Assembly: GCF_000165795.1 (NCBI RefSeq)
Contig: NZ_CM001022.1
Coordinates: 806,001 to 870,000, forward strand
Length of the DNA: 64,000 nt
Direction of reading: 5' to 3'
From: Aminomonas paucivorans DSM 12260
Lineage (GTDB): Bacteria > Synergistota > Synergistia > Synergistales > Synergistaceae
Shown: in pieces, positions 1 to 64,000 of the stretch
Layout of the letters: each line of letters starts with the position of its first letter
Position numbering within the stretch: position 1 is the stretch's first letter
The notes under the pieces: generated by a model
What the model saw: the letters and a program-made list of their open reading frames with translations, nothing else
Databases searched by the model: none
What the model was told of the DNA's origin: nothing
Program-made: the position numbers and the translations under genes

Positions 1-282
1 GCCCGGTCCTTCGGGGCGGGGAACCGGTGCATCGTCTTCCGGGTCCTGGTGGCGGAGGCCCTGCCCGCCCTGGTGCTGGACGTGGCGGTGGTGGCCATCA
101 ACCTCCTGGGCTACTCCGCCATGGCGGGGGTCGTGGGGGGCGGCGGCCTGGGGGACCTGGCCATCAAGTACGGCTACAACCGCTTCCAGACCGACGTGAT
201 GATCCAGTCGGTGGTGCTGCTCATCCTGGTGGTGCAGGTCATGCAGAGCCTGGGGGATCGCATCCACCGGAGGCTGCGATGA
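1..282 (+). CDS. metI: Methionine ABC transporter permease, C-terminal part
   Basis: The reading frame is open from base 1, so only the last 93 residues of the gene are inside the window. They include a glycine-rich stretch (SAMAGVVGGGGLGDLAIKYG) and a YNRFQTDVM segment, which are characteristic of the MetI permease of D/L-methionine ABC importers, followed by a final membrane helix (VVLLILVVQVMQSL). Inner-membrane subunit that would pair with a MetN ATPase upstream of the window. The substrate-binding protein MetQ follows 131 bases downstream, the usual metNIQ order. A GCCCGC/GCGGGC hairpin (about 368-385) lies in the gap before metQ and may set the higher expression of the binding protein. 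Confidence 0.9.
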   Translation, partial: ARSFGAGNRCIVFRVLVAEALPALVLDVAVVAINLLGYSAMAGVVGGGGLGDLAIKYGYNRFQTDVMIQSVVLLILVVQVMQSLGDRIHRRLR

Positions 283-413
283 GTTCCTCTTCCCGAAAGG
301 CAGGTGGTGCCGCCCCATGATGGACCCGGACATGCGATCCTGCCTGCGGATCCACTCCCGTCCCCTGCCCGCTTTCCTGCGGGCGTGATTCACCACAAGA
401 GGAGGAAAAACTG

Positions 414-1199
414 TTGAAGAAGACCCTGTTCGCCCTGCTGTTCGCCCTGCTGCTGCCCGCTTTCGCCGCCTTCGGAGCGGATCGCCAGAAGATCGTCATG
501 GGGGTCACCCCCTTTCCCCACAAGGACATCATGGAGATCGTGAAGACCCTCCTGGCCAAGCAGGGTTTCGACCTGGAGATCAAGGAGTTCACGGACTACG
601 TGCAGCCCAACGTCGCCCTGGGGGAGAAGAGCCTGGACGCCAACTTCTTCCAGCACGTCCCCTACCTGGACAACATGAACAAGGAGAAGGGCCTGAACCT
701 GACCTGGGTGGCGAAGGTGCACATCGAACCCCTGGGCCTGTACTCCAAGAAGATCAAGAAGATCGAGGAGCTGAAGAAGGGAGACACCATCGCCATCCCC
801 AACGATCCCACCAACGGGGCCCGGGCGCTTCGGCTTCTGGCCAAGAACGGCCTCATCCAGGTGAAGGCGGGGGAGCTGGTCACCGCCAAGGACGTGACCG
901 CCAACCCCAAGTCCCTGAAGATCGTGGAGCTGGACGCGGCGCAGCTGCCCCGGACCCTGCAGGACGTGACCGCCTCGGTGATCAACACCAACTTCGCCGT
1001 GGAGGGGGGGCTGGTGCCCTCCAAGGACGCCCTCATCCGGGAGGGCAAGGATTCCCCCTACGCCAACGTGGTGGCGGTGCGCAAGGCGGATGCGGACAAG
1101 CCCTGGGTGAAGGCCCTGGTGAAGGCCTGCAACTCCCCGGAGGTGAAGAAGTTCGTCCAGACCCAGCTGGTCCCCAAGGGCATCTTCCCGGCGTTCTAG
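414..1199 (+). CDS. metQ: Methionine-binding periplasmic protein MetQ/NlpA family
   Basis: 261 residues, normal family length. TTG start preceded by a good GAGGAGG site at about 401. Residues 1-21 form a Sec signal peptide (KKTLFALLFALLLPAFAAFG). No lipobox cysteine is present, so unlike many NlpA/MetQ proteins this one looks soluble rather than lipid-anchored. Family marks seen include GVTPFPHKDI, the FTDYVQPN and DANFFQHVPYLD segments, AIPNDPTNGARALRLL and INTNFAVEGGL. It should deliver methionine to the MetI permease encoded just upstream. A strong terminator follows, so the gene ends its operon. Confidence 0.9.
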   Translation: MKKTLFALLFALLLPAFAAFGADRQKIVMGVTPFPHKDIMEIVKTLLAKQGFDLEIKEFTDYVQPNVALGEKSLDANFFQHVPYLDNMNKEKGLNLTWVAKVHIEPLGLYSKKIKKIEELKKGDTIAIPNDPTNGARALRLLAKNGLIQVKAGELVTAKDVTANPKSLKIVELDAAQLPRTLQDVTASVINTNFAVEGGLVPSKDALIREGKDSPYANVVAVRKADADKPWVKALVKACNSPEVKKFVQTQLVPKGIFPAF

Positions 1200-1221
1200 A
1201 ACCGGGGATTACAGGATCGGT

Positions 1222-1260
1222 GGGGCGGGTTCCCTCGGGGGCCCGCCCCTTTTGTTTTTT
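1222..1260 (+). terminator. Rho-independent terminator after metQ
   Basis: GGGGCGGG and CCCGCCCC arms with an inner CCC/GGG pairing form a GC hairpin (1222-1249), followed directly by a T-rich run TTTTGTTTTTT. Confidence 0.85.
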
Positions 1261-1272
1261 GGGGGAGCCCTC

Positions 1273-1319
1273 TTGACGGGAAATCCCAGAAGACCGAGAC
1301 TACCTACCGTTAGGTAGGT
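1273..1319 (+). promoter_or_regulatory. Promoter and palindromic operator of the TetR operon
   Basis: ACCTACC (1302-1308), spacer GTTA and GGTAGGT (1313-1319) form a perfect 7-bp inverted repeat directly ahead of the TetR start codon. A TTGACG box (1273-1278) lies 17-22 bases upstream of weak -10 candidates that run into the palindrome. A repressor bound here would block initiation, so autoregulation by the TetR protein is the natural inference. Confidence 0.65.
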
Positions 1320-1938
1320 GGTGGAGATGATGGTGGACCGACTCAAGGAAGCGGCCCTGGAACTGTTCGCGTGGAGGGGCTACGAAGGGACGTCCCTGAC
1401 GGGCGTGGCGGGGGCGGTGGGGATCAAGAAACCCTCCATCTACGCCCACTACGGGAGCAAGATGGACCTGTTCCTGTCTGTGGCGGGCTGGGTTTCCCGG
1501 GAGTACCGGCAGTTTTGGGATCGGTCCCTGAAAGAGGCCGAGGGAATGCGAGGAGACGAGGTGCCCCTGTTCCTCTTCCAGCGGGTCGTGGGTTTCTTCT
1601 CGCAGGACCCCGCACGGCTCGCCTTTTTTCTTCGCCTTTGGGTCTTCCCTCCCGACGACGACCCCGAATTGGAATCGGCCCTGGACATCCTGCGGGAGAA
1701 CAACCGGAGGATTGTGGAGACCGTAACGGGAATCGTTCGCCGGGGGGTGGAATCCCGGCTCTTCCGGGAGGTGGATCCGGAGGCCGCCACCCACTTGATC
1801 TTCTGCCTGTTGGACGGATACCTGCTGCGTACCCTCCGTCCCCTGGAATACGATTACACGGCGGAACTGCCCCGGCTTCTGGATTTGCTGATGGAAGGGC
1901 TTCGGGCGCCGGGGGAACGGGGGGGCGAGGCGCGATGA
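1318..1938 (+). CDS. TetR-family transcriptional regulator
   Basis: 206 residues from the first GTG. ATG codons at 1327 and 1330 and a GTG at 1333 are alternatives; the GTG at 1333 has the best spacing from GGAG. Residues about 8-55 form the TetR helix-turn-helix (AALELFAWRGYEGTSLTGVA, then KKPSIYAHYGSK). The rest is an all-helical ligand-binding domain of ordinary size. The stop codon overlaps the ATG of the HlyD gene (ATGA), so it is co-transcribed with the export genes it probably controls. The perfect palindrome overlapping its start is the likely operator. The ligand is not predictable from sequence. Confidence 0.9.
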   Translation: MVEMMVDRLKEAALELFAWRGYEGTSLTGVAGAVGIKKPSIYAHYGSKMDLFLSVAGWVSREYRQFWDRSLKEAEGMRGDEVPLFLFQRVVGFFSQDPARLAFFLRLWVFPPDDDPELESALDILRENNRRIVETVTGIVRRGVESRLFREVDPEAATHLIFCLLDGYLLRTLRPLEYDYTAELPRLLDLLMEGLRAPGERGGEAR

Positions 1939-2972
1939 GGGGACGTCCTTCCGGAAGGCCGGGGCTGCTGCTCCTGGCGGTGCTGGTGGCGGCGGCGGGA
2001 ATGGCGGCGGTGGCCTGGTGCGCCGCGGGGGAGCATGGGGAGTCTCCCGGGGCGGAGCTGTGGGGGCGAGGGGATGCCAAGGAGGTGGACGTGAACTCCC
2101 GGGTAGCGGGGAGGGTGGTGGACCTTCTGGTTCGGGAGGGGGAGCTGGTGAGCCGCGACGCCGTTCTGGCCCGGATCGACAATCGGGATCTCCGTGCCCG
2201 ACTGGATCAGGCCCGAGAGGCGGAGAAGGCCCTTTCGGCCCAACTCGCCCAGGCGGACACCGCCACGGTCTACCAGGCCCAGGCGGCCCGTGCGGTCCTG
2301 GCCATCGCCACGGCCCAACGCAGGAAGGCGGAGGCGGACCTGAACCTGGCGACGAAGGACTACCGACGCTACCAGGAGCTCCTCGCGGAAAACGTGGTGT
2401 CCCGACAGGTCTTCGAGGCCAACGAGACCCGTTTTCTGGTGAGCCGAGCCCTGCTGGCCCAGGCCCAGGGGGCGGAGGAATCCGCCCGGGCGGGACTGCT
2501 CCAGGTGGCCATGAACCGGGACAACAGGGATGCGGTGGCGCGGAAGCTGGAGCAGGCCCGGGCCGCGGTTCGGGAGGCTCAGGTCTTCGTGGACGAGTCG
2601 AAGATCCGGGCTCCCTTCGACGGCATCGTCACCACGAAATACGTGGAGGAGGGTGCCATGGTCTCCACCGGGATGCCCCTGGTGGCGATCCAGGACCCCG
2701 GGGACAACTGGGTGGACCTGAAGATCCGGGAGACGGAGCTGGACCGGTACCCCCTGGGGGCGACGGTCCACCTGGAGGGGCGGGATGGTCGGACCCGGGT
2801 GCTCGGGCGCATTGCGGACGTGAGCCACAAGGCGGAGTTCGCCACGTACCGGGCCACGGATGAGCGGGGGGAGACGGACACGGTCACCTTCAACGTGAAG
2901 ATCCAGACCGACGCGGCGTCGGTCCGCCCCGGGATGCGCTTTCGGGTCCTGGGGGTGGAGAAGGACCGCTGA
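1935..2972 (+). CDS. HlyD/EmrA-type membrane fusion (periplasmic adaptor) protein
   Basis: 345 residues. One N-terminal membrane anchor (about 8-31), then a lipoyl/biotinyl half-motif (VNSRVAGRVVDLLVREGELV), a long Ala/Glu/Gln-rich coiled-coil hairpin (about 75-225), the second lipoyl half (SKIRAPFDGIVTTKYVEEGA) and a C-terminal beta-barrel. This is the classical adaptor that links an inner-membrane exporter to an outer-membrane channel. It overlaps the TetR gene by 4 bases and is followed two bases later by an ABC-2 permease gene. No outer-membrane factor is encoded in the window. Confidence 0.9.
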   Translation: MRGRPSGRPGLLLLAVLVAAAGMAAVAWCAAGEHGESPGAELWGRGDAKEVDVNSRVAGRVVDLLVREGELVSRDAVLARIDNRDLRARLDQAREAEKALSAQLAQADTATVYQAQAARAVLAIATAQRRKAEADLNLATKDYRRYQELLAENVVSRQVFEANETRFLVSRALLAQAQGAEESARAGLLQVAMNRDNRDAVARKLEQARAAVREAQVFVDESKIRAPFDGIVTTKYVEEGAMVSTGMPLVAIQDPGDNWVDLKIRETELDRYPLGATVHLEGRDGRTRVLGRIADVSHKAEFATYRATDERGETDTVTFNVKIQTDAASVRPGMRFRVLGVEKDR

Positions 2973-2974
2973 TC

Positions 2975-4126
2975 GTGGGCTTCCGCTTTCTGGTCCTGCG
3001 GGAATGCCGCCGCATCCTCCGGCGCTCTCCCGCCACGGCGGCCATCCTGTTCCTGGTGCCCCTGGGATACCTGCTGCTGTTCGGGGATGTGTACCGTGCG
3101 GGTTCCCTGGCGGGCATCCCCCTGGTGATCCTGGACGAGGATGCCACCGCCCCCAGCCGGTCGCTGATCCGGGTCTTCGAGGACTCGGAAAAGTTCCGCC
3201 TGGTGGCCCAGGCTACGGGGCCGGAGGAGGTGGACCATCTCCTCCGAGAGGGGGAGGCCAAGGTTGCCCTGGTGATTCCCCGGGACTTCGCCAAGAGAAT
3301 GAAACAGGGGCTCTCGACCCCCCTGCTCCTGGAGGCGGACTCCAGCAACCTGATCCACGCCAACGTGGCCCTCAAGTCCGGCCGGGAGATCGTGCAGAAC
3401 TACTCCGCGGTCGTGGGGCAGCGCCTCGGCGAGTCCGTCGGCCGGCCCCCCCTGGAGTCCCTGAACCGGGGGTTTCCTGTGCGGATGCGCCTGCGGGTGT
3501 TGGGTAACCCCACCCTGTCCTACAAGAACTTCATCCTGTCGGGCATCGGGGTCAACGGGCTCCAGCTGGCCCTGTTCATCACGGCCTGCGTCGCCCTGAG
3601 CGACGAGCGGTTCCACCGGCCCGTCTGGCGGCGGGCCTCCGCGGGGACCATTGTGGCCGCCAAGCTGCTGCCCACCTGGCTCCTGGGGGTGTTCTCCCTG
3701 GGGGGGTACGTCCTGGCGGCGGGCCTCCTCTTCCGCCTTCCCTACCAGGGACGGTGGGGAGACCTGTTCCTCCTGGGCGGGGCCTTCTGCTTCGCCGTCA
3801 CCGCCCTGGGTCTCTTCTTTTCCGCCCTCCTTCCCTCGAAGCTGCTGGCTCTCCAGCTGCCCATCCTGTACGTCATGCCGGGGTTCCTGTGCTGCGGCTA
3901 CAGCTGGCCTCTCCTGGCCATGACCCCCGGGGTGTGCCTCCTGGCGGGGACCTTCCCCCTGAGCTACGTCGCCGTGAGCCTTCGGGACCTGACCCTGACG
4001 GGATATGCCCCGGAACTCTGGGGGCATGTCCGATCCCTGCTGGCCCTGGGGGGGAGTTTCTCCGTCGCGGCGTGTCTGGGCGTGGCCTGGAGGAAGCGTC
4101 TCCTGCCCCCGGGGGCTTCCCGCTGA
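2975..4126 (+). CDS. ABC-2 type permease (first of pair)
   Basis: 383 residues, GTG start. Topology is that of the ABC2_membrane_3 family (YhhJ/YbhS/YbhR-like): one N-terminal helix (AAILFLVPLGYLLLF), a large extracytoplasmic domain beginning GIPLVILDEDATAPSRSLIR, then five or six C-terminal helices. The extracytoplasmic domain ends near LRVLGNPTLSYKNF, a motif shared with the next gene. It probably forms a heterodimer with that gene product and works with the HlyD-type adaptor. Normally an ABC ATPase is encoded alongside; none is present here. Confidence 0.85.
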   Translation: MGFRFLVLRECRRILRRSPATAAILFLVPLGYLLLFGDVYRAGSLAGIPLVILDEDATAPSRSLIRVFEDSEKFRLVAQATGPEEVDHLLREGEAKVALVIPRDFAKRMKQGLSTPLLLEADSSNLIHANVALKSGREIVQNYSAVVGQRLGESVGRPPLESLNRGFPVRMRLRVLGNPTLSYKNFILSGIGVNGLQLALFITACVALSDERFHRPVWRRASAGTIVAAKLLPTWLLGVFSLGGYVLAAGLLFRLPYQGRWGDLFLLGGAFCFAVTALGLFFSALLPSKLLALQLPILYVMPGFLCCGYSWPLLAMTPGVCLLAGTFPLSYVAVSLRDLTLTGYAPELWGHVRSLLALGGSFSVAACLGVAWRKRLLPPGASR

Positions 4127-5313
4127 TGTGGGTGGACTGTTTTCTGCGGGAGACAAAGATCCTGTTTCTGCGGGACCCCCGCAGGGCGATGTTTCTCTTC
4201 GGGGCCTCCCTGGCATACCTGATCCTCTTCGGGGTTTTGTACGGTCCCGCACAGGTCCGGGGCATTCCCCTGGGGGTCCTGGACCAGGACCAGAGCGCCC
4301 TGAGCCGTTCCCTGACCCGGGCTTTCGGGGATTCGGAGCGCTTCGCCCTGTGCCACCAGGTGAGCACCGAGGAGGAGGCGGAGAGGCTGCTCCGGGAGCG
4401 TCGGGTCCAGGCTGTCCTGGTGATCCCTCCCCGGTTCGCCCGGAACGTGAAGGCAGGGCTCTCCTCCCCGGTGATGTGGATCGGCGACGGGAGCAACATC
4501 GCCGTGGCCGGTGCCGGAGGGATGGAGGCTCAGGAGATCCTGGAGGTCCTGGGAGCGGATCTGGGGGCGGACCAGGGGGCCTGGGGGGGAATCCCCCGAG
4601 ACAAGGCCAGGGGCTGGTCCCACCCGGTGGAGCTTCGCCTGCGTCTGAGGGGAAACCCCACCCTCTCCTATCTGGAGTATTTCGTCATCGGCCTTGCCAT
4701 GGCGGCCTTTCAGGAGGGAATCCTCCTGTCCGTGGGGGCCGCCTTTCTGGGGACGGGGAGACGGTCCGGAAGGGGGGCGGAGCCGGTGGGGGTGTGCTTT
4801 GCCGTGAAGCTCCTGCTTTACGGGGTCTGTTCCCTGGGAGCCTTCGCCCTGGCGCTGTTCGCGGGCAACCGGTTCTTCCCCATCCCCTTTTGGGGAAGCT
4901 GGGGTGCCGTCGGGGCGTTGGGGGCCTTCTTTTCCTTCGGAGTTGCCCTGTTTGCCGCCGCCGTGGCCTGCCGCATGGTCTCGGAGGTGAATTACACGCG
5001 GTTTGCCCTGGTCTACACCGTCCCCGCCTTCATCCTCTCCGGAGCCATCTGGCCTCGGGAGGCCATGGGGACGGTTTCCCGGGGACTCTCCTTCCTCTTC
5101 CCCCTGACCTGGATGGTGGATCCCCTGAGGCGTCTTCTCCTGTGGGGAAGCGACCCGGGTCTTGCCCACCATCTCCTGATCCTGGGGGGCATCGGCTTCC
5201 TGAGCCTGGGGACCCTGTTTCTTCCCGGGGGAGCCTTGGCGGGGGGGCTCCCTGGGGAGAGGCCTGGCGGGAGGGCGCCCCTGGGGGTTGGCAAGGAGGG
5301 GAAAACGTGCTAG
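4126..5313 (+). CDS. ABC-2 type permease (second of pair)
   Basis: 395 residues. The ATG overlaps the previous stop codon by one base (TGATG), indicating translational coupling. Same layout as the preceding permease: N-terminal helix (FLFGASLAYLILFGVLYG), extracytoplasmic domain starting GIPLGVLDQDQSALSRSL, the motif LRLRGNPTLSYLEYF, then a six-helix C-terminal half with WPREAMG and FLFPLTWMVDPLRR. The two permeases are diverged duplicates. A promoter for the next transcript lies inside the last 25 bases of this gene. Confidence 0.85.
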   Translation: MWVDCFLRETKILFLRDPRRAMFLFGASLAYLILFGVLYGPAQVRGIPLGVLDQDQSALSRSLTRAFGDSERFALCHQVSTEEEAERLLRERRVQAVLVIPPRFARNVKAGLSSPVMWIGDGSNIAVAGAGGMEAQEILEVLGADLGADQGAWGGIPRDKARGWSHPVELRLRLRGNPTLSYLEYFVIGLAMAAFQEGILLSVGAAFLGTGRRSGRGAEPVGVCFAVKLLLYGVCSLGAFALALFAGNRFFPIPFWGSWGAVGALGAFFSFGVALFAAAVACRMVSEVNYTRFALVYTVPAFILSGAIWPREAMGTVSRGLSFLFPLTWMVDPLRRLLLWGSDPGLAHHLLILGGIGFLSLGTLFLPGGALAGGLPGERPGGRAPLGVGKEGKTC

Positions 5314-5316
5314 TAT
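5288..5316 (+). promoter_or_regulatory. Sigma-70 type promoter inside the end of the permease gene
   Basis: TTGGCA (5288-5293), 17-base spacer, TAGTAT (5311-5316) preceded by TGC, so it also has an extended -10 feature. Predicted transcription start is near 5322. Confidence 0.7.
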
Positions 5317-5321
5317 CCCTT

Positions 5322-5417
5322 GTCGAGGCGGAGTGCTCGCTTCGGCAGAGCTGGAAGTTCCGTGGGAGACCCGCAAGCAAGGCCCTTCCGGAAACCCCGG
5401 GAGGGCCTTTTCTTTTA
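5322..5417 (+). ncRNA. Candidate small RNA or attenuated leader RNA (unknown class)
   Basis: About 95 nucleotides bounded by a strong promoter (5288-5316) and an intrinsic terminator (5379-5417). Between them are short hairpin-forming segments: GCTCGC-TTCG-GCAGAGC, GGAA-G-TTCC and GGG-AGA-CCC. No coding frame of note. It does not match the SRP RNA, tmRNA, 6S RNA, T-box or common riboswitch consensus sequences that I know. It is either an independent sRNA or a leader controlling the 54-residue ORF downstream. Confidence 0.5.
5379..5417 (+). terminator. Terminator of the candidate small RNA
   Basis: AAGGCCCTTCCGG (5379-5391) pairs with CCGGGAGGGCCTT (5397-5409) with one mismatch, followed by TTTTCTTTT. 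Confidence 0.8.
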
Positions 5418-5511
5418 GGACCGCCATCTGGGAAAACGGGAATGGCACCGAGACGTTCCCGCTGCGGTCCCGGCACTCGGAAACAGAGAAAGAAAGGCAA
5501 GGTATGCGACC

Positions 5512-5676
5512 ATGAGCAAGAAACTGGTGTACGTCTCCGGTTCCCCCTTCTGGATGACCCCCGAGGGGTCCTTCGAAGCGGTGGAACGGAGGAACGGTCG
5601 GATGATCGAACGGATCTACCTGCGCACCCCCCAGGGGCTTCACGCCCTGGGAGACAGCCCGATCGCCCTGGCGTAG
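5512..5676 (+). CDS. Small hypothetical protein, 54 residues
   Basis: ATG at 5512 with a modest AAGGCAAGG site upstream; stop TAG at 5674-5676, followed 40 bases later by a strong terminator. The product begins MSKKLVYVSGSPFWMTPEG and has no membrane helix, signal peptide or cysteine. Charged residues and the segment RRNGRMIERIYLRTPQG suggest a small folded beta-type protein. It sits downstream of the candidate small RNA, so readthrough of that terminator could control it. Function unknown. Confidence 0.5.
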   Translation: MSKKLVYVSGSPFWMTPEGSFEAVERRNGRMIERIYLRTPQGLHALGDSPIALA

Positions 5677-5715
5677 GGAACCGTCCGCAGGACAGGATTC
5701 ACAGACGCAAAGAAG

Positions 5716-5758
5716 ACGAAGGGCGCCCCTAGGGGGGCGCCCTTCGTGCTGTTTTTTT
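5716..5758 (+). terminator. Terminator, probably shared by convergent genes
   Basis: GAAGGGCGCCCC and GGGGCGCCCTTC arms around a TAG loop, followed by GTGCTGTTTTTTT. It lies between the 54-residue ORF and the convergent B3/B4 gene. Confidence 0.85.
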
Positions 5759-5809
5759 ACGCAACGGCGGTCAGGGGTGGCGGGGCCGGAAGCGACAACC
5801 CCTTTCCCC

Positions 5810-6514
5810 CTAGAGCTCGAAGGACCGTTGTTCCGGCGTCAGCAGGTGGATCTCCGTGCGGCCCCCGAGCAGGCTTTGGATCTGCTCCGCCAGGATCTGT
5901 GCCGCCCGCTCCAGGTCGGGAAGGCTCACGGGTTCCATGCCGTCCAGGTTGATGGCCACCTCTCGGGTGGCGGGGAGGATCTTGCTGACGTCACCGTTCT
6001 TCCAGCACCAGGCCCGGCAGAACACTTCGCCGCTGTCCGTGTCCAGGTAGACCACCTCCCCGGGACGGGGGTGTTCCGTCGCTTCGGGCTGCCCCAGGGG
6101 GCGGTAGGTCTCGTCCCCGGAGGCAAAGCGCAGGGCCAGGTTTCCCGTCACGACCTTCAGGTCGTCTCCCCCGCAGGGGATGCGGTGTTCCAGGCTGGCG
6201 CAGTTGAACAGGGCCACCAGGGGGTTCACGAAGGGAAGGGGCTTGCCCCCCCGGACGCGCTTCACCAGGTTGACCACCGAGGGGGGAAACTTCTTCGGGT
6301 TCAGTTCCAGGGCCCGGAAGGCCTCCATCCAGGCGGTCAGCCGGGGGTCCGCAAGGGGATCCCCCGGTTCGGACCGCAAGGCCTCCTCCAGACCCCGCAG
6401 GGTTGCCTCCAGTTCCGGGACTTCCCGGGCGTTGTCCAGGTCCCGAGCCACCACCACCGCCCGGCGGAAGCCCGGGAAGCGTTCGAACACCGCCGCATCC
6501 ACCTCGTAGTTCAT
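5810..6514 (-). CDS. B3/B4 (tRNA-binding-like) domain protein
   Basis: 234 residues. Start chosen at 6514 because AAGGAGGT lies 7 bases upstream; the frame runs further up but without a ribosome site. It matches the stand-alone B3/B4 domain related to the beta subunit of phenylalanyl-tRNA synthetase: RGLEEALRSEPGDPLADPRLTAW and LNPKKFPPSVVNLVKRV near the start, then GGKPLPFVNPLVALFN and CGGDDLKVVTGNL, and YLDTDSGEVFCRAWCWKNGD near the end. Stand-alone B3/B4 proteins are thought to act in tRNA or aminoacyl-tRNA quality control; substrate unproven. Single gene, divergent from the chemoreceptor gene. Confidence 0.8.
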   Translation of the reverse strand: MNYEVDAAVFERFPGFRRAVVVARDLDNAREVPELEATLRGLEEALRSEPGDPLADPRLTAWMEAFRALELNPKKFPPSVVNLVKRVRGGKPLPFVNPLVALFNCASLEHRIPCGGDDLKVVTGNLALRFASGDETYRPLGQPEATEHPRPGEVVYLDTDSGEVFCRAWCWKNGDVSKILPATREVAINLDGMEPVSLPDLERAAQILAEQIQSLLGGRTEIHLLTPEQRSFEL

Positions 6515-6706
6515 GGGGTAACCTCCTTGGGACCCGAAGGGGCCTGTCCCGATTCTACCCCCCCGGGGGTCGGGGCGCCTCAGGGGTTTGGCGGAGGGAA
6601 ACCCTATGCTCACTATGGCCAAAAGCGTTGCGCCCCAAGGGGATCGGGGACACAATGGGTCGGATGGGATAGGTGTTAAATGATCCATTTCGAAGGAGGG
6701 GTTCCC

Positions 6707-8512
6707 GTGGGTGTGACGACGGCGTTGAGGCAAACGAGCATCCGGTTTCGGCTTCTGGCCCTGGTGGTCCTGTTGGGAGCCGCCCTCTTGGGGGTTTCGG
6801 CCTACCTGATCGGGGCGCTGCGGACGGCCAGCGCCGACACGGCGGTGCTGCACGATCGGGGTGCCCAGGGGATGCGGTGGGCCTTTGCCTCCATGGCTTC
6901 TGCCCAGAGTGGAGCCCTGGGGGTTTATCGCTCCCTGAACACCCTGGACCAGGAGGAGGCGGTTCGGCTGGCCCAGGGAGCGGTGGGGCAGGTCCGTTCC
7001 GCCCGGGATTCCCTGAGAAACTACGAGAAGACCCTCCCGAAGGGAGCGGATCGGGCGCCCCATGACCAGGCTGCCCAGGCCCTGGAGGGCATGGCTTCCG
7101 TGGCGGGGACCTTCGAGGAAATGGTGCGGTCCCAGACCCCCATGGAGGAGATCCGTGTGTTTCTCCGGGACAACGGGGCCGTCACCGCCCAGGCCCTGGC
7201 GGCCCTGGGTTCCCTGGCGGAGGCTTCGGAGAAGGACATGGCGTCCCTCAAGGCGCGGGTGGAGGCTGATTCGGGGGCGGCACGCACGGTGGCCCTGGGG
7301 GTGGTGGCTGCGGCCCTTCTTTTGGCCCTGGCCCTGGGATGGCTGGTGGTCCGTTCCATCACCGGTCCCATGGGGGAGATGGTGGCCAACCTGGAGCGGA
7401 TCGCCTCGGAGCTGGACCTGACGTTCCGCAGCCGCGAAACCGCCCGGGACGAACTTGCCGCGGTCCGCGCCGCCCTGGCCCATCTATTCGATCAGTTCGA
7501 GGGGGCCATCCGTTCCGTGGGGCGCATCAGCCAGGAGATGAGCGGTCACGCCCAGACCTTCTCCGCCACGGCGGAGGAGGCCAACGCGGCGGTGGAGGAG
7601 GTGCGGTCCCAGGTGGACGTGACGGCGAGCCGCATCGAATCCCTGGCCTCTGGGACGGAAGAGGTGAACGCCAGCGTGGAGGAGGTTTCCGCGGGGGCCC
7701 AGACCGCGGCGGTGCGGAGCACCGAGGTGGCGGGGCAGGTGGAGGAGGCCCGGAGGGCGGGAGACCAGGGGCGCGAGGCCATGCACGAGGCGGTGGCCTC
7801 CGTGGCGGTCGTGGCCCGGGAGGCTCGGGCGTCCATGGGGCGGGTGCAGGAACTGGCGGGGCGCGCCCGGGACATCCAGGGCTTCGTGGGAGCCATCGGC
7901 CAGATCGCGGACCAGACGAACCTCCTGGCCCTGAACGCGGCCATCGAGGCGGCTCGGGCGGGAGAGGCGGGGCGAGGTTTCGCGGTGGTGGCGGAAGAGG
8001 TGCGCAAGCTGGCGGAGGAGAGCGGCGAGGCGGCGCGGAGCATCGCGGGCCTGGCCCAGGCCATCGCCCAGGACCTCCAGGACGTGGTGCGTTCCGTGGA
8101 GGCCAACGCCTCCGGGTCCGAGGGCGTCCAGGCCCTGACGGAAAGGGCCCGGGAGGCCATTGCCCTCATCGGGGAGCGGCTTGAAGCCATTGCCGCCGCC
8201 TCCCAGGACATGGCGGCGGTGTCCCAGGAACAGGCCGCCTCCAGCCAGGAAATCTCCTCGGTGGTGCAGGGCATGGCGGGACAGACCCAGGACGTGGCTC
8301 TTGCCTCCCAGTCGGTGCAGGGACAGATTCAGGAGGTCGCGGCGGTGGCGGAGCAGGTGGCGGTGGGTTCCGACGAGCTGGCGCGGCTGTCGGAAGCCCT
8401 GGACCGGGAAGTGCATCGGTTCCGCCTGCGCGCCGAAGGGGAGGAGGGGCTGCGGGCCCTTCCGTCCTCGTCTGCCCTGCGCGGGTTGGCTCCGGTGGGG
8501 GAGATGGGCTGA
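6707..8512 (+). CDS. Methyl-accepting chemotaxis protein (transmembrane)
   Basis: 601 residues from the GTG at 6707, chosen because AAGGAGG ends 7 bases before it; an ATG at 6680 lacks a site. Layout: TM1 (about 13-37), a periplasmic four-helix-bundle type sensor (about 38-190), TM2 (about 195-216), HAMP, then a full cytoplasmic signalling domain with the hairpin tip [20 protein letters not shown] (about 402-421) and [16 protein letters not shown]. It signals through CheA/CheW to the flagellar motor. No C-terminal CheR-tethering pentapeptide is visible. A possible promoter is TTGCGC-N17-CACAAT (6628-6656). The downstream genes encode other signalling proteins. Confidence 0.93.
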
Positions 8513-8630
8513 GGCGCCGGGGCGCGAGGAAGGGGGCGGAAAGGGATGGAACCACACGTCCCGTGGCACTATCATGGGAGGCAAGGGCTTCTTTGCTTTT
8601 CTACCCTTCCCCGAGGTGGTGGTGCGGGTC

Positions 8631-9323
8631 ATGGTCCCTTCCTACGGCGTCCTGGTGGCGGAGGACGACCCCTGCATGGTACGGCTCTATCGAGGGTTTC
8701 TGGCGTCCTGCCCCGGTTTCGTCCTCCTGGGGACGGTGGACCGGGGGGAAGACCTGCTCCGGTGGTTCCGGGAGGGAAGGGGGGGAGACCTTCTGCTCCT
8801 GGACCTCTACCTGGTGGGGACCCACGGACTGGACGTCCTGATGGAGCTGCGGCGTCTTCGCGTGGAGGTGGACACCCTGGTGGTGTCCTCCGAAAACCGC
8901 CCCGAGGCGGTTCGGGAGGCCTTCCGTCTGGGAGCCTTCGACTATCTGGTGAAGCCCTTTGGGGCGGAGCGTCTGAAACAGTCCCTCCAGGCCTTTCGGG
9001 ATTTTCGAGGACGCCTGGACGGATTCGAGGGGGGGCTTCTGCAGGAGCAGGTGGACGCCCTGCGGGAACGCGCCCCTTCTCCCGTCGAGGAGGGCCTCCC
9101 GAAGGGGCTGCATCCTGCCACCCTCCGATCCGTCCTGGCCTTCCTGGCTCGTGCCGCCAGTCTCTCCTCCGAGGAGGTGGGGGCGGAGCTGGGCCTGTCC
9201 CGAACCACCGCTCGGCGCTACCTGGAGTACCTGGCGTCCCAGGGTATGGCGGACCTGGTGCTGGACCATCGAGGCAGGGGGAGGCCCCTGCACCGTTACT
9301 GCCTGTCGGCCTCGTCGGACTGA
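8631..9323 (+). CDS. CitB/DcuR-type response regulator
   Basis: 230 residues from the ATG at 8631. GTG codons just upstream and an ATG at 8574 are in frame, but the latter lies in a possible TATCAT -10 box (8570-8575). Receiver domain (about 5-125) with the acidic pair in VAEDDP, phosphoacceptor D58 (LLLLDLYLVG) and K in YLVKPFG. The C-terminal half has a winged helix-turn-helix (LSSEEVGAELGLSRTTARRYLEYL), as in CitB/DcuR regulators that respond to carboxylates. The canonical CitA/DcuS partner is not adjacent; the next gene is a soluble PAS hybrid kinase with its own receiver. Confidence 0.88.
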   Translation: MVPSYGVLVAEDDPCMVRLYRGFLASCPGFVLLGTVDRGEDLLRWFREGRGGDLLLLDLYLVGTHGLDVLMELRRLRVEVDTLVVSSENRPEAVREAFRLGAFDYLVKPFGAERLKQSLQAFRDFRGRLDGFEGGLLQEQVDALRERAPSPVEEGLPKGLHPATLRSVLAFLARAASLSSEEVGAELGLSRTTARRYLEYLASQGMADLVLDHRGRGRPLHRYCLSASSD

Positions 9324-9351
9324 TCTCCCCGGCGAAACCATCAGGGAAGAG

Positions 9352-12129
9352 GTGATCTTCCTGCCCACGCGACGAAGAGTCTCCGCAAGTCCCGTGCCTA
9401 AGGTGCTGGACTTCCCCCTCATGGACCTCCTGCATTCCTGCCCCGATCCCATCTGGTGCATCCGGTTGCCGGACTTCAAGCTGGTCTTCCTCACCCTGGG
9501 GGCGGAACGGCTTCTGGGGATTCCCCTGGGAGAACTTCCCCTGCGCGCCAGCGTGGGGGAGCTGCTGGTCCCGGAGGACCTTCCCCTTTGGAAGCGCTTT
9601 CTCCAGGAGGCGCAGGAAAGGGGAGAGGCCCGGGCGGAGCTGCGGGTTCGCCGGGGGGACGGAGGAGAGGTCTGGCTGGACCTTCGGGGCGTGCTGACCC
9701 GGGACGAACGGGGGCAGCCCCGCTACCTGACGGGCATCGCCGTGGACGTCTCGGACCGGCGGCGGGCGGAGGACGCCCTGCGTCGCTCCGAAGCCCGCTG
9801 GCGCGCCGTCCTGAACAGCACCGGAGATGCCTTCCTCATGGCGGACCAGGGGGGGGCCATCACGGACTGCAACGAGGCCTTCCTGCGGCTGGGGGGGTAC
9901 CGGAAGGAGGAGGTGCTGGGGCTGTCCCTCCGACGGGTGGTGCCGGAGGACCAGCTGGGCATCCTGGACTACCAGTGGCACCTGGGGGCCCTCCAGGGGC
10001 AATGCGACTACGAGGTGGACCTGCTTTGCCGGGACGGGACGCGGCTGCCCGTCTGGGTTCAGGCCGACCGGGTCCTTCAGGAGGGGGAACCTCCCCTGCT
10101 CTTTGCCTTCCTGAGGGACCTCTCCGCCAGCAGGAAGGTTCAGGAGGAGCAGAGACATCAAGTGGCCTTCCTGCGCACCCTTCTGGACACCATCCCCAGC
10201 CCCGTGTTCTACAAGGACGCCCAGGGCCGTTATCTGGGATGCAACCGGGCCTTTCTGGACCTGGTAGGGCGGGATCTGAAGGAGGTGGAGGGACGCACCG
10301 CCCAGGAGTTCCTGCCTGCCTCCCTTCTGCCCCAGGTGGTGCGTTCGGACATGGAACTGCTCCGGCACCCCGGGACCCTCTCCTTCGAGACTCCCTGGCA
10401 GGCGGGGAAGGGGGGAGAACGCCACTTCGTGGTGCAGAAGGCCTCCTTCGGGGACGAGAGGGAAGGTGTCCTGGGGTTCGTGGGGGTCATGGTGGAGATC
10501 ACGGAGCGCAAACGCATGGAGGAGGATCTGCGGGAAGCCCGGGACCGGGCGGAATCCTCCTCGGAGGCCAAGATGGCCTTCCTGTCCCACATGAGCCACG
10601 AGATCCGAACCCCCATGAACGCCATCGTGGGGCTCTCGGAGCTGCTCCTGGAGGAGTGCCCTCACGACCCCCAACGGGAACAGCTGCGCCTGATCCGGGA
10701 GGCCTCGGGCTCCCTCATGGAGCTTCTGGGGGACATCCTGGACCTCTCCAAGATCGAGGCGGGGAGGCTGGAGCTGGACCACGAGCCCTTCGACCTGGAG
10801 GAGACCTGCAGAAGCGTCTGCTCCCTCCTGGGGATGGAGGCGAAGCGCAAGGGCCTCGTCTTCTCGTGGGACGTGGCCCCCTCCGCCCAAGGCTTTTTCC
10901 TGGGGGATTCGTTTCGCCTGCGCCAGGTCCTTTGGAACCTGGTGGGCAACGCGGTGAAGTTCACCGAACGGGGGAGGGTCCACGTGACCGCCTGGGGGGA
11001 GCAGGGGGAGGGTGGGGCACGCAAGGTCCACTTCCGGGTCCAGGACACGGGGATCGGGATTCTCCCCGTCAACCTGGAGCGGATCTTCGAGTACTTCAGC
11101 CAGGGGGAGACCCTGCTGCATCGCCGCTTTCCCGGCACGGGGCTGGGGCTTTCCATCTCCCGTCACCTGGTTCGGGCCATGGGAGGGGAGATCCTCGTGG
11201 CCAGCGAACCGGGGGCGGGAAGCGTCTTCTCCTTCTCCCTGGTCCTGTCCCCCGCCCCGGAGGGAGTCCGGTCCGGCCGACCCGGGGACGAGGGGAGCGC
11301 CCCCCTGCCCGAAGGGGTCCGGGTCCTCCTGGCGGAGGACAACCCCGCCAACCGGAAGCTCATGGCGGCGCTCCTGGGGCGTCTGCACTGGCAGATCCGG
11401 GAGGCGGCCACGGGGGAGGAGGCGCTGCGCCTCTTCGTCCGAACCCCCTTCGACCTGGTGCTCCTGGACATCCAGATGCCCGAACTGGACGGCCTGGAGG
11501 TGGCTCGTCGCATCCGTGCCCTGGAGAAGGCTCGGAGCGCGGGGCGGGTCCTGCTGGTGGCCCTGACCGCCTTTGCCACCAAGGAGGACCGGCGCCGCTG
11601 CCTGGAGGTGGGGATGGACGAGTACCTTCCCAAGCCCGTGACTCCGGTGGAGCTGCGGCGCACCCTGGGAGGGCTGCTCTCCCGTCGCGCTTCCTCCGAG
11701 GAGGAACCGGAACCTCGGGGGGAGGGGAGGGGGACCTCCGTCACGGACCTGGAGGTCCTGCGGGCCATGACGGAGGGGGACGAGGAGCTGATGCGGGAGT
11801 TCGTGGAGGAGTTCCTCCAGTCCCTGCCGGAGCAGCGGGCGGTCCTGGACCGGGCGTATCGGGACCAGGACGAGGGAGAGACGGCCTATGTCCTCCATCG
11901 GCTCAAAGGAGGCGCCTCCTATCTGGGGGGGCGGGAGATGGAGTCCCTCTCCGCGGACCTGATGACCCTGTACCGGGCAGGGCGAGGGGAGGAGGCCCGT
12001 CCCCGCATCCCCGAGCTGCTGGGTCTGCTGGCCCGGGCAGAGGAGGAGCTTCGGGAGGAGATGGAGGTGGCCCTGTCCGGAGCCCCAAGCCTTCGGGAGG
12101 GCGTTGACGGAGAGAAGTTGCCGCAGTAG
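9352..12129 (+). CDS. PAS-containing hybrid sensor histidine kinase with receiver and HPt
   Basis: 925 residues from GTG 9352; later starts at 9394 or 9421 are possible. Order: three PAS domains (about 25-135, 140-260, 265-390), HisKA dimerisation domain with phosphoacceptor H416 (SHMSHEIRTPMN), HATPase with N-box (WNLVGNAVKFTE), DTGIGI and GTGLGLSIS, a receiver with D706 (LLDIQMPELDG), and a C-terminal HPt with H849 (LHRLKGGASYLGG). No membrane helix, so it senses a cytoplasmic signal. It carries a complete internal His-Asp-His relay and could pass phosphate to the adjacent CitB-type regulator (D58). Starts 28 bases after that gene. Confidence 0.92.
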   Translation: MIFLPTRRRVSASPVPKVLDFPLMDLLHSCPDPIWCIRLPDFKLVFLTLGAERLLGIPLGELPLRASVGELLVPEDLPLWKRFLQEAQERGEARAELRVRRGDGGEVWLDLRGVLTRDERGQPRYLTGIAVDVSDRRRAEDALRRSEARWRAVLNSTGDAFLMADQGGAITDCNEAFLRLGGYRKEEVLGLSLRRVVPEDQLGILDYQWHLGALQGQCDYEVDLLCRDGTRLPVWVQADRVLQEGEPPLLFAFLRDLSASRKVQEEQRHQVAFLRTLLDTIPSPVFYKDAQGRYLGCNRAFLDLVGRDLKEVEGRTAQEFLPASLLPQVVRSDMELLRHPGTLSFETPWQAGKGGERHFVVQKASFGDEREGVLGFVGVMVEITERKRMEEDLREARDRAESSSEAKMAFLSHMSHEIRTPMNAIVGLSELLLEECPHDPQREQLRLIREASGSLMELLGDILDLSKIEAGRLELDHEPFDLEETCRSVCSLLGMEAKRKGLVFSWDVAPSAQGFFLGDSFRLRQVLWNLVGNAVKFTERGRVHVTAWGEQGEGGARKVHFRVQDTGIGILPVNLERIFEYFSQGETLLHRRFPGTGLGLSISRHLVRAMGGEILVASEPGAGSVFSFSLVLSPAPEGVRSGRPGDEGSAPLPEGVRVLLAEDNPANRKLMAALLGRLHWQIREAATGEEALRLFVRTPFDLVLLDIQMPELDGLEVARRIRALEKARSAGRVLLVALTAFATKEDRRRCLEVGMDEYLPKPVTPVELRRTLGGLLSRRASSEEEPEPRGEGRGTSVTDLEVLRAMTEGDEELMREFVEEFLQSLPEQRAVLDRAYRDQDEGETAYVLHRLKGGASYLGGREMESLSADLMTLYRAGRGEEARPRIPELLGLLARAEEELREEMEVALSGAPSLREGVDGEKLPQ

Positions 12130-12143
12130 GGTCTAGGGGTTCC

Positions 12144-12286
12144 GTTCTCGGGGCGGGGTGAAAGTCCCCACCGGCGGTATCCCGGAGTTCTCCGGGGAGC
12201 CCGCGAGCGCCCTTCCGCCAGGAAGGGGCCAGCAGATCTGGTGAGAGGCCAGGGCCGACGGTCACAGTCCGGAGGGTAGAGAGAGG
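12144..12286 (+). promoter_or_regulatory. FMN riboswitch (RFN element)
   Basis: Conserved RFN blocks appear in order: GGGGCGGGGTGAAAGTCCCC, ACCGGCGGT, AGCCCGCGAGCG, CAGCAGATCTGGTGAGA, GGGCCGACGGTCACAGTCC and a closing GAGAGAGG strand. That strand runs into the GGAGGA ribosome site of ribB, and no U-tract terminator separates the aptamer from the gene, so control is probably at translation initiation. Confidence 0.95.
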
Positions 12287-12296
12287 AGGAAGGCTC

Positions 12297-12953
12297 ATGC
12301 GTTCCCTGTTGGCCTCCCGGTTCGGCGGCCCCGCCGAACGGGTGGAGAGGGCCCTGGAGGCCCTTCGTTGCGGCACCGGCATCCTCGTCACCGACGACGA
12401 GGACCGGGAGAACGAATCGGATCTCATCTTCCCGGCTTCGTCCCTCACGGTTCCCCAAATGGCCCTGCTCATCCGGGAGTGCAGCGGCATCGTGTGTCTC
12501 TGCCTCACGGAGGAGAAGGCCCGTTCCCTGGACCTGCCTCCCATGGTGCGTCGCAACACCAGCCCCTACGGCACCGCCTTCACCGAGTCGGTCGAGGCGG
12601 CGGAGGGGGTCACCACGGGGGTGTCTGCGGCGGATCGGGTGCGCACGGTGCAGGCGGCGGTCCGTCCCGGAGCGGTCCCGGAGGACCTGCGGCGGCCGGG
12701 GCACGTGTTTCCCCTGGTGGCAAGGGCCGGGGGGGTGCTCCAGAGGCGGGGACACACGGAGGCCACGGTGGACCTGATGACCTTGGCGGGGTTGGAGCCC
12801 TTCGGGGTGCTCTGCGAGCTGACCAACCCCGACGGGACCATGGCCCGGCTGCCCGAGGCGGTAGTCTTCGCCCGGGAGCATCGCTTTCCCCTGGTGACGG
12901 TGGAGGACCTGGCGGCCTACCGGGTTTCCCCGAGGGAAGGGGTCTGCGTCTAG
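12297..12953 (+). CDS. ribB: 3,4-dihydroxy-2-butanone 4-phosphate synthase
   Basis: 218 residues, the length of stand-alone RibB. It converts ribulose 5-phosphate to the four-carbon riboflavin precursor plus formate. The acidic metal-binding loop [10 protein letters not shown] (about 32-41), the [11 protein letters not shown] segment and the [14 protein letters not shown] / [16 protein letters not shown] motifs are all present. No GTP cyclohydrolase II domain is attached, and no other rib gene lies in the window. Preceded by an FMN riboswitch, so FMN represses it. Followed by a strong hairpin shared with the convergent gene. Confidence 0.95.
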
Positions 12954-12982
12954 GTCCCGAAGGTCGGCGGCGCGGGAGAACG

Positions 12983-13026
12983 GACGACGCAGGGGAGGGG
13001 CGTAAAGCCCCTCCCCTGCGTCGTTT
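12983..13026. terminator. Bidirectional hairpin terminator
   Basis: GACGACGCAGGGGAGGGGC pairs perfectly with GCCCCTCCCCTGCGTCGT around a short GTAAA loop. Only a short T-run follows on either side. It separates ribB from the convergent secreted-protein gene. Confidence 0.75.
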
Positions 13027-13035
13027 CGCGAAGGG

Positions 13036-13620
13036 TCAGGGGCGAAGTCCCAGGCGTTCCGCCGTGGAGCGCAGGGTCACGTAGGCCCCCGCATCGGGCC
13101 CTTCGGAGGCCAGCCAGGCCGTCACGGCGATGCGGGGTGCCGGGTCCCGGTAGGTGGCGAACCGATGCCCGTAGAGGGGGGAGGAGGGGCCGAAACGGTC
13201 GTTGCTTCGGGGGGACCGGGACCACCCCTGGGTCTTCAAAAGGGGGTTGAGGTCCGGGTCGTGCCCCTCCCGGTCGAAGCGGAACCCTACCAGCCGGTCC
13301 CCCTCCAGGAGCAGGTCCGCGGTGGGGTAGCCCAGGACGGTCATGCCCAGGGCCTCCCCGGTCTCCCCGGGTGATCCCAGGAGGGTCTCCACCTCGGCCC
13401 GGGACATGCCCCACTGGGGAAAGCCCCGGGGCAGAAAGGGGGTCTCCGCGCCCCCGTCGCTCCAGACGAAGCCCCCGTAGGCCCCTCCGGGGAGGGCGGC
13501 TTCCACCTTCTCCCGGGGCAGGGGGAGGTCGGCGTCGAAGGTGTCCGTGGCAAACAGGGGAACGGCCTGGAGGACCCCCAGGAGGGACGCAAGCAACAGG
13601 ATCCGTCTGAGAGCGTGCAC
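13036..13620 (-). CDS. Hypothetical secreted protein
   Basis: 194 residues from a GTG with GAGGAGG 7 bases upstream. A signal peptide is clear (LRRILLLASLLGVLQAVPLFA, residues about 3-24). The mature part has no cysteines and contains RGFPQWGMSRAEVETLLGSP, reminiscent of the SmpA/BamE-like small lipoprotein fold (a G-M-S-x-x-E-V-x-x-L-L-G-x-P pattern), and GYPTADLLLEGDRLVGFRFD. Probably periplasmic. Function is not known; the BamE-like resemblance is a motif impression only. It is transcribed away from the cyclase operon. Confidence 0.7.
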   Translation of the reverse strand: MHALRRILLLASLLGVLQAVPLFATDTFDADLPLPREKVEAALPGGAYGGFVWSDGGAETPFLPRGFPQWGMSRAEVETLLGSPGETGEALGMTVLGYPTADLLLEGDRLVGFRFDREGHDPDLNPLLKTQGWSRSPRSNDRFGPSSPLYGHRFATYRDPAPRIAVTAWLASEGPDAGAYVTLRSTAERLGLRP

Positions 13621-13709
13621 GGCGAAGCCTCCTCGCAAGGGACGGGGGGATTGCGTCTTCTCCCTCTCTCGTCCATGATGCGGTCAATTCTAGCGCAGGG
13701 AGGGATTCC

Positions 13710-14498
13710 ATGTGGGGGAATCCATGGGATGAGGGGGGAGGGCAGGCCTCCCGGCGGGGTCGGGCTACGGACCCCCTGGAGGGGTGGCGGCTCTTCGACG
13801 TGACCCAGGAGATGGACGCCTTCCGCTTCCCCGGCAACCCGGGGCTGGAGGTGCGGGGGCCCTTCAGCCGGGTGGAGGGAAAGACGCGGGAGTACGTGTA
13901 CGACCTGTCCTTCTGCTCCCAGACGGGCACCCATGTCCAGGGGGGGCACTATTTCCTGGAAGAGGGATCGCGCATCGAGGCCTACCCGTTGGAGTCCTTC
14001 GCCGGACCCTGCGCGGTGGTGGACCTGACCCGGCGGGGGGAGGACACGGAGGCGGAGGACCTGGAGTCCCTCCTGAGGGAGGAGGACTTCTCCTGTCCCG
14101 CCCTGGTGTTCCGTACCGGTCACATGGAGGAGGTGCTGGCCTCGGGACGGTTGGACCCGGAGAGGCGCCCGGGGCTGTCCCTCCGGGCGGCCCGGTACCT
14201 CACGGAGCGGGGCACCCGACTGGTGGGCATCGACTCGGTGGGGCTGGAGTCCCGCCGCAGCCGGTCCTTCGAGGTGTGCCGCCACTTCGGACGGGAGGGG
14301 GTGCTGCTCCTGGAGGGACTGGTGGGGCTGGAAGCCCTGAAGGGGCGGTATGGATTCCTTCAGGCCTTTCCCCTGAAGATCCGGGGGGTGGAGGGGACCC
14401 CCTGTCGGGCGGTGGTGTGGCAGCGGGAGGAGCCCCTCGGGGCGGGGGAAGGAAACGCCTCCCGTCCCGGAGCTGGAGGAGAGGGGATGGGGACATGA
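13710..14498 (+). CDS. Cyclase family protein (kynurenine formamidase-like)
   Basis: 262 residues, ATG with GGGAGGG 5 bases upstream. It belongs to the metal-dependent cyclase/formamidase family (PF04199): LFDVTQEMD at the start and the metal motif TGTHVQGGHYF (about residues 72-82), where the usual HxGTHxDxPxH has Q in place of D. Later come VFRTGH, LVGIDSVGLE and LLEGLVGLEALKGRYGFLQAFPLKI, matching the family C-terminus. Family members hydrolyse amides or lactones such as N-formylkynurenine. The stop overlaps the start of the YbaK-thioredoxin gene. Confidence 0.85.
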   Translation: MWGNPWDEGGGQASRRGRATDPLEGWRLFDVTQEMDAFRFPGNPGLEVRGPFSRVEGKTREYVYDLSFCSQTGTHVQGGHYFLEEGSRIEAYPLESFAGPCAVVDLTRRGEDTEAEDLESLLREEDFSCPALVFRTGHMEEVLASGRLDPERRPGLSLRAARYLTERGTRLVGIDSVGLESRRSRSFEVCRHFGREGVLLLEGLVGLEALKGRYGFLQAFPLKIRGVEGTPCRAVVWQREEPLGAGEGNASRPGAGGEGMGT

Positions 14499-15532
14499 GC
14501 GCGACGAACGTTCCCGGGGAGGCCCGGTTCCCCCGGAAGGGGGCGGATCCCGTTCCTTCGGAGACGGTGCGGCGACTGGAGGGGATTTTGCGGGAAGCGG
14601 GGGCGGACTTCGTCCTGTTCTATCGGCAGATCCCCACCCGCTCCGCCGCTGAAGGGGCCGCGGCCTTCCGCATCGAGCCGGGGCAGACCGCCCCGGCCCT
14701 GGTGCTGGAGGCGGAGGGACGTCCCCTGGTCTGGATCGCCTCGGGGGGGAGGGGAAGGCTGGATCTGGAGGAGGCGGCCCGGATCCTGGGGGTCTCTTCG
14801 GTTCGCCTGGCCTCTCCCGGAAGGGCGAAGGAGGTCACGGGGTTTGTCGTGGGTTCCCTGCCCCTTCTGCCCCACGATCTTCCCTGCGTGGTGGACGAAG
14901 AGCTGCTGCGGTACCCCCGGGTGTACGGAGGCACCGGCGACCCTTTGTGGACCCTCGCGGTGGCGCCGGAGGCTCTCCTGCGCCTCAACCGGGTGGTGGC
15001 CCGACACCCCGCCCGAGAGGGCGGCGGGACGGTGGAGCAGGGGCTGCCCCTGGAGGCCTATCTGGCCACGGGGACGGAGGAGGACCGGGCCCTCTACCGG
15101 GGTTTCCGGGAGCGGATCCGGGCCTCGGAGGCGTTCCGGGAGCGGGTGCTGCGAGCGGGGATCTTGCCGGACCTGGAGGTTTATGCGGAGCTGTTCTGTC
15201 CGGACTGCGCCGTCCTGGTGCCGTATCTGGAGGAGGTGGCCGCATGGCGCCCCGAGGCGTCTCTCCGGTTTTTTCCCCGGGAGGGAAACGAGGAGCGGCT
15301 TTGTGCCCTTTCCGGGGAGGCGCGCATCCCCACGGTGGTGGCCCGGGGACGGGGCGGATCCCGGGGCGAGGTCTTCCTGGAACGTCCCCGGGTCGTCCGG
15401 GAGCTGCTTGCTGCCGCCTCGGGGGAAGAGACGCTGCGGATCGTCTCGGTCTACCGAAACGGTGCCTTCGCCACCGCCCTGGAGGAGGAGCTGGGGGATC
15501 TCTTGACGGGGGAGAAGGGGGAGAGGGGATGA
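14495..15532 (+). CDS. YbaK/aminoacyl-tRNA deacylase domain fused to a thioredoxin-like domain
   Basis: 345 residues, overlapping both neighbours by 4 bases. Residues about 20-175 look like a YbaK/ProX editing domain: AAAFRIEPGQTAPALVLEA, LDLEEAARILGVSSVRLASP, VGSLPLLPHDLPCVVDEELL and YGGTGDPLWTLAVAPEALLRLN. Residues about 225-330 resemble a thioredoxin fold with a C235-P-D-C238 redox pair (LEVYAELFCPDCAVLVPYLEEV) and a later IPTVVARG cis-proline segment. The YbaK part would remove mischarged amino acids from tRNA; the thioredoxin part may reduce or sense a thiol. The pairing is unusual. Operon with cyclase and zincin. Confidence 0.78.
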   Translation: MSATNVPGEARFPRKGADPVPSETVRRLEGILREAGADFVLFYRQIPTRSAAEGAAAFRIEPGQTAPALVLEAEGRPLVWIASGGRGRLDLEEAARILGVSSVRLASPGRAKEVTGFVVGSLPLLPHDLPCVVDEELLRYPRVYGGTGDPLWTLAVAPEALLRLNRVVARHPAREGGGTVEQGLPLEAYLATGTEEDRALYRGFRERIRASEAFRERVLRAGILPDLEVYAELFCPDCAVLVPYLEEVAAWRPEASLRFFPREGNEERLCALSGEARIPTVVARGRGGSRGEVFLERPRVVRELLAAASGEETLRIVSVYRNGAFATALEEELGDLLTGEKGERG

Positions 15533-15873
15533 CCCGCCTTTCCTTTCCCGCTTTCCGGACCCTGGCGGATCGGTTGGCGGACGAGCTGCCCCCGGACCTC
15601 ACCCGGAACCTCAACGGGGGGATCCTGGCGGTGCCCAAGCGGGTGAAGCGGGGAGGCTACTGGATCCTGGGGGAGTACGTGGAGGACCTGATGGGGCGAA
15701 CCGTCTACCTCTACCACGGGTCCTTCCGGGAGCTGTTTGCCGGGGAGCCACGGGAGGTCTGGGAGGAGGAGATCCGGGAGACCCTGATGCACGAGCTGAC
15801 CCACCACCTGGAGGCCCTGGCGGGAGTGGACGATCTGGGACAGGCGGAGGAAGAGGAGTTCGGTCCCCTCTAG
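15529..15873 (+). CDS. Small zincin-like metallopeptidase family protein
   Basis: 114 residues, starting inside the previous stop codon. It carries H88-E-L-T-H92-H93, the core of the minimal-MMP/zincin family (PF06262, HExxHxxGxxD type), within ETLMHELTHHLEALAGVDDL. N-terminal part: LSFPAFRTLADRLADELP, GGILAVPKRV and LGEYVEDLMGRTVYLYHGSF, matching the usual layout of these roughly 120-residue proteins. Their physiological substrate is unknown. Third gene of the cyclase operon. Confidence 0.85.
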   Translation: MTRLSFPAFRTLADRLADELPPDLTRNLNGGILAVPKRVKRGGYWILGEYVEDLMGRTVYLYHGSFRELFAGEPREVWEEEIRETLMHELTHHLEALAGVDDLGQAEEEEFGPL

Positions 15874-15909
15874 AGGCGGGGGGAGACGCCGCGGCGCCTC
15901 CCCCCGCCT
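15874..15909. terminator. Bidirectional hairpin terminator
   Basis: AGGCGGGGGGAG (15874-15885) pairs with CTCCCCCCGCCT (15898-15909). It lies between the zincin gene and the convergent chemoreceptor gene; no clear T-run. Confidence 0.6.
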
Positions 15910-15916
15910 GGGCGAC

Positions 15917-17803
15917 CTAACGGACCCGGTCGGGGAACCACTTGCGGAAGAGGCGTTCCCTCTCCCGGCGCACCACCTGGTCCACCAGCTCCTTCAGGTC
16001 CCAGGACACGTCCCGGGGCAGGGTGATCCCGAAGTGCTCCCGGGTCAGGAGGGCCTCCAGGGCGTCGAAGCCGGGGTGTTCCTTCACCAGTTCCCACGCC
16101 ACGGGGCTGTCGATGACCAGGGCGTCCACCGCCCCGCTCTCCAGGGCTCGGACCACCTCGGGCCAGGAGGGGAAGGAGACGATCTGGCTGTGCTTCAGCT
16201 TGCCCCGGGCGGCCTGCTCGTTGGTGGCTCCCCGGGTGACCCCCACAGCCCGTCCCTTCAGGTCCATGAGGCGGAGGATCCCCGTCTCCCTGCGGGTCAC
16301 CACCATCTGGCCGCTCTCGAAGTAGCTGTCCGAGAAGGTGACCCGCTCGATGCGCTCAGGAAGTTTCGTGGCGGTGGTGACCAGAAAGTCGAAGCCTTCG
16401 AAGGACCCTGCCGTCCAGGTTCCCGTGACGGTCCCCGGCTCCCCGTTCCCCCAGGGGACCGGGACCAGCTCCGGGCGGACCCCCATGGCCTGGCACAGGG
16501 CCGTCGCCAGGTCCGCGTCGAAGCCCTCCACCCGGCCGCCCCGCCAGAAGTGGAACACCCCCACGTCGTTCTTCTCCACCCCGATGCGGGCCGTTCCGCG
16601 GCGGCGCAGATCCTCCAGGGAGAGGGATGGGTTGTGGTCCAGGCGGAACAGGGTCTGTCCCAGGGAGGAGGACCCCTTCTCCACCCGTTGGAGCCGTTCC
16701 TCGATGGCCTCCGCCGCTCCGGACTGTTCCTGGAGCCCCGCGTCCGTCCGGCGGAGCCGCTCCGCCTGGTCGGAGACCCGCTCCGTCACGGTCTGCACCG
16801 CCTGGGTCATCTCCCGGGCCGCCTCGGCCTGTTCCTGGGCGGATCGGGAGGCGCTGCCCAGGGAGTCCAGGACCTCCTCCACCGCTCCCAGGACCCGGTC
16901 CAGACTCTGGCGGGTCAGCTCGGCCTTCTCGTCCGTGGCCTCCACCCGCACCCGGGCGTCCTCCATGCGGTCCACCGCCACCTGGGCCAGGTCCCGGCTG
17001 GAGGCGGCGAGCTTGCCGATCTCCTCCGCCGCCCTGGTGGAGGCCTCCGCCAGGGGTGCGCACCTCCTCCGCCACCACGGAGAAGCCCGACCGTGTTCCC
17101 CCGCCCGGGCGGCCTCGATGGAGGCGTTGAGGGCCAGGAGGTTGGTCTGCTTGGCCAGGTTTCGGATGGTGTCGGTGATCTGGACGATGTGGTCGGACAC
17201 GCCCTTCATGTCCTCGATGGCCTCCGCCACCCCTCGGGTGGACTGGGCCACCAGGCGCACCGCCTCCACGGTGGAGGTGACCAGCTCCTGGTCCTTCCGG
17301 GCCTCCTCCTGGATGCCCCTGCCCTGGTCGGCCACCCTTCCCAGGGTCCGGGCGGAGGCCTCGGTGTTCTCGGTGTTCCGGGTCAGATGGGTCTGGAGTT
17401 CCTGTGCCAGGGCGGCCACGTCGTCCCCCGCCCGGGCCACCTGCCCCGTCTCTTCCCCGATGGCCTGCATGGAGCGGAAGATGTAGCGGCAGGCCCCCTG
17501 CACGTCCTCCCAGGCCGATGCCAGCTGCAGGGCCAGACGCTTCGCCTCGGAGAAGCCGGGGCCCTCGCCGATTCCCGGAGTGGAGGTTCGGGAAGCCAGA
17601 GCCAGGGGGGCGTCTTGCCCCTTTTGTCCGGCCTCAGGACGGTTCAGGAACGCCAGGACCGCCCCCATGCTTCCCCCCGTCAGGATCAGGGAGACCAGGT
17701 AACGGAACGGGTCCAGCCCGGACAACCCCCAGGCCGCCGAGGCCCCTCCCACGAGGATCCCCGTTCCCGCTACCCATAAGGTTCGCTGTGTGCCTGTGTT
17801 CAT
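15917..17803 (-). CDS. Chemoreceptor with C-terminal SBP_bac_3 domain, signalling tip altered by compensated frameshifts
   Basis: 628 residues, ATG with AGGAGGAAT upstream. Two N-terminal membrane helices (about 9-26 and 34-52) with almost no loop for a periplasmic sensor, a methyl-accepting signalling domain (about 85-370), then a full family 3 solute-binding domain (about 390-628; [60 protein letters not shown]). This topology puts the solute-binding domain in the cytoplasm. Compared with its tandem paralogue, one G is inserted (about 17052-17056) and one C missing (about 17085-17088), so about residues 239-249 of the CheA/CheW-contacting tip read [11 protein letters not shown] instead of [11 protein letters not shown]. 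Confidence 0.88.
   Translation of the reverse strand: MNTGTQRTLWVAGTGILVGGASAAWGLSGLDPFRYLVSLILTGGSMGAVLAFLNRPEAGQKGQDAPLALASRTSTPGIGEGPGFSEAKRLALQLASAWEDVQGACRYIFRSMQAIGEETGQVARAGDDVAALAQELQTHLTRNTENTEASARTLGRVADQGRGIQEEARKDQELVTSTVEAVRLVAQSTRGVAEAIEDMKGVSDHIVQITDTIRNLAKQTNLLALNASIEAARAGEHGRASPWWRRRCAPLAEASTRAAEEIGKLAASSRDLAQVAVDRMEDARVRVEATDEKAELTRQSLDRVLGAVEEVLDSLGSASRSAQEQAEAAREMTQAVQTVTERVSDQAERLRRTDAGLQEQSGAAEAIEERLQRVEKGSSSLGQTLFRLDHNPSLSLEDLRRRGTARIGVEKNDVGVFHFWRGGRVEGFDADLATALCQAMGVRPELVPVPWGNGEPGTVTGTWTAGSFEGFDFLVTTATKLPERIERVTFSDSYFESGQMVVTRRETGILRLMDLKGRAVGVTRGATNEQAARGKLKHSQIVSFPSWPEVVRALESGAVDALVIDSPVAWELVKEHPGFDALEALLTREHFGITLPRDVSWDLKELVDQVVRRERERLFRKWFPDRVR
16742..17551 (-). 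repeat. Copy 1 of 810-bp near-identical repeat in tandem chemoreceptor genes
   Basis: Almost base-identical to 18761-19570 (constant offset 2019) apart from a few substitutions and the two single-base indels near 17053 and 17086. Flanking parts of the two genes are much more diverged, which points to recent gene conversion. Confidence 0.85.
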
Positions 17804-17872
17804 CGAGTCGATTCCTCCTGTTCAGAAACATCAGAGTTCTATCAGGGGGAGAGTAGAGGAAATGGGGCAAGA

Positions 17873-17909
17873 CCACAAGGCCCCTTCCGCCGGGGAAGGG
17901 GCCTTGTGG
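17873..17909 (-). terminator. Hairpin between the two chemoreceptor genes
   Basis: CCACAAGGCCCCTTCC pairs with GGAAGGGGCCTTGTGG around a short GC loop. On the minus strand it lies 30 bases past the stop of the upstream chemoreceptor and ahead of the next; no strong T-run. Confidence 0.6.
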
Positions 17910-17938
17910 CAAGGGAAGGACGGCTTCCGGGGAGGGGG

Positions 17939-19801
17939 TCAGAGGCTCTTGCCGGGGAACCACTTGCGGAAGAGGTGCTCCCTCTCCCGGCGCACCACCT
18001 GGTCCACCAGCTCCTTCAGGTCCCAGGACACGTCCCGGGGCAGGGTGATGCCGAAGTGTTCCTGGGTGAGCCGGGTTTCCAGGTAGGTCCATTGGGGGTG
18101 TCGGTCCGTCATCCCCCATGCCACGGGGCCGTCCACCACCAGGGCGTCCACCTTGCCCGCCTCCAGGGCCTGCTCCACGTCCCGGGCAGAAGGAAGGGGG
18201 ACGATCCGGCTGTGCTTCAGCTTGCCCCGGGCGGCCTGTTCGCTGGTGGCCCCCCGGGTGACCCCCACCGCCCGTTCCTTCAGATCCAGGAGGGAGGAAA
18301 GCCCCCTGTCCCGGGGGACCACCACCAGCTGGCCGCTCTCGAAGTAGCTGTCCGAGAGGGTGACCCGCTCGATGCGCTCCGGCAGTTTGGTCACCGCGGT
18401 GACCAGGAGGTCGAAACCCTGGAAGGACCCCGCCGACCAGGTTCCCGTGATGGTCCCCGGTTCTCCGTTGCCCCAGGGGATGGGAACCCATTCGGGGCGG
18501 ACCCCTGTGGCCTGGGCCAGGGCAAGTCCCAGGTCCGCGTCGAAGCCCGCCACCCGCCCGTCTCGCCAGAAGTGGAACACCCCGAAATCCCCCTGCTCGA
18601 TGCCCATGCGGATCGTACCGCGGCACCGCAGGTCCTCCAGGGAGAGGGCTCCGGGGGACTGGCGGAAGAGCTGTCCCGTGAGGGTGCGGGAGGCTCCCTC
18701 CACCCCCTGAAGGCGCTGGTGGATGGTTTCGGTGATGCCGGACTGTTCCTGGAGCTTCGTGTCCGTCCGGCGGAGCCGCTCCGCCTGGTCGGAGACCCGC
18801 TCCGTCACGGTATGCACCGCCCGGGTCATCTCCCGGGCCGCCTCGGCCTGTTCCTGGGCGGACCGGGAGGCGCTGCCCAGGGAGTCCAGGACCTCCTCCA
18901 CCGCTCCCAGGACCCGGTCCAGACTCTGGCGGGTCAGCTCGGCCTTCTCGTCCGTGGCCTCCACCCGCACCCGGGCGTCCTCCATGCGGTCCACCGCCAC
19001 CTGGGCCAGGTCCCGGCTGGAGGCGGCGAGCTTGCCGATCTCCTCCGCCGCCCTGGTGGAGGCCTCCGCCAGGGTGCGCACCTCCTCCGCCACCACGGAG
19101 AAGCCCCGACCGTGTTCCCCCGCCCGGGCGGCCTCGATGGAGGCGTTGAGGGCCAGGAGGTTGGTCTGCTTGGCCAGGTTTCGGATGGTGTCGGTGATCT
19201 GGACGATGTGGTCGGACACGCCCTTCATGTCCTCGATGGCCTCCGCCACCCCTCGGGTGGACTGGGCCACCAGGCGCACCGCCTCCACGGTGGAGGTGAC
19301 CAGCTCCTGGTCCTTCCGGGCCTCCTCCTGGATGCCCCTGCCCTGGTCGGCCACCCTTCCCAGGGTCCGGGCGGAGGCCTCGGTGTTCTCGGTGTTCCGG
19401 GTCAGATGGGTCTGGAGTTCCTGTGCCAGGGCGGCCACGTCGTCCCCCGCCCGGGCCACCTGCCCCGTCTCTTCCCCGATGGCCTGCATGGAGCGGAAGA
19501 TGTAGCGGCAGGCCCCCTGCACGTCCTCCCAGGCCGATGCCAGCTGCAGGGCCAGACGCTTCGCCTCGGAGGAACCCGAGGGGACTTGGGCCGGCTGTGG
19601 CGGGCGTTCCTCCCCCTCCGCAGGGTGGGGGAGGGTCCGCAGTCCCGCCGAGGCCCCTCCCAGGGCGGCCAGGACGATCCCCGCCCCTCCCGCCGCCAGC
19701 CGCGGAAACGTGGGATTCTGGGCGACCCAGAACCCCAGCGCCGTGGCTGTCCCGATTCCGGTGCACAGGCCGTACCCCCACAGACGTCCCGATCCTTCCA
19801 T
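17939..19801 (-). CDS. Chemoreceptor with C-terminal SBP_bac_3 domain (intact paralogue)
   Basis: 620 residues. Start chosen at 19801 (GAGAAGG upstream); the frame extends further without support. Two N-terminal membrane helices (about 10-28 and 36-54), then the signalling domain with an intact tip ([20 protein letters not shown], then [19 protein letters not shown]), then a family 3 solute-binding domain (about 385-620; [59 protein letters not shown]). The binding domain follows the cytoplasmic signalling domain with no intervening helix, so it should face the cytosol and may report internal amino acid levels to CheA. An AT-richer region upstream (19840-19935) probably holds its promoter. 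Confidence 0.9.
18761..19570 (-). repeat. Copy 2 of 810-bp near-identical repeat
   Basis: Partner of 16742-17551. It covers the signalling domain of the second chemoreceptor and carries the undisrupted reading frame. Confidence 0.85.
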
Positions 19802-19971
19802 GTCCTTCTCCCCCTCTGGTCGAAACCATGCTGAAAAGGAACAAATAATCACAGAACAGCCCTTTTCGGAACGTACCACAGAAACAACCCTAAAACAAGT
19901 TACAGATCGGTGGAAAATGGAAGGAGCCTAATGTACCGGCGTTGTTGTGCCCCCTTCCGGGGGGGCGTACC

Positions 19972-21249
19972 ATGAATTCGTTAGGGGGTGGTGGGGTGCA
20001 GAGGCGGTCGGTGAGCCGACTGGAGCCGGGGATGTGCCTGGCGGTGGACGTGTTGCGCAACGACGGGGTGCTCCTCCTGAAGGCCGGGGTGCCCCTCTCG
20101 GAGCAGCAGATCCAGTCCCTGGACGGGGTGGTCCACGCGGTGTACGTCCGGAGGGAAGGGTTTGACGATGTGCTCTCCCGGGCGGTGGTGCCCGACGAGA
20201 CCGCCCGGTTCGATCTGGTGCGGCGCCTGGAGGGGATCTACTGTTTTCTCTACGAGAAGTACGTGGAGCGGGCGGACCGGGGAGAGAGGGAACGGATCGC
20301 GCCTCCCCGAGGGGCGGGGGGCGGCGCGGTGGAATTCCGGGATCTGATGCAGGTGGACCAGGCTTTGCGGCACTGTGCCCGCTCGATCCTGGAGGACGTG
20401 CGGGATCGGCGCTATGCTCTGCTCTCCTTCGACCTCCCTGCGCCGAAACACAACTCCCTCTACGTGTTCGAGCACGCGGTGCAGTCCGCTATCCTGGCCG
20501 CCCGGGTCCTGGAGAACAGCTACCGGGAGGGGAGCTTCCATTACGTGGAGGATCGGGGGGGGCACCGGGAGCATCGGGAACACCCCTTCGACGAAAAACG
20601 TTTCGAGGACCTGCTCGCGGGCATCCTCCTGTGCGAGGGGGGGATGCTTTCCATCCCCCGGGAGGTGCTGGCCGTGCCGATCTTCTCCCCGGAGGACCGG
20701 GCGAAGTACCTTTACCCTCATCCCCGGGTGAGCCGGGAGATGGCCCGTCTGCTTCCCTCCCTGTCCCCCCTGGCGGGGGCGGTGGTGGCGAACCACCACG
20801 AACGGCGGGACGGGCAGGGCTACCCCAGGGGCTCCACGGACCACCACCCCTTCGTGGACGCGGCGATCCTGGCGACCACCTTCGACGCCCTGGTGTCCAG
20901 CCGCCCCCAGCGACCGGGCATGGGGACGGCGAAGGACGACAAGGCCTGCCACCCCGCGGAGGCACTGGAGCGGCTCTTCGCTCTGGCGGCGGAGGGGGCG
21001 GTGCACGGGGGCATCCTGGAGGAGCTGGCCCGGTACGTGGTGCCCTACCCCTTCGGCACCACCCTGGTGCTCTCCAACGGGGACGTGGGGCTGGTGGTGG
21101 ACTGCACCGATCGGGTGGACCCGGCGCGGCGGCAGCGTCCCCTGGTGCGGTGCTCCCAGAACATCCGGACCGGCCGCAGGGAGGGGCTCTGGGAAGTGGA
21201 CCTGGCCTCCCGGACGGACCTGACGGTGCAAAGCGCCATCTACGCCTGA
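19972..21249 (+). CDS. Degenerate HD-GYP-type protein
   Basis: 425 residues from ATG 19972 (upstream TTG 19942 possible). The N-terminal part (VSRLEPGMCLAVDVLRNDGV and LLLKAGVPLSEQQIQSL) matches the segment that precedes HD-GYP domains in c-di-GMP phosphodiesterases. The later motif NHHERRDGQGYPRG (N274, H275, H276, E277) is an intact HHExxDGxGYP signature. The expected catalytic HD dipeptide is replaced: the helix reads LLAGILLCEGGM where LLHDIGK-like residues belong. Hydrolysis is therefore doubtful and a c-di-GMP-binding or scaffolding role is possible. A GGGGCCCC-armed hairpin (21251-21308) follows the stop. Confidence 0.8.
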   Translation: MNSLGGGGVQRRSVSRLEPGMCLAVDVLRNDGVLLLKAGVPLSEQQIQSLDGVVHAVYVRREGFDDVLSRAVVPDETARFDLVRRLEGIYCFLYEKYVERADRGERERIAPPRGAGGGAVEFRDLMQVDQALRHCARSILEDVRDRRYALLSFDLPAPKHNSLYVFEHAVQSAILAARVLENSYREGSFHYVEDRGGHREHREHPFDEKRFEDLLAGILLCEGGMLSIPREVLAVPIFSPEDRAKYLYPHPRVSREMARLLPSLSPLAGAVVANHHERRDGQGYPRGSTDHHPFVDAAILATTFDALVSSRPQRPGMGTAKDDKACHPAEALERLFALAAEGAVHGGILEELARYVVPYPFGTTLVLSNGDVGLVVDCTDRVDPARRQRPLVRCSQNIRTGRREGLWEVDLASRTDLTVQSAIYA

Positions 21250-21366
21250 CGGGGCCCCGGGAATGTCGCAACAGGAAGAATCTTTCGTCGCGGGATTTTC
21301 GGGGCCCCTTGGGCTATGCTGTACTCCCCTGAGTGGGGCGAACCAAAAGACGAAGGGGAGAAGAGA

Positions 21367-23004
21367 ATGAAAGACACGCTCTATGTGGTGGGACACCGCA
21401 ACCCCGACACGGATTCCATCGCCTCCGCCATCGCCTACGCGGAGCTGAAGCGTCGCCTGGGGCATGAGGCGGTGCCCTGCCGTCTGGGGGACCTGAACCC
21501 CGAGACGGCCCATGTCCTCAAGACCTTCGGTTTCCCGGAACCCCTGCTTCTGGAGACGGTGCGGCCTCGGGTGGAGGACCTGGACCTGGATCCCCCCATC
21601 CCCGTCTCCCCGGAGTGCTCTCTGAAGGTGGCCTGGAACCTCATGAAGCGCCACGGCGCCAAGACCCTGCCTGTGGTGGACGACCACGAGCGGCTCCTGG
21701 GGGTGGCGACCCTGTCGGACCTGACGGAGCGGTACATGGACAGCCTGGACGCGGGGGGGCTGGCGGCGGGGCAGACCCCTTGGACCAACCTGGCGGAGAC
21801 CCTCACCGCCCGGGTGGAGGTGGGGGACCTGTCCGGCCGGGTGGAGGGCAAGGTGGTGGTGGCCGCCATGACCCCGGATCGGATGGGGGAGTTCGTGGAG
21901 CCCCGGGACCTGGTCCTGGTGGGCAACCGGAGGGAGAACCAGCTCCGGGCCCTGGAGCTGGGCGCTTCCTGCCTGGTGGTCACCGGGGGCGGGGACGTGG
22001 AGCCGGAGGTCCGATCCGCCGCCGAGGCGGCGGGGTGCCGGGTCCTGGTGGCTCCCTGCGACACCTTCACCGCCGCTAGGCTGGTGAACCTGAGCCTCCC
22101 GGTGCGCCACGTCATGACCTCCCGGGAGCTGGTGGTCTTCGACCTGGACGACTTCGTGGACGACATCCGGGACGCCATGCTGCGTACCCGGTACCGAAGC
22201 TACCCCGTGGTGGATTCCCGCAACCGGGTCCAGGGCTTCGTGGCCCGATACCACCTCATCTCCCGAAAGCGCAAGAAGGTGGTGCTGGTGGACCACAACG
22301 AGCGGGCCCAGTCCGTCCCGGGCATCGAGGAGGCGGAGGTACTGGAGATCCTGGACCACCACCGGGTGGGGGACATCCAGACCGGATCCCCCATCCTCTT
22401 CCGCAACGAGCCCCTGGGCAGCACCGCCACCCTGGTGTGCTCCCTCTACGAGGAGAACGGACTCCGGCCCACGGGCCCCGTGGCGGGGCTTCTCTGCGCC
22501 GCCGTCCTCTCCGACACCCTGCGGTTCAAGTCCCCCACCTCCACCCCCCTGGACCGCATGGCGGCGGAACGCATGGGGGAGATGGCGGGCATCCGGGATC
22601 TGGACGCCTTCGCGGCGGAACTCTTCCGGGCCGCCTCCTCCCTGGAGGGCAAGAAACCCGAGGACCTGCTCCAGCAGGACCTGAAGGAGTACGCCTTGGG
22701 GGACTGGTCCGCCGCGGTGGGGCAACTGGTGGTGGCGGAGTCCGCCCTCTCCCCGTCCCTTCGGGAGGAGCTGGCTCGGGCCATGGAGGACCTGTGCGGG
22801 CGCCGGGGCTACGGCCTGGTGGCGCTGATGCTCACGGATCCCCTGGACGAATCCTCCCGGGTCCTGGCGGCGGGGGAGCAGCGGGACCTCCTCTTCCGGG
22901 CCTTCGGCCAGACTCCCTCTCCCGAGGGGGTCCGGCTTCCCGGGGTGATGTCCCGGAAAAAACAGCTCCTTCCCGCCCTGGTGCGGGCCCTGGAGGAGGA
23001 GTAG
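21367..23004 (+). CDS. ppaC: Manganese-dependent inorganic pyrophosphatase with CBS-DRTGG regulatory insert
   Basis: 545 residues from ATG 21367 (AGGGGAGAAG upstream). Family II pyrophosphatase: DHH-domain motifs GHRNPDTDS (8-16), VLVDHNERAQS and EILDHHRVGDIQT, and a C-terminal DHHA2 domain (LRFKSPTSTPLDRMAAERM). Between the first DHH segment and the rest is a large insert with two CBS motifs (SLKVAWNLMKRHGAKTLPVV and DDFVDDIRDAMLRTRYRSYP) flanking a DRTGG domain, as in nucleotide-regulated clostridial enzymes where AMP/ADP inhibit and diadenosine polyphosphates activate. It removes pyrophosphate to pull biosynthesis. Its stop directly abuts the stop of the convergent yjbQ gene. Confidence 0.95.
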   Translation: MKDTLYVVGHRNPDTDSIASAIAYAELKRRLGHEAVPCRLGDLNPETAHVLKTFGFPEPLLLETVRPRVEDLDLDPPIPVSPECSLKVAWNLMKRHGAKTLPVVDDHERLLGVATLSDLTERYMDSLDAGGLAAGQTPWTNLAETLTARVEVGDLSGRVEGKVVVAAMTPDRMGEFVEPRDLVLVGNRRENQLRALELGASCLVVTGGGDVEPEVRSAAEAAGCRVLVAPCDTFTAARLVNLSLPVRHVMTSRELVVFDLDDFVDDIRDAMLRTRYRSYPVVDSRNRVQGFVARYHLISRKRKKVVLVDHNERAQSVPGIEEAEVLEILDHHRVGDIQTGSPILFRNEPLGSTATLVCSLYEENGLRPTGPVAGLLCAAVLSDTLRFKSPTSTPLDRMAAERMGEMAGIRDLDAFAAELFRAASSLEGKKPEDLLQQDLKEYALGDWSAAVGQLVVAESALSPSLREELARAMEDLCGRRGYGLVALMLTDPLDESSRVLAAGEQRDLLFRAFGQTPSPEGVRLPGVMSRKKQLLPALVRALEEE

Positions 23005-23418
23005 CTACTCCCCCAGGACCTTCACCACCACCCGCTTCCGCCTCTGTCCGTCGAACTCCGCGTAGAACACCTGCTCCCAGGGGCCCAGATCCAGCCGCCC
23101 CTCCGTGACGGGCAGCACCGCCTGGTGGTGGGTCAGGATGCGCTTGAGGTGGGCGTCCCCGTTGTCCTCCCCCGTGCGGTGGTGGAGGTACCCCGGGTCC
23201 TCCGGGGCGAGGCGCTCCAGCCAGTCCAGGATGTCCTGATGCAGCCCCGGTTCGTGGTCGTTCACCAGGATCCCCGAGGTGATGTGCATGGCCGAGACCA
23301 GCATCATCCCCTCCCGGATGCCGCTGCGTTCCAGGATTCCCTCAAGGGCCGGGGTGAGGTGCACCAGCTCCTTCCTTCGGGACGTGTCCATCCACAGGTA
23401 CTCCGTGTGGCTCTTCAT
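23005..23418 (-). CDS. yjbQ: YjbQ family protein (UPF0047)
   Basis: 137 residues, normal length for this family of small trimeric proteins reported to have weak thiamine-phosphate synthase activity. Motifs seen: [19 protein letters not shown] (conserved H and E), [20 protein letters not shown] and [20 protein letters not shown]. The last base of its stop directly follows the last base of the pyrophosphatase stop on the other strand, leaving no room for a terminator. True in vivo role unsettled. Confidence 0.9.
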
Positions 23419-23511
23419 GGGGAATCATCCCTCCCTTCCTGCCCCCAGTATGCCCCAAGCCCGGGGGGGTGGGGCGTAGAATGACCCCGAAGGGAAGGGG
23501 GAGGGGACGTC

Positions 23512-23934
23512 ATGGGTTGGACCGTGCGGGAGACCACCGATGGGGTGGATTGGGACGAGGCGGCGGAGCTGGTGGAGCGGGCCCCCCTGGGGACCCGGGA
23601 CCCCAGGGATCTGCGGGCCGCCTTCGAGGCCAGCGCCCACGTGTGCTTCGTTTACGGGGAGGGGCGGCTGCTGGGGCTGGGGCGCGCCCTTTCCGACGGG
23701 GTCTGGCAGGGAGGGATCTACGACGTCTGCGTACTCCCGGAGGCCCAGGGGGCCGGGGTGGGGCGTGCGGTGGTGTCCGCCCTTCTTTCCCGCATGGAGG
23801 GGCTCACGGTGATCCTCTTCGCCTCCCCGGGGAAGGAGCCGTTTTACGAACGCCTGGGCTTCCGGCGCATGAAGACGGGCATGGGGCGGTTCGCTCGCTA
23901 TGAGGAGCGTCGGGAACAGGGGTACGTGGAGTAG
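23512..23934 (+). CDS. GNAT family N-acetyltransferase
   Basis: 140 residues, ATG with GGGGGAGGGG upstream. GNAT fold marks: VCFVYGEGRLLGLGRALSDG (strands 2-3), DVCVLPEAQGAGVGRAVVSA, the acetyl-CoA pyrophosphate loop of the Q/R-x-x-G-x-G/A type, and PFYERLGFRRMKTGMG at the end, with Tyr as likely general acid. Acceptor substrate unknown. Diverges from yjbQ and precedes the manganese riboswitch unit. Confidence 0.88.
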   Translation: MGWTVRETTDGVDWDEAAELVERAPLGTRDPRDLRAAFEASAHVCFVYGEGRLLGLGRALSDGVWQGGIYDVCVLPEAQGAGVGRAVVSALLSRMEGLTVILFASPGKEPFYERLGFRRMKTGMGRFARYEERREQGYVE

Positions 23935-23984
23935 CGTCCTGTCTCTTTTCCCCTCTCTGGGGTAAAATGGACCCTGTCCCTGCG

Positions 23985-24117
23985 GGGACCTAAGGGAGTA
24001 GCTCACGAGGCCGGATCAACAGGCTGGCGCCTTCGGGCGCCTGGTCCGGCCGCCGCGATTTCGAGTCGGCGAGCGAGACTTAGCATGGTGTCGCCATGCG
24101 AAGTCTCGCTTTTTGTT
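23985..24117 (+). promoter_or_regulatory. yybP-ykoY manganese riboswitch with terminator platform
   Basis: Upstream of mntP. The aptamer shows the conserved GGGAGTAGC (about 23994-24002) and ATCAACA (about 24016-24022) loops and a GAGAC-type closing strand. A TAAAAT -10 box lies at 23963-23968. The 5' closing strand CTAAG (23990-23994) can pair with CTTAG (24079-24083), which is also part of the 5' arm of the terminator (24072-24117: AGCGAGACTTAGCATGG against CCATGCGAAGTCTCGCT, then TTTTGTT). Manganese-stabilised pairing would therefore prevent the terminator and switch the exporter on. Confidence 0.88.
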
Positions 24118-24147
24118 GCCCCGCGGGGCGGGAGGGGAGAGAAGACC

Positions 24148-24720
24148 ATGAACTGGACCTTGGCGACGGTGCTCGGGCTGAGCCTGTCCATGGACGCCTT
24201 CGCGGTGTCCTGTGCCATCCCCCTGTGTCGCGTCCGGCTGACCCGGAGGGATACCCTTCGGGTGGCGGGGTGTTTCGGCTTCTTCCAGGGACTCATGCCC
24301 CTGCTGGGCTGGATCCTGGCGGCCCGGTTCGCGGATCTGCTCCGCCCCCTGGACCACTGGGTGGCCTTCGGGCTCCTGCTCTTCGTGGGGGGCAAGATGG
24401 TCCGGGAGGGCCGGGGGAAAAAGGAGGACTGTCCTGTGGGGGAGGGGGATCCCACCCGGGGGCGCCTGTTGCTCCTGCTGGCCCTGGGAACCAGCATTGA
24501 TGCCCTGGCGGTGGGGGTGAGCTTCTTGGGCATGCCCGTGCGGGTCCTGCCCACGGCGGGGGTCATCGGAGGGATCACCTTCCTGGTCTGTCTGGGGGGG
24601 CTGCTGGCCTCCGGACGGTTCTTCCGCGGACAGAGCGGACGCTTCGAGGTCCTGGGCGGGGTGGTCCTGGTGGGCATCGGCCTGAAGATCCTCCTGGACC
24701 ATCTTTGTCGGGGCATCTGA
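24148..24720 (+). CDS. mntP: Manganese efflux pump MntP
   Basis: 190 residues, typical for MntP (YebN). Six membrane helices in two related halves. The conserved acidic helices are ATVLGLSLSMDAFAVSCAIP (first repeat) and LLALGTSIDALAVGVSFLGM (second repeat), whose aspartates line the transport path. It exports Mn2+ from the cytoplasm. Preceded by a yybP-ykoY riboswitch, which independently supports the assignment and predicts induction by manganese. Confidence 0.95.
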   Translation: MNWTLATVLGLSLSMDAFAVSCAIPLCRVRLTRRDTLRVAGCFGFFQGLMPLLGWILAARFADLLRPLDHWVAFGLLLFVGGKMVREGRGKKEDCPVGEGDPTRGRLLLLLALGTSIDALAVGVSFLGMPVRVLPTAGVIGGITFLVCLGGLLASGRFFRGQSGRFEVLGGVVLVGIGLKILLDHLCRGI

Positions 24721-24753
24721 CGTGCGGGGTGGCGGAAAGGCCCGGGGGCTCGT

Positions 24754-25818
24754 ATGATGGGTCCTATGATGAATAGTCAATGCAGATGCACCGTTCTCCT
24801 GCGCCCTCTTCTTCTGGTCCTGTTCCTCTCGGGTTTTCTCCTTCCCCATCCCGCCTCTGCGGAGCCCCAGGGACAGCTTCTCTACACCCTCCACATCCCC
24901 TTCGAAGTGGGTGCCCCTGCGGAGGTCCGTCTTCCCGACGGTTCCGCCGTCCCCTGCGGCAAGGTGCGGGTTCTCCCCTGGAAGACCAAGTATCCCGGCT
25001 TCACCGCCAGCCGCTACGGGGTGGGGGGAGAGGTGGTGGCCACCGCCGCCAACGCCCACCACTTCCTCATCGACGTGGAGGGAAACCGCGGACGGACCTT
25101 GAGCCTCATCCCCACCGCCACCTTCGTGGCCACCGCCGGACTGGGGTCCTGCCTGGTGGTGGAGGGCACCGGGGGCATGGGTCTCTGGGGACGCTACGCC
25201 CCCACGGTGGGTTCCCCGGTGTACGTGATCAACGCCATCGGAAGCCGCATCCGCTTCCGCTCCCCCGACCTCCTCAAGGTGGCCAAGGCCCTGGAGGTGG
25301 AGGTCTTCGTACCGGAGACGGCGGTGGACTACCTGCAGATCGAAAACCGCGTGGGAGGCAGGGCTTGGTATCACGACGGCTCGGGGGACCACCTCTTCGG
25401 CCTGGTGGATCGCCCCGTCTCCGGGACGGGACGCTTCTCCGGAACCCTCTACCAGGACGCGAGTCGGGTTCGGGCCAATCACCTGGGGGTCCTCTGCGTC
25501 AGCACCACCCCGGCGGGGGACATCGGGGGGTTCCAGATCGTCCCCCGCAACCACACCTTCAGCCCGGAGCTTCAGGAAACCCAGCGGATGAATCAGTGGC
25601 TGATCCTTCGGGGGCCGGACTTCGAGGACCTGACGGGGAAGTTCCCCTTCTTCTCCGGAGCGGTGCGCCCCGCGGACCGGGAAGTCGCGGAAGGCGCCCA
25701 CCAGGGGTGGGTGCTCTGCCGGGAGGGGGCGGGCCCCTGGGTTCCCCTTCCGGTGGTCTCCGACCGGACGGAGGACGGCCTGGCGAAGGTGACGGAGCTG
25801 CGCATCCTGCTGCACTGA
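24754..25818 (+). CDS. Hypothetical secreted protein
   Basis: 354 residues (ATG 24754; ATG 24766 equally possible). Signal peptide about residues 14-36 (LLRPLLLVLFLSGFLLPHPASA). The mature region is beta-rich, with VGGEVVATAANAHHFLIDVEG, a glycine-rich GLWGRYAPTVGSPVYVINAIG, and repeated short hydrophobic strands. A domain family is not recognised. Location is probably periplasmic or outer surface. Followed by a strong terminator shared with the convergent lipoprotein gene. Confidence 0.7.
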   Translation: MMGPMMNSQCRCTVLLRPLLLVLFLSGFLLPHPASAEPQGQLLYTLHIPFEVGAPAEVRLPDGSAVPCGKVRVLPWKTKYPGFTASRYGVGGEVVATAANAHHFLIDVEGNRGRTLSLIPTATFVATAGLGSCLVVEGTGGMGLWGRYAPTVGSPVYVINAIGSRIRFRSPDLLKVAKALEVEVFVPETAVDYLQIENRVGGRAWYHDGSGDHLFGLVDRPVSGTGRFSGTLYQDASRVRANHLGVLCVSTTPAGDIGGFQIVPRNHTFSPELQETQRMNQWLILRGPDFEDLTGKFPFFSGAVRPADREVAEGAHQGWVLCREGAGPWVPLPVVSDRTEDGLAKVTELRILLH

Positions 25819-25838
25819 CCCCCTTCCGGGGGAAAGCG

Positions 25839-25879
25839 ACGAGAGAGGGGGAGGCCCGAAGGCCTCCCCCTCTCTCGTC
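25839..25879. terminator. Bidirectional hairpin terminator
   Basis: ACGAGAGAGGGGGAGGCC pairs perfectly with GGCCTCCCCCTCTCTCGT around CGAA, between two convergent genes. Confidence 0.8.
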
Positions 25880-25886
25880 TGGGACC

Positions 25887-26756
25887 TCAGCGGGCCCGAT
25901 AGGTCAGGGTCTTTCCGGGAAAGAGGGAGGGCGGGGTCTGAGTGGCCAGCACCAGGCTCTGCTCGTCCAGGTCCAGGTGGCGAAGCCGCACGGGGAAGGG
26001 GAAGTCCCGGAAGTCCAGAAGGGGCTGGGCCTTCTCGAGGGCCTCCTTCACCAGGGCCATGTCCGTGTCCGCGTTGTTCACCGAGACCTGGTAGTCCTCC
26101 ATGCGCAGCCGGTCGCGCTCCTGGATCTCCAGGCGGCTTCGGATCTCCACCAGGGCGGAGACCGCCCCGGTGGAGAAGCGGGCGGAGGCGGTAAAGCCTC
26201 CGGGGCGCAGGTCCAGGTGCAGGTCCTTCCACTGGGAGTTTCCGGAGGAGAGGGTCGCCCCCAGGAGGAAGTCGTTCAGGTCCTTCTCCGTGACCCGTCC
26301 CTCGAAGTAGCCCTGCACCGCCGACTTCACCCCCAGGTTCCCCGGTTCGGGAGCCCCCCCAGGGTTTGAGGGAGCGTCCTTCTCCTCCTGAAGCTGCACA
26401 AAGAGGGCCTCCACCCGAAGACGGTCGATGCGGACCCCCCCCTGGCGAACGCCCCGCGCCTCGAAGAAGAGCCGTCGGACCCGGCCCGACTCGTCGGGGC
26501 TGCCGTCCAGGGTCAGGTCCAGGCTTTCCGGTTTCAGGGCCGTCACCAGTCCGCGAAGCAGGCGGACCTCCGGGGCGGTCCCCTCCACCGTCCCGACGAA
26601 GCTCTTCCCGCCCTCCGGTTCCTTTTCTCCGGCCAGGCAGCCCGGCACGCCGGACAGGGAAAGGACCCCCACCGCCAGGGCCAGCAGGAGGCGCCCCAAG
26701 GAACGGCTTCCGCCCTCGTCCTTCCGTGTCCTTCTGTTCCCCGTGCTTTCCTTCAT
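25887..26756 (-). CDS. Putative lipoprotein, DUF2993 (LmeA)-like
   Basis: 289 residues. Hydrophobic segment LLLALAVGVLSLSGVPGC ends at a cysteine (about residue 40) that could be a lipobox, although proline at -2 is atypical. The mature part reads like the DUF2993/LmeA family: repeated amphipathic beta strands (LDLTLDGSPDESGRVRRLFF, VRIDRLRVEALFVQL), VTEKDLNDFLLG, then FPFPVRLRHLDLDEQSLVLA at the end. The family binds lipid or works at the cell envelope in actinobacteria. Role here unknown. RBS GGAGGTGGTG precedes the ATG. Confidence 0.65.
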   Translation of the reverse strand: MKESTGNRRTRKDEGGSRSLGRLLLALAVGVLSLSGVPGCLAGEKEPEGGKSFVGTVEGTAPEVRLLRGLVTALKPESLDLTLDGSPDESGRVRRLFFEARGVRQGGVRIDRLRVEALFVQLQEEKDAPSNPGGAPEPGNLGVKSAVQGYFEGRVTEKDLNDFLLGATLSSGNSQWKDLHLDLRPGGFTASARFSTGAVSALVEIRSRLEIQERDRLRMEDYQVSVNNADTDMALVKEALEKAQPLLDFRDFPFPVRLRHLDLDEQSLVLATQTPPSLFPGKTLTYRAR

Positions 26757-27071
26757 GGGACACCACCTCCGAAATCTGCTGTGATTCCCCGGTTCGTCCG
26801 CAAACGGAGGAGCGTCGTTTCGGGGAAGGACGCATCATCAGACTACCATCCCCCGGAAGGGGTGTCAGCGGAGGGTGCCCTGCCTCGGCTCCCCTCTGAT
26901 CGGGAGGTGCATTTGTCCCCTTCCTAAGAAAATTTGTTTCTTGCGTCCCAGACTTCGGAGGTTGGTCCGCAGCAGGGGATGCAGCTTTTCTTTCTTGGGG
27001 TTTTGTCCGGTTTGACCTCTAGGGATGTCTTCCGGTGCCCCGGTTCGCCGAGGTCCTCGGATCCCTCACTC
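26757..27071. other. Intergenic region, nothing coding seen
   Basis: About 315 bases between the lipoprotein start and the TRAP promoter. It must hold the lipoprotein promoter on the minus strand. Several short frames exist but none has a ribosome site or typical codon use. GC content falls toward the right-hand end. Confidence 0.5.
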
Positions 27072-27126
27072 TTGACGAGGGTTCGGGGAGTGCGTATCTT
27101 ATGTCCCATTGATATCTGAAATATCT
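27072..27126 (+). promoter_or_regulatory. TRAP transporter promoter with GntR operator
   Basis: TTGACG (27072-27077), 17-base spacer, TATCTT (27095-27100). Immediately downstream, at about +5 to +20, is GATATCTGAAATATCT (27111-27126), an inverted GATAT-N5-ATATC repeat. The same element, 15 of 16 bases identical, lies in the promoter of the GntR gene at 31520-31535. Confidence 0.8.
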
Positions 27127-27570
27127 AAGAAGCGCCCAAACTCAGTTTCTAAAATCCCTTCAGCTAAATCGCTCCCACGACGTTTCTGGATCGCAGAAGG
27201 AGATTGTGGGAATTTTTTTAAGCTAATGTCCCGCAACGGAGGTTTTTTTTAGGTTTATCCGGGACGAATGGGCGAGGCTCTCCCCTTTCACGCGCCCCTT
27301 TCCGAGGGGCCGCCTGTGTTTTGCGGGATGTAAGGGATTCACACGCTTTGACGGATGCCTCCTTTGGTCTGCGAATAAAGTATCACATACAAAGAGAGGC
27401 GGTTTCTTCCGGGGCGACGTCCCAAGGTCGGTCGCCCCCTTCATTTGCGAACGTTGAGGAGGGATGCGGGGGAGGGGATTGTTTCTTTGCGGGCCTGGGG
27501 TGATCCGGGAGGAAGGAAGCTCGGGACGGGGCAGAAGCCCTGTCGGTTTGGGAAGGAGAGGACGGTTTTC
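27127..27570 (+). other. Long leader of the TRAP operon with a terminator-like hairpin
   Basis: About 460 nucleotides separate the predicted start (near 27107) from the dctP ATG. The first part is AT-rich. TCCCAC (27173-27178) can pair with GTGGGA (27206-27211), with an inner TTTCTG/CAGAA pairing, and is followed by TTTTTTT (27213-27219): an imperfect intrinsic terminator. GTCCCG (27228-27233) and CGGGAC (27259-27264) can form another stem. Possible secondary promoter elements lie near 27348-27385. No convincing small gene or known riboswitch was seen. Confidence 0.5.
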
Positions 27571-28578
27571 ATGAAGAAAGGCATGTTTGCGAAGCTCGCC
27601 CTGACGGCGATGGCTGCGGTGTTCTGTATGGCCCCTGCGGTGCAGGCCGCGGAACTCACCCTGAAGTTCGCGGGGCAGTACCCCGCCGACCACCCCGGCA
27701 CGAAGCTCATGCAGGCGGTGGCCAAGGAGATCGGCCAGAAGACCAAGGGGCGCATCGAGATCAAGGTCTTCCCGGGCAACCAGCTGGGAGACTATACCCT
27801 GGTCTACGAGGAACTCATCCGGGGCACCATCGACATGTCCCTCACCTCCGTGCCCAGCCAGTTCGACCCCCGGCTGGAGCTGATGTACATCAACGGCTAC
27901 GTCACGGGCTACGATTCCGCCAAGAAGGCCTTCAACCCCAACGGGTGGCTCTTCAAGAAGATGGACGAACTCAACAGCCGTCTGGGCGTGAAGCTGCTGG
28001 GCTTCTACGTGGAGGGCATGATCGGCACCGGTACCACCAAGCCCGCCAAGGATCCCCTCAACCCGAAGGTGAACAAGGGCATCCTCTGCCGGGTCCCCAA
28101 CATGGACGTGTACAAGCTGGGTGCTGAGGCTCAGGGCTACCGCACCGTCACCATCCCCTACGCGGACGTGTACCAGTCCATGCAGACCGGGGTCTGCGAC
28201 GGCGTGAACGGCTTCGCCACCACCGCTGCCCTCACCGCCCTGGGCGACGTCCTGAAGTACTGGTACGCCACCAACTACTCCATGGAGTGCATCAACTTCA
28301 TGATGAGCAAGAAGACCTGGGACAAGATCAAGCCGGCGGACCAGAAGATCGTGGCCGAGGCGCTGACCCGGGCCACCATGAAGAGCATCGACGAGGCCAA
28401 GGCCCTGGACGAGCAGTCCATGAAGGCCATGGAGAAGAAGGGCATCAAGGTCTTCCGCTACTCCGAGGCCCAGCTCGTCCCCATCGCCAAGGCGGTCGCC
28501 GCCAGCTGGCCCAAGCTGGAGGGCAAGATGACCAAGGAGCTGATCTCCGAGTTCCGCAAGAACCTGGCGCCGAAATAG
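27571..28578 (+). CDS. dctP: TRAP transporter solute-binding protein (DctP family)
   Basis: 335 residues. ATG 27571 has GGAAGGAGAGG upstream; an in-frame upstream extension lacks a signal-peptide-like N-terminus and was rejected. Signal peptide 1-26 (LALTAMAAVFCMAPAVQA). DctP marks: LKFAGQYPADHPGTKLMQAVA, GRIEIKVFPGNQLGD and ELIRGTIDMSLTSVP; the ligand-carboxylate arginine is probably the one in KGILCRVPNMDVYKLGAEA; then TGVCDGVNGF. It captures an organic acid or amino acid type solute in the periplasm for the DctQM membrane subunits. With the hydroxyproline dehydratase downstream, trans-4-hydroxyproline is a plausible ligand (inference). Confidence 0.93.
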   Translation: MKKGMFAKLALTAMAAVFCMAPAVQAAELTLKFAGQYPADHPGTKLMQAVAKEIGQKTKGRIEIKVFPGNQLGDYTLVYEELIRGTIDMSLTSVPSQFDPRLELMYINGYVTGYDSAKKAFNPNGWLFKKMDELNSRLGVKLLGFYVEGMIGTGTTKPAKDPLNPKVNKGILCRVPNMDVYKLGAEAQGYRTVTIPYADVYQSMQTGVCDGVNGFATTAALTALGDVLKYWYATNYSMECINFMMSKKTWDKIKPADQKIVAEALTRATMKSIDEAKALDEQSMKAMEKKGIKVFRYSEAQLVPIAKAVAASWPKLEGKMTKELISEFRKNLAPK

Positions 28579-28628
28579 ACCCCGAGCCCCGCTTAGGGAC
28601 CCGAGGCGGGAGACCCGTTCTCCCCGAA

Positions 28629-28674
28629 GGGCCGTGGGCGTTCCCGGGCGTGTGCCCGGGAGCGCCCGGCCTTT
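28629..28674 (+). terminator. Intercistronic hairpin between dctP and dctQ
   Basis: GGGCGTTCCCGGGC and GCCCGGGAGCGCCC form a stable stem with only CTTT after it. It probably attenuates or stabilises the upstream mRNA, allowing more binding protein than membrane subunits. Confidence 0.5.
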
Positions 28675-28727
28675 GCGACGAAAGATCCGCGCCGGTCTCC
28701 CGGAACTAAGGAAGGAAGTGTGTATTC

Positions 28728-29321
28728 GTGTCCGAGCAAGTGGAAGCGATGGATACCCCGTCCTGCGACTCCTGCGGAACGGTCTGTTCCCCGGCACCCC
28801 ACCGTCCGAAGAACCCCGTCGACAAAGTCGTGGTGGGTTTCTTTTCTCTGGTGTGTTTCTCCATGTCCGTGCTCCTGGCGGCGCTCATCACCGCCGCCAC
28901 CCTGATGCGCTACGTCTTTCAGGCGGACCTCTACGGCTACGAGGAATGGGTGAAGCTCTTCGCCTTCTGGCTCTATTTCTGCGGCGCCGGCTACGGGGCC
29001 TTCAACAAGAGCCACGTGAGCGCCGACCTGGTCACCGCCTACATCCCCGAGGGGGGCTTCAAGCGCTTTCTCGCGTTCCTGAAGGATCTGGTCACCTTCG
29101 CCGTCACCTGCCTCTTCCTCTACTACGGCTACGAATTCTTCATGTTCGGCTTCCGCGGTCCCCTGGGCACGGGCATTGCGCTCCCCATGACCACCATCTG
29201 GCGCATCCCCCTCTGGACCTCCTATCTGGCCATCACCCTGGGCCTGTTCTTCATGGCCTGGTATTTCGGCGTGGCGCTGCTTCAGAGCGCCAAGGCCCTT
29301 CTCAAAGGTGAAAAAGCATGA
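28728..29321 (+). CDS. dctQ: TRAP transporter small membrane subunit (DctQ family)
   Basis: 197 residues, GTG start with GGAAGGAAG upstream. Four membrane helices as expected for DctQ (VVVGFFSLVCFSMSVLLAAL, then LFAFWLYFCGAGYGAF, FAVTCLFLYYGYEFFMFGF and YLAITLGLFFMAWYFGVAL). The family motif around YEEWVKLFAFWLYF is present. The first 35 residues are a cytoplasmic tail with four cysteines (CDSCGTVC), unusual for DctQ and possibly metal-binding. The stop overlaps the dctM start. Confidence 0.92.
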   Translation: MSEQVEAMDTPSCDSCGTVCSPAPHRPKNPVDKVVVGFFSLVCFSMSVLLAALITAATLMRYVFQADLYGYEEWVKLFAFWLYFCGAGYGAFNKSHVSADLVTAYIPEGGFKRFLAFLKDLVTFAVTCLFLYYGYEFFMFGFRGPLGTGIALPMTTIWRIPLWTSYLAITLGLFFMAWYFGVALLQSAKALLKGEKA

Positions 29322-30634
29322 TCTACGTTGCCCTGTTGGTTCTCATGGCGTGTCTGGTCATCGGCGTTCCCGTGCCCGTGAGCTTCATGGCCTCCGCGGC
29401 GTGGCTCATCTTCTTCGGCGGCCCCGACGGCATGGGATACGAGCCCAGCCAGCTCCTGCCCTACGGGTTCACCCAGATGAACTCCGTCTCCCTCATCGCC
29501 ATCGCCATGTTCATCATGGCCGGGGGCATCATGGAGCGGGGGAAGATCGGGGAGAAGCTCATCGACATGGTGGACGTGTTCGTGGGTCACGTCCGGGGTG
29601 GCCTGGGCGTGGTGGGCACCATCTCCTGCGCCGTCTTCGGCTCCATCTCCGGCGCCGCCTGCGCCACCCTGTCCTGCATCGGCACCATCATGTTCCCCCG
29701 ACTCCAGGCGGGGGGCTACCCCCGGGGACACGCGGCGGCCCTCATGTCCAACGCCTCCCTGCTGGGGCTGCTCATTCCCCCCAACGCCACCCTCATCATC
29801 TTCGCCTGGATCAGCGGCCAGTCCATCCTCGCCTGCTTCCTCTCCACGGTCATGCCGGGCATCGTCACCACCACCCTCATCTGTCTGGTGAACATGTACC
29901 TGCTTCGGGGCAACGAGCAGGTACTGGTGGCCCACAAGCGGACCTCCGAGGAGAAGTGGAACCTCTTCAAGGAGAGGGGACGCAAGGCCATCCCCGCGCT
30001 CATGCTGCCCGTGATCGTGCTGGGGGGCATCTACGGGGGTGTCATGACCACCACCGAGGCCTCCGCCGTGGCGGTGCTGTACTCCATCCCTGTGGCTCTC
30101 TTCGTCTACAAGGGGACCAACTGGAAGGGGCTCTGGGACGTGGTCATCGAGTCCGCCGTCACCACCGGGGTCATCATGGTGATGCTCTACTCCGTGTCCA
30201 TGCTCTCCCGACTCTACGTGCTGGAGGACCTGCCCAACAAGATGCTCTTCCTCTTCCAGTCCGTCTCGGAGAACCGATGGGTCATCATGGCCATGATCAA
30301 CGTCTTCCTGGTGATCATGGGGATGCTTATGGACGACATCAGCGTGGTGGTGCTCACGACGCCCATCATGATGCCCATCATCATGCAGCTGGGCTTCAAC
30401 CCCATCCACTACGCCGCGGTCCTGGGGGTCAACACCGCCCTGGGCTGCATCACCCCGCCGGCGGCTCCGGTGCTCTATCTGGGAGGCCGACTGGGCAAGG
30501 CGCCCATCAACGAGATGATGAAGCCCGCCCTTGCCTTCATGCTCCTGTGCTGGCTGCCGGTGCTGCTCTTCACCGCCTACGTGCCCAAACTGGTGCTCTT
30601 CCTGCCCCACGTGATCCTGGACGTGCCCTGGTAG
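29318..30634 (+). CDS. dctM: TRAP transporter large permease subunit (DctM family)
   Basis: 438 residues, overlapping dctQ by 4 bases. About 11-12 hydrophobic helices. Characteristic segments: VPVPVSFMASAAWLIFF, MFIMAGGIMERGKIGEKLID, GSISGAACATLSCIGTIMFP, NASLLGLLIPPNATLIIFAW, MGMLMDDISVVVLTTPIMMP and NTALGCITPPAAPVLYLGG. It forms the sodium-driven elevator of the importer in the inner membrane. A GCCGCTTCGGCCCC hairpin (30648-30680) follows. Confidence 0.95.
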   Translation: MIYVALLVLMACLVIGVPVPVSFMASAAWLIFFGGPDGMGYEPSQLLPYGFTQMNSVSLIAIAMFIMAGGIMERGKIGEKLIDMVDVFVGHVRGGLGVVGTISCAVFGSISGAACATLSCIGTIMFPRLQAGGYPRGHAAALMSNASLLGLLIPPNATLIIFAWISGQSILACFLSTVMPGIVTTTLICLVNMYLLRGNEQVLVAHKRTSEEKWNLFKERGRKAIPALMLPVIVLGGIYGGVMTTTEASAVAVLYSIPVALFVYKGTNWKGLWDVVIESAVTTGVIMVMLYSVSMLSRLYVLEDLPNKMLFLFQSVSENRWVIMAMINVFLVIMGMLMDDISVVVLTTPIMMPIIMQLGFNPIHYAAVLGVNTALGCITPPAAPVLYLGGRLGKAPINEMMKPALAFMLLCWLPVLLFTAYVPKLVLFLPHVILDVPW

Positions 30635-30647
30635 GTTCGGATCTCCC

Positions 30648-30680
30648 GCCGCTTCGGCCCCCCTGCGGGGCCGAAGCGGC
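30648..30680 (+). terminator. Hairpin after dctM
   Basis: GCCGCTTCGGCCCC (30648-30661) pairs with GGGGCCGAAGCGGC (30667-30680). No T-run, so it may be partial or serve RNA stability. Confidence 0.5.
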
Positions 30681-30726
30681 CCTTGCGGACGGCCTCTCCC
30701 CCAGGCCGGAAAGGAACGAACGTTTC

Positions 30727-30969
30727 ATGGTTTTTTACCGGAACCTCTTTGCCACTCTGTGTTTTGCCTTCTTCGCCGTGGCGCTGGTCACCCGGGCCCC
30801 TTGGGCCTACCTGGGGGCCATGCTTTTCGGGGCCCTTTCCCGGACGGCGACGAAGAAGAAGTGGCCCGACCCCCCCGTGAAGGGGCGGCTTCGGCGCTGG
30901 TTCGGTGGCAAAGGCGGAGAGGATGGCTCCCCCCTCCTCTGCGAGGGGACGGATCCCGAAACCCCCTGA
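30727..30969 (+). CDS. Small membrane protein, 80 residues
   Basis: ATG with AAAGGAA about 8 bases upstream. Residues about 4-36 form two closely spaced hydrophobic segments (NLFATLCFAFFAVALVTRA and WAYLGAMLFGALS), followed by a basic then acidic cytoplasmic tail (TKKKWPDPPVKGRLRRWFGG). No recognised family. It lies directly after the TRAP genes in the same direction and may be an accessory membrane subunit; the hairpin between them weakens the operon link. Confidence 0.55.
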   Translation: MVFYRNLFATLCFAFFAVALVTRAPWAYLGAMLFGALSRTATKKKWPDPPVKGRLRRWFGGKGGEDGSPLLCEGTDPETP

Positions 30970-31516
30970 CTCCCTTCGGCCTGGGGCGCGTTCTCGCTGC
31001 GCCCTGTCCCGAAGGCCCTTCTCCCGTTTCGCGCCTTCCGTCCCCGCAGGGATCGGGCGATTCGCCCCCCTCTTATGCCGTTTCTCCCCCTCTAAAGGTG
31101 CGCCGCTGGTAAGCTTGTGGCGATGGGAGGCGAAAAGCCTCTGCCGGGGGCGAGGCACGAAGGGCCTGATGTTTTAGGCGGAATATTCGGCCTCGAAGAC
31201 GGGATGCGCTGCGAGGAGGAGGTCGACCTTTCCAAACGCTGGGTTTGGTGTGTCTTCTGCGATTCTGACGCAGCGACGCTGCGGGGGGATGCCTGAACCG
31301 AGGAGCGGAGAGGAGAAGAACGGGTGGCCGAAAGGGAAAGGGACGTGGCTTTTGGATTCCCTGGGGGCCTGATCCGGCAAAAACCCCTGTGTTATGCAGG
31401 TTTTTTGCGTCGGACCCGTTGCGTGGGCCGCTGTGGAGCCGGTGGGGAAGGAGGAAGAGAAGTCTGAGAAACGCGAATGCGGCGGCAAAGACCTCGGCAA
31501 GTTGGGACCGGAGGCA
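30970..31516. other. Intergenic region, nothing coding seen
   Basis: About 550 bases between the small membrane protein and the GntR promoter. It contains short GC stem-loops (for example AGGCGAAAAGCCT near 31120) but no match to a riboswitch class known to me and no convincing frame. Confidence 0.4.
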
Positions 31517-31545
31517 TTGGATATCTGATATATCTGTGGTACACT
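31517..31545 (+). promoter_or_regulatory. GntR gene promoter with operator between -35 and -10
   Basis: TTGGAT (31517-31522), 17-base spacer, TACACT (31540-31545). The operator GATATCTGATATATCT (31520-31535) fills the spacer, so binding would block RNA polymerase. It is the counterpart of 27111-27126. Confidence 0.8.
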
Positions 31546-31574
31546 CTGGACAGCTTACGGAGGCGTTGCGAAAG

Positions 31575-32273
31575 ATGGAGGAACCTCATTTCATCCTGAA
31601 GTCGCTCCGAGAGCAGGTTTACGAATATCTGAAACGGGAGATGAACGACGGTCGCCTGAAGCAGGGCGCCTTTCTGAACCTCAACGAGATCAGCAAGGAG
31701 CTGGGCATGAGCAAGACCCCTCTGCGGGACGCCCTTTTTCAGCTGGAGGCGGAGGGGTTCGTGACCATCTACCCGAGGCGGGGCGTGATGGTGAACCAGC
31801 TCGACCTGGAGACCATCCGCAACATCTACGAGATTCTGGGCGCCTTGGAGGGTTCTGTGATGGTCCACGTGGCCCTCAAGTTCCGGGAAGAGGACGCCAA
31901 GCGCATGTACCTCCTCAACGAGGGGATGAAGGCCTCCCTGGAGGAGAACGATTTCGACCTTTTCTATCGTCAGAACCTGGAGTACCACGACACCTACCTG
32001 GGGCTTTCGGAAAACGGGGACCTGCTCCATACCGTGAAGATCCTCAAGGAGCGGCTCTACGACTTTCCCCGCAACAAGGGTTTCGTCCGGGAATGGGAGA
32101 TCAACTCCACCCGGGAGCACGACGATCTGGTGGAGCTGGTGAGCCGAAAGGACTTCAACGGGGCCGCGGAGTTCATCCGGGACGTGCACTGGTCCTTCTC
32201 GGTCCAGGAACGGTTCATTCGCAAGTACTACTTCGCCCGGCAGAACGAGCTGGACGAAAAGAAGGGCGCCTGA
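31575..32273 (+). CDS. GntR/FCD-family regulator of the TRAP and dehydratase locus
   Basis: 232 residues from ATG 31575. N-terminal winged helix (about 10-75: SLREQVYEYLKREMNDGRL, NLNEISKELGMSKTPLRDAL, EAEGFVTIYPRRGVMV) and C-terminal FCD ligand domain (about 85-220) with the metal-type residues of FHDxL/H-x3-H pattern in part: NLEYHDTYLGLSEN, STREHDDLVELV and FIRDVHWSFSV. FCD regulators bind small carboxylates or amino acids. Its own promoter and the TRAP promoter carry the same 16-base operator, so it very likely controls both, with the substrate or a breakdown product as inducer. Confidence 0.92.
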   Translation: MEEPHFILKSLREQVYEYLKREMNDGRLKQGAFLNLNEISKELGMSKTPLRDALFQLEAEGFVTIYPRRGVMVNQLDLETIRNIYEILGALEGSVMVHVALKFREEDAKRMYLLNEGMKASLEENDFDLFYRQNLEYHDTYLGLSENGDLLHTVKILKERLYDFPRNKGFVREWEINSTREHDDLVELVSRKDFNGAAEFIRDVHWSFSVQERFIRKYYFARQNELDEKKGA

Positions 32274-32296
32274 ACGGGCAGGGGAGGGCAGCGGGG

Positions 32297-33202
32297 ATGA
32301 CCACGGGGATCGTCTACGACATCAAGAAGTACTCCATCCACGACGGGCCGGGTATCCGGACCACCTTTCACCTCAAGGGGTGTCCCCTGTCCTGTTGGTG
32401 GTGCCACAACCCGGAGAGCCAGTCTCTCCTCCCCGTGGTCCTCTACCGGAAAGACCGGTGCATCGGCTGCGGCCGGTGCGTGGAGTCCTGTCCCCACAAG
32501 GCCCTCTCCTTCGTGAACGACGGGGTGCACGTGGACCTCTCCCGCTGCGTTGGCTGCGGGGTCTGCGCGTCCGTCTGTCCCTCCCTGGCCCTGGAGCTGG
32601 TGGGGCGGACCTTGACGGTCCCCGAGCTGGTGGCGGAAGCGAGGAAGGACGAGCTTTTCTACGACCAGTCCGGCGGCGGGGTCACCTTCTCCGGAGGGGA
32701 ACCCCTCATGCAGCCGGAGTTTCTCCTGGAGGTCCTGGAGGCCTGCGGGGCCGCAGGGTTCCACCGGGCCGTGGACACCTGCGGCTTCGCCCCGGAGGAG
32801 ACGATCCTCCGGGTGGCGCGACACACGGACCTCTTCCTCTACGACCTCAAGCACATGGACCCGGAGGCGCATCGGCTCTACACGGGGGTGGACAACGTGC
32901 TCATCCTGTCCAATCTCCGGCGTCTCGACGAGGCGGGAGCCCGCCTGAACATCCGGGTCCCCCTGATCCCCGGGATCAACGACTCCCCGGAGAACCTGGA
33001 TGCCCTGGGGCGCTTCGTGGCGTCCCTGAACCACGTCGCAGGGTTGAATCTCCTGCCGTACCACACGGCGGGGCGAAGCAAGTATCCGAAGTGGGGGATG
33101 ACGTATCGCCTGGAGGAGACCCCTCCGCCCACGGAGCACCAGGTTCGCGTCGCCGCGGAGGCTCTGAGGCGTCAGGGACTGGAGGTCACGATTGGAGGAT
33201 GA
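32297..33202 (+). CDS. Glycyl radical enzyme activating enzyme (radical SAM)
   Basis: 301 residues. Radical SAM cluster motif C-x3-C-x2-C in GCPLSCWWCHNPE (about residues 29-41), preceded by KKYSIHDGPGIRTTFHLKG. A ferredoxin-like insert carries two 4Fe-4S motifs, CIGCGRCVESCP and CVGCGVCASVCP, as in activases of non-PFL glycyl radical enzymes. SAM-binding GGVTFSGGEPLMQPEFL follows. It abstracts a hydrogen from the glycine of the partner enzyme, encoded immediately downstream with a 4-base overlap. Confidence 0.95.
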   Translation: MTTGIVYDIKKYSIHDGPGIRTTFHLKGCPLSCWWCHNPESQSLLPVVLYRKDRCIGCGRCVESCPHKALSFVNDGVHVDLSRCVGCGVCASVCPSLALELVGRTLTVPELVAEARKDELFYDQSGGGVTFSGGEPLMQPEFLLEVLEACGAAGFHRAVDTCGFAPEETILRVARHTDLFLYDLKHMDPEAHRLYTGVDNVLILSNLRRLDEAGARLNIRVPLIPGINDSPENLDALGRFVASLNHVAGLNLLPYHTAGRSKYPKWGMTYRLEETPPPTEHQVRVAAEALRRQGLEVTIGG

Positions 33203-35568
33203 GGGACATGAACGAACGGATCGCACGGTTGCGCAAAGAGAGTTTCGAGACCCGGCCCAGCATTTCCATCGAGCGGGCCCTGCTCACCACGGAGTTCTAC
33301 CTGGAGAACGGGGGCAAGTATTCCGTCCCCGTGACCCGGGCGCTGAACTTCCGGAACCTCTGCGAGAAGAAGGAGATCTACATCGGTCCCGACGACCTCA
33401 TCGTGGCCGAGAGGGGACCCCGTCCCAAGTCGGTTTCCACCTTTCCGGAGCTGAACTGCCATTCCGCGGAGGACCTGGAGATCCTCAACTCCCGGCCCAT
33501 GACGAATTACGCCGTGGACCCTAAGGACATCGACGTCTACCGGGAAAAGGTGATCCCCTACTGGCGGGGACGCTCCATGCGGGACCGGGCCTTTGCCCAG
33601 ATCCCCCGGGAGTGGATGGACCTCTACGAGGCGGGCTGCTTCACCGAGTTCATGGAGCAGCGGGCCCCGGGACACACCGTCATGGGCGGTCAGATCTACC
33701 GCCTGGGCATGGAGGACTTCCAGGCCAAGATCGCCGAGGCCCAGACCAAGCTGGACTGGCTGAACGACCCGCACGCCAACGAGCGCAACGAGGAACTCAA
33801 GGCCATGTCCATCTCCTGCGACGCGGCGATCCTCTTCGCCCGGCGCCACGCGGAGCTGGCGGAGAAGATGGCCGCCAGCGAGACGAACCCGGTCCGCAAG
33901 GCGGAGCTGGAGAAGATCGCCTCGGTGTGCCGCTGGGTGCCCGCCCACGCCCCCCGGGATTTCTGGGAGGCCCTGCAGATGTACTGGTTCGTCCACCTGG
34001 GAACCATCACTGAACTCAACGGCTGGGACGCCATGAGCCCGGGGCACCTGGACCAGCACCTGGCGCCCTTCTATGAGAAGGGCGTCGCGGAGGGCACCCT
34101 AGATCGGGAAAAGGCCAAGGAGCTTCTCTCCTGCTTCTGGATCAAGGTCAACAACACCCCCGCACCCCCGAAGGTGGGGGTCACCGCAGCGGAAAGCGGC
34201 ACCTACAACGACTTCACCCAGATCAACCTGGGGGGGCTGAAGAGGGACGGCTCCGACGGCACCAGCGAGGTGTCCTACCTGGTTCTGGAAGTGTTGGACG
34301 AGCTGCAGCTGCTCCAGCCCCAGGTGAGCGTGCAGATCTCCGGCCGCACCCCGGAGCGGTTCCTGAAGGCGGCGGGGAAGGTCATCCGCCGGGGTTCGGG
34401 CTACCCCTCCGTGTTCAACGCGGACATGGTGATCCAGGAACAGGTCCGGGTGGGGAAGACCCCCGAGGACGCCCGGGAGGGCGGCACCAGCGGCTGCGTG
34501 GAGACGGGCTGCTTCGGCAGGGAGGCCTACCTCCTCCATGGTTACCTGAACACCCCCAAAATCCTGGAGCTGACCCTCCACAACGGGGTGGACCCCCTGA
34601 CGGGCAAGCAGGTGGGGCTGCGCACGGGAGACCTGGCCTCCTTCCGGGACTTCGAGGACCTTTACGCCGCCTTCGTGAAGCAGCTCAACCACGTGGTGGA
34701 CGTGAAGATCCGCAACGACAACTTCCTCCAGCGCATGTTCGCCGCCTACGCCCCCGCCCCCTTCCTGTCCGTCCTGGTGGAGGGATGCATCGAAAACGGC
34801 CGGGACTACTACGACGGAGGCCCCAAGTACAACAGCGACTACATCCAGTGCTGCGGCATCGGCACCATCACCGACAGCCTGTCGGTGCTGAAGAAGCACG
34901 TCTTCGAGGATCGGAAGGTGGCCCTGGCGGACCTGGTGAAGGCCTGCGACGACAACTGGCAGGGGCACGAGGAGCTGCGCCAGTTCGTGTGGAACAAGAC
35001 CCCCTTCTTCGGCAACGACGACGACTACGCGGACTCCCTGATGCAGCGGGTGTACGCTTCCCTCTTCGAGGCCATCGACGGGAAGCACTCCCCCAAGGGG
35101 CCCACGTATCACCTGAACATGCTGTCCACCACCTGCCACGTGTACTTCGGCAAGAAGCTGGGGGCCACGCCCAACGGCCGGTTCGCCCTCCTGCCCGAGT
35201 CCGACGGCACCTCCCCCTCCCATGGGGCGGATCGCCACGGCCCCACGGCGGTGGTGAAGTCCCTGGGCAAGATGGACCAGGTGAAGTCCGGCGGCACCCT
35301 GCTGAACCAGCGCTTCCTTCCCTCCGTCCTGGCGGGGGAGGAGGGCATCGAGAAGCTGGCCCAGCTGATCCGTACCTACTTCCGCATGGGAGGGCACCAC
35401 ATCCAGTTCAACGTGGTGGACTCCGCCACCCTGCGGGATGCCCAGAAGAGCCCGGACCAGTACCGGGACCTGCTGGTGCGCGTGGCGGGCTACAGCGACT
35501 ACTTCGTGGATCTGGATCAGTACCACCAGGAGGAGATCATCGCCCGCACCGCCCAGGAAGAGTTCTAA
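33199..35568 (+). CDS. hypD: Glycyl radical enzyme, HypD-like trans-4-hydroxy-L-proline dehydratase
   Basis: 789 residues counted from ATG 33199; ATG 33208 has better RBS spacing. Thiyl cysteine C433 and E435 (SGCVETGCFG) and glycyl radical G764 (RVAGYSDYF). Active-site residues I recall for characterised HypD all occur here one position earlier: F151, H159, D277, S333, D338, F339, C433, E435, T644, G764. HypD removes water from trans-4-hydroxyproline to give pyrroline-5-carboxylate, normally reduced to proline by ProC; no proC lies in the window. Close relatives cleave isethionate or dehydrate diols, so the residue match carries the assignment. Anaerobic and oxygen-sensitive. Confidence 0.82.
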   Translation: MRDMNERIARLRKESFETRPSISIERALLTTEFYLENGGKYSVPVTRALNFRNLCEKKEIYIGPDDLIVAERGPRPKSVSTFPELNCHSAEDLEILNSRPMTNYAVDPKDIDVYREKVIPYWRGRSMRDRAFAQIPREWMDLYEAGCFTEFMEQRAPGHTVMGGQIYRLGMEDFQAKIAEAQTKLDWLNDPHANERNEELKAMSISCDAAILFARRHAELAEKMAASETNPVRKAELEKIASVCRWVPAHAPRDFWEALQMYWFVHLGTITELNGWDAMSPGHLDQHLAPFYEKGVAEGTLDREKAKELLSCFWIKVNNTPAPPKVGVTAAESGTYNDFTQINLGGLKRDGSDGTSEVSYLVLEVLDELQLLQPQVSVQISGRTPERFLKAAGKVIRRGSGYPSVFNADMVIQEQVRVGKTPEDAREGGTSGCVETGCFGREAYLLHGYLNTPKILELTLHNGVDPLTGKQVGLRTGDLASFRDFEDLYAAFVKQLNHVVDVKIRNDNFLQRMFAAYAPAPFLSVLVEGCIENGRDYYDGGPKYNSDYIQCCGIGTITDSLSVLKKHVFEDRKVALADLVKACDDNWQGHEELRQFVWNKTPFFGNDDDYADSLMQRVYASLFEAIDGKHSPKGPTYHLNMLSTTCHVYFGKKLGATPNGRFALLPESDGTSPSHGADRHGPTAVVKSLGKMDQVKSGGTLLNQRFLPSVLAGEEGIEKLAQLIRTYFRMGGHHIQFNVVDSATLRDAQKSPDQYRDLLVRVAGYSDYFVDLDQYHQEEIIARTAQEEF

Positions 35569-35626
35569 AGCCGACGGCTTCCGGCCGGGGGCCGCAAACC
35601 CCGGTCTTTCTCGAACCACCCTCCCC

Positions 35627-35670
35627 GGAAGGAGCGGGGCGCCCTCGGGCGTCCCGCTCCTTCCCCTTTT
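35627..35670 (+). terminator. Terminator after the dehydratase gene
   Basis: GGAAGGAGCGGG (35627-35638) pairs with CCCGCTCCTTCC (35653-35664), with an inner GCCC/GGGC stem, followed by CCTTTTC. Confidence 0.8.
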
Positions 35671-35749
35671 CGGGGCCGCGTCGCGCAAGAATATGGTATC
35701 GTTTTCCCGTACCGGAGGTTCCAGCGTGGTTAGCAGAGGAGGATGAAGG

Positions 35750-37546
35750 ATGCACACACGACGGGGGACGGTGCGCGGAAGCTGGGTGGTGGCCCTGGGC
35801 CTTTTGGGCTGTCTTTGGGCAGGGATGGTCTGCGCCGCCATGGGGACCGTGCGGAGCTTGGCCTTTGACGGCCTCGTGGAGGACCGTCTGGGGACCGGCG
35901 AAAACATCCAGGGAGACGGCAAGAAGGATTTGGCCTTCTCGGTGACCCTGGAGGGAGCCGGGGCGGTGGTGGGGGCGGAACTGAAGCACCTGACCACCGG
36001 AATGGTCTGGGACACCGTCCCGGGGAACGGACGCCCCACCCTGGGGGTCCTGGACGAAAGCGGTGGGCTCCTGAACCAGGGCAACAGCCGCCTTCCCGCC
36101 GTGGCGTTTCTCCTGGGGACTCGGCTTCGGCTGGTGGTCTCGGAGCTGGCGGGGGAGGCAGCCAAGGGCGGGGAGTATGAGGTGACGGTGCGTTTTCTGG
36201 ACCGAAGCGAGGCCAAGGGACGGGTCCACGCGGCTCCGGTGACGCTGACCGTCTCCCCCACGTCCACCCTGACGCCCACGCCCGCTGCGGGTTTTTCGCC
36301 TTCCCCCAGCGCTGCTTCCGGGGCTCCCCGGATCCTGGAGGCTCGGGTGGAGGGGCCCTCGGACCGGGACCTGGTCGGCCAGGGAGAGGCCCTGAAGGGC
36401 AACGGAACCCCGGACTGGCGGGTGCGGGTGAAGCTGCAGGGACGGGGGATCATCACGGGAATCCGGTTCAGCAACCACCGGGGGCCGGAGGGGACCTGGG
36501 ACACCCTGAAGGACAACGGGCGTTGGCTGGTGGTGGTGACCCGTCCTTCCACGGAGATCCTCACCCGGGCGGACGGGACGTTGCGGGTGCCCTTCCGCGA
36601 CCAGACGGAGCTGGTGCTCTTCCTGGAGGACAACGGAAGCCTGAGTCGCCCTGAAACCCGGTCCCAGCTCACCCTGACCCTGGAGGACGGAACCCTCCTC
36701 ACCCGGGATGCGGCTCCCGCCGCGTTGCCCGAGGGGGCCCCGACCCTGACGGAGTTCAAGGGGCCCGAGGCGTCGGACTTCGACCTGCTGGGCCCCGGGG
36801 AGAACCGGGGCGGGGACTTCGACCGGGATCGGCGCTTCACGGTGGTGGTCCAGGGCAAGGGCGTCCTCACCGGGGCCAAGCTGCGCTCCCTCAAGGGGGA
36901 CGGGGCCTGGGACACCATTCCGGGAAACAAGATCGCCCTGCTGGGGGTGGCCCGAGAGGGGAAGACGGAGTTTCTGAACCGGGGCGACGGGTCCCTGCGC
37001 CTGCCCGTGAGCGGCACCACCCCCCTGAGCCTCTACGCGGGGGGAGACGCCGCGGGAACGGGCCCCTTCCGGGTGAGCCTGGTGTTCGAGGACGGCCGGG
37101 TCCTGGAGAAGGAGACGGGAACCGTTGCCGCCCCGGCCAAGCCTGCCGCGGCTCCGAAGCTCGCCATCCTGGGTCGGCCCCTCTCCCTGAAGGGAGATCG
37201 GGTGGGAGGAGACGAGCTGCTCCGGGGGAACGGCAAGGTGGACTGGGGCTTTTCCGTCCGTCTGGACGGGAAGGGCACCCTCAAGGCCCTCCTGGTGCGT
37301 GCCACCACGGGCGGAGGCGTCTGGGACACCGTCCCGGGGAACCGGAACGGCTTGGTGGGAGTCCGCAAGCCCGGCGGGGCGTATCTGAACGCCTCGGACG
37401 GGAGCGTGTCGGTCCCCGTGAACGGGGCCCTCGTCCTGCAGCTCTGGATGGAGGACAACAAGTCCCTGAGCCGCAAGAAAGGTTCCGTCCGGGTGGAGGC
37501 CCTCTTCGAGGACGGCTCCAAGGCGGTTCGGGATCTGCGCTGGTAG
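35750..37546 (+). CDS. Secreted protein with four WDT-PGN repeats
   Basis: 598 residues. Signal peptide about 9-29 (GSWVVALGLLGCLWAGMVCA). Four diverged tandem units of about 115-130 residues follow (roughly 32-160, 190-325, 335-450, 468-598). Each has a G-x-G-x-x-D opening strand, a WDT(V/I/L)PGN-type core (VWDTVPGNGRPTLGV, TWDTLKDNGRWLV, AWDTIPGNKIALLGV, VWDTVPGNRNGLVGV), a (L/Y)LN-x-x-D/N-x-S segment and an FEDG-type closing strand. A Ser/Thr/Pro/Ala-rich linker (about 168-190) separates units 1 and 2. Beta-rich, probably surface or periplasmic. The repeat family is not recognised; function unknown. Confidence 0.75.
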   Translation: MHTRRGTVRGSWVVALGLLGCLWAGMVCAAMGTVRSLAFDGLVEDRLGTGENIQGDGKKDLAFSVTLEGAGAVVGAELKHLTTGMVWDTVPGNGRPTLGVLDESGGLLNQGNSRLPAVAFLLGTRLRLVVSELAGEAAKGGEYEVTVRFLDRSEAKGRVHAAPVTLTVSPTSTLTPTPAAGFSPSPSAASGAPRILEARVEGPSDRDLVGQGEALKGNGTPDWRVRVKLQGRGIITGIRFSNHRGPEGTWDTLKDNGRWLVVVTRPSTEILTRADGTLRVPFRDQTELVLFLEDNGSLSRPETRSQLTLTLEDGTLLTRDAAPAALPEGAPTLTEFKGPEASDFDLLGPGENRGGDFDRDRRFTVVVQGKGVLTGAKLRSLKGDGAWDTIPGNKIALLGVAREGKTEFLNRGDGSLRLPVSGTTPLSLYAGGDAAGTGPFRVSLVFEDGRVLEKETGTVAAPAKPAAAPKLAILGRPLSLKGDRVGGDELLRGNGKVDWGFSVRLDGKGTLKALLVRATTGGGVWDTVPGNRNGLVGVRKPGGAYLNASDGSVSVPVNGALVLQLWMEDNKSLSRKKGSVRVEALFEDGSKAVRDLRW

Positions 37547-37574
37547 GAGGTTTCTCGAAGGGAACGTCTGAATC

Positions 37575-37619
37575 GGGAGGGCCGGGGCTCCGAAGGGAGC
37601 CCGGCCCTCCCGCGTTTCG
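37575..37619 (+). terminator. Hairpin terminator after the repeat protein gene
   Basis: GGGAGGGCCGGGGCTCC and GGGAGCCCGGCCCTCCC arms around GAA, followed by CGCGTTTC. Confidence 0.65.
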
Positions 37620-37632
37620 AGGGGGTGGCTTG

Positions 37633-39582
37633 ATGAAGGGATGGGAACGGCTGGCGTGGGCGCTCTGCTGCATCCTCTTGGTTTCCGGAGGGGCCTGGGG
37701 GGCTCCCCGGTACGACGTGGTGGTGGTGGGGGCCGGGGCGGGGGGCTGCGCCGCAGCCATCCAGGGGGCCCGCATGGGAGCCCGGGTGGCGTTGGTGGAG
37801 GAGTCTTCCTGGATCGGGGGGCAGATGACCGGGGCGGCGGTGTCCACCATGGACGACCAGGGACGCAACCGTTCCGGGATCTACCGGGAGCTTCTGGACC
37901 GGGTCCGGGAGCACTACGCCCGCCTGGGTCGGGGGATCTCCACCTGCTACTGGGGGGCGGACACGGCGGCCTTCGAGCCCCGGGTGGGGCAGCAGGTCCT
38001 CACCGATCTGCTCCGGGAGGCCCAGGGAAGCGGCGGGTCCGTGGACCTGTTCCTGCGCACCCGTCCCGTGGCGGCCGCCCGGGAGGGAGACCGGCTGGTG
38101 GCCGTGTCGTTCCTGCGGGAGGGGTTGTTCCCCCTGGAACTCTCCGGGAAGGTCTTCGTGGACGCCACGGAGTGCGGCGACCTGATCCCCCTGACCGGGG
38201 CCCGATACCGGGCGGGAAACCGCATCTCCCCGAACCTGGACCTGGAGGCGAACATCCAGGACCTCACCCAGGTGGCGGTGGTGCGGCGGTACCCCGAGGG
38301 ACTCCCCCGGGAGCTTCGGGTTCCCGCAGACCCGCCGGGGTACCGGGAGGCCCTGCCCCGTTTCCGCAAGGTGGTGACCCGGGACGGGAACCGGTGGCCC
38401 GGGAAGTATCCCTTCGACATCCCCTCCCACAACGCCTACCGGGGGCTTCCGGACCCCGCCAACCCCCTGCCCGTATCGGCGGACGTGCCGGACACCTGGG
38501 GGAACGTGACCAAGACGGGGATCAACTGGGCAAACGACTACCCCGCCAACGGGGGGGAGAAGCCGGGGCTTTCGGTGCGTTATCTGGAGGACCGGGCCAC
38601 CCGGAGGGAGGTGGACCGACTGGCCCTTCTGCGGACCCTCCAGTTCCTGCGCTACTTCCAGACGGAACTGGGCCTGGAGGACTGGTCCGTGGACCGGGAC
38701 CAGGGCTTCTCCGGCCCCAGCGCCTCCCGCTGGGAGTCCTGGAAGGTCCTCTCCCCGGACCTGGCCCCGATCCTGGAGAGCTTCCCTCCCTTTCCCTACG
38801 TCCGGGAAAGCCGTCGCATCCTGGGGCTTCTCACCCTCACCGCCTCGGACATCCGCCGGGACCGGAGCACCGGGAAGGCCCTGAAGCGCTTCCCCCACGC
38901 CTTCGCCCTGGGGGAGTACCCCATCGACATCCACGGCAGCCACCTGGACCGCTACCTGGAGCACGACCTGGGGGAGGGGGCGGATACCTTCCCCAAGACC
39001 TGGGTGCCCAGCGAGGGGGTCTTCCAGGTGCCCTTCGAGGTGTTCGTGCCGGAGCGGGTCGACGGCCTGGTGGCGGCGGAGAAGAACCTGTCCGTCTCCC
39101 GGATGGTGAACGGGGCGATCCGTCTCCAGCCCATCGCCCTGCTCACGGGGCAGGCGGCGGGAGCCCTGGCTGCCCTGGCGGCCCGGGAGGGGGTGCCCCC
39201 CCGGGCGGTGGATCCCCTGAAGGTGCAGGTTGCCCTCTGGCAGGGGCGATCCCATTTGTCCATGGACCGGTTCGACGACGTGCCCGACGAGTCTCCCTGG
39301 TGGCCCGGGGTGGAGGCGGCGACCCTGTACGGCTGGCTGGCCCCCTTCTCGGACCGGTCCTTCGCCCCCCTGTTGCCCCTTTCCGCCCGTCAGGCTGCGG
39401 GGCTGCTGGCCGCAGCGGGGTTCGAGGCTCCCGAGGCCTGGTCGGCGGCCCCCTCGGGGACCTGGGTCTCCCGGGAGGAGTTCTCCCGGGTCCTGGAGGG
39501 AGGGGCGCTGAGGGGACCCGAGTCCGTGACCCGGGGAGAGGCTCTCCGAGAGGTCCTCCGCAGGAGGACGACGAATCCGTAA
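37633..39582 (+). CDS. Secreted FAD-dependent oxidoreductase (FAD_oxidored family)
   Basis: 649 residues, ATG 37633 with GGGGGTGG upstream. Residues 1-24 are a signal peptide (LAWALCCILLVSGGAWG). No twin-arginine is visible. The dinucleotide-binding motif DVVVVGAGAGGCAAAIQGAR (about 28-47), then ESSWIGGQMTGAAVSTMDD, place it in the PF12831-type FAD oxidoreductases. VFVDATECGDLIPLTGARY, a substrate-domain insert, and a late VAAEKNLSVSRMVNGAIRLQPIA segment complete the flavin domain. The last roughly 100 residues look like an S-layer-homology-type helical tail. Substrate unknown; secretion of a flavoprotein suggests cofactor insertion outside or unusual export. Confidence 0.82.
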   Translation: MKGWERLAWALCCILLVSGGAWGAPRYDVVVVGAGAGGCAAAIQGARMGARVALVEESSWIGGQMTGAAVSTMDDQGRNRSGIYRELLDRVREHYARLGRGISTCYWGADTAAFEPRVGQQVLTDLLREAQGSGGSVDLFLRTRPVAAAREGDRLVAVSFLREGLFPLELSGKVFVDATECGDLIPLTGARYRAGNRISPNLDLEANIQDLTQVAVVRRYPEGLPRELRVPADPPGYREALPRFRKVVTRDGNRWPGKYPFDIPSHNAYRGLPDPANPLPVSADVPDTWGNVTKTGINWANDYPANGGEKPGLSVRYLEDRATRREVDRLALLRTLQFLRYFQTELGLEDWSVDRDQGFSGPSASRWESWKVLSPDLAPILESFPPFPYVRESRRILGLLTLTASDIRRDRSTGKALKRFPHAFALGEYPIDIHGSHLDRYLEHDLGEGADTFPKTWVPSEGVFQVPFEVFVPERVDGLVAAEKNLSVSRMVNGAIRLQPIALLTGQAAGALAALAAREGVPPRAVDPLKVQVALWQGRSHLSMDRFDDVPDESPWWPGVEAATLYGWLAPFSDRSFAPLLPLSARQAAGLLAAAGFEAPEAWSAAPSGTWVSREEFSRVLEGGALRGPESVTRGEALREVLRRRTTNP

Positions 39583-39607
39583 ACGGGGGTTTCTTACGCT
39601 CCGTACT

Positions 39608-39616
39608 TGCTATAAT
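39608..39616 (+). promoter_or_regulatory. Extended -10 promoter of nifJ
   Basis: TGCTATAAT is a consensus extended -10; no good -35 is seen at the correct distance. Transcription would start near 39622, about 95 bases ahead of the gene. Confidence 0.6.
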
Positions 39617-39717
39617 GGTCCAGCTTGGGGCAACAGGGCGGAGGCATGCGACACAAGAGAAAGCCCAACGGCTCTTCCGGCCCCGAAGAGACGGGCGAAT
39701 CCGAGGAGGTTGAAAGC

Positions 39718-42700
39718 ATGCGACCGAAAGTAACCCTGGACGGTAACGAAGCGGCGGCGTACGTAGCTCACGCCACCAACGAGGTCATTGCCATCTACCC
39801 GATCACCCCTTCCTCCAACATGGGGGAGTGGGCGGATCAATGGAGTTCCGAGGGGCGCCCCAACATCTGGGGAGCCGTTCCCAGCGTCACGGAGATGCAG
39901 AGCGAGGCCGGGGCCAGCGGGGCCTACCACGGAGCGCTGCAGGCGGGTGCCCTGGGCACCACCTTCACCGCATCCCAGGGGCTGCTGCTCATGATCCCCA
40001 ACATGTACAAGATCGCAGGGGAACTCACCAGCACGGTGATGCACGTCTCCGCGCGAACCCTGGCGGCCCATGCCCTCTCCATCTTCGGGGACCACGCGGA
40101 CGTCATGGCGGTGCGTTCCACCGGGTGGGCCCTGTTGGCCTCCGCCTCGGTGCAGGAGGTCATGGACCTGGCCCTCGTCGCCCAGGCGGCTACCCTGGAG
40201 GGACGGGTGCCCGTCCTGCACTTCTTCGACGGGTTCCGCACGAGCCACGAGGTCTCCAAGGTGGAACAGCTGGGCTACGACGACATGAAGGCCCTGATCG
40301 ACGACGATCTGGTGCGGGCACACCGGGATCGGGCCATGAATCCCGATGCCCCCTTCATCCGGGGCACCGCCCAGAACCCGGACACCTTCTTCCAGTCCAT
40401 GGAGTCCCGGAATCCCTACTACTACGCCATGTCCGACTCGGTGCAGCGGGCCATGGACCGGTTCGCCAAGGTCGTGGGTCGGCGGTACCACCTCTTCGAC
40501 TACGTGGGGGCTCCCGACGCGGAGCGGGTGCTGGTCCTCATGGGCTCCGGCGCCGACGTGGCCCAGGAGTGCGTGGAGCACCTGGTGTCCAAGGGGGAGA
40601 AGGTGGGCCTCGTGAAGGTTCGTCTCTTCCGGCCCTTCCGTTCGGACCTGCTCCTGGAGGCCCTGCCCGCCACGGTACGGGCGGTGGCGACCCTGGACCG
40701 CTGCAAGGAGCCGGGAGCCCCGGGGGAGCCTCTCTACATGGATGTTCTGGAGGCCCTGTCCCATCGCCCCGACGTGATGGTGGTGGGAGGGCGGTACGGC
40801 CTCTCCTCCAAGGACTTCACCCCCGCCATGGTGAAGGGGGTCTACGACGAGCTGAACAAGCTGGAGCCCAAGAACGGATTCACCGTGGGCATCGAGGACG
40901 ACGTGACGGGGCTTTCCCTGGAATACGACCGCTCCTTCGACACGGAGGATCCCAAGACGGTGCGCTGCCTCTTCTTCGGCCTGGGTTCCGACGGGACGGT
41001 GGGGGCCAACAAGAACTCCATCAAGATCATCGGGGAGGACACGGACAACTACGCCCAGGGCTACTTCGTCTACGACTCCAAGAAGTCCGGAGGCCTCACC
41101 ACGTCCCACCTGCGCTTCGGGCCCAAGCCCCTGCGCTCCTCCTACCTCATCGACAAGGCGGGTTTCGTGGCCTGCCACCAGTTCTCCTTCCTGGAGCGGC
41201 TGAACGTCCTCAAGAACGCCGTCCCCGGAGGGGTCTTCCTGCTCAACAGCCCCTTCGGCCCCGAGGAGGTCTGGAACCACCTCCCCCGGACCATCCAGGG
41301 GGAGATCCTGACCAAGAAGCTCCGCTTCTACGTCATCGACGCGGTGACCATCGCCAAGGAGACGGGCATGGGCAACCGCATCAACACCATCATGCAGACC
41401 TGCTTCTTCGCCATCAGCGGGGTGCTTCCCAAGGACGAGGCCATCGGGGCCATCAAGAAGTCCATCAAGAAGACCTATGGCAAGAAGGGCGAGGCGGTGG
41501 TGAAGCAGAACATCGACGCCGTGGACGCCACCCTGGCGAACCTCTACGAGGTGAAGGTCCCGGGAGAGGTCACCAGCTCCTTCGACCTGAAGCCCCCCGT
41601 GTCCCCGGAGGCTCCCGCCTTCGTGCGGGAGGTGCTGGCCCCCATGATGGTGGACGACGGGGACTCGGTCCCCGTGTCCGCTCTCCCCGTGGACGGCACC
41701 TACCCCAGCGGCACCACCCAGTACGAGAAGCGCAACACCGCCATCGACATCCCCGTGTGGGATCCCGCCACCTGCATCCAGTGCGGCAAGTGCTCCCTGG
41801 TGTGTCCCCATGCGGCCATCCGGGCCAAGGTCTACGACCCCAAGCTGCTGGAGGGGGCTCCGGCCACCTTCAAGTCCACCGACGCCAAGTGGAAGGACTT
41901 CCCGGGGATGAAGTTCACCGTCCAGGTGGCCCCGGAGGACTGCATCGGCTGCGGCCTGTGCGTGCAGAACTGTCCCGCCAAGAACAAGGCGGAGCCGGAG
42001 CGCAAGGCCATCAACATGGAGCTTCAGATGCCCCTGCGGGATGCGGAGGCGGCCAACTGGGACTACTTCCTCGCCCTGCCGGAGATGGACCGAGGCAAGG
42101 TGAACCACGGGACGGTGAAGGACGTGCAGCTCCTGCACCCCCTCTTCGAGTTCTCCGGGGCCTGCGGCGGCTGCGGCGAGACCCCCTACGTCAAGCTCAC
42201 CTCCCTGCTCTTCGGGGACCGCATGATGGTGGCCAACGCCACGGGGTGCTCCTCCATCTACGGGGGCAACCTGCCCACCACCCCCTGGACTGTGAACGCC
42301 CAGGGCCGGGGCCCCGTCTGGAACAACTCCCTCTTCGAGGACTGCGCGGAGTTCGGCCTGGGCTTCCGCCTGGCCCTGGACCAGAAGGCGGATTACGCCT
42401 CCCTCCTGCTGAGGAAACTGGCCCCGGAGGTGGGGGATGACCTGGTGGCCTCCATCCTGGAGGCGAAGCAGGCCACGGAGGGGGAGATCTTCCAGCAGCG
42501 GGAGCGCATCGCCGTGCTGGAGGACAAGCTGTGCCGGATGGGGACCCCGGAGGCGACGGAACTGCTCTCGGTGGCCTACGCCCTGGCCAAGCGCAGCGTC
42601 TGGATCATGGGCGGGGACGGCTGGGCCTACGACATCGGCTACGGCGGCCTGGACCACGTGCTCTCCACGAGCCGGAACGTCAACGTCCTGGTGCTGGACA

Positions 42701-43245
42701 CGGAGGTCTACTCCAACACGGGCGGGCAGATGTCCAAGTCCACCCCCCGGGGTGCGGTGGCCAAATTCGCCGCCGGAGGCAAGCGTCAGGGCAAGAAGGA
42801 CCTGGCCCTCATGGCCATGACCTACGGGCATGTCTACGTGGCCCGGGTGGCCATGGGCGCCAACGACGGGCAGTGCATCAAGGCGTTCCTGGAGGCGGAG
42901 GCCTATGACGGGCCCTCCCTCATCATCGCCTACAGCCACTGCATCAACCACGGTTTCGATCTGCGCCACGGCCTGGAGCAGCAGAAGAAGGCGGTGGAAT
43001 CGGGGCACTGGGTGCTGATGCGCTACAACCCCGACCTGGCCCAGGAGGGCAAGAACCCCCTGGTGCTGGACAGCAAGGACCCCACCCTTCCGTTGAAAGA
43101 CTACGTCTACAACGAGACCCGCTACAAGATGCTCACCAAGATGCATCCGGAGGTGGCGGCGCAGCTTCTGGCGGAGGAGGAGAAGGACCTCAAGTCCCGG
43201 TGGCGCACCTACAAGTACCTGGCCTCCATGCCCTGGGAGAACTAA
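39718..43245 (+). CDS. nifJ: Pyruvate:ferredoxin (flavodoxin) oxidoreductase
   Basis: 1175 residues, full length for the single-chain enzyme; ATG with GAGGAGG 8 bases upstream. It oxidises pyruvate with CoA to acetyl-CoA, CO2 and reduced ferredoxin. Order: N-terminal domain I (NEVIAIYPITPSSNMGEWAD), domain II/III (DGTVGANKNSIKIIGE), two 4Fe-4S ferredoxin motifs (CIQCGKCSLVCPHAA and CIGCGLCVQNCP), the proximal cluster cysteines (ACGGCGETPYVKL, ATGCSSIYGG) and the thiamine diphosphate site (GGDGWAYDIGYGGLDHVL and DTEVYSNTGGQMS). Central to amino acid fermentation. Soluble. The next gene handles the C4/C3 branch of the same metabolism. Confidence 0.97.
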   Translation: MRPKVTLDGNEAAAYVAHATNEVIAIYPITPSSNMGEWADQWSSEGRPNIWGAVPSVTEMQSEAGASGAYHGALQAGALGTTFTASQGLLLMIPNMYKIAGELTSTVMHVSARTLAAHALSIFGDHADVMAVRSTGWALLASASVQEVMDLALVAQAATLEGRVPVLHFFDGFRTSHEVSKVEQLGYDDMKALIDDDLVRAHRDRAMNPDAPFIRGTAQNPDTFFQSMESRNPYYYAMSDSVQRAMDRFAKVVGRRYHLFDYVGAPDAERVLVLMGSGADVAQECVEHLVSKGEKVGLVKVRLFRPFRSDLLLEALPATVRAVATLDRCKEPGAPGEPLYMDVLEALSHRPDVMVVGGRYGLSSKDFTPAMVKGVYDELNKLEPKNGFTVGIEDDVTGLSLEYDRSFDTEDPKTVRCLFFGLGSDGTVGANKNSIKIIGEDTDNYAQGYFVYDSKKSGGLTTSHLRFGPKPLRSSYLIDKAGFVACHQFSFLERLNVLKNAVPGGVFLLNSPFGPEEVWNHLPRTIQGEILTKKLRFYVIDAVTIAKETGMGNRINTIMQTCFFAISGVLPKDEAIGAIKKSIKKTYGKKGEAVVKQNIDAVDATLANLYEVKVPGEVTSSFDLKPPVSPEAPAFVREVLAPMMVDDGDSVPVSALPVDGTYPSGTTQYEKRNTAIDIPVWDPATCIQCGKCSLVCPHAAIRAKVYDPKLLEGAPATFKSTDAKWKDFPGMKFTVQVAPEDCIGCGLCVQNCPAKNKAEPERKAINMELQMPLRDAEAANWDYFLALPEMDRGKVNHGTVKDVQLLHPLFEFSGACGGCGETPYVKLTSLLFGDRMMVANATGCSSIYGGNLPTTPWTVNAQGRGPVWNNSLFEDCAEFGLGFRLALDQKADYASLLLRKLAPEVGDDLVASILEAKQATEGEIFQQRERIAVLEDKLCRMGTPEATELLSVAYALAKRSVWIMGGDGWAYDIGYGGLDHVLSTSRNVNVLVLDTEVYSNTGGQMSKSTPRGAVAKFAAGGKRQGKKDLALMAMTYGHVYVARVAMGANDGQCIKAFLEAEAYDGPSLIIAYSHCINHGFDLRHGLEQQKKAVESGHWVLMRYNPDLAQEGKNPLVLDSKDPTLPLKDYVYNETRYKMLTKMHPEVAAQLLAEEEKDLKSRWRTYKYLASMPWEN

Positions 43246-43385
43246 AAGCAGGACCGCCGAGGGAAACCTGCTCGACGTGCTCTCGAGGAGGCGACGGGGT
43301 TTCTCCCGCCGCCTCCCTTGTCCTGTGACCCCCCTCGGCGTGGACCCGAAGCCTTGGCTTCGGTGGTTCGGGAAGGATGAGATAC

Positions 43386-44948
43386 ATGGCACAGCCCTTG
43401 GAAATCAACGGAAGAAGAGCCTACACCCGAGTGTCCGACGCCCCCCCCGGGGCGTCCCGCCCCGATTCGCCCCCGGCTCCCCGGAACGAGGCGCCGAGGA
43501 CGGCACCGGTCCCGGAGCCGACCCCGGCGCGGAACAACCCCTTCGGGGCCGCGGCTCCCCGGAAGGTGGGGATCACCGAGACCGCCCTGCGGGATGCCCA
43601 CCAGTCCATCATGGCCACCCGGCTGCGCACCGAGGACATGCTGCCCGTCGCCGAGGCCCTGGACGAGGTGGGGTACCACTCCCTGGAGGTTTGGGGGGGG
43701 GCCACTTTCGACGCCTGCATGCGCTTCCTGGACGAGGACCCCTGGGAGCGGCTGCGGCAACTGCGGAGGCGCATCAGGAAGACCAAGCTCCAGATGCTCC
43801 TGCGGGGGCAGAACCTGGTGGGCTACCGACACTACGCAGATGACGTGGTGCGGGAGTTCGTCAGGCGCGCCGTGGGCAACGGCATCGACATCGTCCGGAT
43901 CTTCGACGCCCTGAACGACCTGCGGAATGCGGAGGTGGCGGCGGATCAGGTGAAGAAGGAGGGAGCCCACCTGCAGATGGGCATCTCCTACACCACCTCC
44001 CCGGTGCACACCCTGGACCTCTTCGCCCGGCAGGCCCAGGACATGGTGGGCATGGGGGCGGACTCCATCTGCATCAAGGACATGGCGGGGCTGCTTTCCC
44101 CCATGGACGCGGCGGCCCTGGTGTCCGCCATCAAGGCGCGAGTGGACGTGCCCGTGCAGGTACACAGCCACTACACCAGCGGCCTGGCCGCCATGAGCTA
44201 CCTGGCGGGGATCCAGGCGGGGGCGGACGTGGTGGACTGCGCCATCTCCCCCTTCGCCATGGGCACCAGCCAGCCCGCCACGGAGACCCTGGTGGCGGCC
44301 CTCCAGCGGGGCCCCTACGACACGGGGATCTCCCTGGAGAAGCTCCTCCCCGTGTCGGAACACTTCACCCGCCTTCGGGAGAAGTACCAGGGGCAGATCC
44401 TGGGCATGGCGGGGGTGGACATCAACATCCTCCTCTACCAGGTGCCCGGGGGCATGTATTCCAACCTCCAGAGCCAGCTCAAGGAACAGGGGGCTCTGGG
44501 CCGCCTGAGGGAGGTGCTGGAAGAGGTGCCCCGGGTGCGCCGGGAGATGGGCTACCCCCCCCTGGTGACCCCCACCAGCCAGATCGTGGGAACCCAGGCC
44601 ACCATGAACGTGCTGGCGGGGGAGCGTTGGAAGGTGGTGCCCAAGGAGGTCCGTCAGGTCTTCCTGGGCTACTATGGCCGCACCCCCGCCCCCGTGGACC
44701 CTCAAGTCCAGAAGAAGGTCCTGGGGGACGAAAAGCCGATCGTCTGTCGTCCCGGGGAGCTGTTGGAACCGGAGCTGGAGGCGGCCCGGGCGGAGGTGGC
44801 CCCCTGGATCCTCCAGCCCGAGGACGTGTTGTCCCAGGTCCTGTTCCCCGCAGTGGCCAAGGACTTCCTGCCCCGGAAGTTCGCCCGGACCACCAAGCAG
44901 GACGTGGGGCTTCAGACCCTGGAGGGAGAGGCGGCCTACCCCGTCTAA
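43386..44948 (+). CDS. Oxaloacetate decarboxylase alpha / pyruvate carboxylase subunit B-type carboxytransferase
   Basis: About 520 residues. ATG 43386 chosen (GGAAGGATGA upstream; ATG 43377 is too close). TIM-barrel carboxytransferase: KVGITETALRDAHQSIMATR, EVWGGATFDACMRFL, DALNDLRN, the carboxylated-lysine motif SICIKDMAGL, metal ligands QVHSHYTSG, then the PYC_OADA domain (GGMYSNLQSQLKEQGA, VTPTSQIVGTQATMNVL). The C-terminal biotin-carrier domain (AMKM) is absent, while a Pro/Ala-rich linker of about 45 residues sits at the N-terminus. A separate biotinyl protein must serve it. It probably interconverts oxaloacetate and pyruvate; the methylmalonyl or acetyl carboxytransferase roles cannot be excluded. 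Confidence 0.88.
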   Translation: MAQPLEINGRRAYTRVSDAPPGASRPDSPPAPRNEAPRTAPVPEPTPARNNPFGAAAPRKVGITETALRDAHQSIMATRLRTEDMLPVAEALDEVGYHSLEVWGGATFDACMRFLDEDPWERLRQLRRRIRKTKLQMLLRGQNLVGYRHYADDVVREFVRRAVGNGIDIVRIFDALNDLRNAEVAADQVKKEGAHLQMGISYTTSPVHTLDLFARQAQDMVGMGADSICIKDMAGLLSPMDAAALVSAIKARVDVPVQVHSHYTSGLAAMSYLAGIQAGADVVDCAISPFAMGTSQPATETLVAALQRGPYDTGISLEKLLPVSEHFTRLREKYQGQILGMAGVDINILLYQVPGGMYSNLQSQLKEQGALGRLREVLEEVPRVRREMGYPPLVTPTSQIVGTQATMNVLAGERWKVVPKEVRQVFLGYYGRTPAPVDPQVQKKVLGDEKPIVCRPGELLEPELEAARAEVAPWILQPEDVLSQVLFPAVAKDFLPRKFARTTKQDVGLQTLEGEAAYPV

Positions 44949-44983
44949 GGGTTTCTCTCCGTCGTCAGGATGGATCGGACCGC

Positions 44984-45020
44984 ACAAGGCCTCGGGACGC
45001 AAGTCCCGGGGCCTTGTATT
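44984..45020 (+). terminator. Terminator after the carboxytransferase gene
   Basis: ACAAGGCCTCGGGAC pairs with GTCCCGGGGCCTTGT around GCAA; an AT-rich tail follows. Confidence 0.75.
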
Positions 45021-45128
45021 ATGAAAGGTAACGTTTCGGGTACAGGGCGATTCCCCTTGCGTTATCGTTTGCAGCAATTGAAATACGGTATTTTGCTTTG
45101 GAATATATGGCCATAATCCGAAACGACC

Positions 45129-45157
45129 TTGTTTGTTGGGGTGTACAGGGGTACAAT
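45129..45157 (+). promoter_or_regulatory. Promoter of the 64-residue membrane protein
   Basis: TTGTTT (45129-45134), 17-base spacer, TACAAT (45152-45157). It lies in an unusually AT-rich stretch (45020-45180). Confidence 0.7.
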
Positions 45158-45287
45158 GATGTCGCGAAATAGTTAATATTGCTGGGTGCGACGGCGGTTC
45201 CCCCGAGGGGGTCTCCCCCGGGGAAAGGGAGAAGGCCGAGGGGCTTCGAATCGAGGAGGCCCGTGGAAAGAAAGGGAGGTGTCCTGG

Positions 45288-45482
45288 ATGGATCTGGTGC
45301 TTCGCGGCGTGGTCTTTCTGGCGTTGACGGGCGTCGTGGCCTTAGGGTTGGAGTTTTTGGATCGGGTCTTCGATTTGGGCATCGCCCGCCTGTTGTCCCT
45401 TCCCGTTCGGGCGGGAATCCACACGTGCACCGGCATCGCCGCTTCCGTGATCGCCCTCGTGCCTCTCTGGACCACCTTCTGA
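45288..45482 (+). CDS. Small membrane protein, 64 residues
   Basis: ATG with AAAGGGAGG 8 bases upstream, a promoter at 45129 and a terminator at 45539. The product has two hydrophobic segments: VLRGVVFLALTGVVALGLEF (about 4-23) and AGIHTCTGIAASVIALVPLW (about 42-61), separated by a charged turn (LDRVFDLGIARLL). No recognised family. A free-standing monocistronic unit. Confidence 0.65.
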   Translation: MDLVLRGVVFLALTGVVALGLEFLDRVFDLGIARLLSLPVRAGIHTCTGIAASVIALVPLWTTF

Positions 45483-45538
45483 GTTCCCCGGGAGGACGGA
45501 ATGGGAACGGTTTCGCGTGGAACCGAACGATCCCCCCG

Positions 45539-45575
45539 GAGCCCTTCGGACCCAGGTCCGAGGGGCTCTCTTCAT
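45539..45575 (+). terminator. Terminator after the 64-residue protein gene
   Basis: GAGCCCTTCGGACC pairs with GGTCCGAGGGGCTC around CAG, then TCTTCATGTTCT. Confidence 0.65.
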
Positions 45576-45691
45576 GTTCTCCTCCCGGGTGCCACGACTC
45601 ATCAAATAGGGGTGAACCTTCCCGTTGCTTTGCGGCCGTGCAGGACACTCTCCTTCCAAAGCGGGTAAGAACCCTACATTTCACGGATTCC

Positions 45692-45724
45692 TTGACAGCC
45701 CGAGGAGGAGTGTTACAGTAACAC
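45692..45724 (+). promoter_or_regulatory. Promoter and palindromic operator of the FCD regulator / Liv operon
   Basis: TTGACA (45692-45697) and TACAGT (45714-45719, 16-base spacer). GTGTTAC (45710-45716), A, GTAACAC (45718-45724) is a perfect 15-base palindrome overlapping the -10 box. An 11-base direct repeat ACTCATCAAAT flanks the site (45597-45607 and 45726-45736). Confidence 0.75.
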
Positions 45725-45767
45725 CACTCATCAAATTCTCGGGTTGCACGATCGAGGAGGGGTTCGG

Positions 45768-46481
45768 GTGGCGGATCGGGACGAGGTGGTGAAGGATCTC
45801 CTTCTTCTGATCCAGGAGGCGGCGGAACCCCTGGGGGCGGGGGCGCTGCGGTGGGGCCTCCAGGAGCGGGGGCACGGCCTCTCGGAGGCCACGGTGGGAC
45901 GCCTTCTGGGGGATCTGGAGGCCCAGGGTTTTCTGGAAAAGGACCGCAACAAGGGGCGTCGTCTGACCCCGGAGGGAAGAAAGCACCTCGCCCTGCTGGA
46001 GCAGGCCTCGGTCCGGGACAGCGCCGCCCGGGACTTCGTGGACTCGGTGCTCTCCCAGGACCGGGACCGCATCCTGGAGCTGCTGGAGGCCCGGCGGGCG
46101 GTGGAGCAGGAGACCGCGCGGCTGGCGGCGCAGCACGCCACGGAGGAGGACGTGGAGGACCTGCGCCGGTCCGTGGAGATCATGGAGTCCCAGGCCCGGG
46201 AGGGCAAGGGGGTTTCGGAGGAGGACACGCGGTTCCACCGCATCCTGGCCCGGGCGGGGGGCAACCGCCTGCTGGGGGCGGCGGTGGACCTGCTGCGGCA
46301 GAACCCCTTCTACGCCCGGGAGCTGGAGATCATCCGCCGGGAAGCGGGGCGGGTGGCGAACCCGGACCACCGGAAGATCCTGGAGGCGGTGGAGCAGCGG
46401 GACCCGGAGCTGGCGGAGCTGGCCATGAGACGCCATCTGGACAACCTCATGGAGGACTGCCGGCGCTACTGGAGGCGATAG
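45768..46481 (+). CDS. FCD-domain transcriptional regulator with atypical winged helix
   Basis: 237 residues from GTG 45768, GAGGAGGG 6 bases upstream. The N-terminal winged helix (about 5-75: VVKDLLLLIQEAAEPLGAGA, LSEATVGRLLGDLEAQGFLE, GRRLTPEGRKHLALLEQ) resembles the NrpR/RNase R type helix-turn-helix, not the usual GntR one. Residues about 90-225 are an FCD ligand-binding domain (ILELLEARRAVEQETARLAA, EDTRFHRILARAGGNRLL, NPDHRKILEAVEQRDPELAE, MRRHLDNLME). A palindrome over its promoter suggests autoregulation, and the branched-chain transporter genes directly downstream are the likely targets. Confidence 0.85.
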   Translation: MADRDEVVKDLLLLIQEAAEPLGAGALRWGLQERGHGLSEATVGRLLGDLEAQGFLEKDRNKGRRLTPEGRKHLALLEQASVRDSAARDFVDSVLSQDRDRILELLEARRAVEQETARLAAQHATEEDVEDLRRSVEIMESQAREGKGVSEEDTRFHRILARAGGNRLLGAAVDLLRQNPFYARELEIIRREAGRVANPDHRKILEAVEQRDPELAELAMRRHLDNLMEDCRRYWRR

Positions 46482-46564
46482 CCCGGGGTTCTGAGAAGGC
46501 CCGGGTGGGCGCGGCCGTCTTTTCCCGAGGGAGGACGGATCTGAACGAAGGGGGTAGGTTGGGA

Positions 46565-47722
46565 ATGCGCAAGGGATGGGTGTGGCTGCTGTGCGGTTTG
46601 CTTTTGGCCTGGACCGGGGCGGCGGGGGCGGAGGAGACCATCAGAATCGGGCACTCCGTGTCCCTCACCGGGGGGGCTTCCATGTGGGGGCAGTCGGAGA
46701 AGCTAGCCCTGGAGATGCTGATCAAGAAGATCAACGCCTCCGGCGGGGTCCTGGGGAAAAAGCTGGAGCTGGTGGGGTACGACAACCGCAACGACGCGGT
46801 GGAGTCGGTGAACGTGGCCCGGCGGTTGGCAAACGACGGGGTGGTGGCGGTCATCGGCCCCGCCCAGAGCGGCAACGCCATCGCCACGGCCCCGGTGTTG
46901 GAGAAGGCCCGAATCCCCATGGTGGTGACCACCGCCACGAACCCCTTCGTCACCATCGACAAGCGCAGCGGCAAGACCCGGCCCTTCGCCTTCCGCCCCT
47001 GTTTCATCGATCCCTTCCAGGGCACCGTGGCGGCGCAGTTTGCCTTCCGGGACCTGAAGGCCCGCAAGGCGGCGGTGCTCTACGACGTGGGTTCCGACTA
47101 CGGACAGTGGCTGGCGAAGTACTTCGAAGAGGCCTTCGTCAAGGCGGGGGGCAAGGTGGTGGCCAAGGAGGCCTTCCGCACCGACGAGCTGGACTACCGG
47201 GCCCAGCTGGGGAAGATGAAGGGGCTGGAGCCGGACGTGCTCTTCATCCCCACCAGCCAGAAGGAGGCCGCCATGGCGGCCAAGCAGGCCCGGGACCTGG
47301 GACTCAAGGCCCGTCTGTTGGGTACGGACAACTGGGGCAGCCCGGACCTCATCGAGCTGGGGGGCAGCGCCATCCACGGGGGGTACTTCGTGAACCTCAC
47401 GGACCTGGCGGATCCGGACATCAAGGGCTTCGTGCAGGAGTACCGCAAGGCCTTCGGGGCGGATCCGGTGCTTCCCAACCCCGTCATGGCCCAGGACGCG
47501 CTGCTGCTGGTGGTGCACGGGATCCAAGCCGCCAAGAGCACCGACGGGGCGAAGATGGCCCAGGCCATGGCCCACGCCCGGGGACTCAAGGTCACCAGCG
47601 GGGTGCTCACCATAGACCCCGTGACCCATGACCCCCTGGACAAGCCTGCGGTGATCCAGAAGGTGGACACCCAGGCCAAGTCCTTCGTCTTCGTGAAGAA
47701 GTTCCACCCCGGGACGAAGTAG
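46565..47722 (+). CDS. livJ: Branched-chain amino acid ABC transporter substrate-binding protein
   Basis: 385 residues, ATG 46565. Signal peptide 1-22 (WVWLLCGLLLAWTGAAGA). A type I periplasmic binding protein of the Liv/Peripla_BP_6 family: RIGHSVSLTGGASMWGQSEK, INASGGVLGKKLELVGYDN, VAVIGPAQSGNAIATAPVLE, IPMVVTTATNPF, AVLYDVGSDYGQWLAKYFEE and PDVLFIPTSQKEAAMAAKQA. It delivers leucine/isoleucine/valine or another amino acid type ligand to the downstream LivHMGF complex. An inverted-repeat hairpin follows before livH. Confidence 0.93.
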   Translation: MRKGWVWLLCGLLLAWTGAAGAEETIRIGHSVSLTGGASMWGQSEKLALEMLIKKINASGGVLGKKLELVGYDNRNDAVESVNVARRLANDGVVAVIGPAQSGNAIATAPVLEKARIPMVVTTATNPFVTIDKRSGKTRPFAFRPCFIDPFQGTVAAQFAFRDLKARKAAVLYDVGSDYGQWLAKYFEEAFVKAGGKVVAKEAFRTDELDYRAQLGKMKGLEPDVLFIPTSQKEAAMAAKQARDLGLKARLLGTDNWGSPDLIELGGSAIHGGYFVNLTDLADPDIKGFVQEYRKAFGADPVLPNPVMAQDALLLVVHGIQAAKSTDGAKMAQAMAHARGLKVTSGVLTIDPVTHDPLDKPAVIQKVDTQAKSFVFVKKFHPGTK

Positions 47723-47745
47723 CACTCCCGGTCTTCGAAATCCCC

Positions 47746-47789
47746 GGGTCCTTCCGGGAGGGGGCTTGCGCCGCTTCCCGGAAGGACCC
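47746..47789 (+). terminator. Intercistronic hairpin between livJ and livH
   Basis: GGGTCCTTCCGGGA (47746-47759) pairs with TCCCGGAAGGACCC (47776-47789). No T-run; probably attenuates transcription so that the binding protein exceeds the membrane parts. Confidence 0.55.
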
Positions 47790-47827
47790 ATGCTGTGTCC
47801 GGGCCCTGTGCGCCCGGAAGGAGGTTT

Positions 47828-48709
47828 GTGCCCTTGTTCTTGCAGACCCTGGTGACGGGGCTGTCCATCGGAGGGATCTACGCCCTCATGGCGGTGGGCT
47901 ACTCCCTGGTGTTCAGCGTGCTCAACTTCAGCAACTTCGCCCACGGAGCGGTCATCATGCTGGGGGCCTACATGGGCCTGGGGCTGGTCTCCAAGCTCCA
48001 CGCCGGGCTGGGCCTGGTGGTAGCGGGCAGCATGATGGGGGCGGGGCTGCTGGCGGTGGCCAACGAGAAGCTGGCCTACTCCCTCCTGCGGCACCGCAAG
48101 GCTCCCTCCCTGTACCTCATGATCTCCGCCATGGGGTGCGCCGTGTTCCTGGAGAACCTGGTGTACGCTACCATCGGGTCCCGGTTCTACGCCTACCCGG
48201 AGTTCTTCTCCCGGCAGACCGTGCCCCTCTTCGGGGGAGCCACGGTGAGTCTCCTGGACCTGGGGGCCTTCGCCCTCTCCCTGGTGTCCATCGGGGGGCT
48301 CCACCTGTTCCTCACCCGGACCCGCACGGGGGTGGCCATCCGGGCGGGGGTGAGCGACATGACCATGTGCTCCCTCATGGGAGTGAACCTGGATCGGCTC
48401 ATCTCCGTGGTGTTCCTGCTGGCGGGGCTCTTCGGGGGCATCGCCGGGGTCTTCCTGGGGATCAAGTATCTGGTCTACCCCACCATGGGGTGGGTCACCA
48501 ACAAGGCCTACATCGCCGCAGTCATCGGCGGCCTGGGGAGCCTGCCCGGGGCCCTGGTGGGGGGGCTGGTGCTGGGGGTGCTGGAGACCTTCGTGTCCAC
48601 CTACGTGTCCAGCGTGATGCGGGACGTGTTCAGTTTCGGCCTGCTCATCGCCCTGCTGGTGTGCCTGCCCAACGGCCTCTTCGGCCGAGACGCCTCGGAG
48701 AAGGTGTAG
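47828..48709 (+). CDS. livH: Branched-chain amino acid ABC transporter permease LivH
   Basis: 293 residues from GTG 47828 (AAGGAGG just upstream). About eight membrane helices. LivH marks: VTGLSIGGIYALMAVGYSLV, LNFSNFAHGAVIMLGAY, and the EAA-like cytoplasmic loop GVAIRAGVSDMTMCSLMGVN, followed by AGLFGGIAGVFLGIKYLVYP. It pairs with LivM in the inner membrane. Confidence 0.95.
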   Translation: MPLFLQTLVTGLSIGGIYALMAVGYSLVFSVLNFSNFAHGAVIMLGAYMGLGLVSKLHAGLGLVVAGSMMGAGLLAVANEKLAYSLLRHRKAPSLYLMISAMGCAVFLENLVYATIGSRFYAYPEFFSRQTVPLFGGATVSLLDLGAFALSLVSIGGLHLFLTRTRTGVAIRAGVSDMTMCSLMGVNLDRLISVVFLLAGLFGGIAGVFLGIKYLVYPTMGWVTNKAYIAAVIGGLGSLPGALVGGLVLGVLETFVSTYVSSVMRDVFSFGLLIALLVCLPNGLFGRDASEKV

Positions 48710-48713
48710 GGCC

Positions 48714-49568
48714 GTGAACTACGTCCTGTCCATCGTCACCCTGGCGGGGATCAACATGATCGCGGTGCTGGGCCTGTCCATCTTCACGGGTTTCACGGGG
48801 CTGTTCTCCTTCGGGCACGCCGCCTTCGTGGGCATCGGGGCCTACGTGTCCGCCATCCTCACCTATTACTACTTCGTCCCCTTTCCCCTGGCCCTGGGGG
48901 CGGGGGTGGTCGCGGCGGGAGCGGTGAGCCTGGTCATCGGGGTGCCCACCCTGCGGGCCAAGCTCCGAAGCGACTACTTCGCCATCGCCATCCTGGGGTT
49001 CGGGGAGGCTCTGCGGGTGCTCCTGGAGAACCTGGAGATCACCAACGGGGCCCGGGGGCTTCCGGGCATCGAGCCCTTCACCACCCTGCCCCTGGTGGTC
49101 CTCTGTCTGGCCGGGTCCGTGTGGGTGGCCCGGAACTTCCTCCTGTCCCGGTTCGGTCAGGGGTGCATCGCCCTGCGGGAGGACCCGGTGGCGGCGGAGA
49201 TGGCGGGGGTGCACCTGTTTCGGGCCCGACTCCTCTCCCTGGTTGTGAGCGCCGCCTTCTGCGGCCTCTCCGGGGGGCTCCTGGCCCACTACCTCTCCTT
49301 CGTGCAGCCCGTCATGTTCACCCTCACCCAGTCCACCATGCTCCTGGCGGCGGTGATCGCCGGGGGCATGGGCAGCATCTCCGGGCCCCTGATCGCGTCG
49401 TTTCTGTTCATCGCCCTGCCCGAGGCCCTGAGGGTGGCCCAGATGTGGCGGCTGGTGGCCTACGGTCTGGTGCTGGTGCTCATCATGCTCTTCCGGCCCC
49501 AGGGGCTCATGGGGTACCAGGAGATCGGCTCGTGGATCCGGGGGTGGCGTCGTGGACGGACTGCTTGA
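48714..49568 (+). CDS. livM: Branched-chain amino acid ABC transporter permease LivM
   Basis: 284 residues, GTG start 5 bases after livH. Membrane segments and family motifs: GLSIFTGFTGLFSFGHAAFV, the coupling region CIALREDPVAAEMAGVHLFR, FCGLSGGLLAHYLSFVQP and AAVIAGGMGSISGPLIASFL. The C-terminal extension found in some LivM proteins is missing. It overlaps livG by 17 bases. Confidence 0.95.
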   Translation: MNYVLSIVTLAGINMIAVLGLSIFTGFTGLFSFGHAAFVGIGAYVSAILTYYYFVPFPLALGAGVVAAGAVSLVIGVPTLRAKLRSDYFAIAILGFGEALRVLLENLEITNGARGLPGIEPFTTLPLVVLCLAGSVWVARNFLLSRFGQGCIALREDPVAAEMAGVHLFRARLLSLVVSAAFCGLSGGLLAHYLSFVQPVMFTLTQSTMLLAAVIAGGMGSISGPLIASFLFIALPEALRVAQMWRLVAYGLVLVLIMLFRPQGLMGYQEIGSWIRGWRRGRTA

Positions 49569-50343
49569 GGTCCGGGGGCTTTCCCGGGAGTTTGGGGGCA
49601 TCCGGGCGGTGGACGACCTGTCCTTCTCCGTGGCCCCGGGGAGCATCACGGGGATCATCGGGCCCAACGGGGCGGGGAAGACCACGGTGTTCAACCTGGT
49701 CACCGGGGTGTACCGCCCCACGGCGGGAGAGATCCGCCTGGGGAACACGGTCCTCTCGGGGCGGCGTCCCGACGAGGTGGTGCGGGCCGGGGTGGCCCGG
49801 ACCTTCCAGAACATCCGTCTCTTCAACCGCCTCTCCTGTCTGGACAACGTGCGGGTTCCCCTGCTCCAGAGGGAGACCTACGGGGTGTTCTCCTCCCTGC
49901 TTCGGCTGCCCGGGGTCCGGGCCCGGCACCGGGGGGTGGACGCCCGGGCGGAGGAGCTGCTGGACCTGGTGGGGCTCTCGGAACATCGGGATCGGGGGGC
50001 CTCCAATCTGCCCTACGGCCTCCAGCGGAAGCTGGAGATCGCCCGGGCCCTGGCCATGGAGCCCCGTCTGCTGCTTCTGGACGAGCCCGCCGCGGGGATG
50101 AACGGGGAGGAATCCCGGCAGCTCTCCGGGCTGGTCCGGGAGCTGCATCGACGCTTCGGCCTGACCATCCTGCTCATCGAACACCACATGGACGTGGTGA
50201 TGGGGCTGTGCGACCGGATCCTGGTGCTCCACTTCGGGGCCTGTCTGGCCTGGGGGACCCCCGAAGAGGTGCGGAGCAACGAGCAGGTCCTGCGGGCCTA
50301 CCTGGGAAAGGAGGGGCGCCCATGCTCTCCCTGCGGGGCCTGA
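49552..50343 (+). CDS. livG: Branched-chain amino acid ABC transporter ATPase LivG
   Basis: 263 residues, GTG start inside livM. Walker A GPNGAGKTT, Q-loop FQNIRLFNRLSCLDNV, ABC signature LPYGLQRKLEIARAL (normally LSYGxQ; here P replaces S), Walker B LLLLDEPAAGMN and switch histidine IEHHMD. The C-terminal extension VLHFGACLAWGTPEEVRSNE is typical of LivG. Cytoplasmic subunit of the importer. Confidence 0.95.
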   Translation: MDGLLEVRGLSREFGGIRAVDDLSFSVAPGSITGIIGPNGAGKTTVFNLVTGVYRPTAGEIRLGNTVLSGRRPDEVVRAGVARTFQNIRLFNRLSCLDNVRVPLLQRETYGVFSSLLRLPGVRARHRGVDARAEELLDLVGLSEHRDRGASNLPYGLQRKLEIARALAMEPRLLLLDEPAAGMNGEESRQLSGLVRELHRRFGLTILLIEHHMDVVMGLCDRILVLHFGACLAWGTPEEVRSNEQVLRAYLGKEGRPCSPCGA

Positions 50344-51026
50344 ACGTCCACTACGGCAAGATCCACGCCCTCCGGGACCTGTCCCTCTCCGTGGGGGAGG
50401 GGGAAGCGGTGTCGGTGGTGGGGGCCAACGGGGCGGGCAAGTCCACCCTCATGTGGACCCTGGCGGGGGTGCTGCGCCCCACCTCCGGGGAGATCCTCTT
50501 CGCCGGGGCTCCCCTGCCCTCCCGCCCCCACGAGGTGGTCCGATCGGGGCTTGCCCTGGTGCCGGAGCGTCGCCGCCTCTTCGCGGAGCTTTCGGTGGAG
50601 GAGAACCTGACCATGGGAGGATACCTGCGTCGGGATGCCGGGCTGGGGGAGGACCGGGAGCGGATGTTGGAGCTGTTCCCCATCCTGCGGCAGCGCCTCG
50701 CCCAGACCGCCGGGACCCTTTCGGGGGGGGAGCAGCAGATGCTGGCCATCGCCCGGGCCCTCATGGGGCGCCCCCGGATGCTGCTGCTGGACGAGCCCAC
50801 CCTGGGACTGGCCCCCCTGATGGTGGATCAGGTGATGGAGACCCTGGACTCGGTGCGCCGGGGGGGGACGCCGCTGCTCCTGGTGGAGCAGAACGCCCAG
50901 AGGGCCCTGGAGCTGGCGGACCGGGCCTACGTCCTGGAGACGGGGTCGGTGGTGCGGGAGGGTCCTGCCCGGGATCTTCTGGACGACCCGGTGGTGCGCC
51001 GGGCCTACCTGGGAGATCTGGCCTGA
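50322..51026 (+). CDS. livF: Branched-chain amino acid ABC transporter ATPase LivF
   Basis: 234 residues, overlapping livG by 22 bases. Walker A GANGAGKST, Q-loop VPERRRLFAELSVEENL, signature LSGGEQQMLAIARAL, Walker B LLLDEPTLGLAP, switch region VEQNAQ. Completes the LivJHMGF set. A perfect-arm terminator follows. Confidence 0.95.
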   Translation: MLSLRGLNVHYGKIHALRDLSLSVGEGEAVSVVGANGAGKSTLMWTLAGVLRPTSGEILFAGAPLPSRPHEVVRSGLALVPERRRLFAELSVEENLTMGGYLRRDAGLGEDRERMLELFPILRQRLAQTAGTLSGGEQQMLAIARALMGRPRMLLLDEPTLGLAPLMVDQVMETLDSVRRGGTPLLLVEQNAQRALELADRAYVLETGSVVREGPARDLLDDPVVRRAYLGDLA

Positions 51027-51058
51027 CGACCCTTCCGGGACGGGGGAAGGGGCAAACG

Positions 51059-51096
51059 CCGAGGGGGGCGGCCGCAGGCCGCCCCCCTCGGTCTTT
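51059..51096 (+). terminator. Terminator of the Liv operon
   Basis: CCGAGGGGGGCGGCC pairs perfectly with GGCCGCCCCCCTCGG around GCA, followed by TCTTTCC. Probably shared with the convergent gpmA. Confidence 0.8.
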
Positions 51097-51117
51097 CCTG
51101 GGTTCGCGCAGGTGGGG

Positions 51118-51867
51118 CTACCCCTTCGCCTTCCCCTGGTTGGCCACCGCCGCCGCGGCCGCCGCGACCGCCTCCGGGTCCCCCAGGTATCGGTGCCCCA
51201 GGGGGTGGAACCGGTCGTCCAGGTCGTAGAGGAGGGGGATCCCCGTGGGGATGTTCAGCTCCACGATGTCCTGATCCGAGACTCCGTCCAGGTACTTCAC
51301 CAGGGCGCGGATGCTGTTGCCGTGGGCGGCCACCAGGACCCGCCGTCCCTGGGCCAGGGCGGGGACGATCTCCTGCTCCCAGTAGGGCACCACCCGGGCC
51401 ACCGTGTCCTCCAGGCACTCCCCCAGGGGGACTACCTCCGGGGCCAGGTCGGCGTAGCGAGGATCCCGCAGGGGGTCCCGCTCCTCCCCCCGCTCCAGGA
51501 GGGGGGGCCGGACGGCGTAGCTGCGCCGCCAGATCTTCACCTGATCCTCCCCGTACTTCTCCGCGGTCTCCCCCTTGTTCAGCCCCTGGAGGCCTCCGTA
51601 GTGCCGCTCGTTGAGCCGCCAGGAGTGGCGCACGGGGATCCACATGAGGTCCATCTCGTCCAGGACGATCCAGAGGGTGCGGATGGCCCGGCGCAGCACG
51701 GAGGTGTAGGCCAGGTCGAAGACGAAGCCCTCCTCCCGCAGGAGCCGTCCCGCCGCGTGGGCCTCCTCCGTCCCCTTGGGTGAGAGGTCCACGTCGGTCC
51801 AGCCGGTGAAGCGGTTCTCCCTGTTCCAGAGGCTTTCTCCGTGGCGCACCAACACGATCTGGGGCAT
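51118..51867 (-). CDS. gpmA: 2,3-bisphosphoglycerate-dependent phosphoglycerate mutase
   Basis: 249 residues ([15 protein letters not shown] start), the length of dPGM. Catalytic histidines in VRHGESLWN (about 8-16) and [11 protein letters not shown], with [20 protein letters not shown] and [12 protein letters not shown] in between. It interconverts 3- and 2-phosphoglycerate. The C-terminal tail is alanine-rich ([17 protein letters not shown]). RBS AGGGCGGTGGG upstream. Monocistronic. Confidence 0.96.
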
Positions 51868-52005
51868 GTGCCCACCGCCCTTTCTTGGAGTGTGGGGTCT
51901 CTCTGTCGTCAGGGGACATGATAGCCCCAACTTCCGGAGGGGATCAACAACGGAGGGGAAAGGGGGGGTGTGCTATGCTTCTGCTAGTCCGAAGGGAGGA
52001 GTTTC

Positions 52006-53196
52006 ATGAACTTCGATTTCGATCGTCCCGTTCTCCGAAAGGGAACGGGGTGCAAGAAGTGGGACCTGCTGGGAACCCTGTTCGGGGAGGAGGACCTGCT
52101 GGCCCTCTGGATCGCCGATACGGAGTTTCCCGCGCCTCTTCCGGTGCTGGAGGCGCTGCACCGGAGGGTGGACCACGGGGTCTTCGGCTACCCCGTTCGG
52201 GGCCGTTCGGTGCGGGAGGCCGTGGCGGCCTGGGAGCGGACCCGTCACGGTTGGGACGTGGACCCGGACTGGGTCTGCCACGCTCCCGGGGTGATGCCCG
52301 GGGTGGCGGTGGCCCTGGAGGCCCTCACCCGTCCCGGGGACGGGGTGGTGGTGCAGCCCCCGGTGTACCATCCCTTCCCCGCGGTGGTGGAGGCAAACGA
52401 CAGGAAGCTTCTCTGGAACCCCCTGGTACGCCGGGAGGACCGTTACGTCATGGACCTGGAGGGGCTGGAAGGCCTCCTGGCCGGGGGAGCCCGGGCGGTG
52501 CTGCTGTGCAGCCCCCACAACCCCGTGGGCCGGGTGTGGACGAGGGAGGAGCTTTCCGCCCTGGCGGAGCTGTGCGGGCGGTACGACGCCCTGATCCTGT
52601 GCGACGAGATCCACCAGGACATCGTCTTCTCCGACGGGGGAGTCCACGTTCCCCTGGCCTCCCTGGGAAAGGAGGTGGCCCGCCGCACCGTCACCTTCGT
52701 GGCCCCCAGCAAGACCTTCAACCTGGCGGGATTCTACACCTCCGCCGTGGTGATCTCCGATCCGGAGCTGCGGCGGGCCTATGAGACCCGTCTGGGGGCG
52801 CTTTGCTTGGGCGGGGCGAACCAGCTGGGGCTGGTGGCTTTGGAGACGGCCTACCGGGAAGGCGGCCCCTGGCTGGATGCCCTGGTGCGCTACCTGGAGG
52901 AGAACCGAAACACCCTGGAGGCCTACCTGCGGGATCGTCTGCCGGGGGTGCGGATGGACCACCCCCAGGGCACCTTCGTCTTCTGGCTGGACTTCCGGGA
53001 CTGGGAGGAGGATCCGGAGAAGCTGCAGGCCTTCCTGGTGAGGGAGGCCCGGGTGGCGCTGAACGACGGAGCCACCTTCGGTCCGGGCGGGGCGGGTTTC
53101 GCCCGCATCAACGTGGGGTGTCCCCGGACCATGCTCCTGGAGGGGCTGGAGCGGATCCGGGAGGCGGCGGTTCGGCGAGGCTGGGTGCGTCCCTGA
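52006..53196 (+). CDS. MalY/PatB-type aminotransferase / C-S lyase
   Basis: 396 residues, ATG with GAAGGGAGGAG upstream; TATGCT -10 box at 51974-51979. PLP fold type I, MalY/PatB branch: VLRKGTGCKKWDLLG (KWD motif), WIADTEFPAPLPVLEAL, LLCSPHNPVGRVWTREEL, CDEIHQDIVF and the PLP lysine K236 in APSKTFNLAGFYTSA. These enzymes cleave cystathionine or cysteine to pyruvate, ammonia and a thiol. The substrate could include other beta-substituted amino acids. Followed 68 bases later by the FAH-family gene. Confidence 0.92.
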   Translation: MNFDFDRPVLRKGTGCKKWDLLGTLFGEEDLLALWIADTEFPAPLPVLEALHRRVDHGVFGYPVRGRSVREAVAAWERTRHGWDVDPDWVCHAPGVMPGVAVALEALTRPGDGVVVQPPVYHPFPAVVEANDRKLLWNPLVRREDRYVMDLEGLEGLLAGGARAVLLCSPHNPVGRVWTREELSALAELCGRYDALILCDEIHQDIVFSDGGVHVPLASLGKEVARRTVTFVAPSKTFNLAGFYTSAVVISDPELRRAYETRLGALCLGGANQLGLVALETAYREGGPWLDALVRYLEENRNTLEAYLRDRLPGVRMDHPQGTFVFWLDFRDWEEDPEKLQAFLVREARVALNDGATFGPGGAGFARINVGCPRTMLLEGLERIREAAVRRGWVRP

Positions 53197-53263
53197 CCGT
53201 CTCCGGAAGGGGAGCGGGGAGGACGGGGCGACCCCTAAGGAATGGGGGAAGGAGAGGGGACGC

Positions 53264-54043
53264 ATGGCGGGAGAACCGAGGCTCTACTGTCGATTCGACC
53301 TGGGAGGCACGGTCTACCAGGGATTGCTGCGGGGGAACATGGTGGACCTGGTGAAGGGGGACCCGGGGGGGAGCCTGGAGGACCTGCGGGTGAGCTATCC
53401 CCTGTCCCGGGTGCGGCTTCTGCCCCCCGTGGAGCCCCAGACCCTGTTCTGCATCGGCCGCAACTACGCGGACCACGCCAAGGAGCTGGGCAACGACGTG
53501 CCCGAGGAGCCCTTGGTGTTCCTCAAGGCCCGCTCTGCCCTGCTGCCTCCGGAAGGGTCCATCGAGATCCCCTCCTGGGTGGGGCGGGTGGACTACGAGG
53601 GGGAGCTGGGGGTGGTGATCCGCAAGCCCTGCCGCCGGGTGACGGAGGAGCAGGCTCTGGACTACGTGCTGGGCTACACCTGCTTCAACGACGTCACCGC
53701 CCGGGACCTGCAGCGCAAGGACGGCCAGTGGTCCCGGGCCAAGGGGTTCGACACCTTCGCTCCCCTGGGGCCGGTGCTCCTCCTGGCCAGGGAGATGTCC
53801 CCCCAGACCCGGGTGCGCACGGCCCTCAACGGCAAGGTGGTGCAGGACGGGCGGTTGGAGCAGCTCATCTTCCCGGTGCCGCGTCTCATCGCCCACCTCA
53901 GCCGCTTCGCCACCCTCATGCCCGGGGACGTGATCGCCACGGGAACCCCGGAGGGGGTGGGCCCCCTGACGCCGGGGGATCGAGTGGAGGTGCAGATCGA
54001 CGGCATCGGCACCCTGTCCAACGTCTGCATCCCCGACGCCTGA
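53264..54043 (+). CDS. Fumarylacetoacetate hydrolase family protein
   Basis: 259 residues. N-terminal cap (RLYCRFDLGGTVYQGLLRGN) and the FAH catalytic domain: LFCIGRNYADHAKELG, a metal triad with glutamates in DYEGELGVVI and the aspartate in CFNDVTARDLQ, KGFDTFAPLGPVLL, and MPGDVIATGTPEGVGPLTPG. It is a Mg-dependent hydrolase/decarboxylase acting on 3-oxo acids such as acylpyruvates or oxaloacetate. Probably in the same unit as the MalY-type gene. Confidence 0.92.
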   Translation: MAGEPRLYCRFDLGGTVYQGLLRGNMVDLVKGDPGGSLEDLRVSYPLSRVRLLPPVEPQTLFCIGRNYADHAKELGNDVPEEPLVFLKARSALLPPEGSIEIPSWVGRVDYEGELGVVIRKPCRRVTEEQALDYVLGYTCFNDVTARDLQRKDGQWSRAKGFDTFAPLGPVLLLAREMSPQTRVRTALNGKVVQDGRLEQLIFPVPRLIAHLSRFATLMPGDVIATGTPEGVGPLTPGDRVEVQIDGIGTLSNVCIPDA

Positions 54044-54050
54044 ACCCCGC

Positions 54051-54079
54051 TTGTCGGCCTAGGGTATACGGATTAGGAT
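54051..54079 (+). promoter_or_regulatory. Promoter of the Cys/His-rich gene pair
   Basis: TTGTCG (54051-54056), 17-base spacer, TAGGAT (54074-54079). A GC hairpin sequence (about 54098-54135) lies in the leader. Confidence 0.55.
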
Positions 54080-54167
54080 AGGCCCACCAAGGGCAAGGTC
54101 CCCTGGGCCTTCGGCCTTCGCCGGAGCCCGGGGGCACATCCAAAGGACATAAGGGGGATCATCGCCG

Positions 54168-54605
54168 ATGAACGACCGTGTCTGGGTTGTGGTGGAGAGC
54201 CGCGAGGGAGAGATGGACGTCCACGTGTTCGAGCACGAGGCGGACGCGCGCAACTACAGCCAGGAGAGGCTCGGGGGAGAGGGGACCTGTTCCTGCTCCT
54301 GCGCCTGTCCGGATCTTCGGATTCTCCCCACCCAGCTGCACCGCCGGGAGGAGCTGGCGGAGGACGACGCGCCCTGGGGGGTGGAGATCCCCGGGGTGAA
54401 CGCCACCTTCGTGGAGGGCCTCCTGGAGGAGATCGACTTCGAGTCCTCCCAGGGGTCCCCCAAGGACCTCAGCGAGGAGTTCTTCCGTGCCAAGGGGGAC
54501 AAGCTCAAGAGGGAGGCGGCGGAGCTGGTGCACGACTTCGTGATGGACGAGCTTCGGGACTACCTGGAGCACGGCGCCGACGGCTGTTTCTGCCCCGAGG
54601 ACTAG
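54168..54605 (+). CDS. Hypothetical Cys-cluster protein, 145 residues
   Basis: ATG 54168 (GGGGGATC upstream). Cytoplasmic, acidic. It contains a tight cysteine cluster CSCSCACP (about residues 41-48) and a C-terminal DGCFCPED, both suited to metal or cluster binding. The middle part is helical (KRAEAELVHDF-like; AKGDKLKREAAELVHDFVMD). Not matched to a known family. Followed after 6 bases by the His-rich gene. Confidence 0.65.
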   Translation: MNDRVWVVVESREGEMDVHVFEHEADARNYSQERLGGEGTCSCSCACPDLRILPTQLHRREELAEDDAPWGVEIPGVNATFVEGLLEEIDFESSQGSPKDLSEEFFRAKGDKLKREAAELVHDFVMDELRDYLEHGADGCFCPED

Positions 54606-54611
54606 GACGGC

Positions 54612-54938
54612 ATGTGCCGGGTCATCACCCCCGAGGGGGAGCACGACCACGTCCACGGCCCCACCTCCGATCCCCTGGAGATCGCCGAACTCCTGCGGGA
54701 GTGCCTTGCGGAGGAGCTGTCCCAGATGAGCGATCTGGTGGCCCGCTGGAACCTGGTGGAGGACCCCGGAGTTCGGCAGGCCCTGGCCCATGCGGTGGTG
54801 TGCAAGCGCCAGGGGCTGGGGGAAATCTGGGCGGCCCTCCAGGAGATGGAGGAGTCCGTCTTCGGGGGAGGAGCCCACGCCTGCTGCGACCACCGGGACG
54901 CTGCCCACCTTCACGGAGGACACCACCACCACTCCTAA
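54612..54938 (+). CDS. Hypothetical His-rich small protein, 108 residues
   Basis: ATG 54612, 6 bases after the previous stop; probable operon. Two histidine-rich parts, EHDHVHG near the N-terminus (about 10-16) and ACCDHRDAAHLHGGHHHHS at the very end, flank a helical middle (PLEIAELLRECLAEELSQMS, LAHAVVCKRQGLGEIWAAL). The pattern suggests metal binding (nickel, zinc or cobalt), possibly a metallochaperone. A Rho-independent terminator follows. Confidence 0.65.
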   Translation: MCRVITPEGEHDHVHGPTSDPLEIAELLRECLAEELSQMSDLVARWNLVEDPGVRQALAHAVVCKRQGLGEIWAALQEMEESVFGGGAHACCDHRDAAHLHGGHHHHS

Positions 54939-54971
54939 GGCCTGCGAAGCCACGGGAGGAAGGGGAACGAA

Positions 54972-54998
54972 CCGGCCGGGGGAAACCCCGGCCTTTTT
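54972..54998 (+). terminator. Terminator after the His-rich protein gene
   Basis: GGCCGGGG-GAAA-CCCCGGCC followed by TTTTT. Confidence 0.9.
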
Positions 54999-55030
54999 CT
55001 GTCCCCGAGAGGAGTGTAAAGGGCATTTCC

Positions 55031-55059
55031 TTGACACAATGGTTTCGGGTGCGTAGAAT
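55031..55059 (+). promoter_or_regulatory. Strong promoter of the ffh-rplS operon
   Basis: TTGACA (55031-55036), 17-base spacer, TAGAAT (55054-55059): near-consensus sigma-70 promoter. Confidence 0.88.
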
Positions 55060-55085
55060 CGCTCTGTCCGAGAGGAGGGGTGCGG

Positions 55086-55448
55086 GTGGAGCCTGAAAAA
55101 CGGCTGGAGGAGCGCCTCCGCATGGGAAGGCTCTACGACCGTTACGGAGCTTTGCTCACCCCGAAACAGCGGGAGGCCTGCGATCTGGTCCTCCTGCAGG
55201 ACTGGTCCCTGGCGGAGGCCGCCTCCGCCCTGGGGGTGACGCGCCAGGGGATCCACGACCTGATCCAGAGGTCCCGGGAGCACCTGGAGGAGGCGGAGGC
55301 CGCCCTGGGGTTCCTTAAGGAAAGGCAGAAGCTGCATCGGGCCCTGGCGGACCTGGTGGGTCGCCACCGGGAGGAACTGCCGGAGCCCTTCGTCCGGGAG
55401 CTGTTTGTCCTGATCGAGCCGGAGGAAGGAGATTCCGCGGATGTTTGA
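55086..55448 (+). CDS. ylxM: YlxM family DNA-binding / SRP-associated protein
   Basis: 120 residues from GTG 55086 (GAGGAGGG 6 bases upstream; GTG 55080 too close). A sigma-factor-like helix-turn-helix (LTPKQREACDLVLLQDWSLA, AASALGVTRQGIHDLIQRS) is typical of YlxM (UPF0122), which is linked to ffh in most Gram-positive and related genomes and is thought to act with the signal recognition particle. It overlaps the ffh start by 8 bases. Confidence 0.93.
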   Translation: MEPEKRLEERLRMGRLYDRYGALLTPKQREACDLVLLQDWSLAEAASALGVTRQGIHDLIQRSREHLEEAEAALGFLKERQKLHRALADLVGRHREELPEPFVRELFVLIEPEEGDSADV

Positions 55449-56787
55449 CGCCCTGAAGGATCGGTTCGAAAAGATCTTCGGAACCCTGCGGGGGAAGGGA
55501 CGCCTCAGCGAGGAGGACGTGAACCTCGCCCTCCGGGAGGTCCGCCGGGCTCTCCTGGAGGCGGACGTGCACTACAAGGTGGTCAAGGACCTTACCGACC
55601 GCATCCGGGAGCGGGCCACGGGGCAGGACGTGCTGGCCTCCATCACCCCGGCGCAGCAGGTGCTCACCATCGTCTTCGAGGAACTGGTGGCGGTGATGGG
55701 CTCGGAGCCCAAGCCCCTCACCATCTCCCCCAAGCCCCCCACGGTGTACCTCATGGCGGGGCTCCAGGGGTCCGGGAAGACCACCAGCACCGTGAAGATC
55801 GCCTCCCGCCTCAAGGGGAGCCACAAGCCCCTGGTGGTGGCCTGCGACCTCCAGCGCCCCGCGGCGGTGGAGCAGCTCCGGGTCCTGGCGGAGAAGGCGG
55901 GGGTGGCCTTCTACGGCCCCCAGGCGGGGCAGACCGACCCGGTACAGGTCGCCCGGGGGTCCCTGAAGTACGCGGAGGACCACCTGGCGGACCTGATCCT
56001 GCTGGACACGGCGGGACGTCTCCAGATCGACGAGGCTCTCATGGAGGAGCTGGTGCGGATCAAGGAGGCGGTGCCCCCCCAGGAGGTGCTCCTGGTGGTG
56101 GATGCCATGACGGGGCAGGAGGCGGTGACCGTCGCCGAGTCCTTCCACGCCAAGCTGGGCCTCACCGGGGTGGTGCTCACCAAGCTGGACGGGGACGCCC
56201 GGGGCGGAGCGGCCCTGGCCATCGGAGCCGCCACGGGGGCTCCCGTGAAGCTGGCGGGTATGGGGGAGAAGATCGAGGACCTGGAGGTCTTCGACGCCCG
56301 CCGCATGGGACAGCGCATCCTGGGCATGGGGGACGTGGTGGGCCTGGTGGAACGGGTCCAGCAGGTCACCAGCCAACAGGACGTGGAGCGCCTGACGGAG
56401 AGCCTCAAGAAGAACCGCTTCACCCTGGAGGACATGCTCCTGCAGCTCCAGCAGATCCAGAAGATGGGGCCCCTGGAGAAGGTCCTGGAGATGCTCCCCA
56501 TCCCCGGGGCCTCCAAGATGGCCCAGGGGGCGGACCTGGACCCCAAGCGCATCAAGCACACCGAGGCCATCATCCTCTCCATGACCCCCCGGGAACGGCG
56601 GAGCCCGGAGATCATCAAGGGGGCGCGGCGTCGCCGCATCGCCCTGGGATCGGGGACCTCCGTCCAGATGGTGAACCAGGTGCTCCACCAGTACGAGCAG
56701 ATGAAGGACCTCATGAAGGCCTTCGGCAAGGGGGGCCGCAAGGGCTTCCGGATGCCCGGGGGCGGCATGAGGAACCTTTTTCGATAG
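55441..56787 (+). CDS. ffh: Signal recognition particle GTPase Ffh
   Basis: 448 residues, ATG inside the end of ylxM. NG domain: GLQGSGKTTS (P-loop, about 104-113), DLQRPAAVEQL, DTAGR and TKLDGDARGG. The methionine-rich M domain at the C-terminus (DMLLQLQQIQKMGPLEKVLE, SPEIIKGARRRRIALGSGTS, VNQVLHQYEQMKDLMK) binds SRP RNA and signal sequences. It targets membrane proteins co-translationally with FtsY. Confidence 0.97.
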   Translation: MFDALKDRFEKIFGTLRGKGRLSEEDVNLALREVRRALLEADVHYKVVKDLTDRIRERATGQDVLASITPAQQVLTIVFEELVAVMGSEPKPLTISPKPPTVYLMAGLQGSGKTTSTVKIASRLKGSHKPLVVACDLQRPAAVEQLRVLAEKAGVAFYGPQAGQTDPVQVARGSLKYAEDHLADLILLDTAGRLQIDEALMEELVRIKEAVPPQEVLLVVDAMTGQEAVTVAESFHAKLGLTGVVLTKLDGDARGGAALAIGAATGAPVKLAGMGEKIEDLEVFDARRMGQRILGMGDVVGLVERVQQVTSQQDVERLTESLKKNRFTLEDMLLQLQQIQKMGPLEKVLEMLPIPGASKMAQGADLDPKRIKHTEAIILSMTPRERRSPEIIKGARRRRIALGSGTSVQMVNQVLHQYEQMKDLMKAFGKGGRKGFRMPGGGMRNLFR

Positions 56788-56868
56788 ACTTCCCCGTCGG
56801 GGGGGAGCCGGTGCGCTTCGTCCCCGGCGTCGCGAAGACAACCAGAGGAAGCAGGAGGTGTTGTGCGA

Positions 56869-57135
56869 ATGGCAGTTCGAATCCGTTTCGCCCGCCACGG
56901 GAAGAAGAAGAACCCCTTCTACCGCCTGGTGGTGACCGAATCCCGGTCCCCCCGGGATGGGCGGTTCATCGAGATGCTGGGGACCTACAACCCCATGACG
57001 GATCCCGCGGAGCTGCGCGTGGACGAGGAGCGGGCGCTCCACTGGCTCCGCAACGGAGCCACCCCCTCCGACACGGCCCGGGCGGTGCTCAAGAAGACCG
57101 GCGTGTGGGACAAGTTCACCGCCGAAAAGGCCTAA
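56869..57135 (+). CDS. rpsP: 30S ribosomal protein S16
   Basis: 88 residues from ATG 56869 (GCAGGAGGTG upstream; the earlier GTG 56863 adds two residues). Classic S16 start [20 protein letters not shown], then [16 protein letters not shown] and [19 protein letters not shown]. Confidence 0.97.
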
Positions 57136-57156
57136 GGGCCGGGCCCGACGGGAGCC

Positions 57157-57402
57157 ATGCCGGAATACGGGAACCTGGTGGACTACATCGTCCGCCGGCT
57201 GGTGGACCAGCCCGACGAGGTCAAGGTGGCGGAGACCCGCAACGAGGCGGGGGCCGTCCTGGTGACCATCGATGTGGCCCAGGGGGACATCGGGCGCATC
57301 ATCGGCAAGCGGGGTTCCACCATCAACGCGATTCGGCTGGTGACGAAGGCGGCGGCGGTGAAGTCCGGCGACAAGGTGGACGTGGATGTCGACGAGGACT
57401 GA
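57157..57402 (+). CDS. khpA: KH-domain RNA-binding protein KhpA
   Basis: 81 residues. A single KH domain with the GxxG loop in IGRIIGKRGSTINAIRLV. It lies between rpsP and rimM, the standard place for KhpA (YlqC), which works with KhpB on RNA in many bacteria. The end overlaps rimM by 17 bases. Confidence 0.95.
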   Translation: MPEYGNLVDYIVRRLVDQPDEVKVAETRNEAGAVLVTIDVAQGDIGRIIGKRGSTINAIRLVTKAAAVKSGDKVDVDVDED

Positions 57403-57952
57403 CCGGGAGGATCGTCCCTCCCGGATCGTGGTGGGCCGCATCCTGGGTCCCCACGGCATCAAGGGCGTCCTGAAGCTCCAGCCCCTGACGGACTACCCGG
57501 AGCGGTTCCGCTCCATGGACCGTCTGGTGGTGGAGTTTCCCGCCCCGAAGGTCGGGGTTCACCGGGCACCTCGGGAACTCACGGTGCTGGGGCTGGACGT
57601 GCTGGAGAGCAAGAACCTGTTCCTGGTGAGGACCGAGGAGGTCCACACCTGCGACGAGGCGGAATCCCTCAAGGGGGGCCTGGTCACGGTGGCGCCGGAG
57701 GAGCGGGTGCCCCTGGAGGAGGACTGCTACTGGATCGACGACCTTCTGGGGCTTCGGGTGGTGGAGCAGGACACGGGGCGCGACCTGGGACGTCTGGAGA
57801 ACGTGATCTCCACGGGAAGCAACGACGTCTACGGGGTACGTACCCCCGACGGGGCCCTGAAGATGCTCCCCGCCATCGCCGACGTGGTCCGGAAGGTGGA
57901 CCTGGAGGCGGGAACCATGACCGTGGTGCTCCTGGAGGGACTCTGGGACTGA
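57386..57952 (+). CDS. rimM: 16S rRNA processing protein RimM
   Basis: 188 residues. N-terminal RimM domain (VVGRILGPHGIKGVLKLQPL) and C-terminal PRC-barrel (YWIDDLLGLRVVEQDTGRDL, DVYGVRTPDGALKMLPAIAD). It assists 30S head assembly. The stop shares one base with the trmD start. Confidence 0.95.
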   Translation: MSTRTDREDRPSRIVVGRILGPHGIKGVLKLQPLTDYPERFRSMDRLVVEFPAPKVGVHRAPRELTVLGLDVLESKNLFLVRTEEVHTCDEAESLKGGLVTVAPEERVPLEEDCYWIDDLLGLRVVEQDTGRDLGRLENVISTGSNDVYGVRTPDGALKMLPAIADVVRKVDLEAGTMTVVLLEGLWD

Positions 57953-59202
57953 TGCGCCTGTCCATCGTCACCGCCTTTCCGGACCTGATCCGACAGTACC
58001 TGGGGTGCAGCGTCCTGGGGCGGGGGGTGGCGTCGGGGAAGCTGGACGTCCGGGTGGTGGACCTGAGGGATCACTCCCAGGGAGACTACCGGCAGGTGGA
58101 CGACTACAGCTTCGGCGGCGGAGGCATGGTCCTCATGGCGGAGCCCCTGGCCCGGGCGGTGGAATCCCTTTCGGGGGAGGGCAAGCCCTTCGTGGTGTAC
58201 CCCAGCCCCCAGGGGGTGCCCCTTCACCAGGAACTGGTGGAGGACCTGTCCCGGGTGGACCACGTGGTGCTGGTGTGCGGCCACTATGAGGGGGTGGACG
58301 AGCGGTTCGTCCGCCGTTTCGTGGACCTGGAGGTCTCCCTGGGGGATTTCGTCCTCACGGGGGGAGAACTGCCTGCCATGGCCCTGGTGGACGCCCTGGC
58401 CCGACTGGTCCCGGGCGTGGTGGGACGGGGCGAGGCGGTGGTGAACGACTCGTTCTACCGGGGATTCCTGGACCACCCCCATTTCACCCGACCGGCCGCC
58501 TGGAGGGACGACGTCGTCCCGGAGGTGCTGGCGGGGGGGGACCACGGAGCCATCGAGGAATGGCGCAGGCGGGAAGGGGTCCGAAGGACCCTGGCCCGTC
58601 GGCCCGACGTGCTGGCCCGGGCGGGGCTTCTGCCCTACCTGAAGCACGGGATCTACGTCCTGCAGGTGCACCATCCGGTGCGGGACGAACGGGGCGAAGC
58701 GACCGTCGCCTCCGTGGCGGCGGGGGAGCTGCGGGACATGGCTCGAACCTGCCGCACCTACGGGGTCCGGCGGTTTCTGGTGGCCGACCCTCTGCCCGCC
58801 CAAAGGGACCTGGCAAAGCGGCTTCAGGTCCACGGAGCGCAGGGGGACGGGGCGGCAAGGGAGCGGGGCGAGGCCTTGGGACTCCTGAAGCTCTTTCCCC
58901 GCATCTCCCGGGCGGCAGCCTGGGTGAGGGAGAAGGAGAAGGCCGACCCCCTGCTGGTGGCCACCAGCGCCCGACCGCTGCAGGGAGCCCAGCACTGGCT
59001 GGGGCTCAAGCGGCGTTTCCTGGAGGAGGACCGACCGGTGGTGCTGGTGTTCGGCGCCGGCGGAGGGCTGCACGACGAGGCCCTGCGGGACTGCGAGGGG
59101 ATGCTGCTTCCCGTTCGGGGGGGATCCCCCGACGGGTACAACCACCTCTCCGGGGTGGGTGCCGTGGCGGTGGTGCTGGACCGGTTCCTCGGCTGGCGCT
59201 AG
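57952..59202 (+). CDS. trmD: tRNA (guanine-N1)-methyltransferase TrmD fused to a second SPOUT methyltransferase domain
   Basis: 416 residues; TrmD alone is about 240. Residues 1-225 are TrmD: IVTAFPDLIRQYL, DDYSFGGGGMVLMAEPLARA, CGHYEGVDERF and LGDFVLTGGELPAMALVDA (knot and SAM site), forming m1G37 in tRNA. Residues about 230-416 (GIYVLQVHHPVRDERGEATV, FLVADPLPAQRDLAKRLQ, VATSARPLQGAQHW, YNHLSGVGAVAVVLDRFLG) match the SAM-dependent RNA methyltransferase family PF09936, separately encoded next to trmD in Thermotoga and others. Here both are one chain. The DHPHFTRPAAWR segment marks the TrmD C-terminal region. Confidence 0.93.
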   Translation: MRLSIVTAFPDLIRQYLGCSVLGRGVASGKLDVRVVDLRDHSQGDYRQVDDYSFGGGGMVLMAEPLARAVESLSGEGKPFVVYPSPQGVPLHQELVEDLSRVDHVVLVCGHYEGVDERFVRRFVDLEVSLGDFVLTGGELPAMALVDALARLVPGVVGRGEAVVNDSFYRGFLDHPHFTRPAAWRDDVVPEVLAGGDHGAIEEWRRREGVRRTLARRPDVLARAGLLPYLKHGIYVLQVHHPVRDERGEATVASVAAGELRDMARTCRTYGVRRFLVADPLPAQRDLAKRLQVHGAQGDGAARERGEALGLLKLFPRISRAAAWVREKEKADPLLVATSARPLQGAQHWLGLKRRFLEEDRPVVLVFGAGGGLHDEALRDCEGMLLPVRGGSPDGYNHLSGVGAVAVVLDRFLGWR

Positions 59203-59276
59203 GGAGAAGGAAGCGTGAAGACGGTGGCCCACGGGCCCGATGAATCCATTTTGGAAGGCAAGGAGGGAGAACCCAC

Positions 59277-59633
59277 ATGATCGATCCGCGCATTGCCTTG
59301 ATCGAGAAGAGGTACCACAAGGCCGAGCCGACCCCGCCGTTTCGCGCCGGGGACACCGTGAAGGTGCACGTGAAGGTCCGGGAGGGCAACCGGGAGCGCA
59401 TCCAGCTGTTCGAAGGCGTGGTCATCGGACGGCAGCACGGGGGACTGAGGGAGAACTTCATCGTCCGGAAGATCTCCAACGGCGTGGGGGTGGAGAGGAT
59501 CTTCCCGATCCACTGCCCCAGCATCGACAAGATCGAGGTGGTCCGGCTGGGCAAGGTGCGCCGCGCCAAGCTGTACTACCTGCGCAAGCTCTCCGGCAAG
59601 GCGGCCCGCATCAAGGAGCGCCGGGAGGCTTAG
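59277..59633 (+). CDS. rplS: 50S ribosomal protein L19
   Basis: 118 residues. L19 marks: [56 protein letters not shown] and [20 protein letters not shown]. Last gene of the ylxM-rplS operon; GAGGGAG site upstream. Confidence 0.97.
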
Positions 59634-59646
59634 GACGGCTCCTCGG

Positions 59647-59675
59647 TTGACGGGGCGCAGGTCCTGACGTAGAAT
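59647..59675 (+). promoter_or_regulatory. Promoter of tRNA-Leu
   Basis: TTGACG (59647-59652), 17-base spacer, TAGAAT (59670-59675), 12 bases ahead of the tRNA. Confidence 0.85.
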
Positions 59676-59687
59676 AACCCTCGCAGT

Positions 59688-59772
59688 GCCGGGGTGGTGG
59701 AACTGGTAGACACGCACGTTTGAGGGGCGTGTGGGGAAACCCGTACGAGTTCGAGTCTCGTCCTCGGCACCA
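59688..59772 (+). tRNA. tRNA-Leu (GAG)
   Basis: GCCGGGG acceptor pairs with CCTCGGC (one G-U). D-arm GTGGAACTGGTAGACACGC, anticodon loop TTGAGGG giving GAG, long class II variable arm, T-loop GTTCGAGTC, and the 3' CCA is encoded. It closely resembles E. coli tRNA-Leu(GAG). Confidence 0.95.
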
Positions 59773-59808
59773 TTTTTGAAGAACACCCCTTCGGGGGTCG
59801 AACGAGAT

Positions 59809-59850
59809 ACGGAGGTCCTCTCCTGATGGGGAGGGCCTCCGTGTTTTTTT
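59809..59850 (+). terminator. Terminator after tRNA-Leu
   Basis: ACGGAGGTCCTCTCC pairs with GGGGAGGGCCTCCGT around TGAT, then GTTTTTTT. Confidence 0.85.
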
Positions 59851-59894
59851 CTCCTGCGCTAGGATGGGGAAGACGGGAAGGGGGAGAGGTCGCC

Positions 59895-60359
59895 ATGAGA
59901 CTGTATCTGCTGCGGCACGGAGAGGCTCTGGAGGCGGAGGTGCACCCGGACCGTCCCCTGTCCCCGGCGGGGGAGGCCCAGGCGGACCGGATGGGGCGGT
60001 TCCTCGCCCGTCTGGGGGTCGACCCGGGCACGTTCTGGTGCAGCCCCAAGCTTCGGGCGCTCCAGACCGCCGAGCGCGTGGGGGCCGCCCTGGGAGGGAG
60101 GGTCCCGGAGACGAGATCCGGCCTGCGCCCGGGGGACGACCCCGCTGCCCTGGAGGAGGAGCTGGCGACCCTGTCCGGGACGGGGCTGCTGGTGTCCCAC
60201 CTGCCCCTCCTCCCTCGCCTGGCGTCCCTGCTCCTCACGGGAAGAGAGGGGCGCCTGGACCTCCTCCTGCCCCCCGCCGCCCTGGCGGTCCTGGAACGGG
60301 AGGGCCGGGGCGGGTGGAGGCTGGAACTCTTGGTCTCCCCTCGGCACCTGGAGCCCTAG
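59895..60359 (+). CDS. SixA-like histidine phosphatase
   Basis: 154 residues from ATG 59895 (GGGGGAGAGG upstream). Phosphoglycerate-mutase superfamily RHG motif (YLLRHGEALEAE, about 4-15), SPKLRALQTAE and a second catalytic histidine in LLVSHLPLLPRL. Length and the HGEA motif fit SixA, which removes phosphate from histidine residues. Its stop overlaps the convergent paaK stop by 3 bases. Confidence 0.88.
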   Translation: MRLYLLRHGEALEAEVHPDRPLSPAGEAQADRMGRFLARLGVDPGTFWCSPKLRALQTAERVGAALGGRVPETRSGLRPGDDPAALEEELATLSGTGLLVSHLPLLPRLASLLLTGREGRLDLLLPPAALAVLEREGRGGWRLELLVSPRHLEP

Positions 60360-61633
60360 CGGGTGATGGCGGGGGCGGGGGCCTGCACCACCCGCTTCGC
60401 CTTGCCCTCGAACCGGGGGAGCTTCCCCGGGCTCAACGGCTCGAAGTCGATGCGGATCCCCAGACGCTCCTGGAGGCGCTTGGAGGCCCGACGGGCCAGG
60501 GCGTCGGAGGCGGCGTCGGGGACCTCGGGCATCCGCTCGCACCGCACCACCAGGTTCTGCATGCCCTCGTGGGTCCACACCTCCATCTGGTAGTTCCCCG
60601 AGAGTCCCTCCACGGAGAGGAGGGCCGCCTCCACCTGGGAGGGGAACACGTTGACCCCCCGGAGGATGAGCATGTCGTCGCTTCGCCCCTGGATGCGCTC
60701 GATCCGGGGACCCTCCGTGCCGCAGGGACAGGGGGCCGTCAGGAGCCGGGTGAGGTCCCGGGTGCGGTAGCGGATCACCGGGAAGGCCTCCTTGTGCAGG
60801 GAGGTGAGCACCAGCTCCCCCATCTCCCCGGGGGCCACGGGGCGGCCCGTGACGGGGTCGATGACCTCCGCCAGGAAGGAGTCCGGGTGCAGGTGCAGCC
60901 CGTTCTGATGGGGGCACTCCATGGCCACCCCCGGTCCCATGGCTTCGGAGAGGCCGTAGACGTCCAGGGCCGTAATGCCCAGGCGGTCCTCGATCTGCCG
61001 TCGCAGCCCCTCGGACCAGGGCTCCGCCCCGAAGATCCCCACCCGCAGGGGAGTGGGGCCGCCCCCGGACTCCTCCCAGGTCTCCGCCAGCTTCAGGGCG
61101 TAGGAGGGGGTGCAGGCCAGCACCGTCACGTCCAGGTCCTTCATCAGCTTGATCTGACGCTCCGAGAATCCCCCGGAGGCGGGAACCACCGATGCCCCCA
61201 GGCGCTCCGCCCCCCCGTGCAGTCCCAACCCTCCGGTGAAGAGGCCGTATCCGTAGGCCACCTGCACCGTGTCCTCCCGGCGTACCCCCGCCAGATGCAG
61301 GCACCAGGCCATGTAGCCCGACCAGGCGTCCAGATCCGAGGCGGTGTAGGCCACCACCGTGGGGTTCCCCGTGGTGCCCGAGGTGGCGTGGAAGCGCACC
61401 AGGTCGGCCCGGTCGCACCCCAGCCACCCCAGGGGGTAGTGCTCCTGCAGGTCCTGCTTGGTGGTGAAGGGAAAGGCGGACAGGGCTTCCAGGGAGTCCA
61501 GATCCCGCCAGGAAAGCCCCGCGTCCCGCACCTTCCGGGCATAGGGGTGGTCCCGCTCCTCCAACAGGCGGAGCCGTTGCCGGGTGCGTTCCAGGGCGGT
61601 TGCGGTTTGGTTTGGGGTCCGATTCGTGTTCAT
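60356..61633 (-). CDS. paaK: Phenylacetate-CoA ligase
   Basis: 425 residues. ATG 61633 with AAGGAGG 7 bases upstream; a longer frame was rejected. Adenylate-forming enzyme: FPFTTKQDLQEHYPLGW, HATSGTTGNPTVV (ATP motif), VPASGGFSERQIKLM, DVYGLSEAMGPGVAMEC, HPDSFLAEVIDPVTG, YRTRDLT and SDDMLILRGVNVFPSQVE. It makes phenylacetyl-CoA (or an indole/aryl-acetyl-CoA) with ATP. In amino acid fermenters it is linked to 2-oxoacid oxidoreductases and can also run toward ATP formation. A leader ORF and an intrinsic terminator precede it. Confidence 0.93.
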   Translation of the reverse strand: MNTNRTPNQTATALERTRQRLRLLEERDHPYARKVRDAGLSWRDLDSLEALSAFPFTTKQDLQEHYPLGWLGCDRADLVRFHATSGTTGNPTVVAYTASDLDAWSGYMAWCLHLAGVRREDTVQVAYGYGLFTGGLGLHGGAERLGASVVPASGGFSERQIKLMKDLDVTVLACTPSYALKLAETWEESGGGPTPLRVGIFGAEPWSEGLRRQIEDRLGITALDVYGLSEAMGPGVAMECPHQNGLHLHPDSFLAEVIDPVTGRPVAPGEMGELVLTSLHKEAFPVIRYRTRDLTRLLTAPCPCGTEGPRIERIQGRSDDMLILRGVNVFPSQVEAALLSVEGLSGNYQMEVWTHEGMQNLVVRCERMPEVPDAASDALARRASKRLQERLGIRIDFEPLSPGKLPRFEGKAKRVVQAPAPAITR

Positions 61634-61663
61634 GAGGATGCCTCCTTCGCTGGGATGGGGTAT

Positions 61664-61708
61664 AAAAAAAGGGCAGGGGCCCCTTGATGGTTCCAAGGGG
61701 CCCCTGCC
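61664..61708 (-). terminator. Intrinsic terminator in the paaK leader
   Basis: Read on the minus strand: GGCAGGGGCCCCTTG pairs with CAAGGGGCCCCTGCC and is followed by TTTTTTTATA. It stands between the leader ORF and the paaK ribosome site. Confidence 0.9.
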
Positions 61709-61738
61709 TCGATGACCGGATCGTGCGCGCAAGCGATG

Positions 61739-61828
61739 CTAGGCGCAGGCCCGCCGAGGGGGACCCGCGCTGGTAAAGGAGAACACCGTCATGGAAACGA
61801 GGTGGTTCTGTGCCGCCGTCGAGATCAT
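61739..61828 (-). CDS. Candidate leader peptide, 29 residues
   Basis: ATG at 61828 with a perfect AAAGGAGG site; product MISTAAQNHLVSMTVFSFT followed by SAGPPRRACA and stop. It lies between a promoter (61865-61894) and the terminator (61664-61708) upstream of paaK, the classical layout of a transcription-attenuation leader. Two Phe codons lie close together, which would be a modest aromatic-amino-acid sensor; it could also be a small gene of its own. Confidence 0.55.
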   Translation of the reverse strand: MISTAAQNHLVSMTVFSFTSAGPPRRACA

Positions 61829-61864
61829 GCCTGTGCCTCCTTTCGTTCGCATCGGTTGAAGAGG

Positions 61865-61894
61865 TTTCTACCACAGGATGCCCCTCCCCGTCAA
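61865..61894 (-). promoter_or_regulatory. Promoter for the paaK leader
   Basis: On the minus strand TTGACG (61894-61889), 18-base spacer, TAGAAA (61870-61865). It lies upstream of the start of the divergent acetyltransferase gene. Confidence 0.6.
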
Positions 61895-61922
61895 TCCGGG
61901 GAGCCCAAAGGAGGTCTTTCCC

Positions 61923-62528
61923 GTGTCACCCCAAGACAGTCCGAAGCCCTTCCCTGTCCTGGTTACCCCCCGCCTCGTCCTGCGTTCCCTGTGTGCCGAG
62001 GACGCCCCGGCCCTGCACCGGGTGTGGACCGAGCCGGCGGTGACGGAGTACCTGGTCCTGACGCCCTTTTCGTCCCTGGGGGAGACGGAGGGGATGATGC
62101 GCATCCTCACGGACCTCTGGCCCTTCGGGCAGGGGGTTCGTTGGGTCCTGGAAGAGGAGGGCCGGGTCCTGGGGACCTGCGGGTTCCACAACCTGGCGCC
62201 GGAGCACCGGAGAGCGGAGGTGGGGTACGAGATGGCCTCCGAGGCCTGGGGCCGGGGGCTCATGTCCGAGGCCCTGTCCGCCGTCCTGGAGTTCGGTTTC
62301 GGGACCCTGGGGTTCCATCGGGTGGAGGCCTTCGTGAACCGGGGAAACCGGCGCTCCGAGGCCCTGCTGGGGCGGCTGGGGTTCCACCACGACGGGTGTC
62401 TCCGGGACTACGAGTTCTCCCGGGGGGGCTTCGTGGACCAGGAGTGCCACTCCCTCCTCGACCGGGAGTGGGGAGAGGGCAGGGGGGCTTTGTTGCCCTC
62501 TTCCCTTCGATGTGGTAGCGTGGTGTAA
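61923..62528 (+). CDS. RimJ/RimL-type GNAT acetyltransferase
   Basis: 201 residues from GTG 61923 (AAAGGAGGT 7 bases upstream; an ATG at 61878 lacks a site). The family start VTPRLVLRSLCAEDAPALHR is typical of RimJ/RimL proteins, followed by WVLEEEGRVLGTCGFHNLAP, AEVGYEMASEAWGRGLMSEA (acetyl-CoA loop) and RVEAFVNRGNRRSEALLGRLGF. Probably acetylates a protein N-terminus or an amino-sugar/antibiotic substrate. Divergent from the paaK leader. Confidence 0.9.
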   Translation: MSPQDSPKPFPVLVTPRLVLRSLCAEDAPALHRVWTEPAVTEYLVLTPFSSLGETEGMMRILTDLWPFGQGVRWVLEEEGRVLGTCGFHNLAPEHRRAEVGYEMASEAWGRGLMSEALSAVLEFGFGTLGFHRVEAFVNRGNRRSEALLGRLGFHHDGCLRDYEFSRGGFVDQECHSLLDREWGEGRGALLPSSLRCGSVV

Positions 62529-62543
62529 CCGGAGGTGAGGGCC

Positions 62544-63470
62544 ATGGACGTGGCTTCCGTTTCTGCCATCCCCGAAAGACCCGCAGCCCCTCCCACCCGC
62601 GTCGCCGGGGGGAGCCGGGCCCCCGTGGTCTCCCCGGAGGACTCGGGGCTTTCCGGGGCGGAACGCCAGGCCGTGGCGCGGCTTCGCCGCAACGAGGCCC
62701 TCATCCGGGCCCAGGAATCGGACCTGCGCGCCCGGGGAGGGGACTGTGTCCGCTCGGTGCGGTATGTCTACGCCGTGGGCCCCGACGGGAACCGCTACGT
62801 CGCCGCCGCGGAGGTGCGCCTGGAAGGTCCCGAGGAAGCGCTGCGCGACCTGGGGGAGTCCGGGGGCGCCGTGGCCTCGGGGGTGCGGGTGGACTCCAGA
62901 AAGACCGACGCCGCCGAAGACGCCCGGGACGAAAAGCCCTCCGGCTCCTCCTCGAATCGCGCCTCCGCCTCCGTGGATCGGAAGGCCACGTCTCCCTACG
63001 CCCAGACCCCGGAGACCCAGCGGGCCATCCGGGAGCTGGAGCGCATCGACCGGGAGGTGCGGGCCCACGAGGCGGCCCACCGGGCCGCCGGGGGAGCCTA
63101 CGCCGGGGCGGCCACCTTCGGGTACGTCCAGGGGCCCGACGGGCGCAGCTACGCCGTGTCCGGAGAGGTGCCCATCCACGCCCCCGCCGGGGACACCCCG
63201 GAGGAGACCGCCCGGATCCTCTCCCAGGTCCGGGCCGCCGCCCTGGCCCCGGGAGACCCTTCCGGTCCCGACATGGCCGTGGCCGCCTCCGCCGCAGCGG
63301 GCATCGCCGCAGCCCAGGCCGAACTGGCCTCCAAGAGGGCCGAGGAGGCCTACGCTCCCCAGCAGGTCTTCTCCGCCCGCCGGGAGGAGCCCTCGGGTTC
63401 GACGATCCCCCTTCTCGCCCCCACGGAAACCCCTGCCTCGGAAGACGAAGGGCTCGGATGGGTCGCGTGA
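62544..63470 (+). CDS. SprA-like putative metalloprotease with degenerate duplicate
   Basis: 308 residues (GGAGGTGA upstream). The central part holds H175-E-A-A-H179 in VRAHEAAHRAAGGAYAGAAT and GYVQGPDGRSYAVSGEVPI, the hallmark of the SprA-related/CJM1_0395 family of putative metalloproteases (PF12118). An upstream copy, IRAQESDLRARGG then YAVGPDGNRYVAAAEVRL, aligns with it but has Q57 and L61 where the histidines should be, so it is a dead duplicate. Ala/Ser/Pro-rich linkers separate the parts, and there is no signal peptide. The function of the family is unknown. Confidence 0.82.
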   Translation: MDVASVSAIPERPAAPPTRVAGGSRAPVVSPEDSGLSGAERQAVARLRRNEALIRAQESDLRARGGDCVRSVRYVYAVGPDGNRYVAAAEVRLEGPEEALRDLGESGGAVASGVRVDSRKTDAAEDARDEKPSGSSSNRASASVDRKATSPYAQTPETQRAIRELERIDREVRAHEAAHRAAGGAYAGAATFGYVQGPDGRSYAVSGEVPIHAPAGDTPEETARILSQVRAAALAPGDPSGPDMAVAASAAAGIAAAQAELASKRAEEAYAPQQVFSARREEPSGSTIPLLAPTETPASEDEGLGWVA

Positions 63471-64000
63471 CCCGCAGCCCGGCCCTCCCCTCCCGGGGAG
63501 CCCCTGCCGATCCCTCCCGCTTCCTGCCCACCAGCCCCGGGGAGATGGCCGCCCGGGGCTGGGATCGTCCGGACTTCCTGTTGGTCTCCGGGGACGCTTA
63601 CGTGGACCACTCCAGCTTCGGCCCCGCCGTGGTGGGGCGGTTCCTGGAGTCCCTGGGCTTCCGGGTGGCCCTGCTTCCCCAGCCGGACTGGCACACCCCG
63701 GAGCCCTTCGCCTCCCTGGGGCGTCCCCGCCTGGCGGCGCTGGTGACGGCGGGGAACCTGGACTCCCTGGTGTGCCACTTCACCGCCGAGAAGAAGCGCC
63801 GCCGCCGGGACGAGTTCTCTCCGGGGGGAGAGCCGGGGCACCGCCCCGATCGGGCCACCCTGGTGTACTGCAACCGGATCCGGGAGCTGTGGAAGGACCT
63901 GCCCCTGATCGTGGGAGGCATCGAGGCGAGCCTGCGCCGCCTGGCCCACTACGACTACTGGTCCGACGAGGTGCGTCGGTCCCTGCTGGTGGACTGCCGG
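63458..64000 (+). CDS. YgiQ family radical SAM protein, N-terminal part
   Basis: 181 codons, running past the window end. ATG 63458 overlaps the previous gene by 13 bases. It matches the YgiQ/UPF0313 N-terminus: RFLPTSPGEMAARGWDRPDF, LLVSGDAYVDHSSFGPAVVG, GFRVALLPQPDW, LVTAGNLDSLVCHFTAEKKR, RPDRATLVYCNRIRELW and IVGGIEASLRRLAHYDYWSD. The radical SAM cysteine motif would lie beyond the window. Product function unproven. Confidence 0.92.
   Translation, partial: MGRVTRSPALPSRGAPADPSRFLPTSPGEMAARGWDRPDFLLVSGDAYVDHSSFGPAVVGRFLESLGFRVALLPQPDWHTPEPFASLGRPRLAALVTAGNLDSLVCHFTAEKKRRRRDEFSPGGEPGHRPDRATLVYCNRIRELWKDLPLIVGGIEASLRRLAHYDYWSDEVRRSLLVDCR

Follow-up and report, generated by a model that had tools for sequence, protein, structure and literature searches.

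Introduction

Among the known amino-acid chemoreceptors, the majority sense on the outer side of the membrane. Receptors of the BvgS/EvgS type carry an N-terminal periplasmic solute-binding domain of family 3 (SBP_bac_3). The same sensor family occurs in RmcA, whose N-terminal periplasmic SBP_bac_3 domain has L-arginine as its ligand, and in a recent review the periplasm is given as the location of domains from the periplasmic-binding-protein clan (PMC8846402). That SBP profiles also match cytosolic sensors has been noted only in general (PMC9602780). A cytosolic sensor C-terminal to the coil of a methyl-accepting chemotaxis protein (MCP), at the base of the hairpin, is known from the soluble CZB receptors such as Helicobacter pylori TlpD and Salmonella McpA (PMC12871147).

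Here we analysed a stretch of 64,000 nucleotides (the window) from Aminomonas paucivorans DSM 12260 (NZ_CM001022.1, positions 806,001 to 870,000) with two tandem receptor genes whose products appear to share this sensor placement with the CZB receptors. The sensor is of a different kind, a flytrap fold in place of the zinc-binding four-helix bundle, and TlpD differs further from the window receptors by its N-terminal PAS domain, its shorter coil and the lack of a transmembrane (TM) hairpin. Compared with RmcA and the BvgS/EvgS type, where an exported SBP domain at the N-terminus precedes a TM helix, the order (TM-TM-MCP-SBP) and apparently also the membrane side are reversed. While C-terminal cytosolic sensors are already known from CZB receptors, the SBP flytrap in that place seems to be new here: in the open-licence papers searched we found no report of it and no description of an MCP with a C-terminal SBP_bac_3 domain.

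We lean towards the view that a nutrient-binding domain of the periplasm was relocated to the cytosol and joined to the inner end of chemoreceptors at least two independent times within one amino-acid-fermenting phylum, giving membrane-anchored and fully soluble receptors that would read intracellular amino acid levels directly. If true, a receptor with its own cytosolic amino-acid-binding domain would provide metabolism-dependent taxis with a simple route that can be tested.

Results and discussion

Domain architecture and topology

Both open reading frames were confirmed on the minus strand at 15917-17803 and 17939-19801. Each starts with ATG and is preceded by a purine-rich stretch resembling a ribosome-binding site. 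Their features are as follows.

17939..19801, minus strand: MCP-SBP receptor 1, 620 aa, with TM hairpin, MCP signalling coil and C-terminal SBP_bac_3 domain
19727..19783, minus strand: receptor 1, predicted TM1, weak, residues 7-25 (hydropathy)
19643..19699, minus strand: receptor 1, predicted TM2, residues 35-53 (hydropathy)
18698..19549, minus strand: receptor 1, MCP coiled-coil hairpin, residues 85-368 (alignment with Thermotoga maritima 2CH7)
17942..18652, minus strand: receptor 1, SBP_bac_3 domain, residues 384-620, alpha-amino-acid clamp kept
15917..17803, minus strand: MCP-SBP receptor 2, 628 aa, architecture as in receptor 1, hairpin tip scrambled as sequenced
17723..17779, minus strand: receptor 2, predicted TM1, residues 9-27 (hydropathy)
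17645..17701, minus strand: receptor 2, predicted TM2, residues 35-53 (hydropathy)
16679..17530, minus strand: receptor 2, MCP coiled-coil hairpin, residues 92-375 (alignment to receptor 1)
15920..16630, minus strand: receptor 2, SBP_bac_3 domain, residues 392-628, 73% identity to the receptor 1 SBP domain

The sequence-only reading had seen in both proteins two N-terminal membrane helices with hardly any loop, a signalling domain and then a complete family 3 SBP domain, and this description was borne out. Pfam matches to MCPsignal (PF00015; E 2.6e-27 and 4.3e-38) and SBP_bac_3 (PF00497; E 3.4e-14 and 1.4e-11) lay over the gathering cut-off in the two proteins, with the MCP part first and the SBP part after it; no CZB match appeared in the Pfam scan of these receptors, nor was a HAMP domain found in them. 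A failure of profile searches to recover SBP_bac_3 would have spoken against the sequence-only reading, and they did recover it. The C-terminal ~237 residues of receptor 1 aligned along their whole length with amino-acid SBPs of known structure (5tuj, E 1.5e-24; AncQR 4zv1, E 1.2e-22). For the MCP part, the best solved match was the T. maritima cytoplasmic receptor fragment 2CH7, which differs in that the solved fragment has no SBP domain; residues 85-368 of receptor 1 paired with its residues 12-295 with zero net gap, i.e., the coils are equally long. A structure prediction for the SBP domain made from the two window sequences alone reached a pLDDT of 35 and a pTM of 0.26.

Hydropathy placed the N-terminal helices at about residues 7-27 and 35-53 with fewer than ten residues between them, TM1 of receptor 1 being weakly hydrophobic (Kyte-Doolittle mean 0.93). 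A third membrane helix between the MCP and SBP domains, which would have contradicted a binding domain facing the cytosol, was looked for by hydropathy and not found; the next least polar 19-mer was far more polar. Furthermore, the fusions showed no signal peptide, and nothing pointed to export of the family 3 domain, a third TM segment being absent and some orthologues having no TM segment at all.

A shared signalling tract and a hairpin tip scrambled as sequenced

The two genes share a nearly identical signalling tract, in which receptor 2 differs only by two indels.

16845..17552, minus strand: receptor 2 copy of the ~708-bp tract, matching receptor 1 base for base except at two indels
18864..19571, minus strand: matching tract of ~708 bp in receptor 1
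17054..17086, minus strand: receptor 2, 11 residues in a shifted frame between two compensating one-base indels

The N-terminal parts and the SBP domains have diverged (SBP dS 0.36, dN 0.19, dN/dS ~0.53). The signalling module alone thus seems to have been gene-converted or duplicated recently, and the pattern looks like conversion, with one output and two sensors. Compared with receptor 1, a G is missing from the receptor 2 gene and a surplus C follows 33 bases later (gene nt 715 and 748; window ~17054-17089). The 11 misframed residues fall in the most conserved MCP segment, the CheA/CheW-binding hairpin tip: the motif GRGFxVVAxEVRxLA is present in the protein encoded at 17939-19801 and nearly so in a third paralogue of the same genome, and is absent from that at 15917-17803 as sequenced. 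With its tip scrambled in this way, the sequenced form of receptor 2 is probably unable to couple to CheA. However, both indels sit in homopolymer runs, and the 708-bp repeat is longer than Illumina reads of that time. Since the genome is a 454/Illumina assembly (PMC3035310), the indels may be sequencing or assembly errors; if they are real, docking of CheA by this copy is unlikely.

Related fusions in Synergistota

A search with the SBP alignment across 188 Synergistota genomes yielded hits with E values no higher than 1e-20 in 25 of them. By inspection, 13 genes in 11 of the 188 genomes, from five genera and four families, encoded MCP-SBP fusions of the same domain order, which we refer to as class A; the other matches were stand-alone SBPs. 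Homologues with this architecture, asked for by the sequence-only reading, thus do exist. The genome of the window encodes three class A receptors, and these, like the fusions of G011 and G112, carry the TM hairpin. Seven others (G173, G175, G031, G032, G108, G109 and G111) have neither a TM hairpin nor a signal peptide, and in the remaining one (G174) an in-frame stop codon interrupts the MCP part. As the TM-less members have no signal peptide, their SBP domain must be cytosolic. This comparative argument is stronger than hydropathy, and together with the missing third helix it leaves the cytosolic placement of the SBP domain, as originally suggested, well supported. In line with a cytosolic function, the TM-less receptor gene of G109 (genus g49) overlaps a methylglyoxal-synthase-like gene by 4 bp, and the hairpin-form gene of G112 directly adjoins its methylglyoxal-synthase-like counterpart.

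Two scans of genome contigs with SBP alignments, from which genomes close to that of the window were possibly excluded, gave no confirmed relatives. A further search covered 392 relatives, among them about 200 genomes of other phyla. Nine long-frame matches from other phyla were inspected among the matches listed, and none had an MCP match; they resemble either fusions of an ABC permease with an SBP or stand-alone SBPs whose long frames are artefacts. This suggests that the class is restricted to Synergistota.

The ligand clamp

In LAO, arginine is contacted by Asp11, Tyr14, Phe52, Ser69, Ser70, Ser72, Arg77, Leu117, Thr121 and Asp161 (Table 3, PMC5740067); the LAO sequence used for numbering was confirmed against 1LAF. 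Among the 13 class A fusions, position 72 is Thr and position 77 Arg throughout, position 121 is Thr (12) or Ser (1), and position 161 is Asp (7) or Glu (6). With D/E and S/T grouped, the chance of four random columns being equally conserved is P ~1.5e-4. The window copies and their closest relatives retain Asp161 and Thr72, the usual amino-group ligands. The sequence-only reading had proposed to check the ligand residues; in 13/13 fusions the four clamp positions stay within the groupings T, R, T/S and D/E, and the retained clamp favours the binding of an alpha-amino acid. Among members, the pocket varies at its side-chain end (LAO 11, 14 and 117), so ligand specificity probably differs between them, and the ligand may be something other than a free amino acid. 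Since amino acids often reach high levels in the cytosol, a high-affinity SBP domain would be saturated there and only one of low affinity would not. A. paucivorans ferments a few amino acids, arginine and histidine among them (PMC3035310).

Origin of the fused domain

A tree built from 49 SBP domains united the fused ones with stand-alone Synergistota SBP_bac_3 proteins in one clade (support 99/99), in which the fused ones lie among their closest stand-alone relatives. The nearest stand-alone proteins share with them an unusual WGxGE...GxxxGxW segment but lack an MCP part, and possess hydrophobic, signal-peptide-like N-termini. For the latter reason the SBP domain has probably moved inward from an exported stand-alone relative. 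A single origin of all 13 class A fusions was not rejected (p-AU 0.417).

MCPs with a C-terminal SBP_bac_3 domain also occur in a second lineage (class B), consisting of G000:C1:375728-376381 (564 aa) and its orthologues in G173, G174 and G175. Inspection of the N-termini showed all of these to be TM-less. Their SBP domain falls outside the class A clade, and one clade with class A was rejected (p-AU 0.035, with long branches). The carboxylate-binding Arg is lost in class B. Given the separate placement and the rejected joint clade, it is likely, if not firm, that the MCP-SBP arrangement arose twice, with different ligands.

Proposed mechanism and alternative explanations

We consider it fairly probable that the class A proteins represent a cytosolic alpha-amino-acid sensor built into a chemoreceptor that signals through CheA, in a layout resembling C-terminal CZB receptors such as TlpD; the class of ligand, the signalling and the direction of the response are what we infer. 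In this arrangement the N-terminal hairpin would merely anchor the protein, with both termini in the cytosol, while the MCP coil would extend from the membrane as far as the CheA/CheW-binding tip and then return, which would set the SBP domain beside the beginning of the coil, immediately beneath the inner membrane. The domain itself would derive from a stand-alone periplasmic SBP of Synergistota and would have been relocated to the cytosol. An amino acid in the cleft would close the flytrap, and closure would probably alter how the base of the coil is packed, the length of the SBP-coil linker being nearly fixed. This change might then be passed on to the tip; a similar relay has been proposed for TlpD with its C-terminal CZB domain, and the coupling suggested here is drawn from it by analogy. 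In class A, 170-173 residues separate the tip Glu from the first SBP strand wherever both were located, across four families. (The spacing of receptor 1 (172) and of G112 (170) was read from the sequences, as an automatic pattern misplaced the SBP start there and in three class B rows.) Such near-constancy in sequences so diverged argues for a rigid connection. The soluble orthologues make structural work on a full-length receptor with its flytrap sensor feasible.

Several points speak against this sensor: the variable side-chain end of the pocket, the Glu at position 161 in six of 13 members, the often high amino acid pools of the cytosol and the description of the species as non-motile (PMC3035310). 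Other explanations have to be weighed against it. The SBP domain might have lost ligand binding and serve a structural role at the receptor base, as a cap or for dimerisation, in keeping with the variable side-chain pocket positions and with the fairly fast divergence of the window copies (the dN/dS given above). A cap, however, needs no ligand Arg and Thr, and four clamp positions conserved far above chance in all 13 fusions make this reading unlikely. We regard as similarly improbable that the ligand is a cytosolic amino-acid-like metabolite, such as a keto or hydroxy acid or a fermentation-derived amino-acid derivative, instead of a free amino acid. Retention of the carboxylate-binding Arg and Thr, the change of Asp to Glu at the amino-group position in six members, the varying side-chain end and the coupling of the g49 gene to a methylglyoxal-synthase-like gene would all suit such a compound; against it, the window copies and their closest relatives keep the two usual amino-group ligands.

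That the genes are decaying, functionless paralogues is very improbable. The 11 out-of-frame tip residues of receptor 2, the in-frame stop of the G174 homologue and the description of the species as non-motile (PMC3035310) could be taken as signs of decay, but the tips of receptor 1 and the third paralogue are intact, orthologues persist in five genera with conserved clamp and spacing, and the indels of receptor 2, lying in homopolymers within a repeat of a 454/Illumina assembly (PMC3035310), may be sequence errors. We give next to no weight to the idea that the entire C-terminal part is extracytoplasmic, with the SBP domain working in the periplasm. SBP_bac_3 domains are normally found there (PMC8846402) and the nearest stand-alone proteins begin with signal-peptide-like segments; yet the third membrane helix is absent, the MCP tip must meet CheA in the cytosol, and the idea is refuted for those members with neither membrane segment nor signal peptide.

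Genomic context

The genome of the window (2.63 Mb, a single contig) has 27 MCP matches above the cut-off, four of which carry a C-terminal SBP domain, and it also encodes receptors with an N-terminal, exported SBP_bac_3 domain. CheW-domain genes, CheR genes and FliM/FliN were found in it. A. paucivorans is described as non-motile and without flagella, though motility genes are present (PMC3035310). The neighbours of the receptor genes in the window (an HD-domain protein, a CBS/DHH pyrophosphatase-like protein and a cyclase-family protein) gave no hint of the ligand. Two inverted repeats accompany the pair.

17873..17909, minus strand: intergenic perfect inverted repeat (16 bp), putative receptor 1 terminator, for which the scan found no T run
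15874..15909, no strand assigned: inverted repeat of 18 nt that directly follows receptor 2 and lies between convergent genes

The hairpin tip of receptor 2 and other receptors of the genome

At the hairpin tip of receptor 2, the CheA/CheW-binding end of its coil, two mutually compensating one-base indels scramble the sequence (17054-17089), while the 708-bp signalling-module tract is otherwise identical in receptors 1 and 2. These indels may represent either a sequence error or a real change. Two further MCP-SBP receptors are encoded by A. paucivorans:

L077:3953-5800, third class-A MCP-SBP paralogue
L022:676-2370 (G000:C1, about 375.7-377.4 kb), fourth MCP with C-terminal SBP_bac_3, soluble

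The third is followed by two DUF3798 genes and an ABC-type ATPase-like ORF; the N-termini of both DUF3798 products resemble signal peptides. The SBP domain of the fourth belongs to a different lineage from class A; orthologues occur in G173, G174 and G175, and the carboxylate Arg was lost in this lineage. The whole genome encodes 27 MCPs together with che and flagellar switch genes; the species has been described as non-motile (PMC3035310).

Related architectures and neighbouring genes

In genus g49, a TM-less MCP-SBP gene overlaps a methylglyoxal-synthase-like gene by 4 bp; at the G112 locus, a ZnuA-like gene comes next. This locus and those with other SBP_bac_3 architectures are:

L086:3755-5964, methylglyoxal-synthase-like gene overlapping the MCP-SBP gene (g49)
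L153:3857-12000 and L154:4167-10004, giant tandem SBP_bac_3-like proteins (Synergistota genus g38)
L155:693-2945 and L156:1967-4219, symporter-like multi-TM proteins fused to C-terminal SBP_bac_3

The giant proteins carry 7 to at least 11 tandem domains behind export-signal-like N-termini, in open frames of up to 3252 codons. By eye, the multi-TM part of the fusions resembles an alanine/glycine symporter. A further fusion, located in the window (14495-15532), joins an aminoacyl-tRNA editing (YbaK-like) domain to a thioredoxin-like domain.
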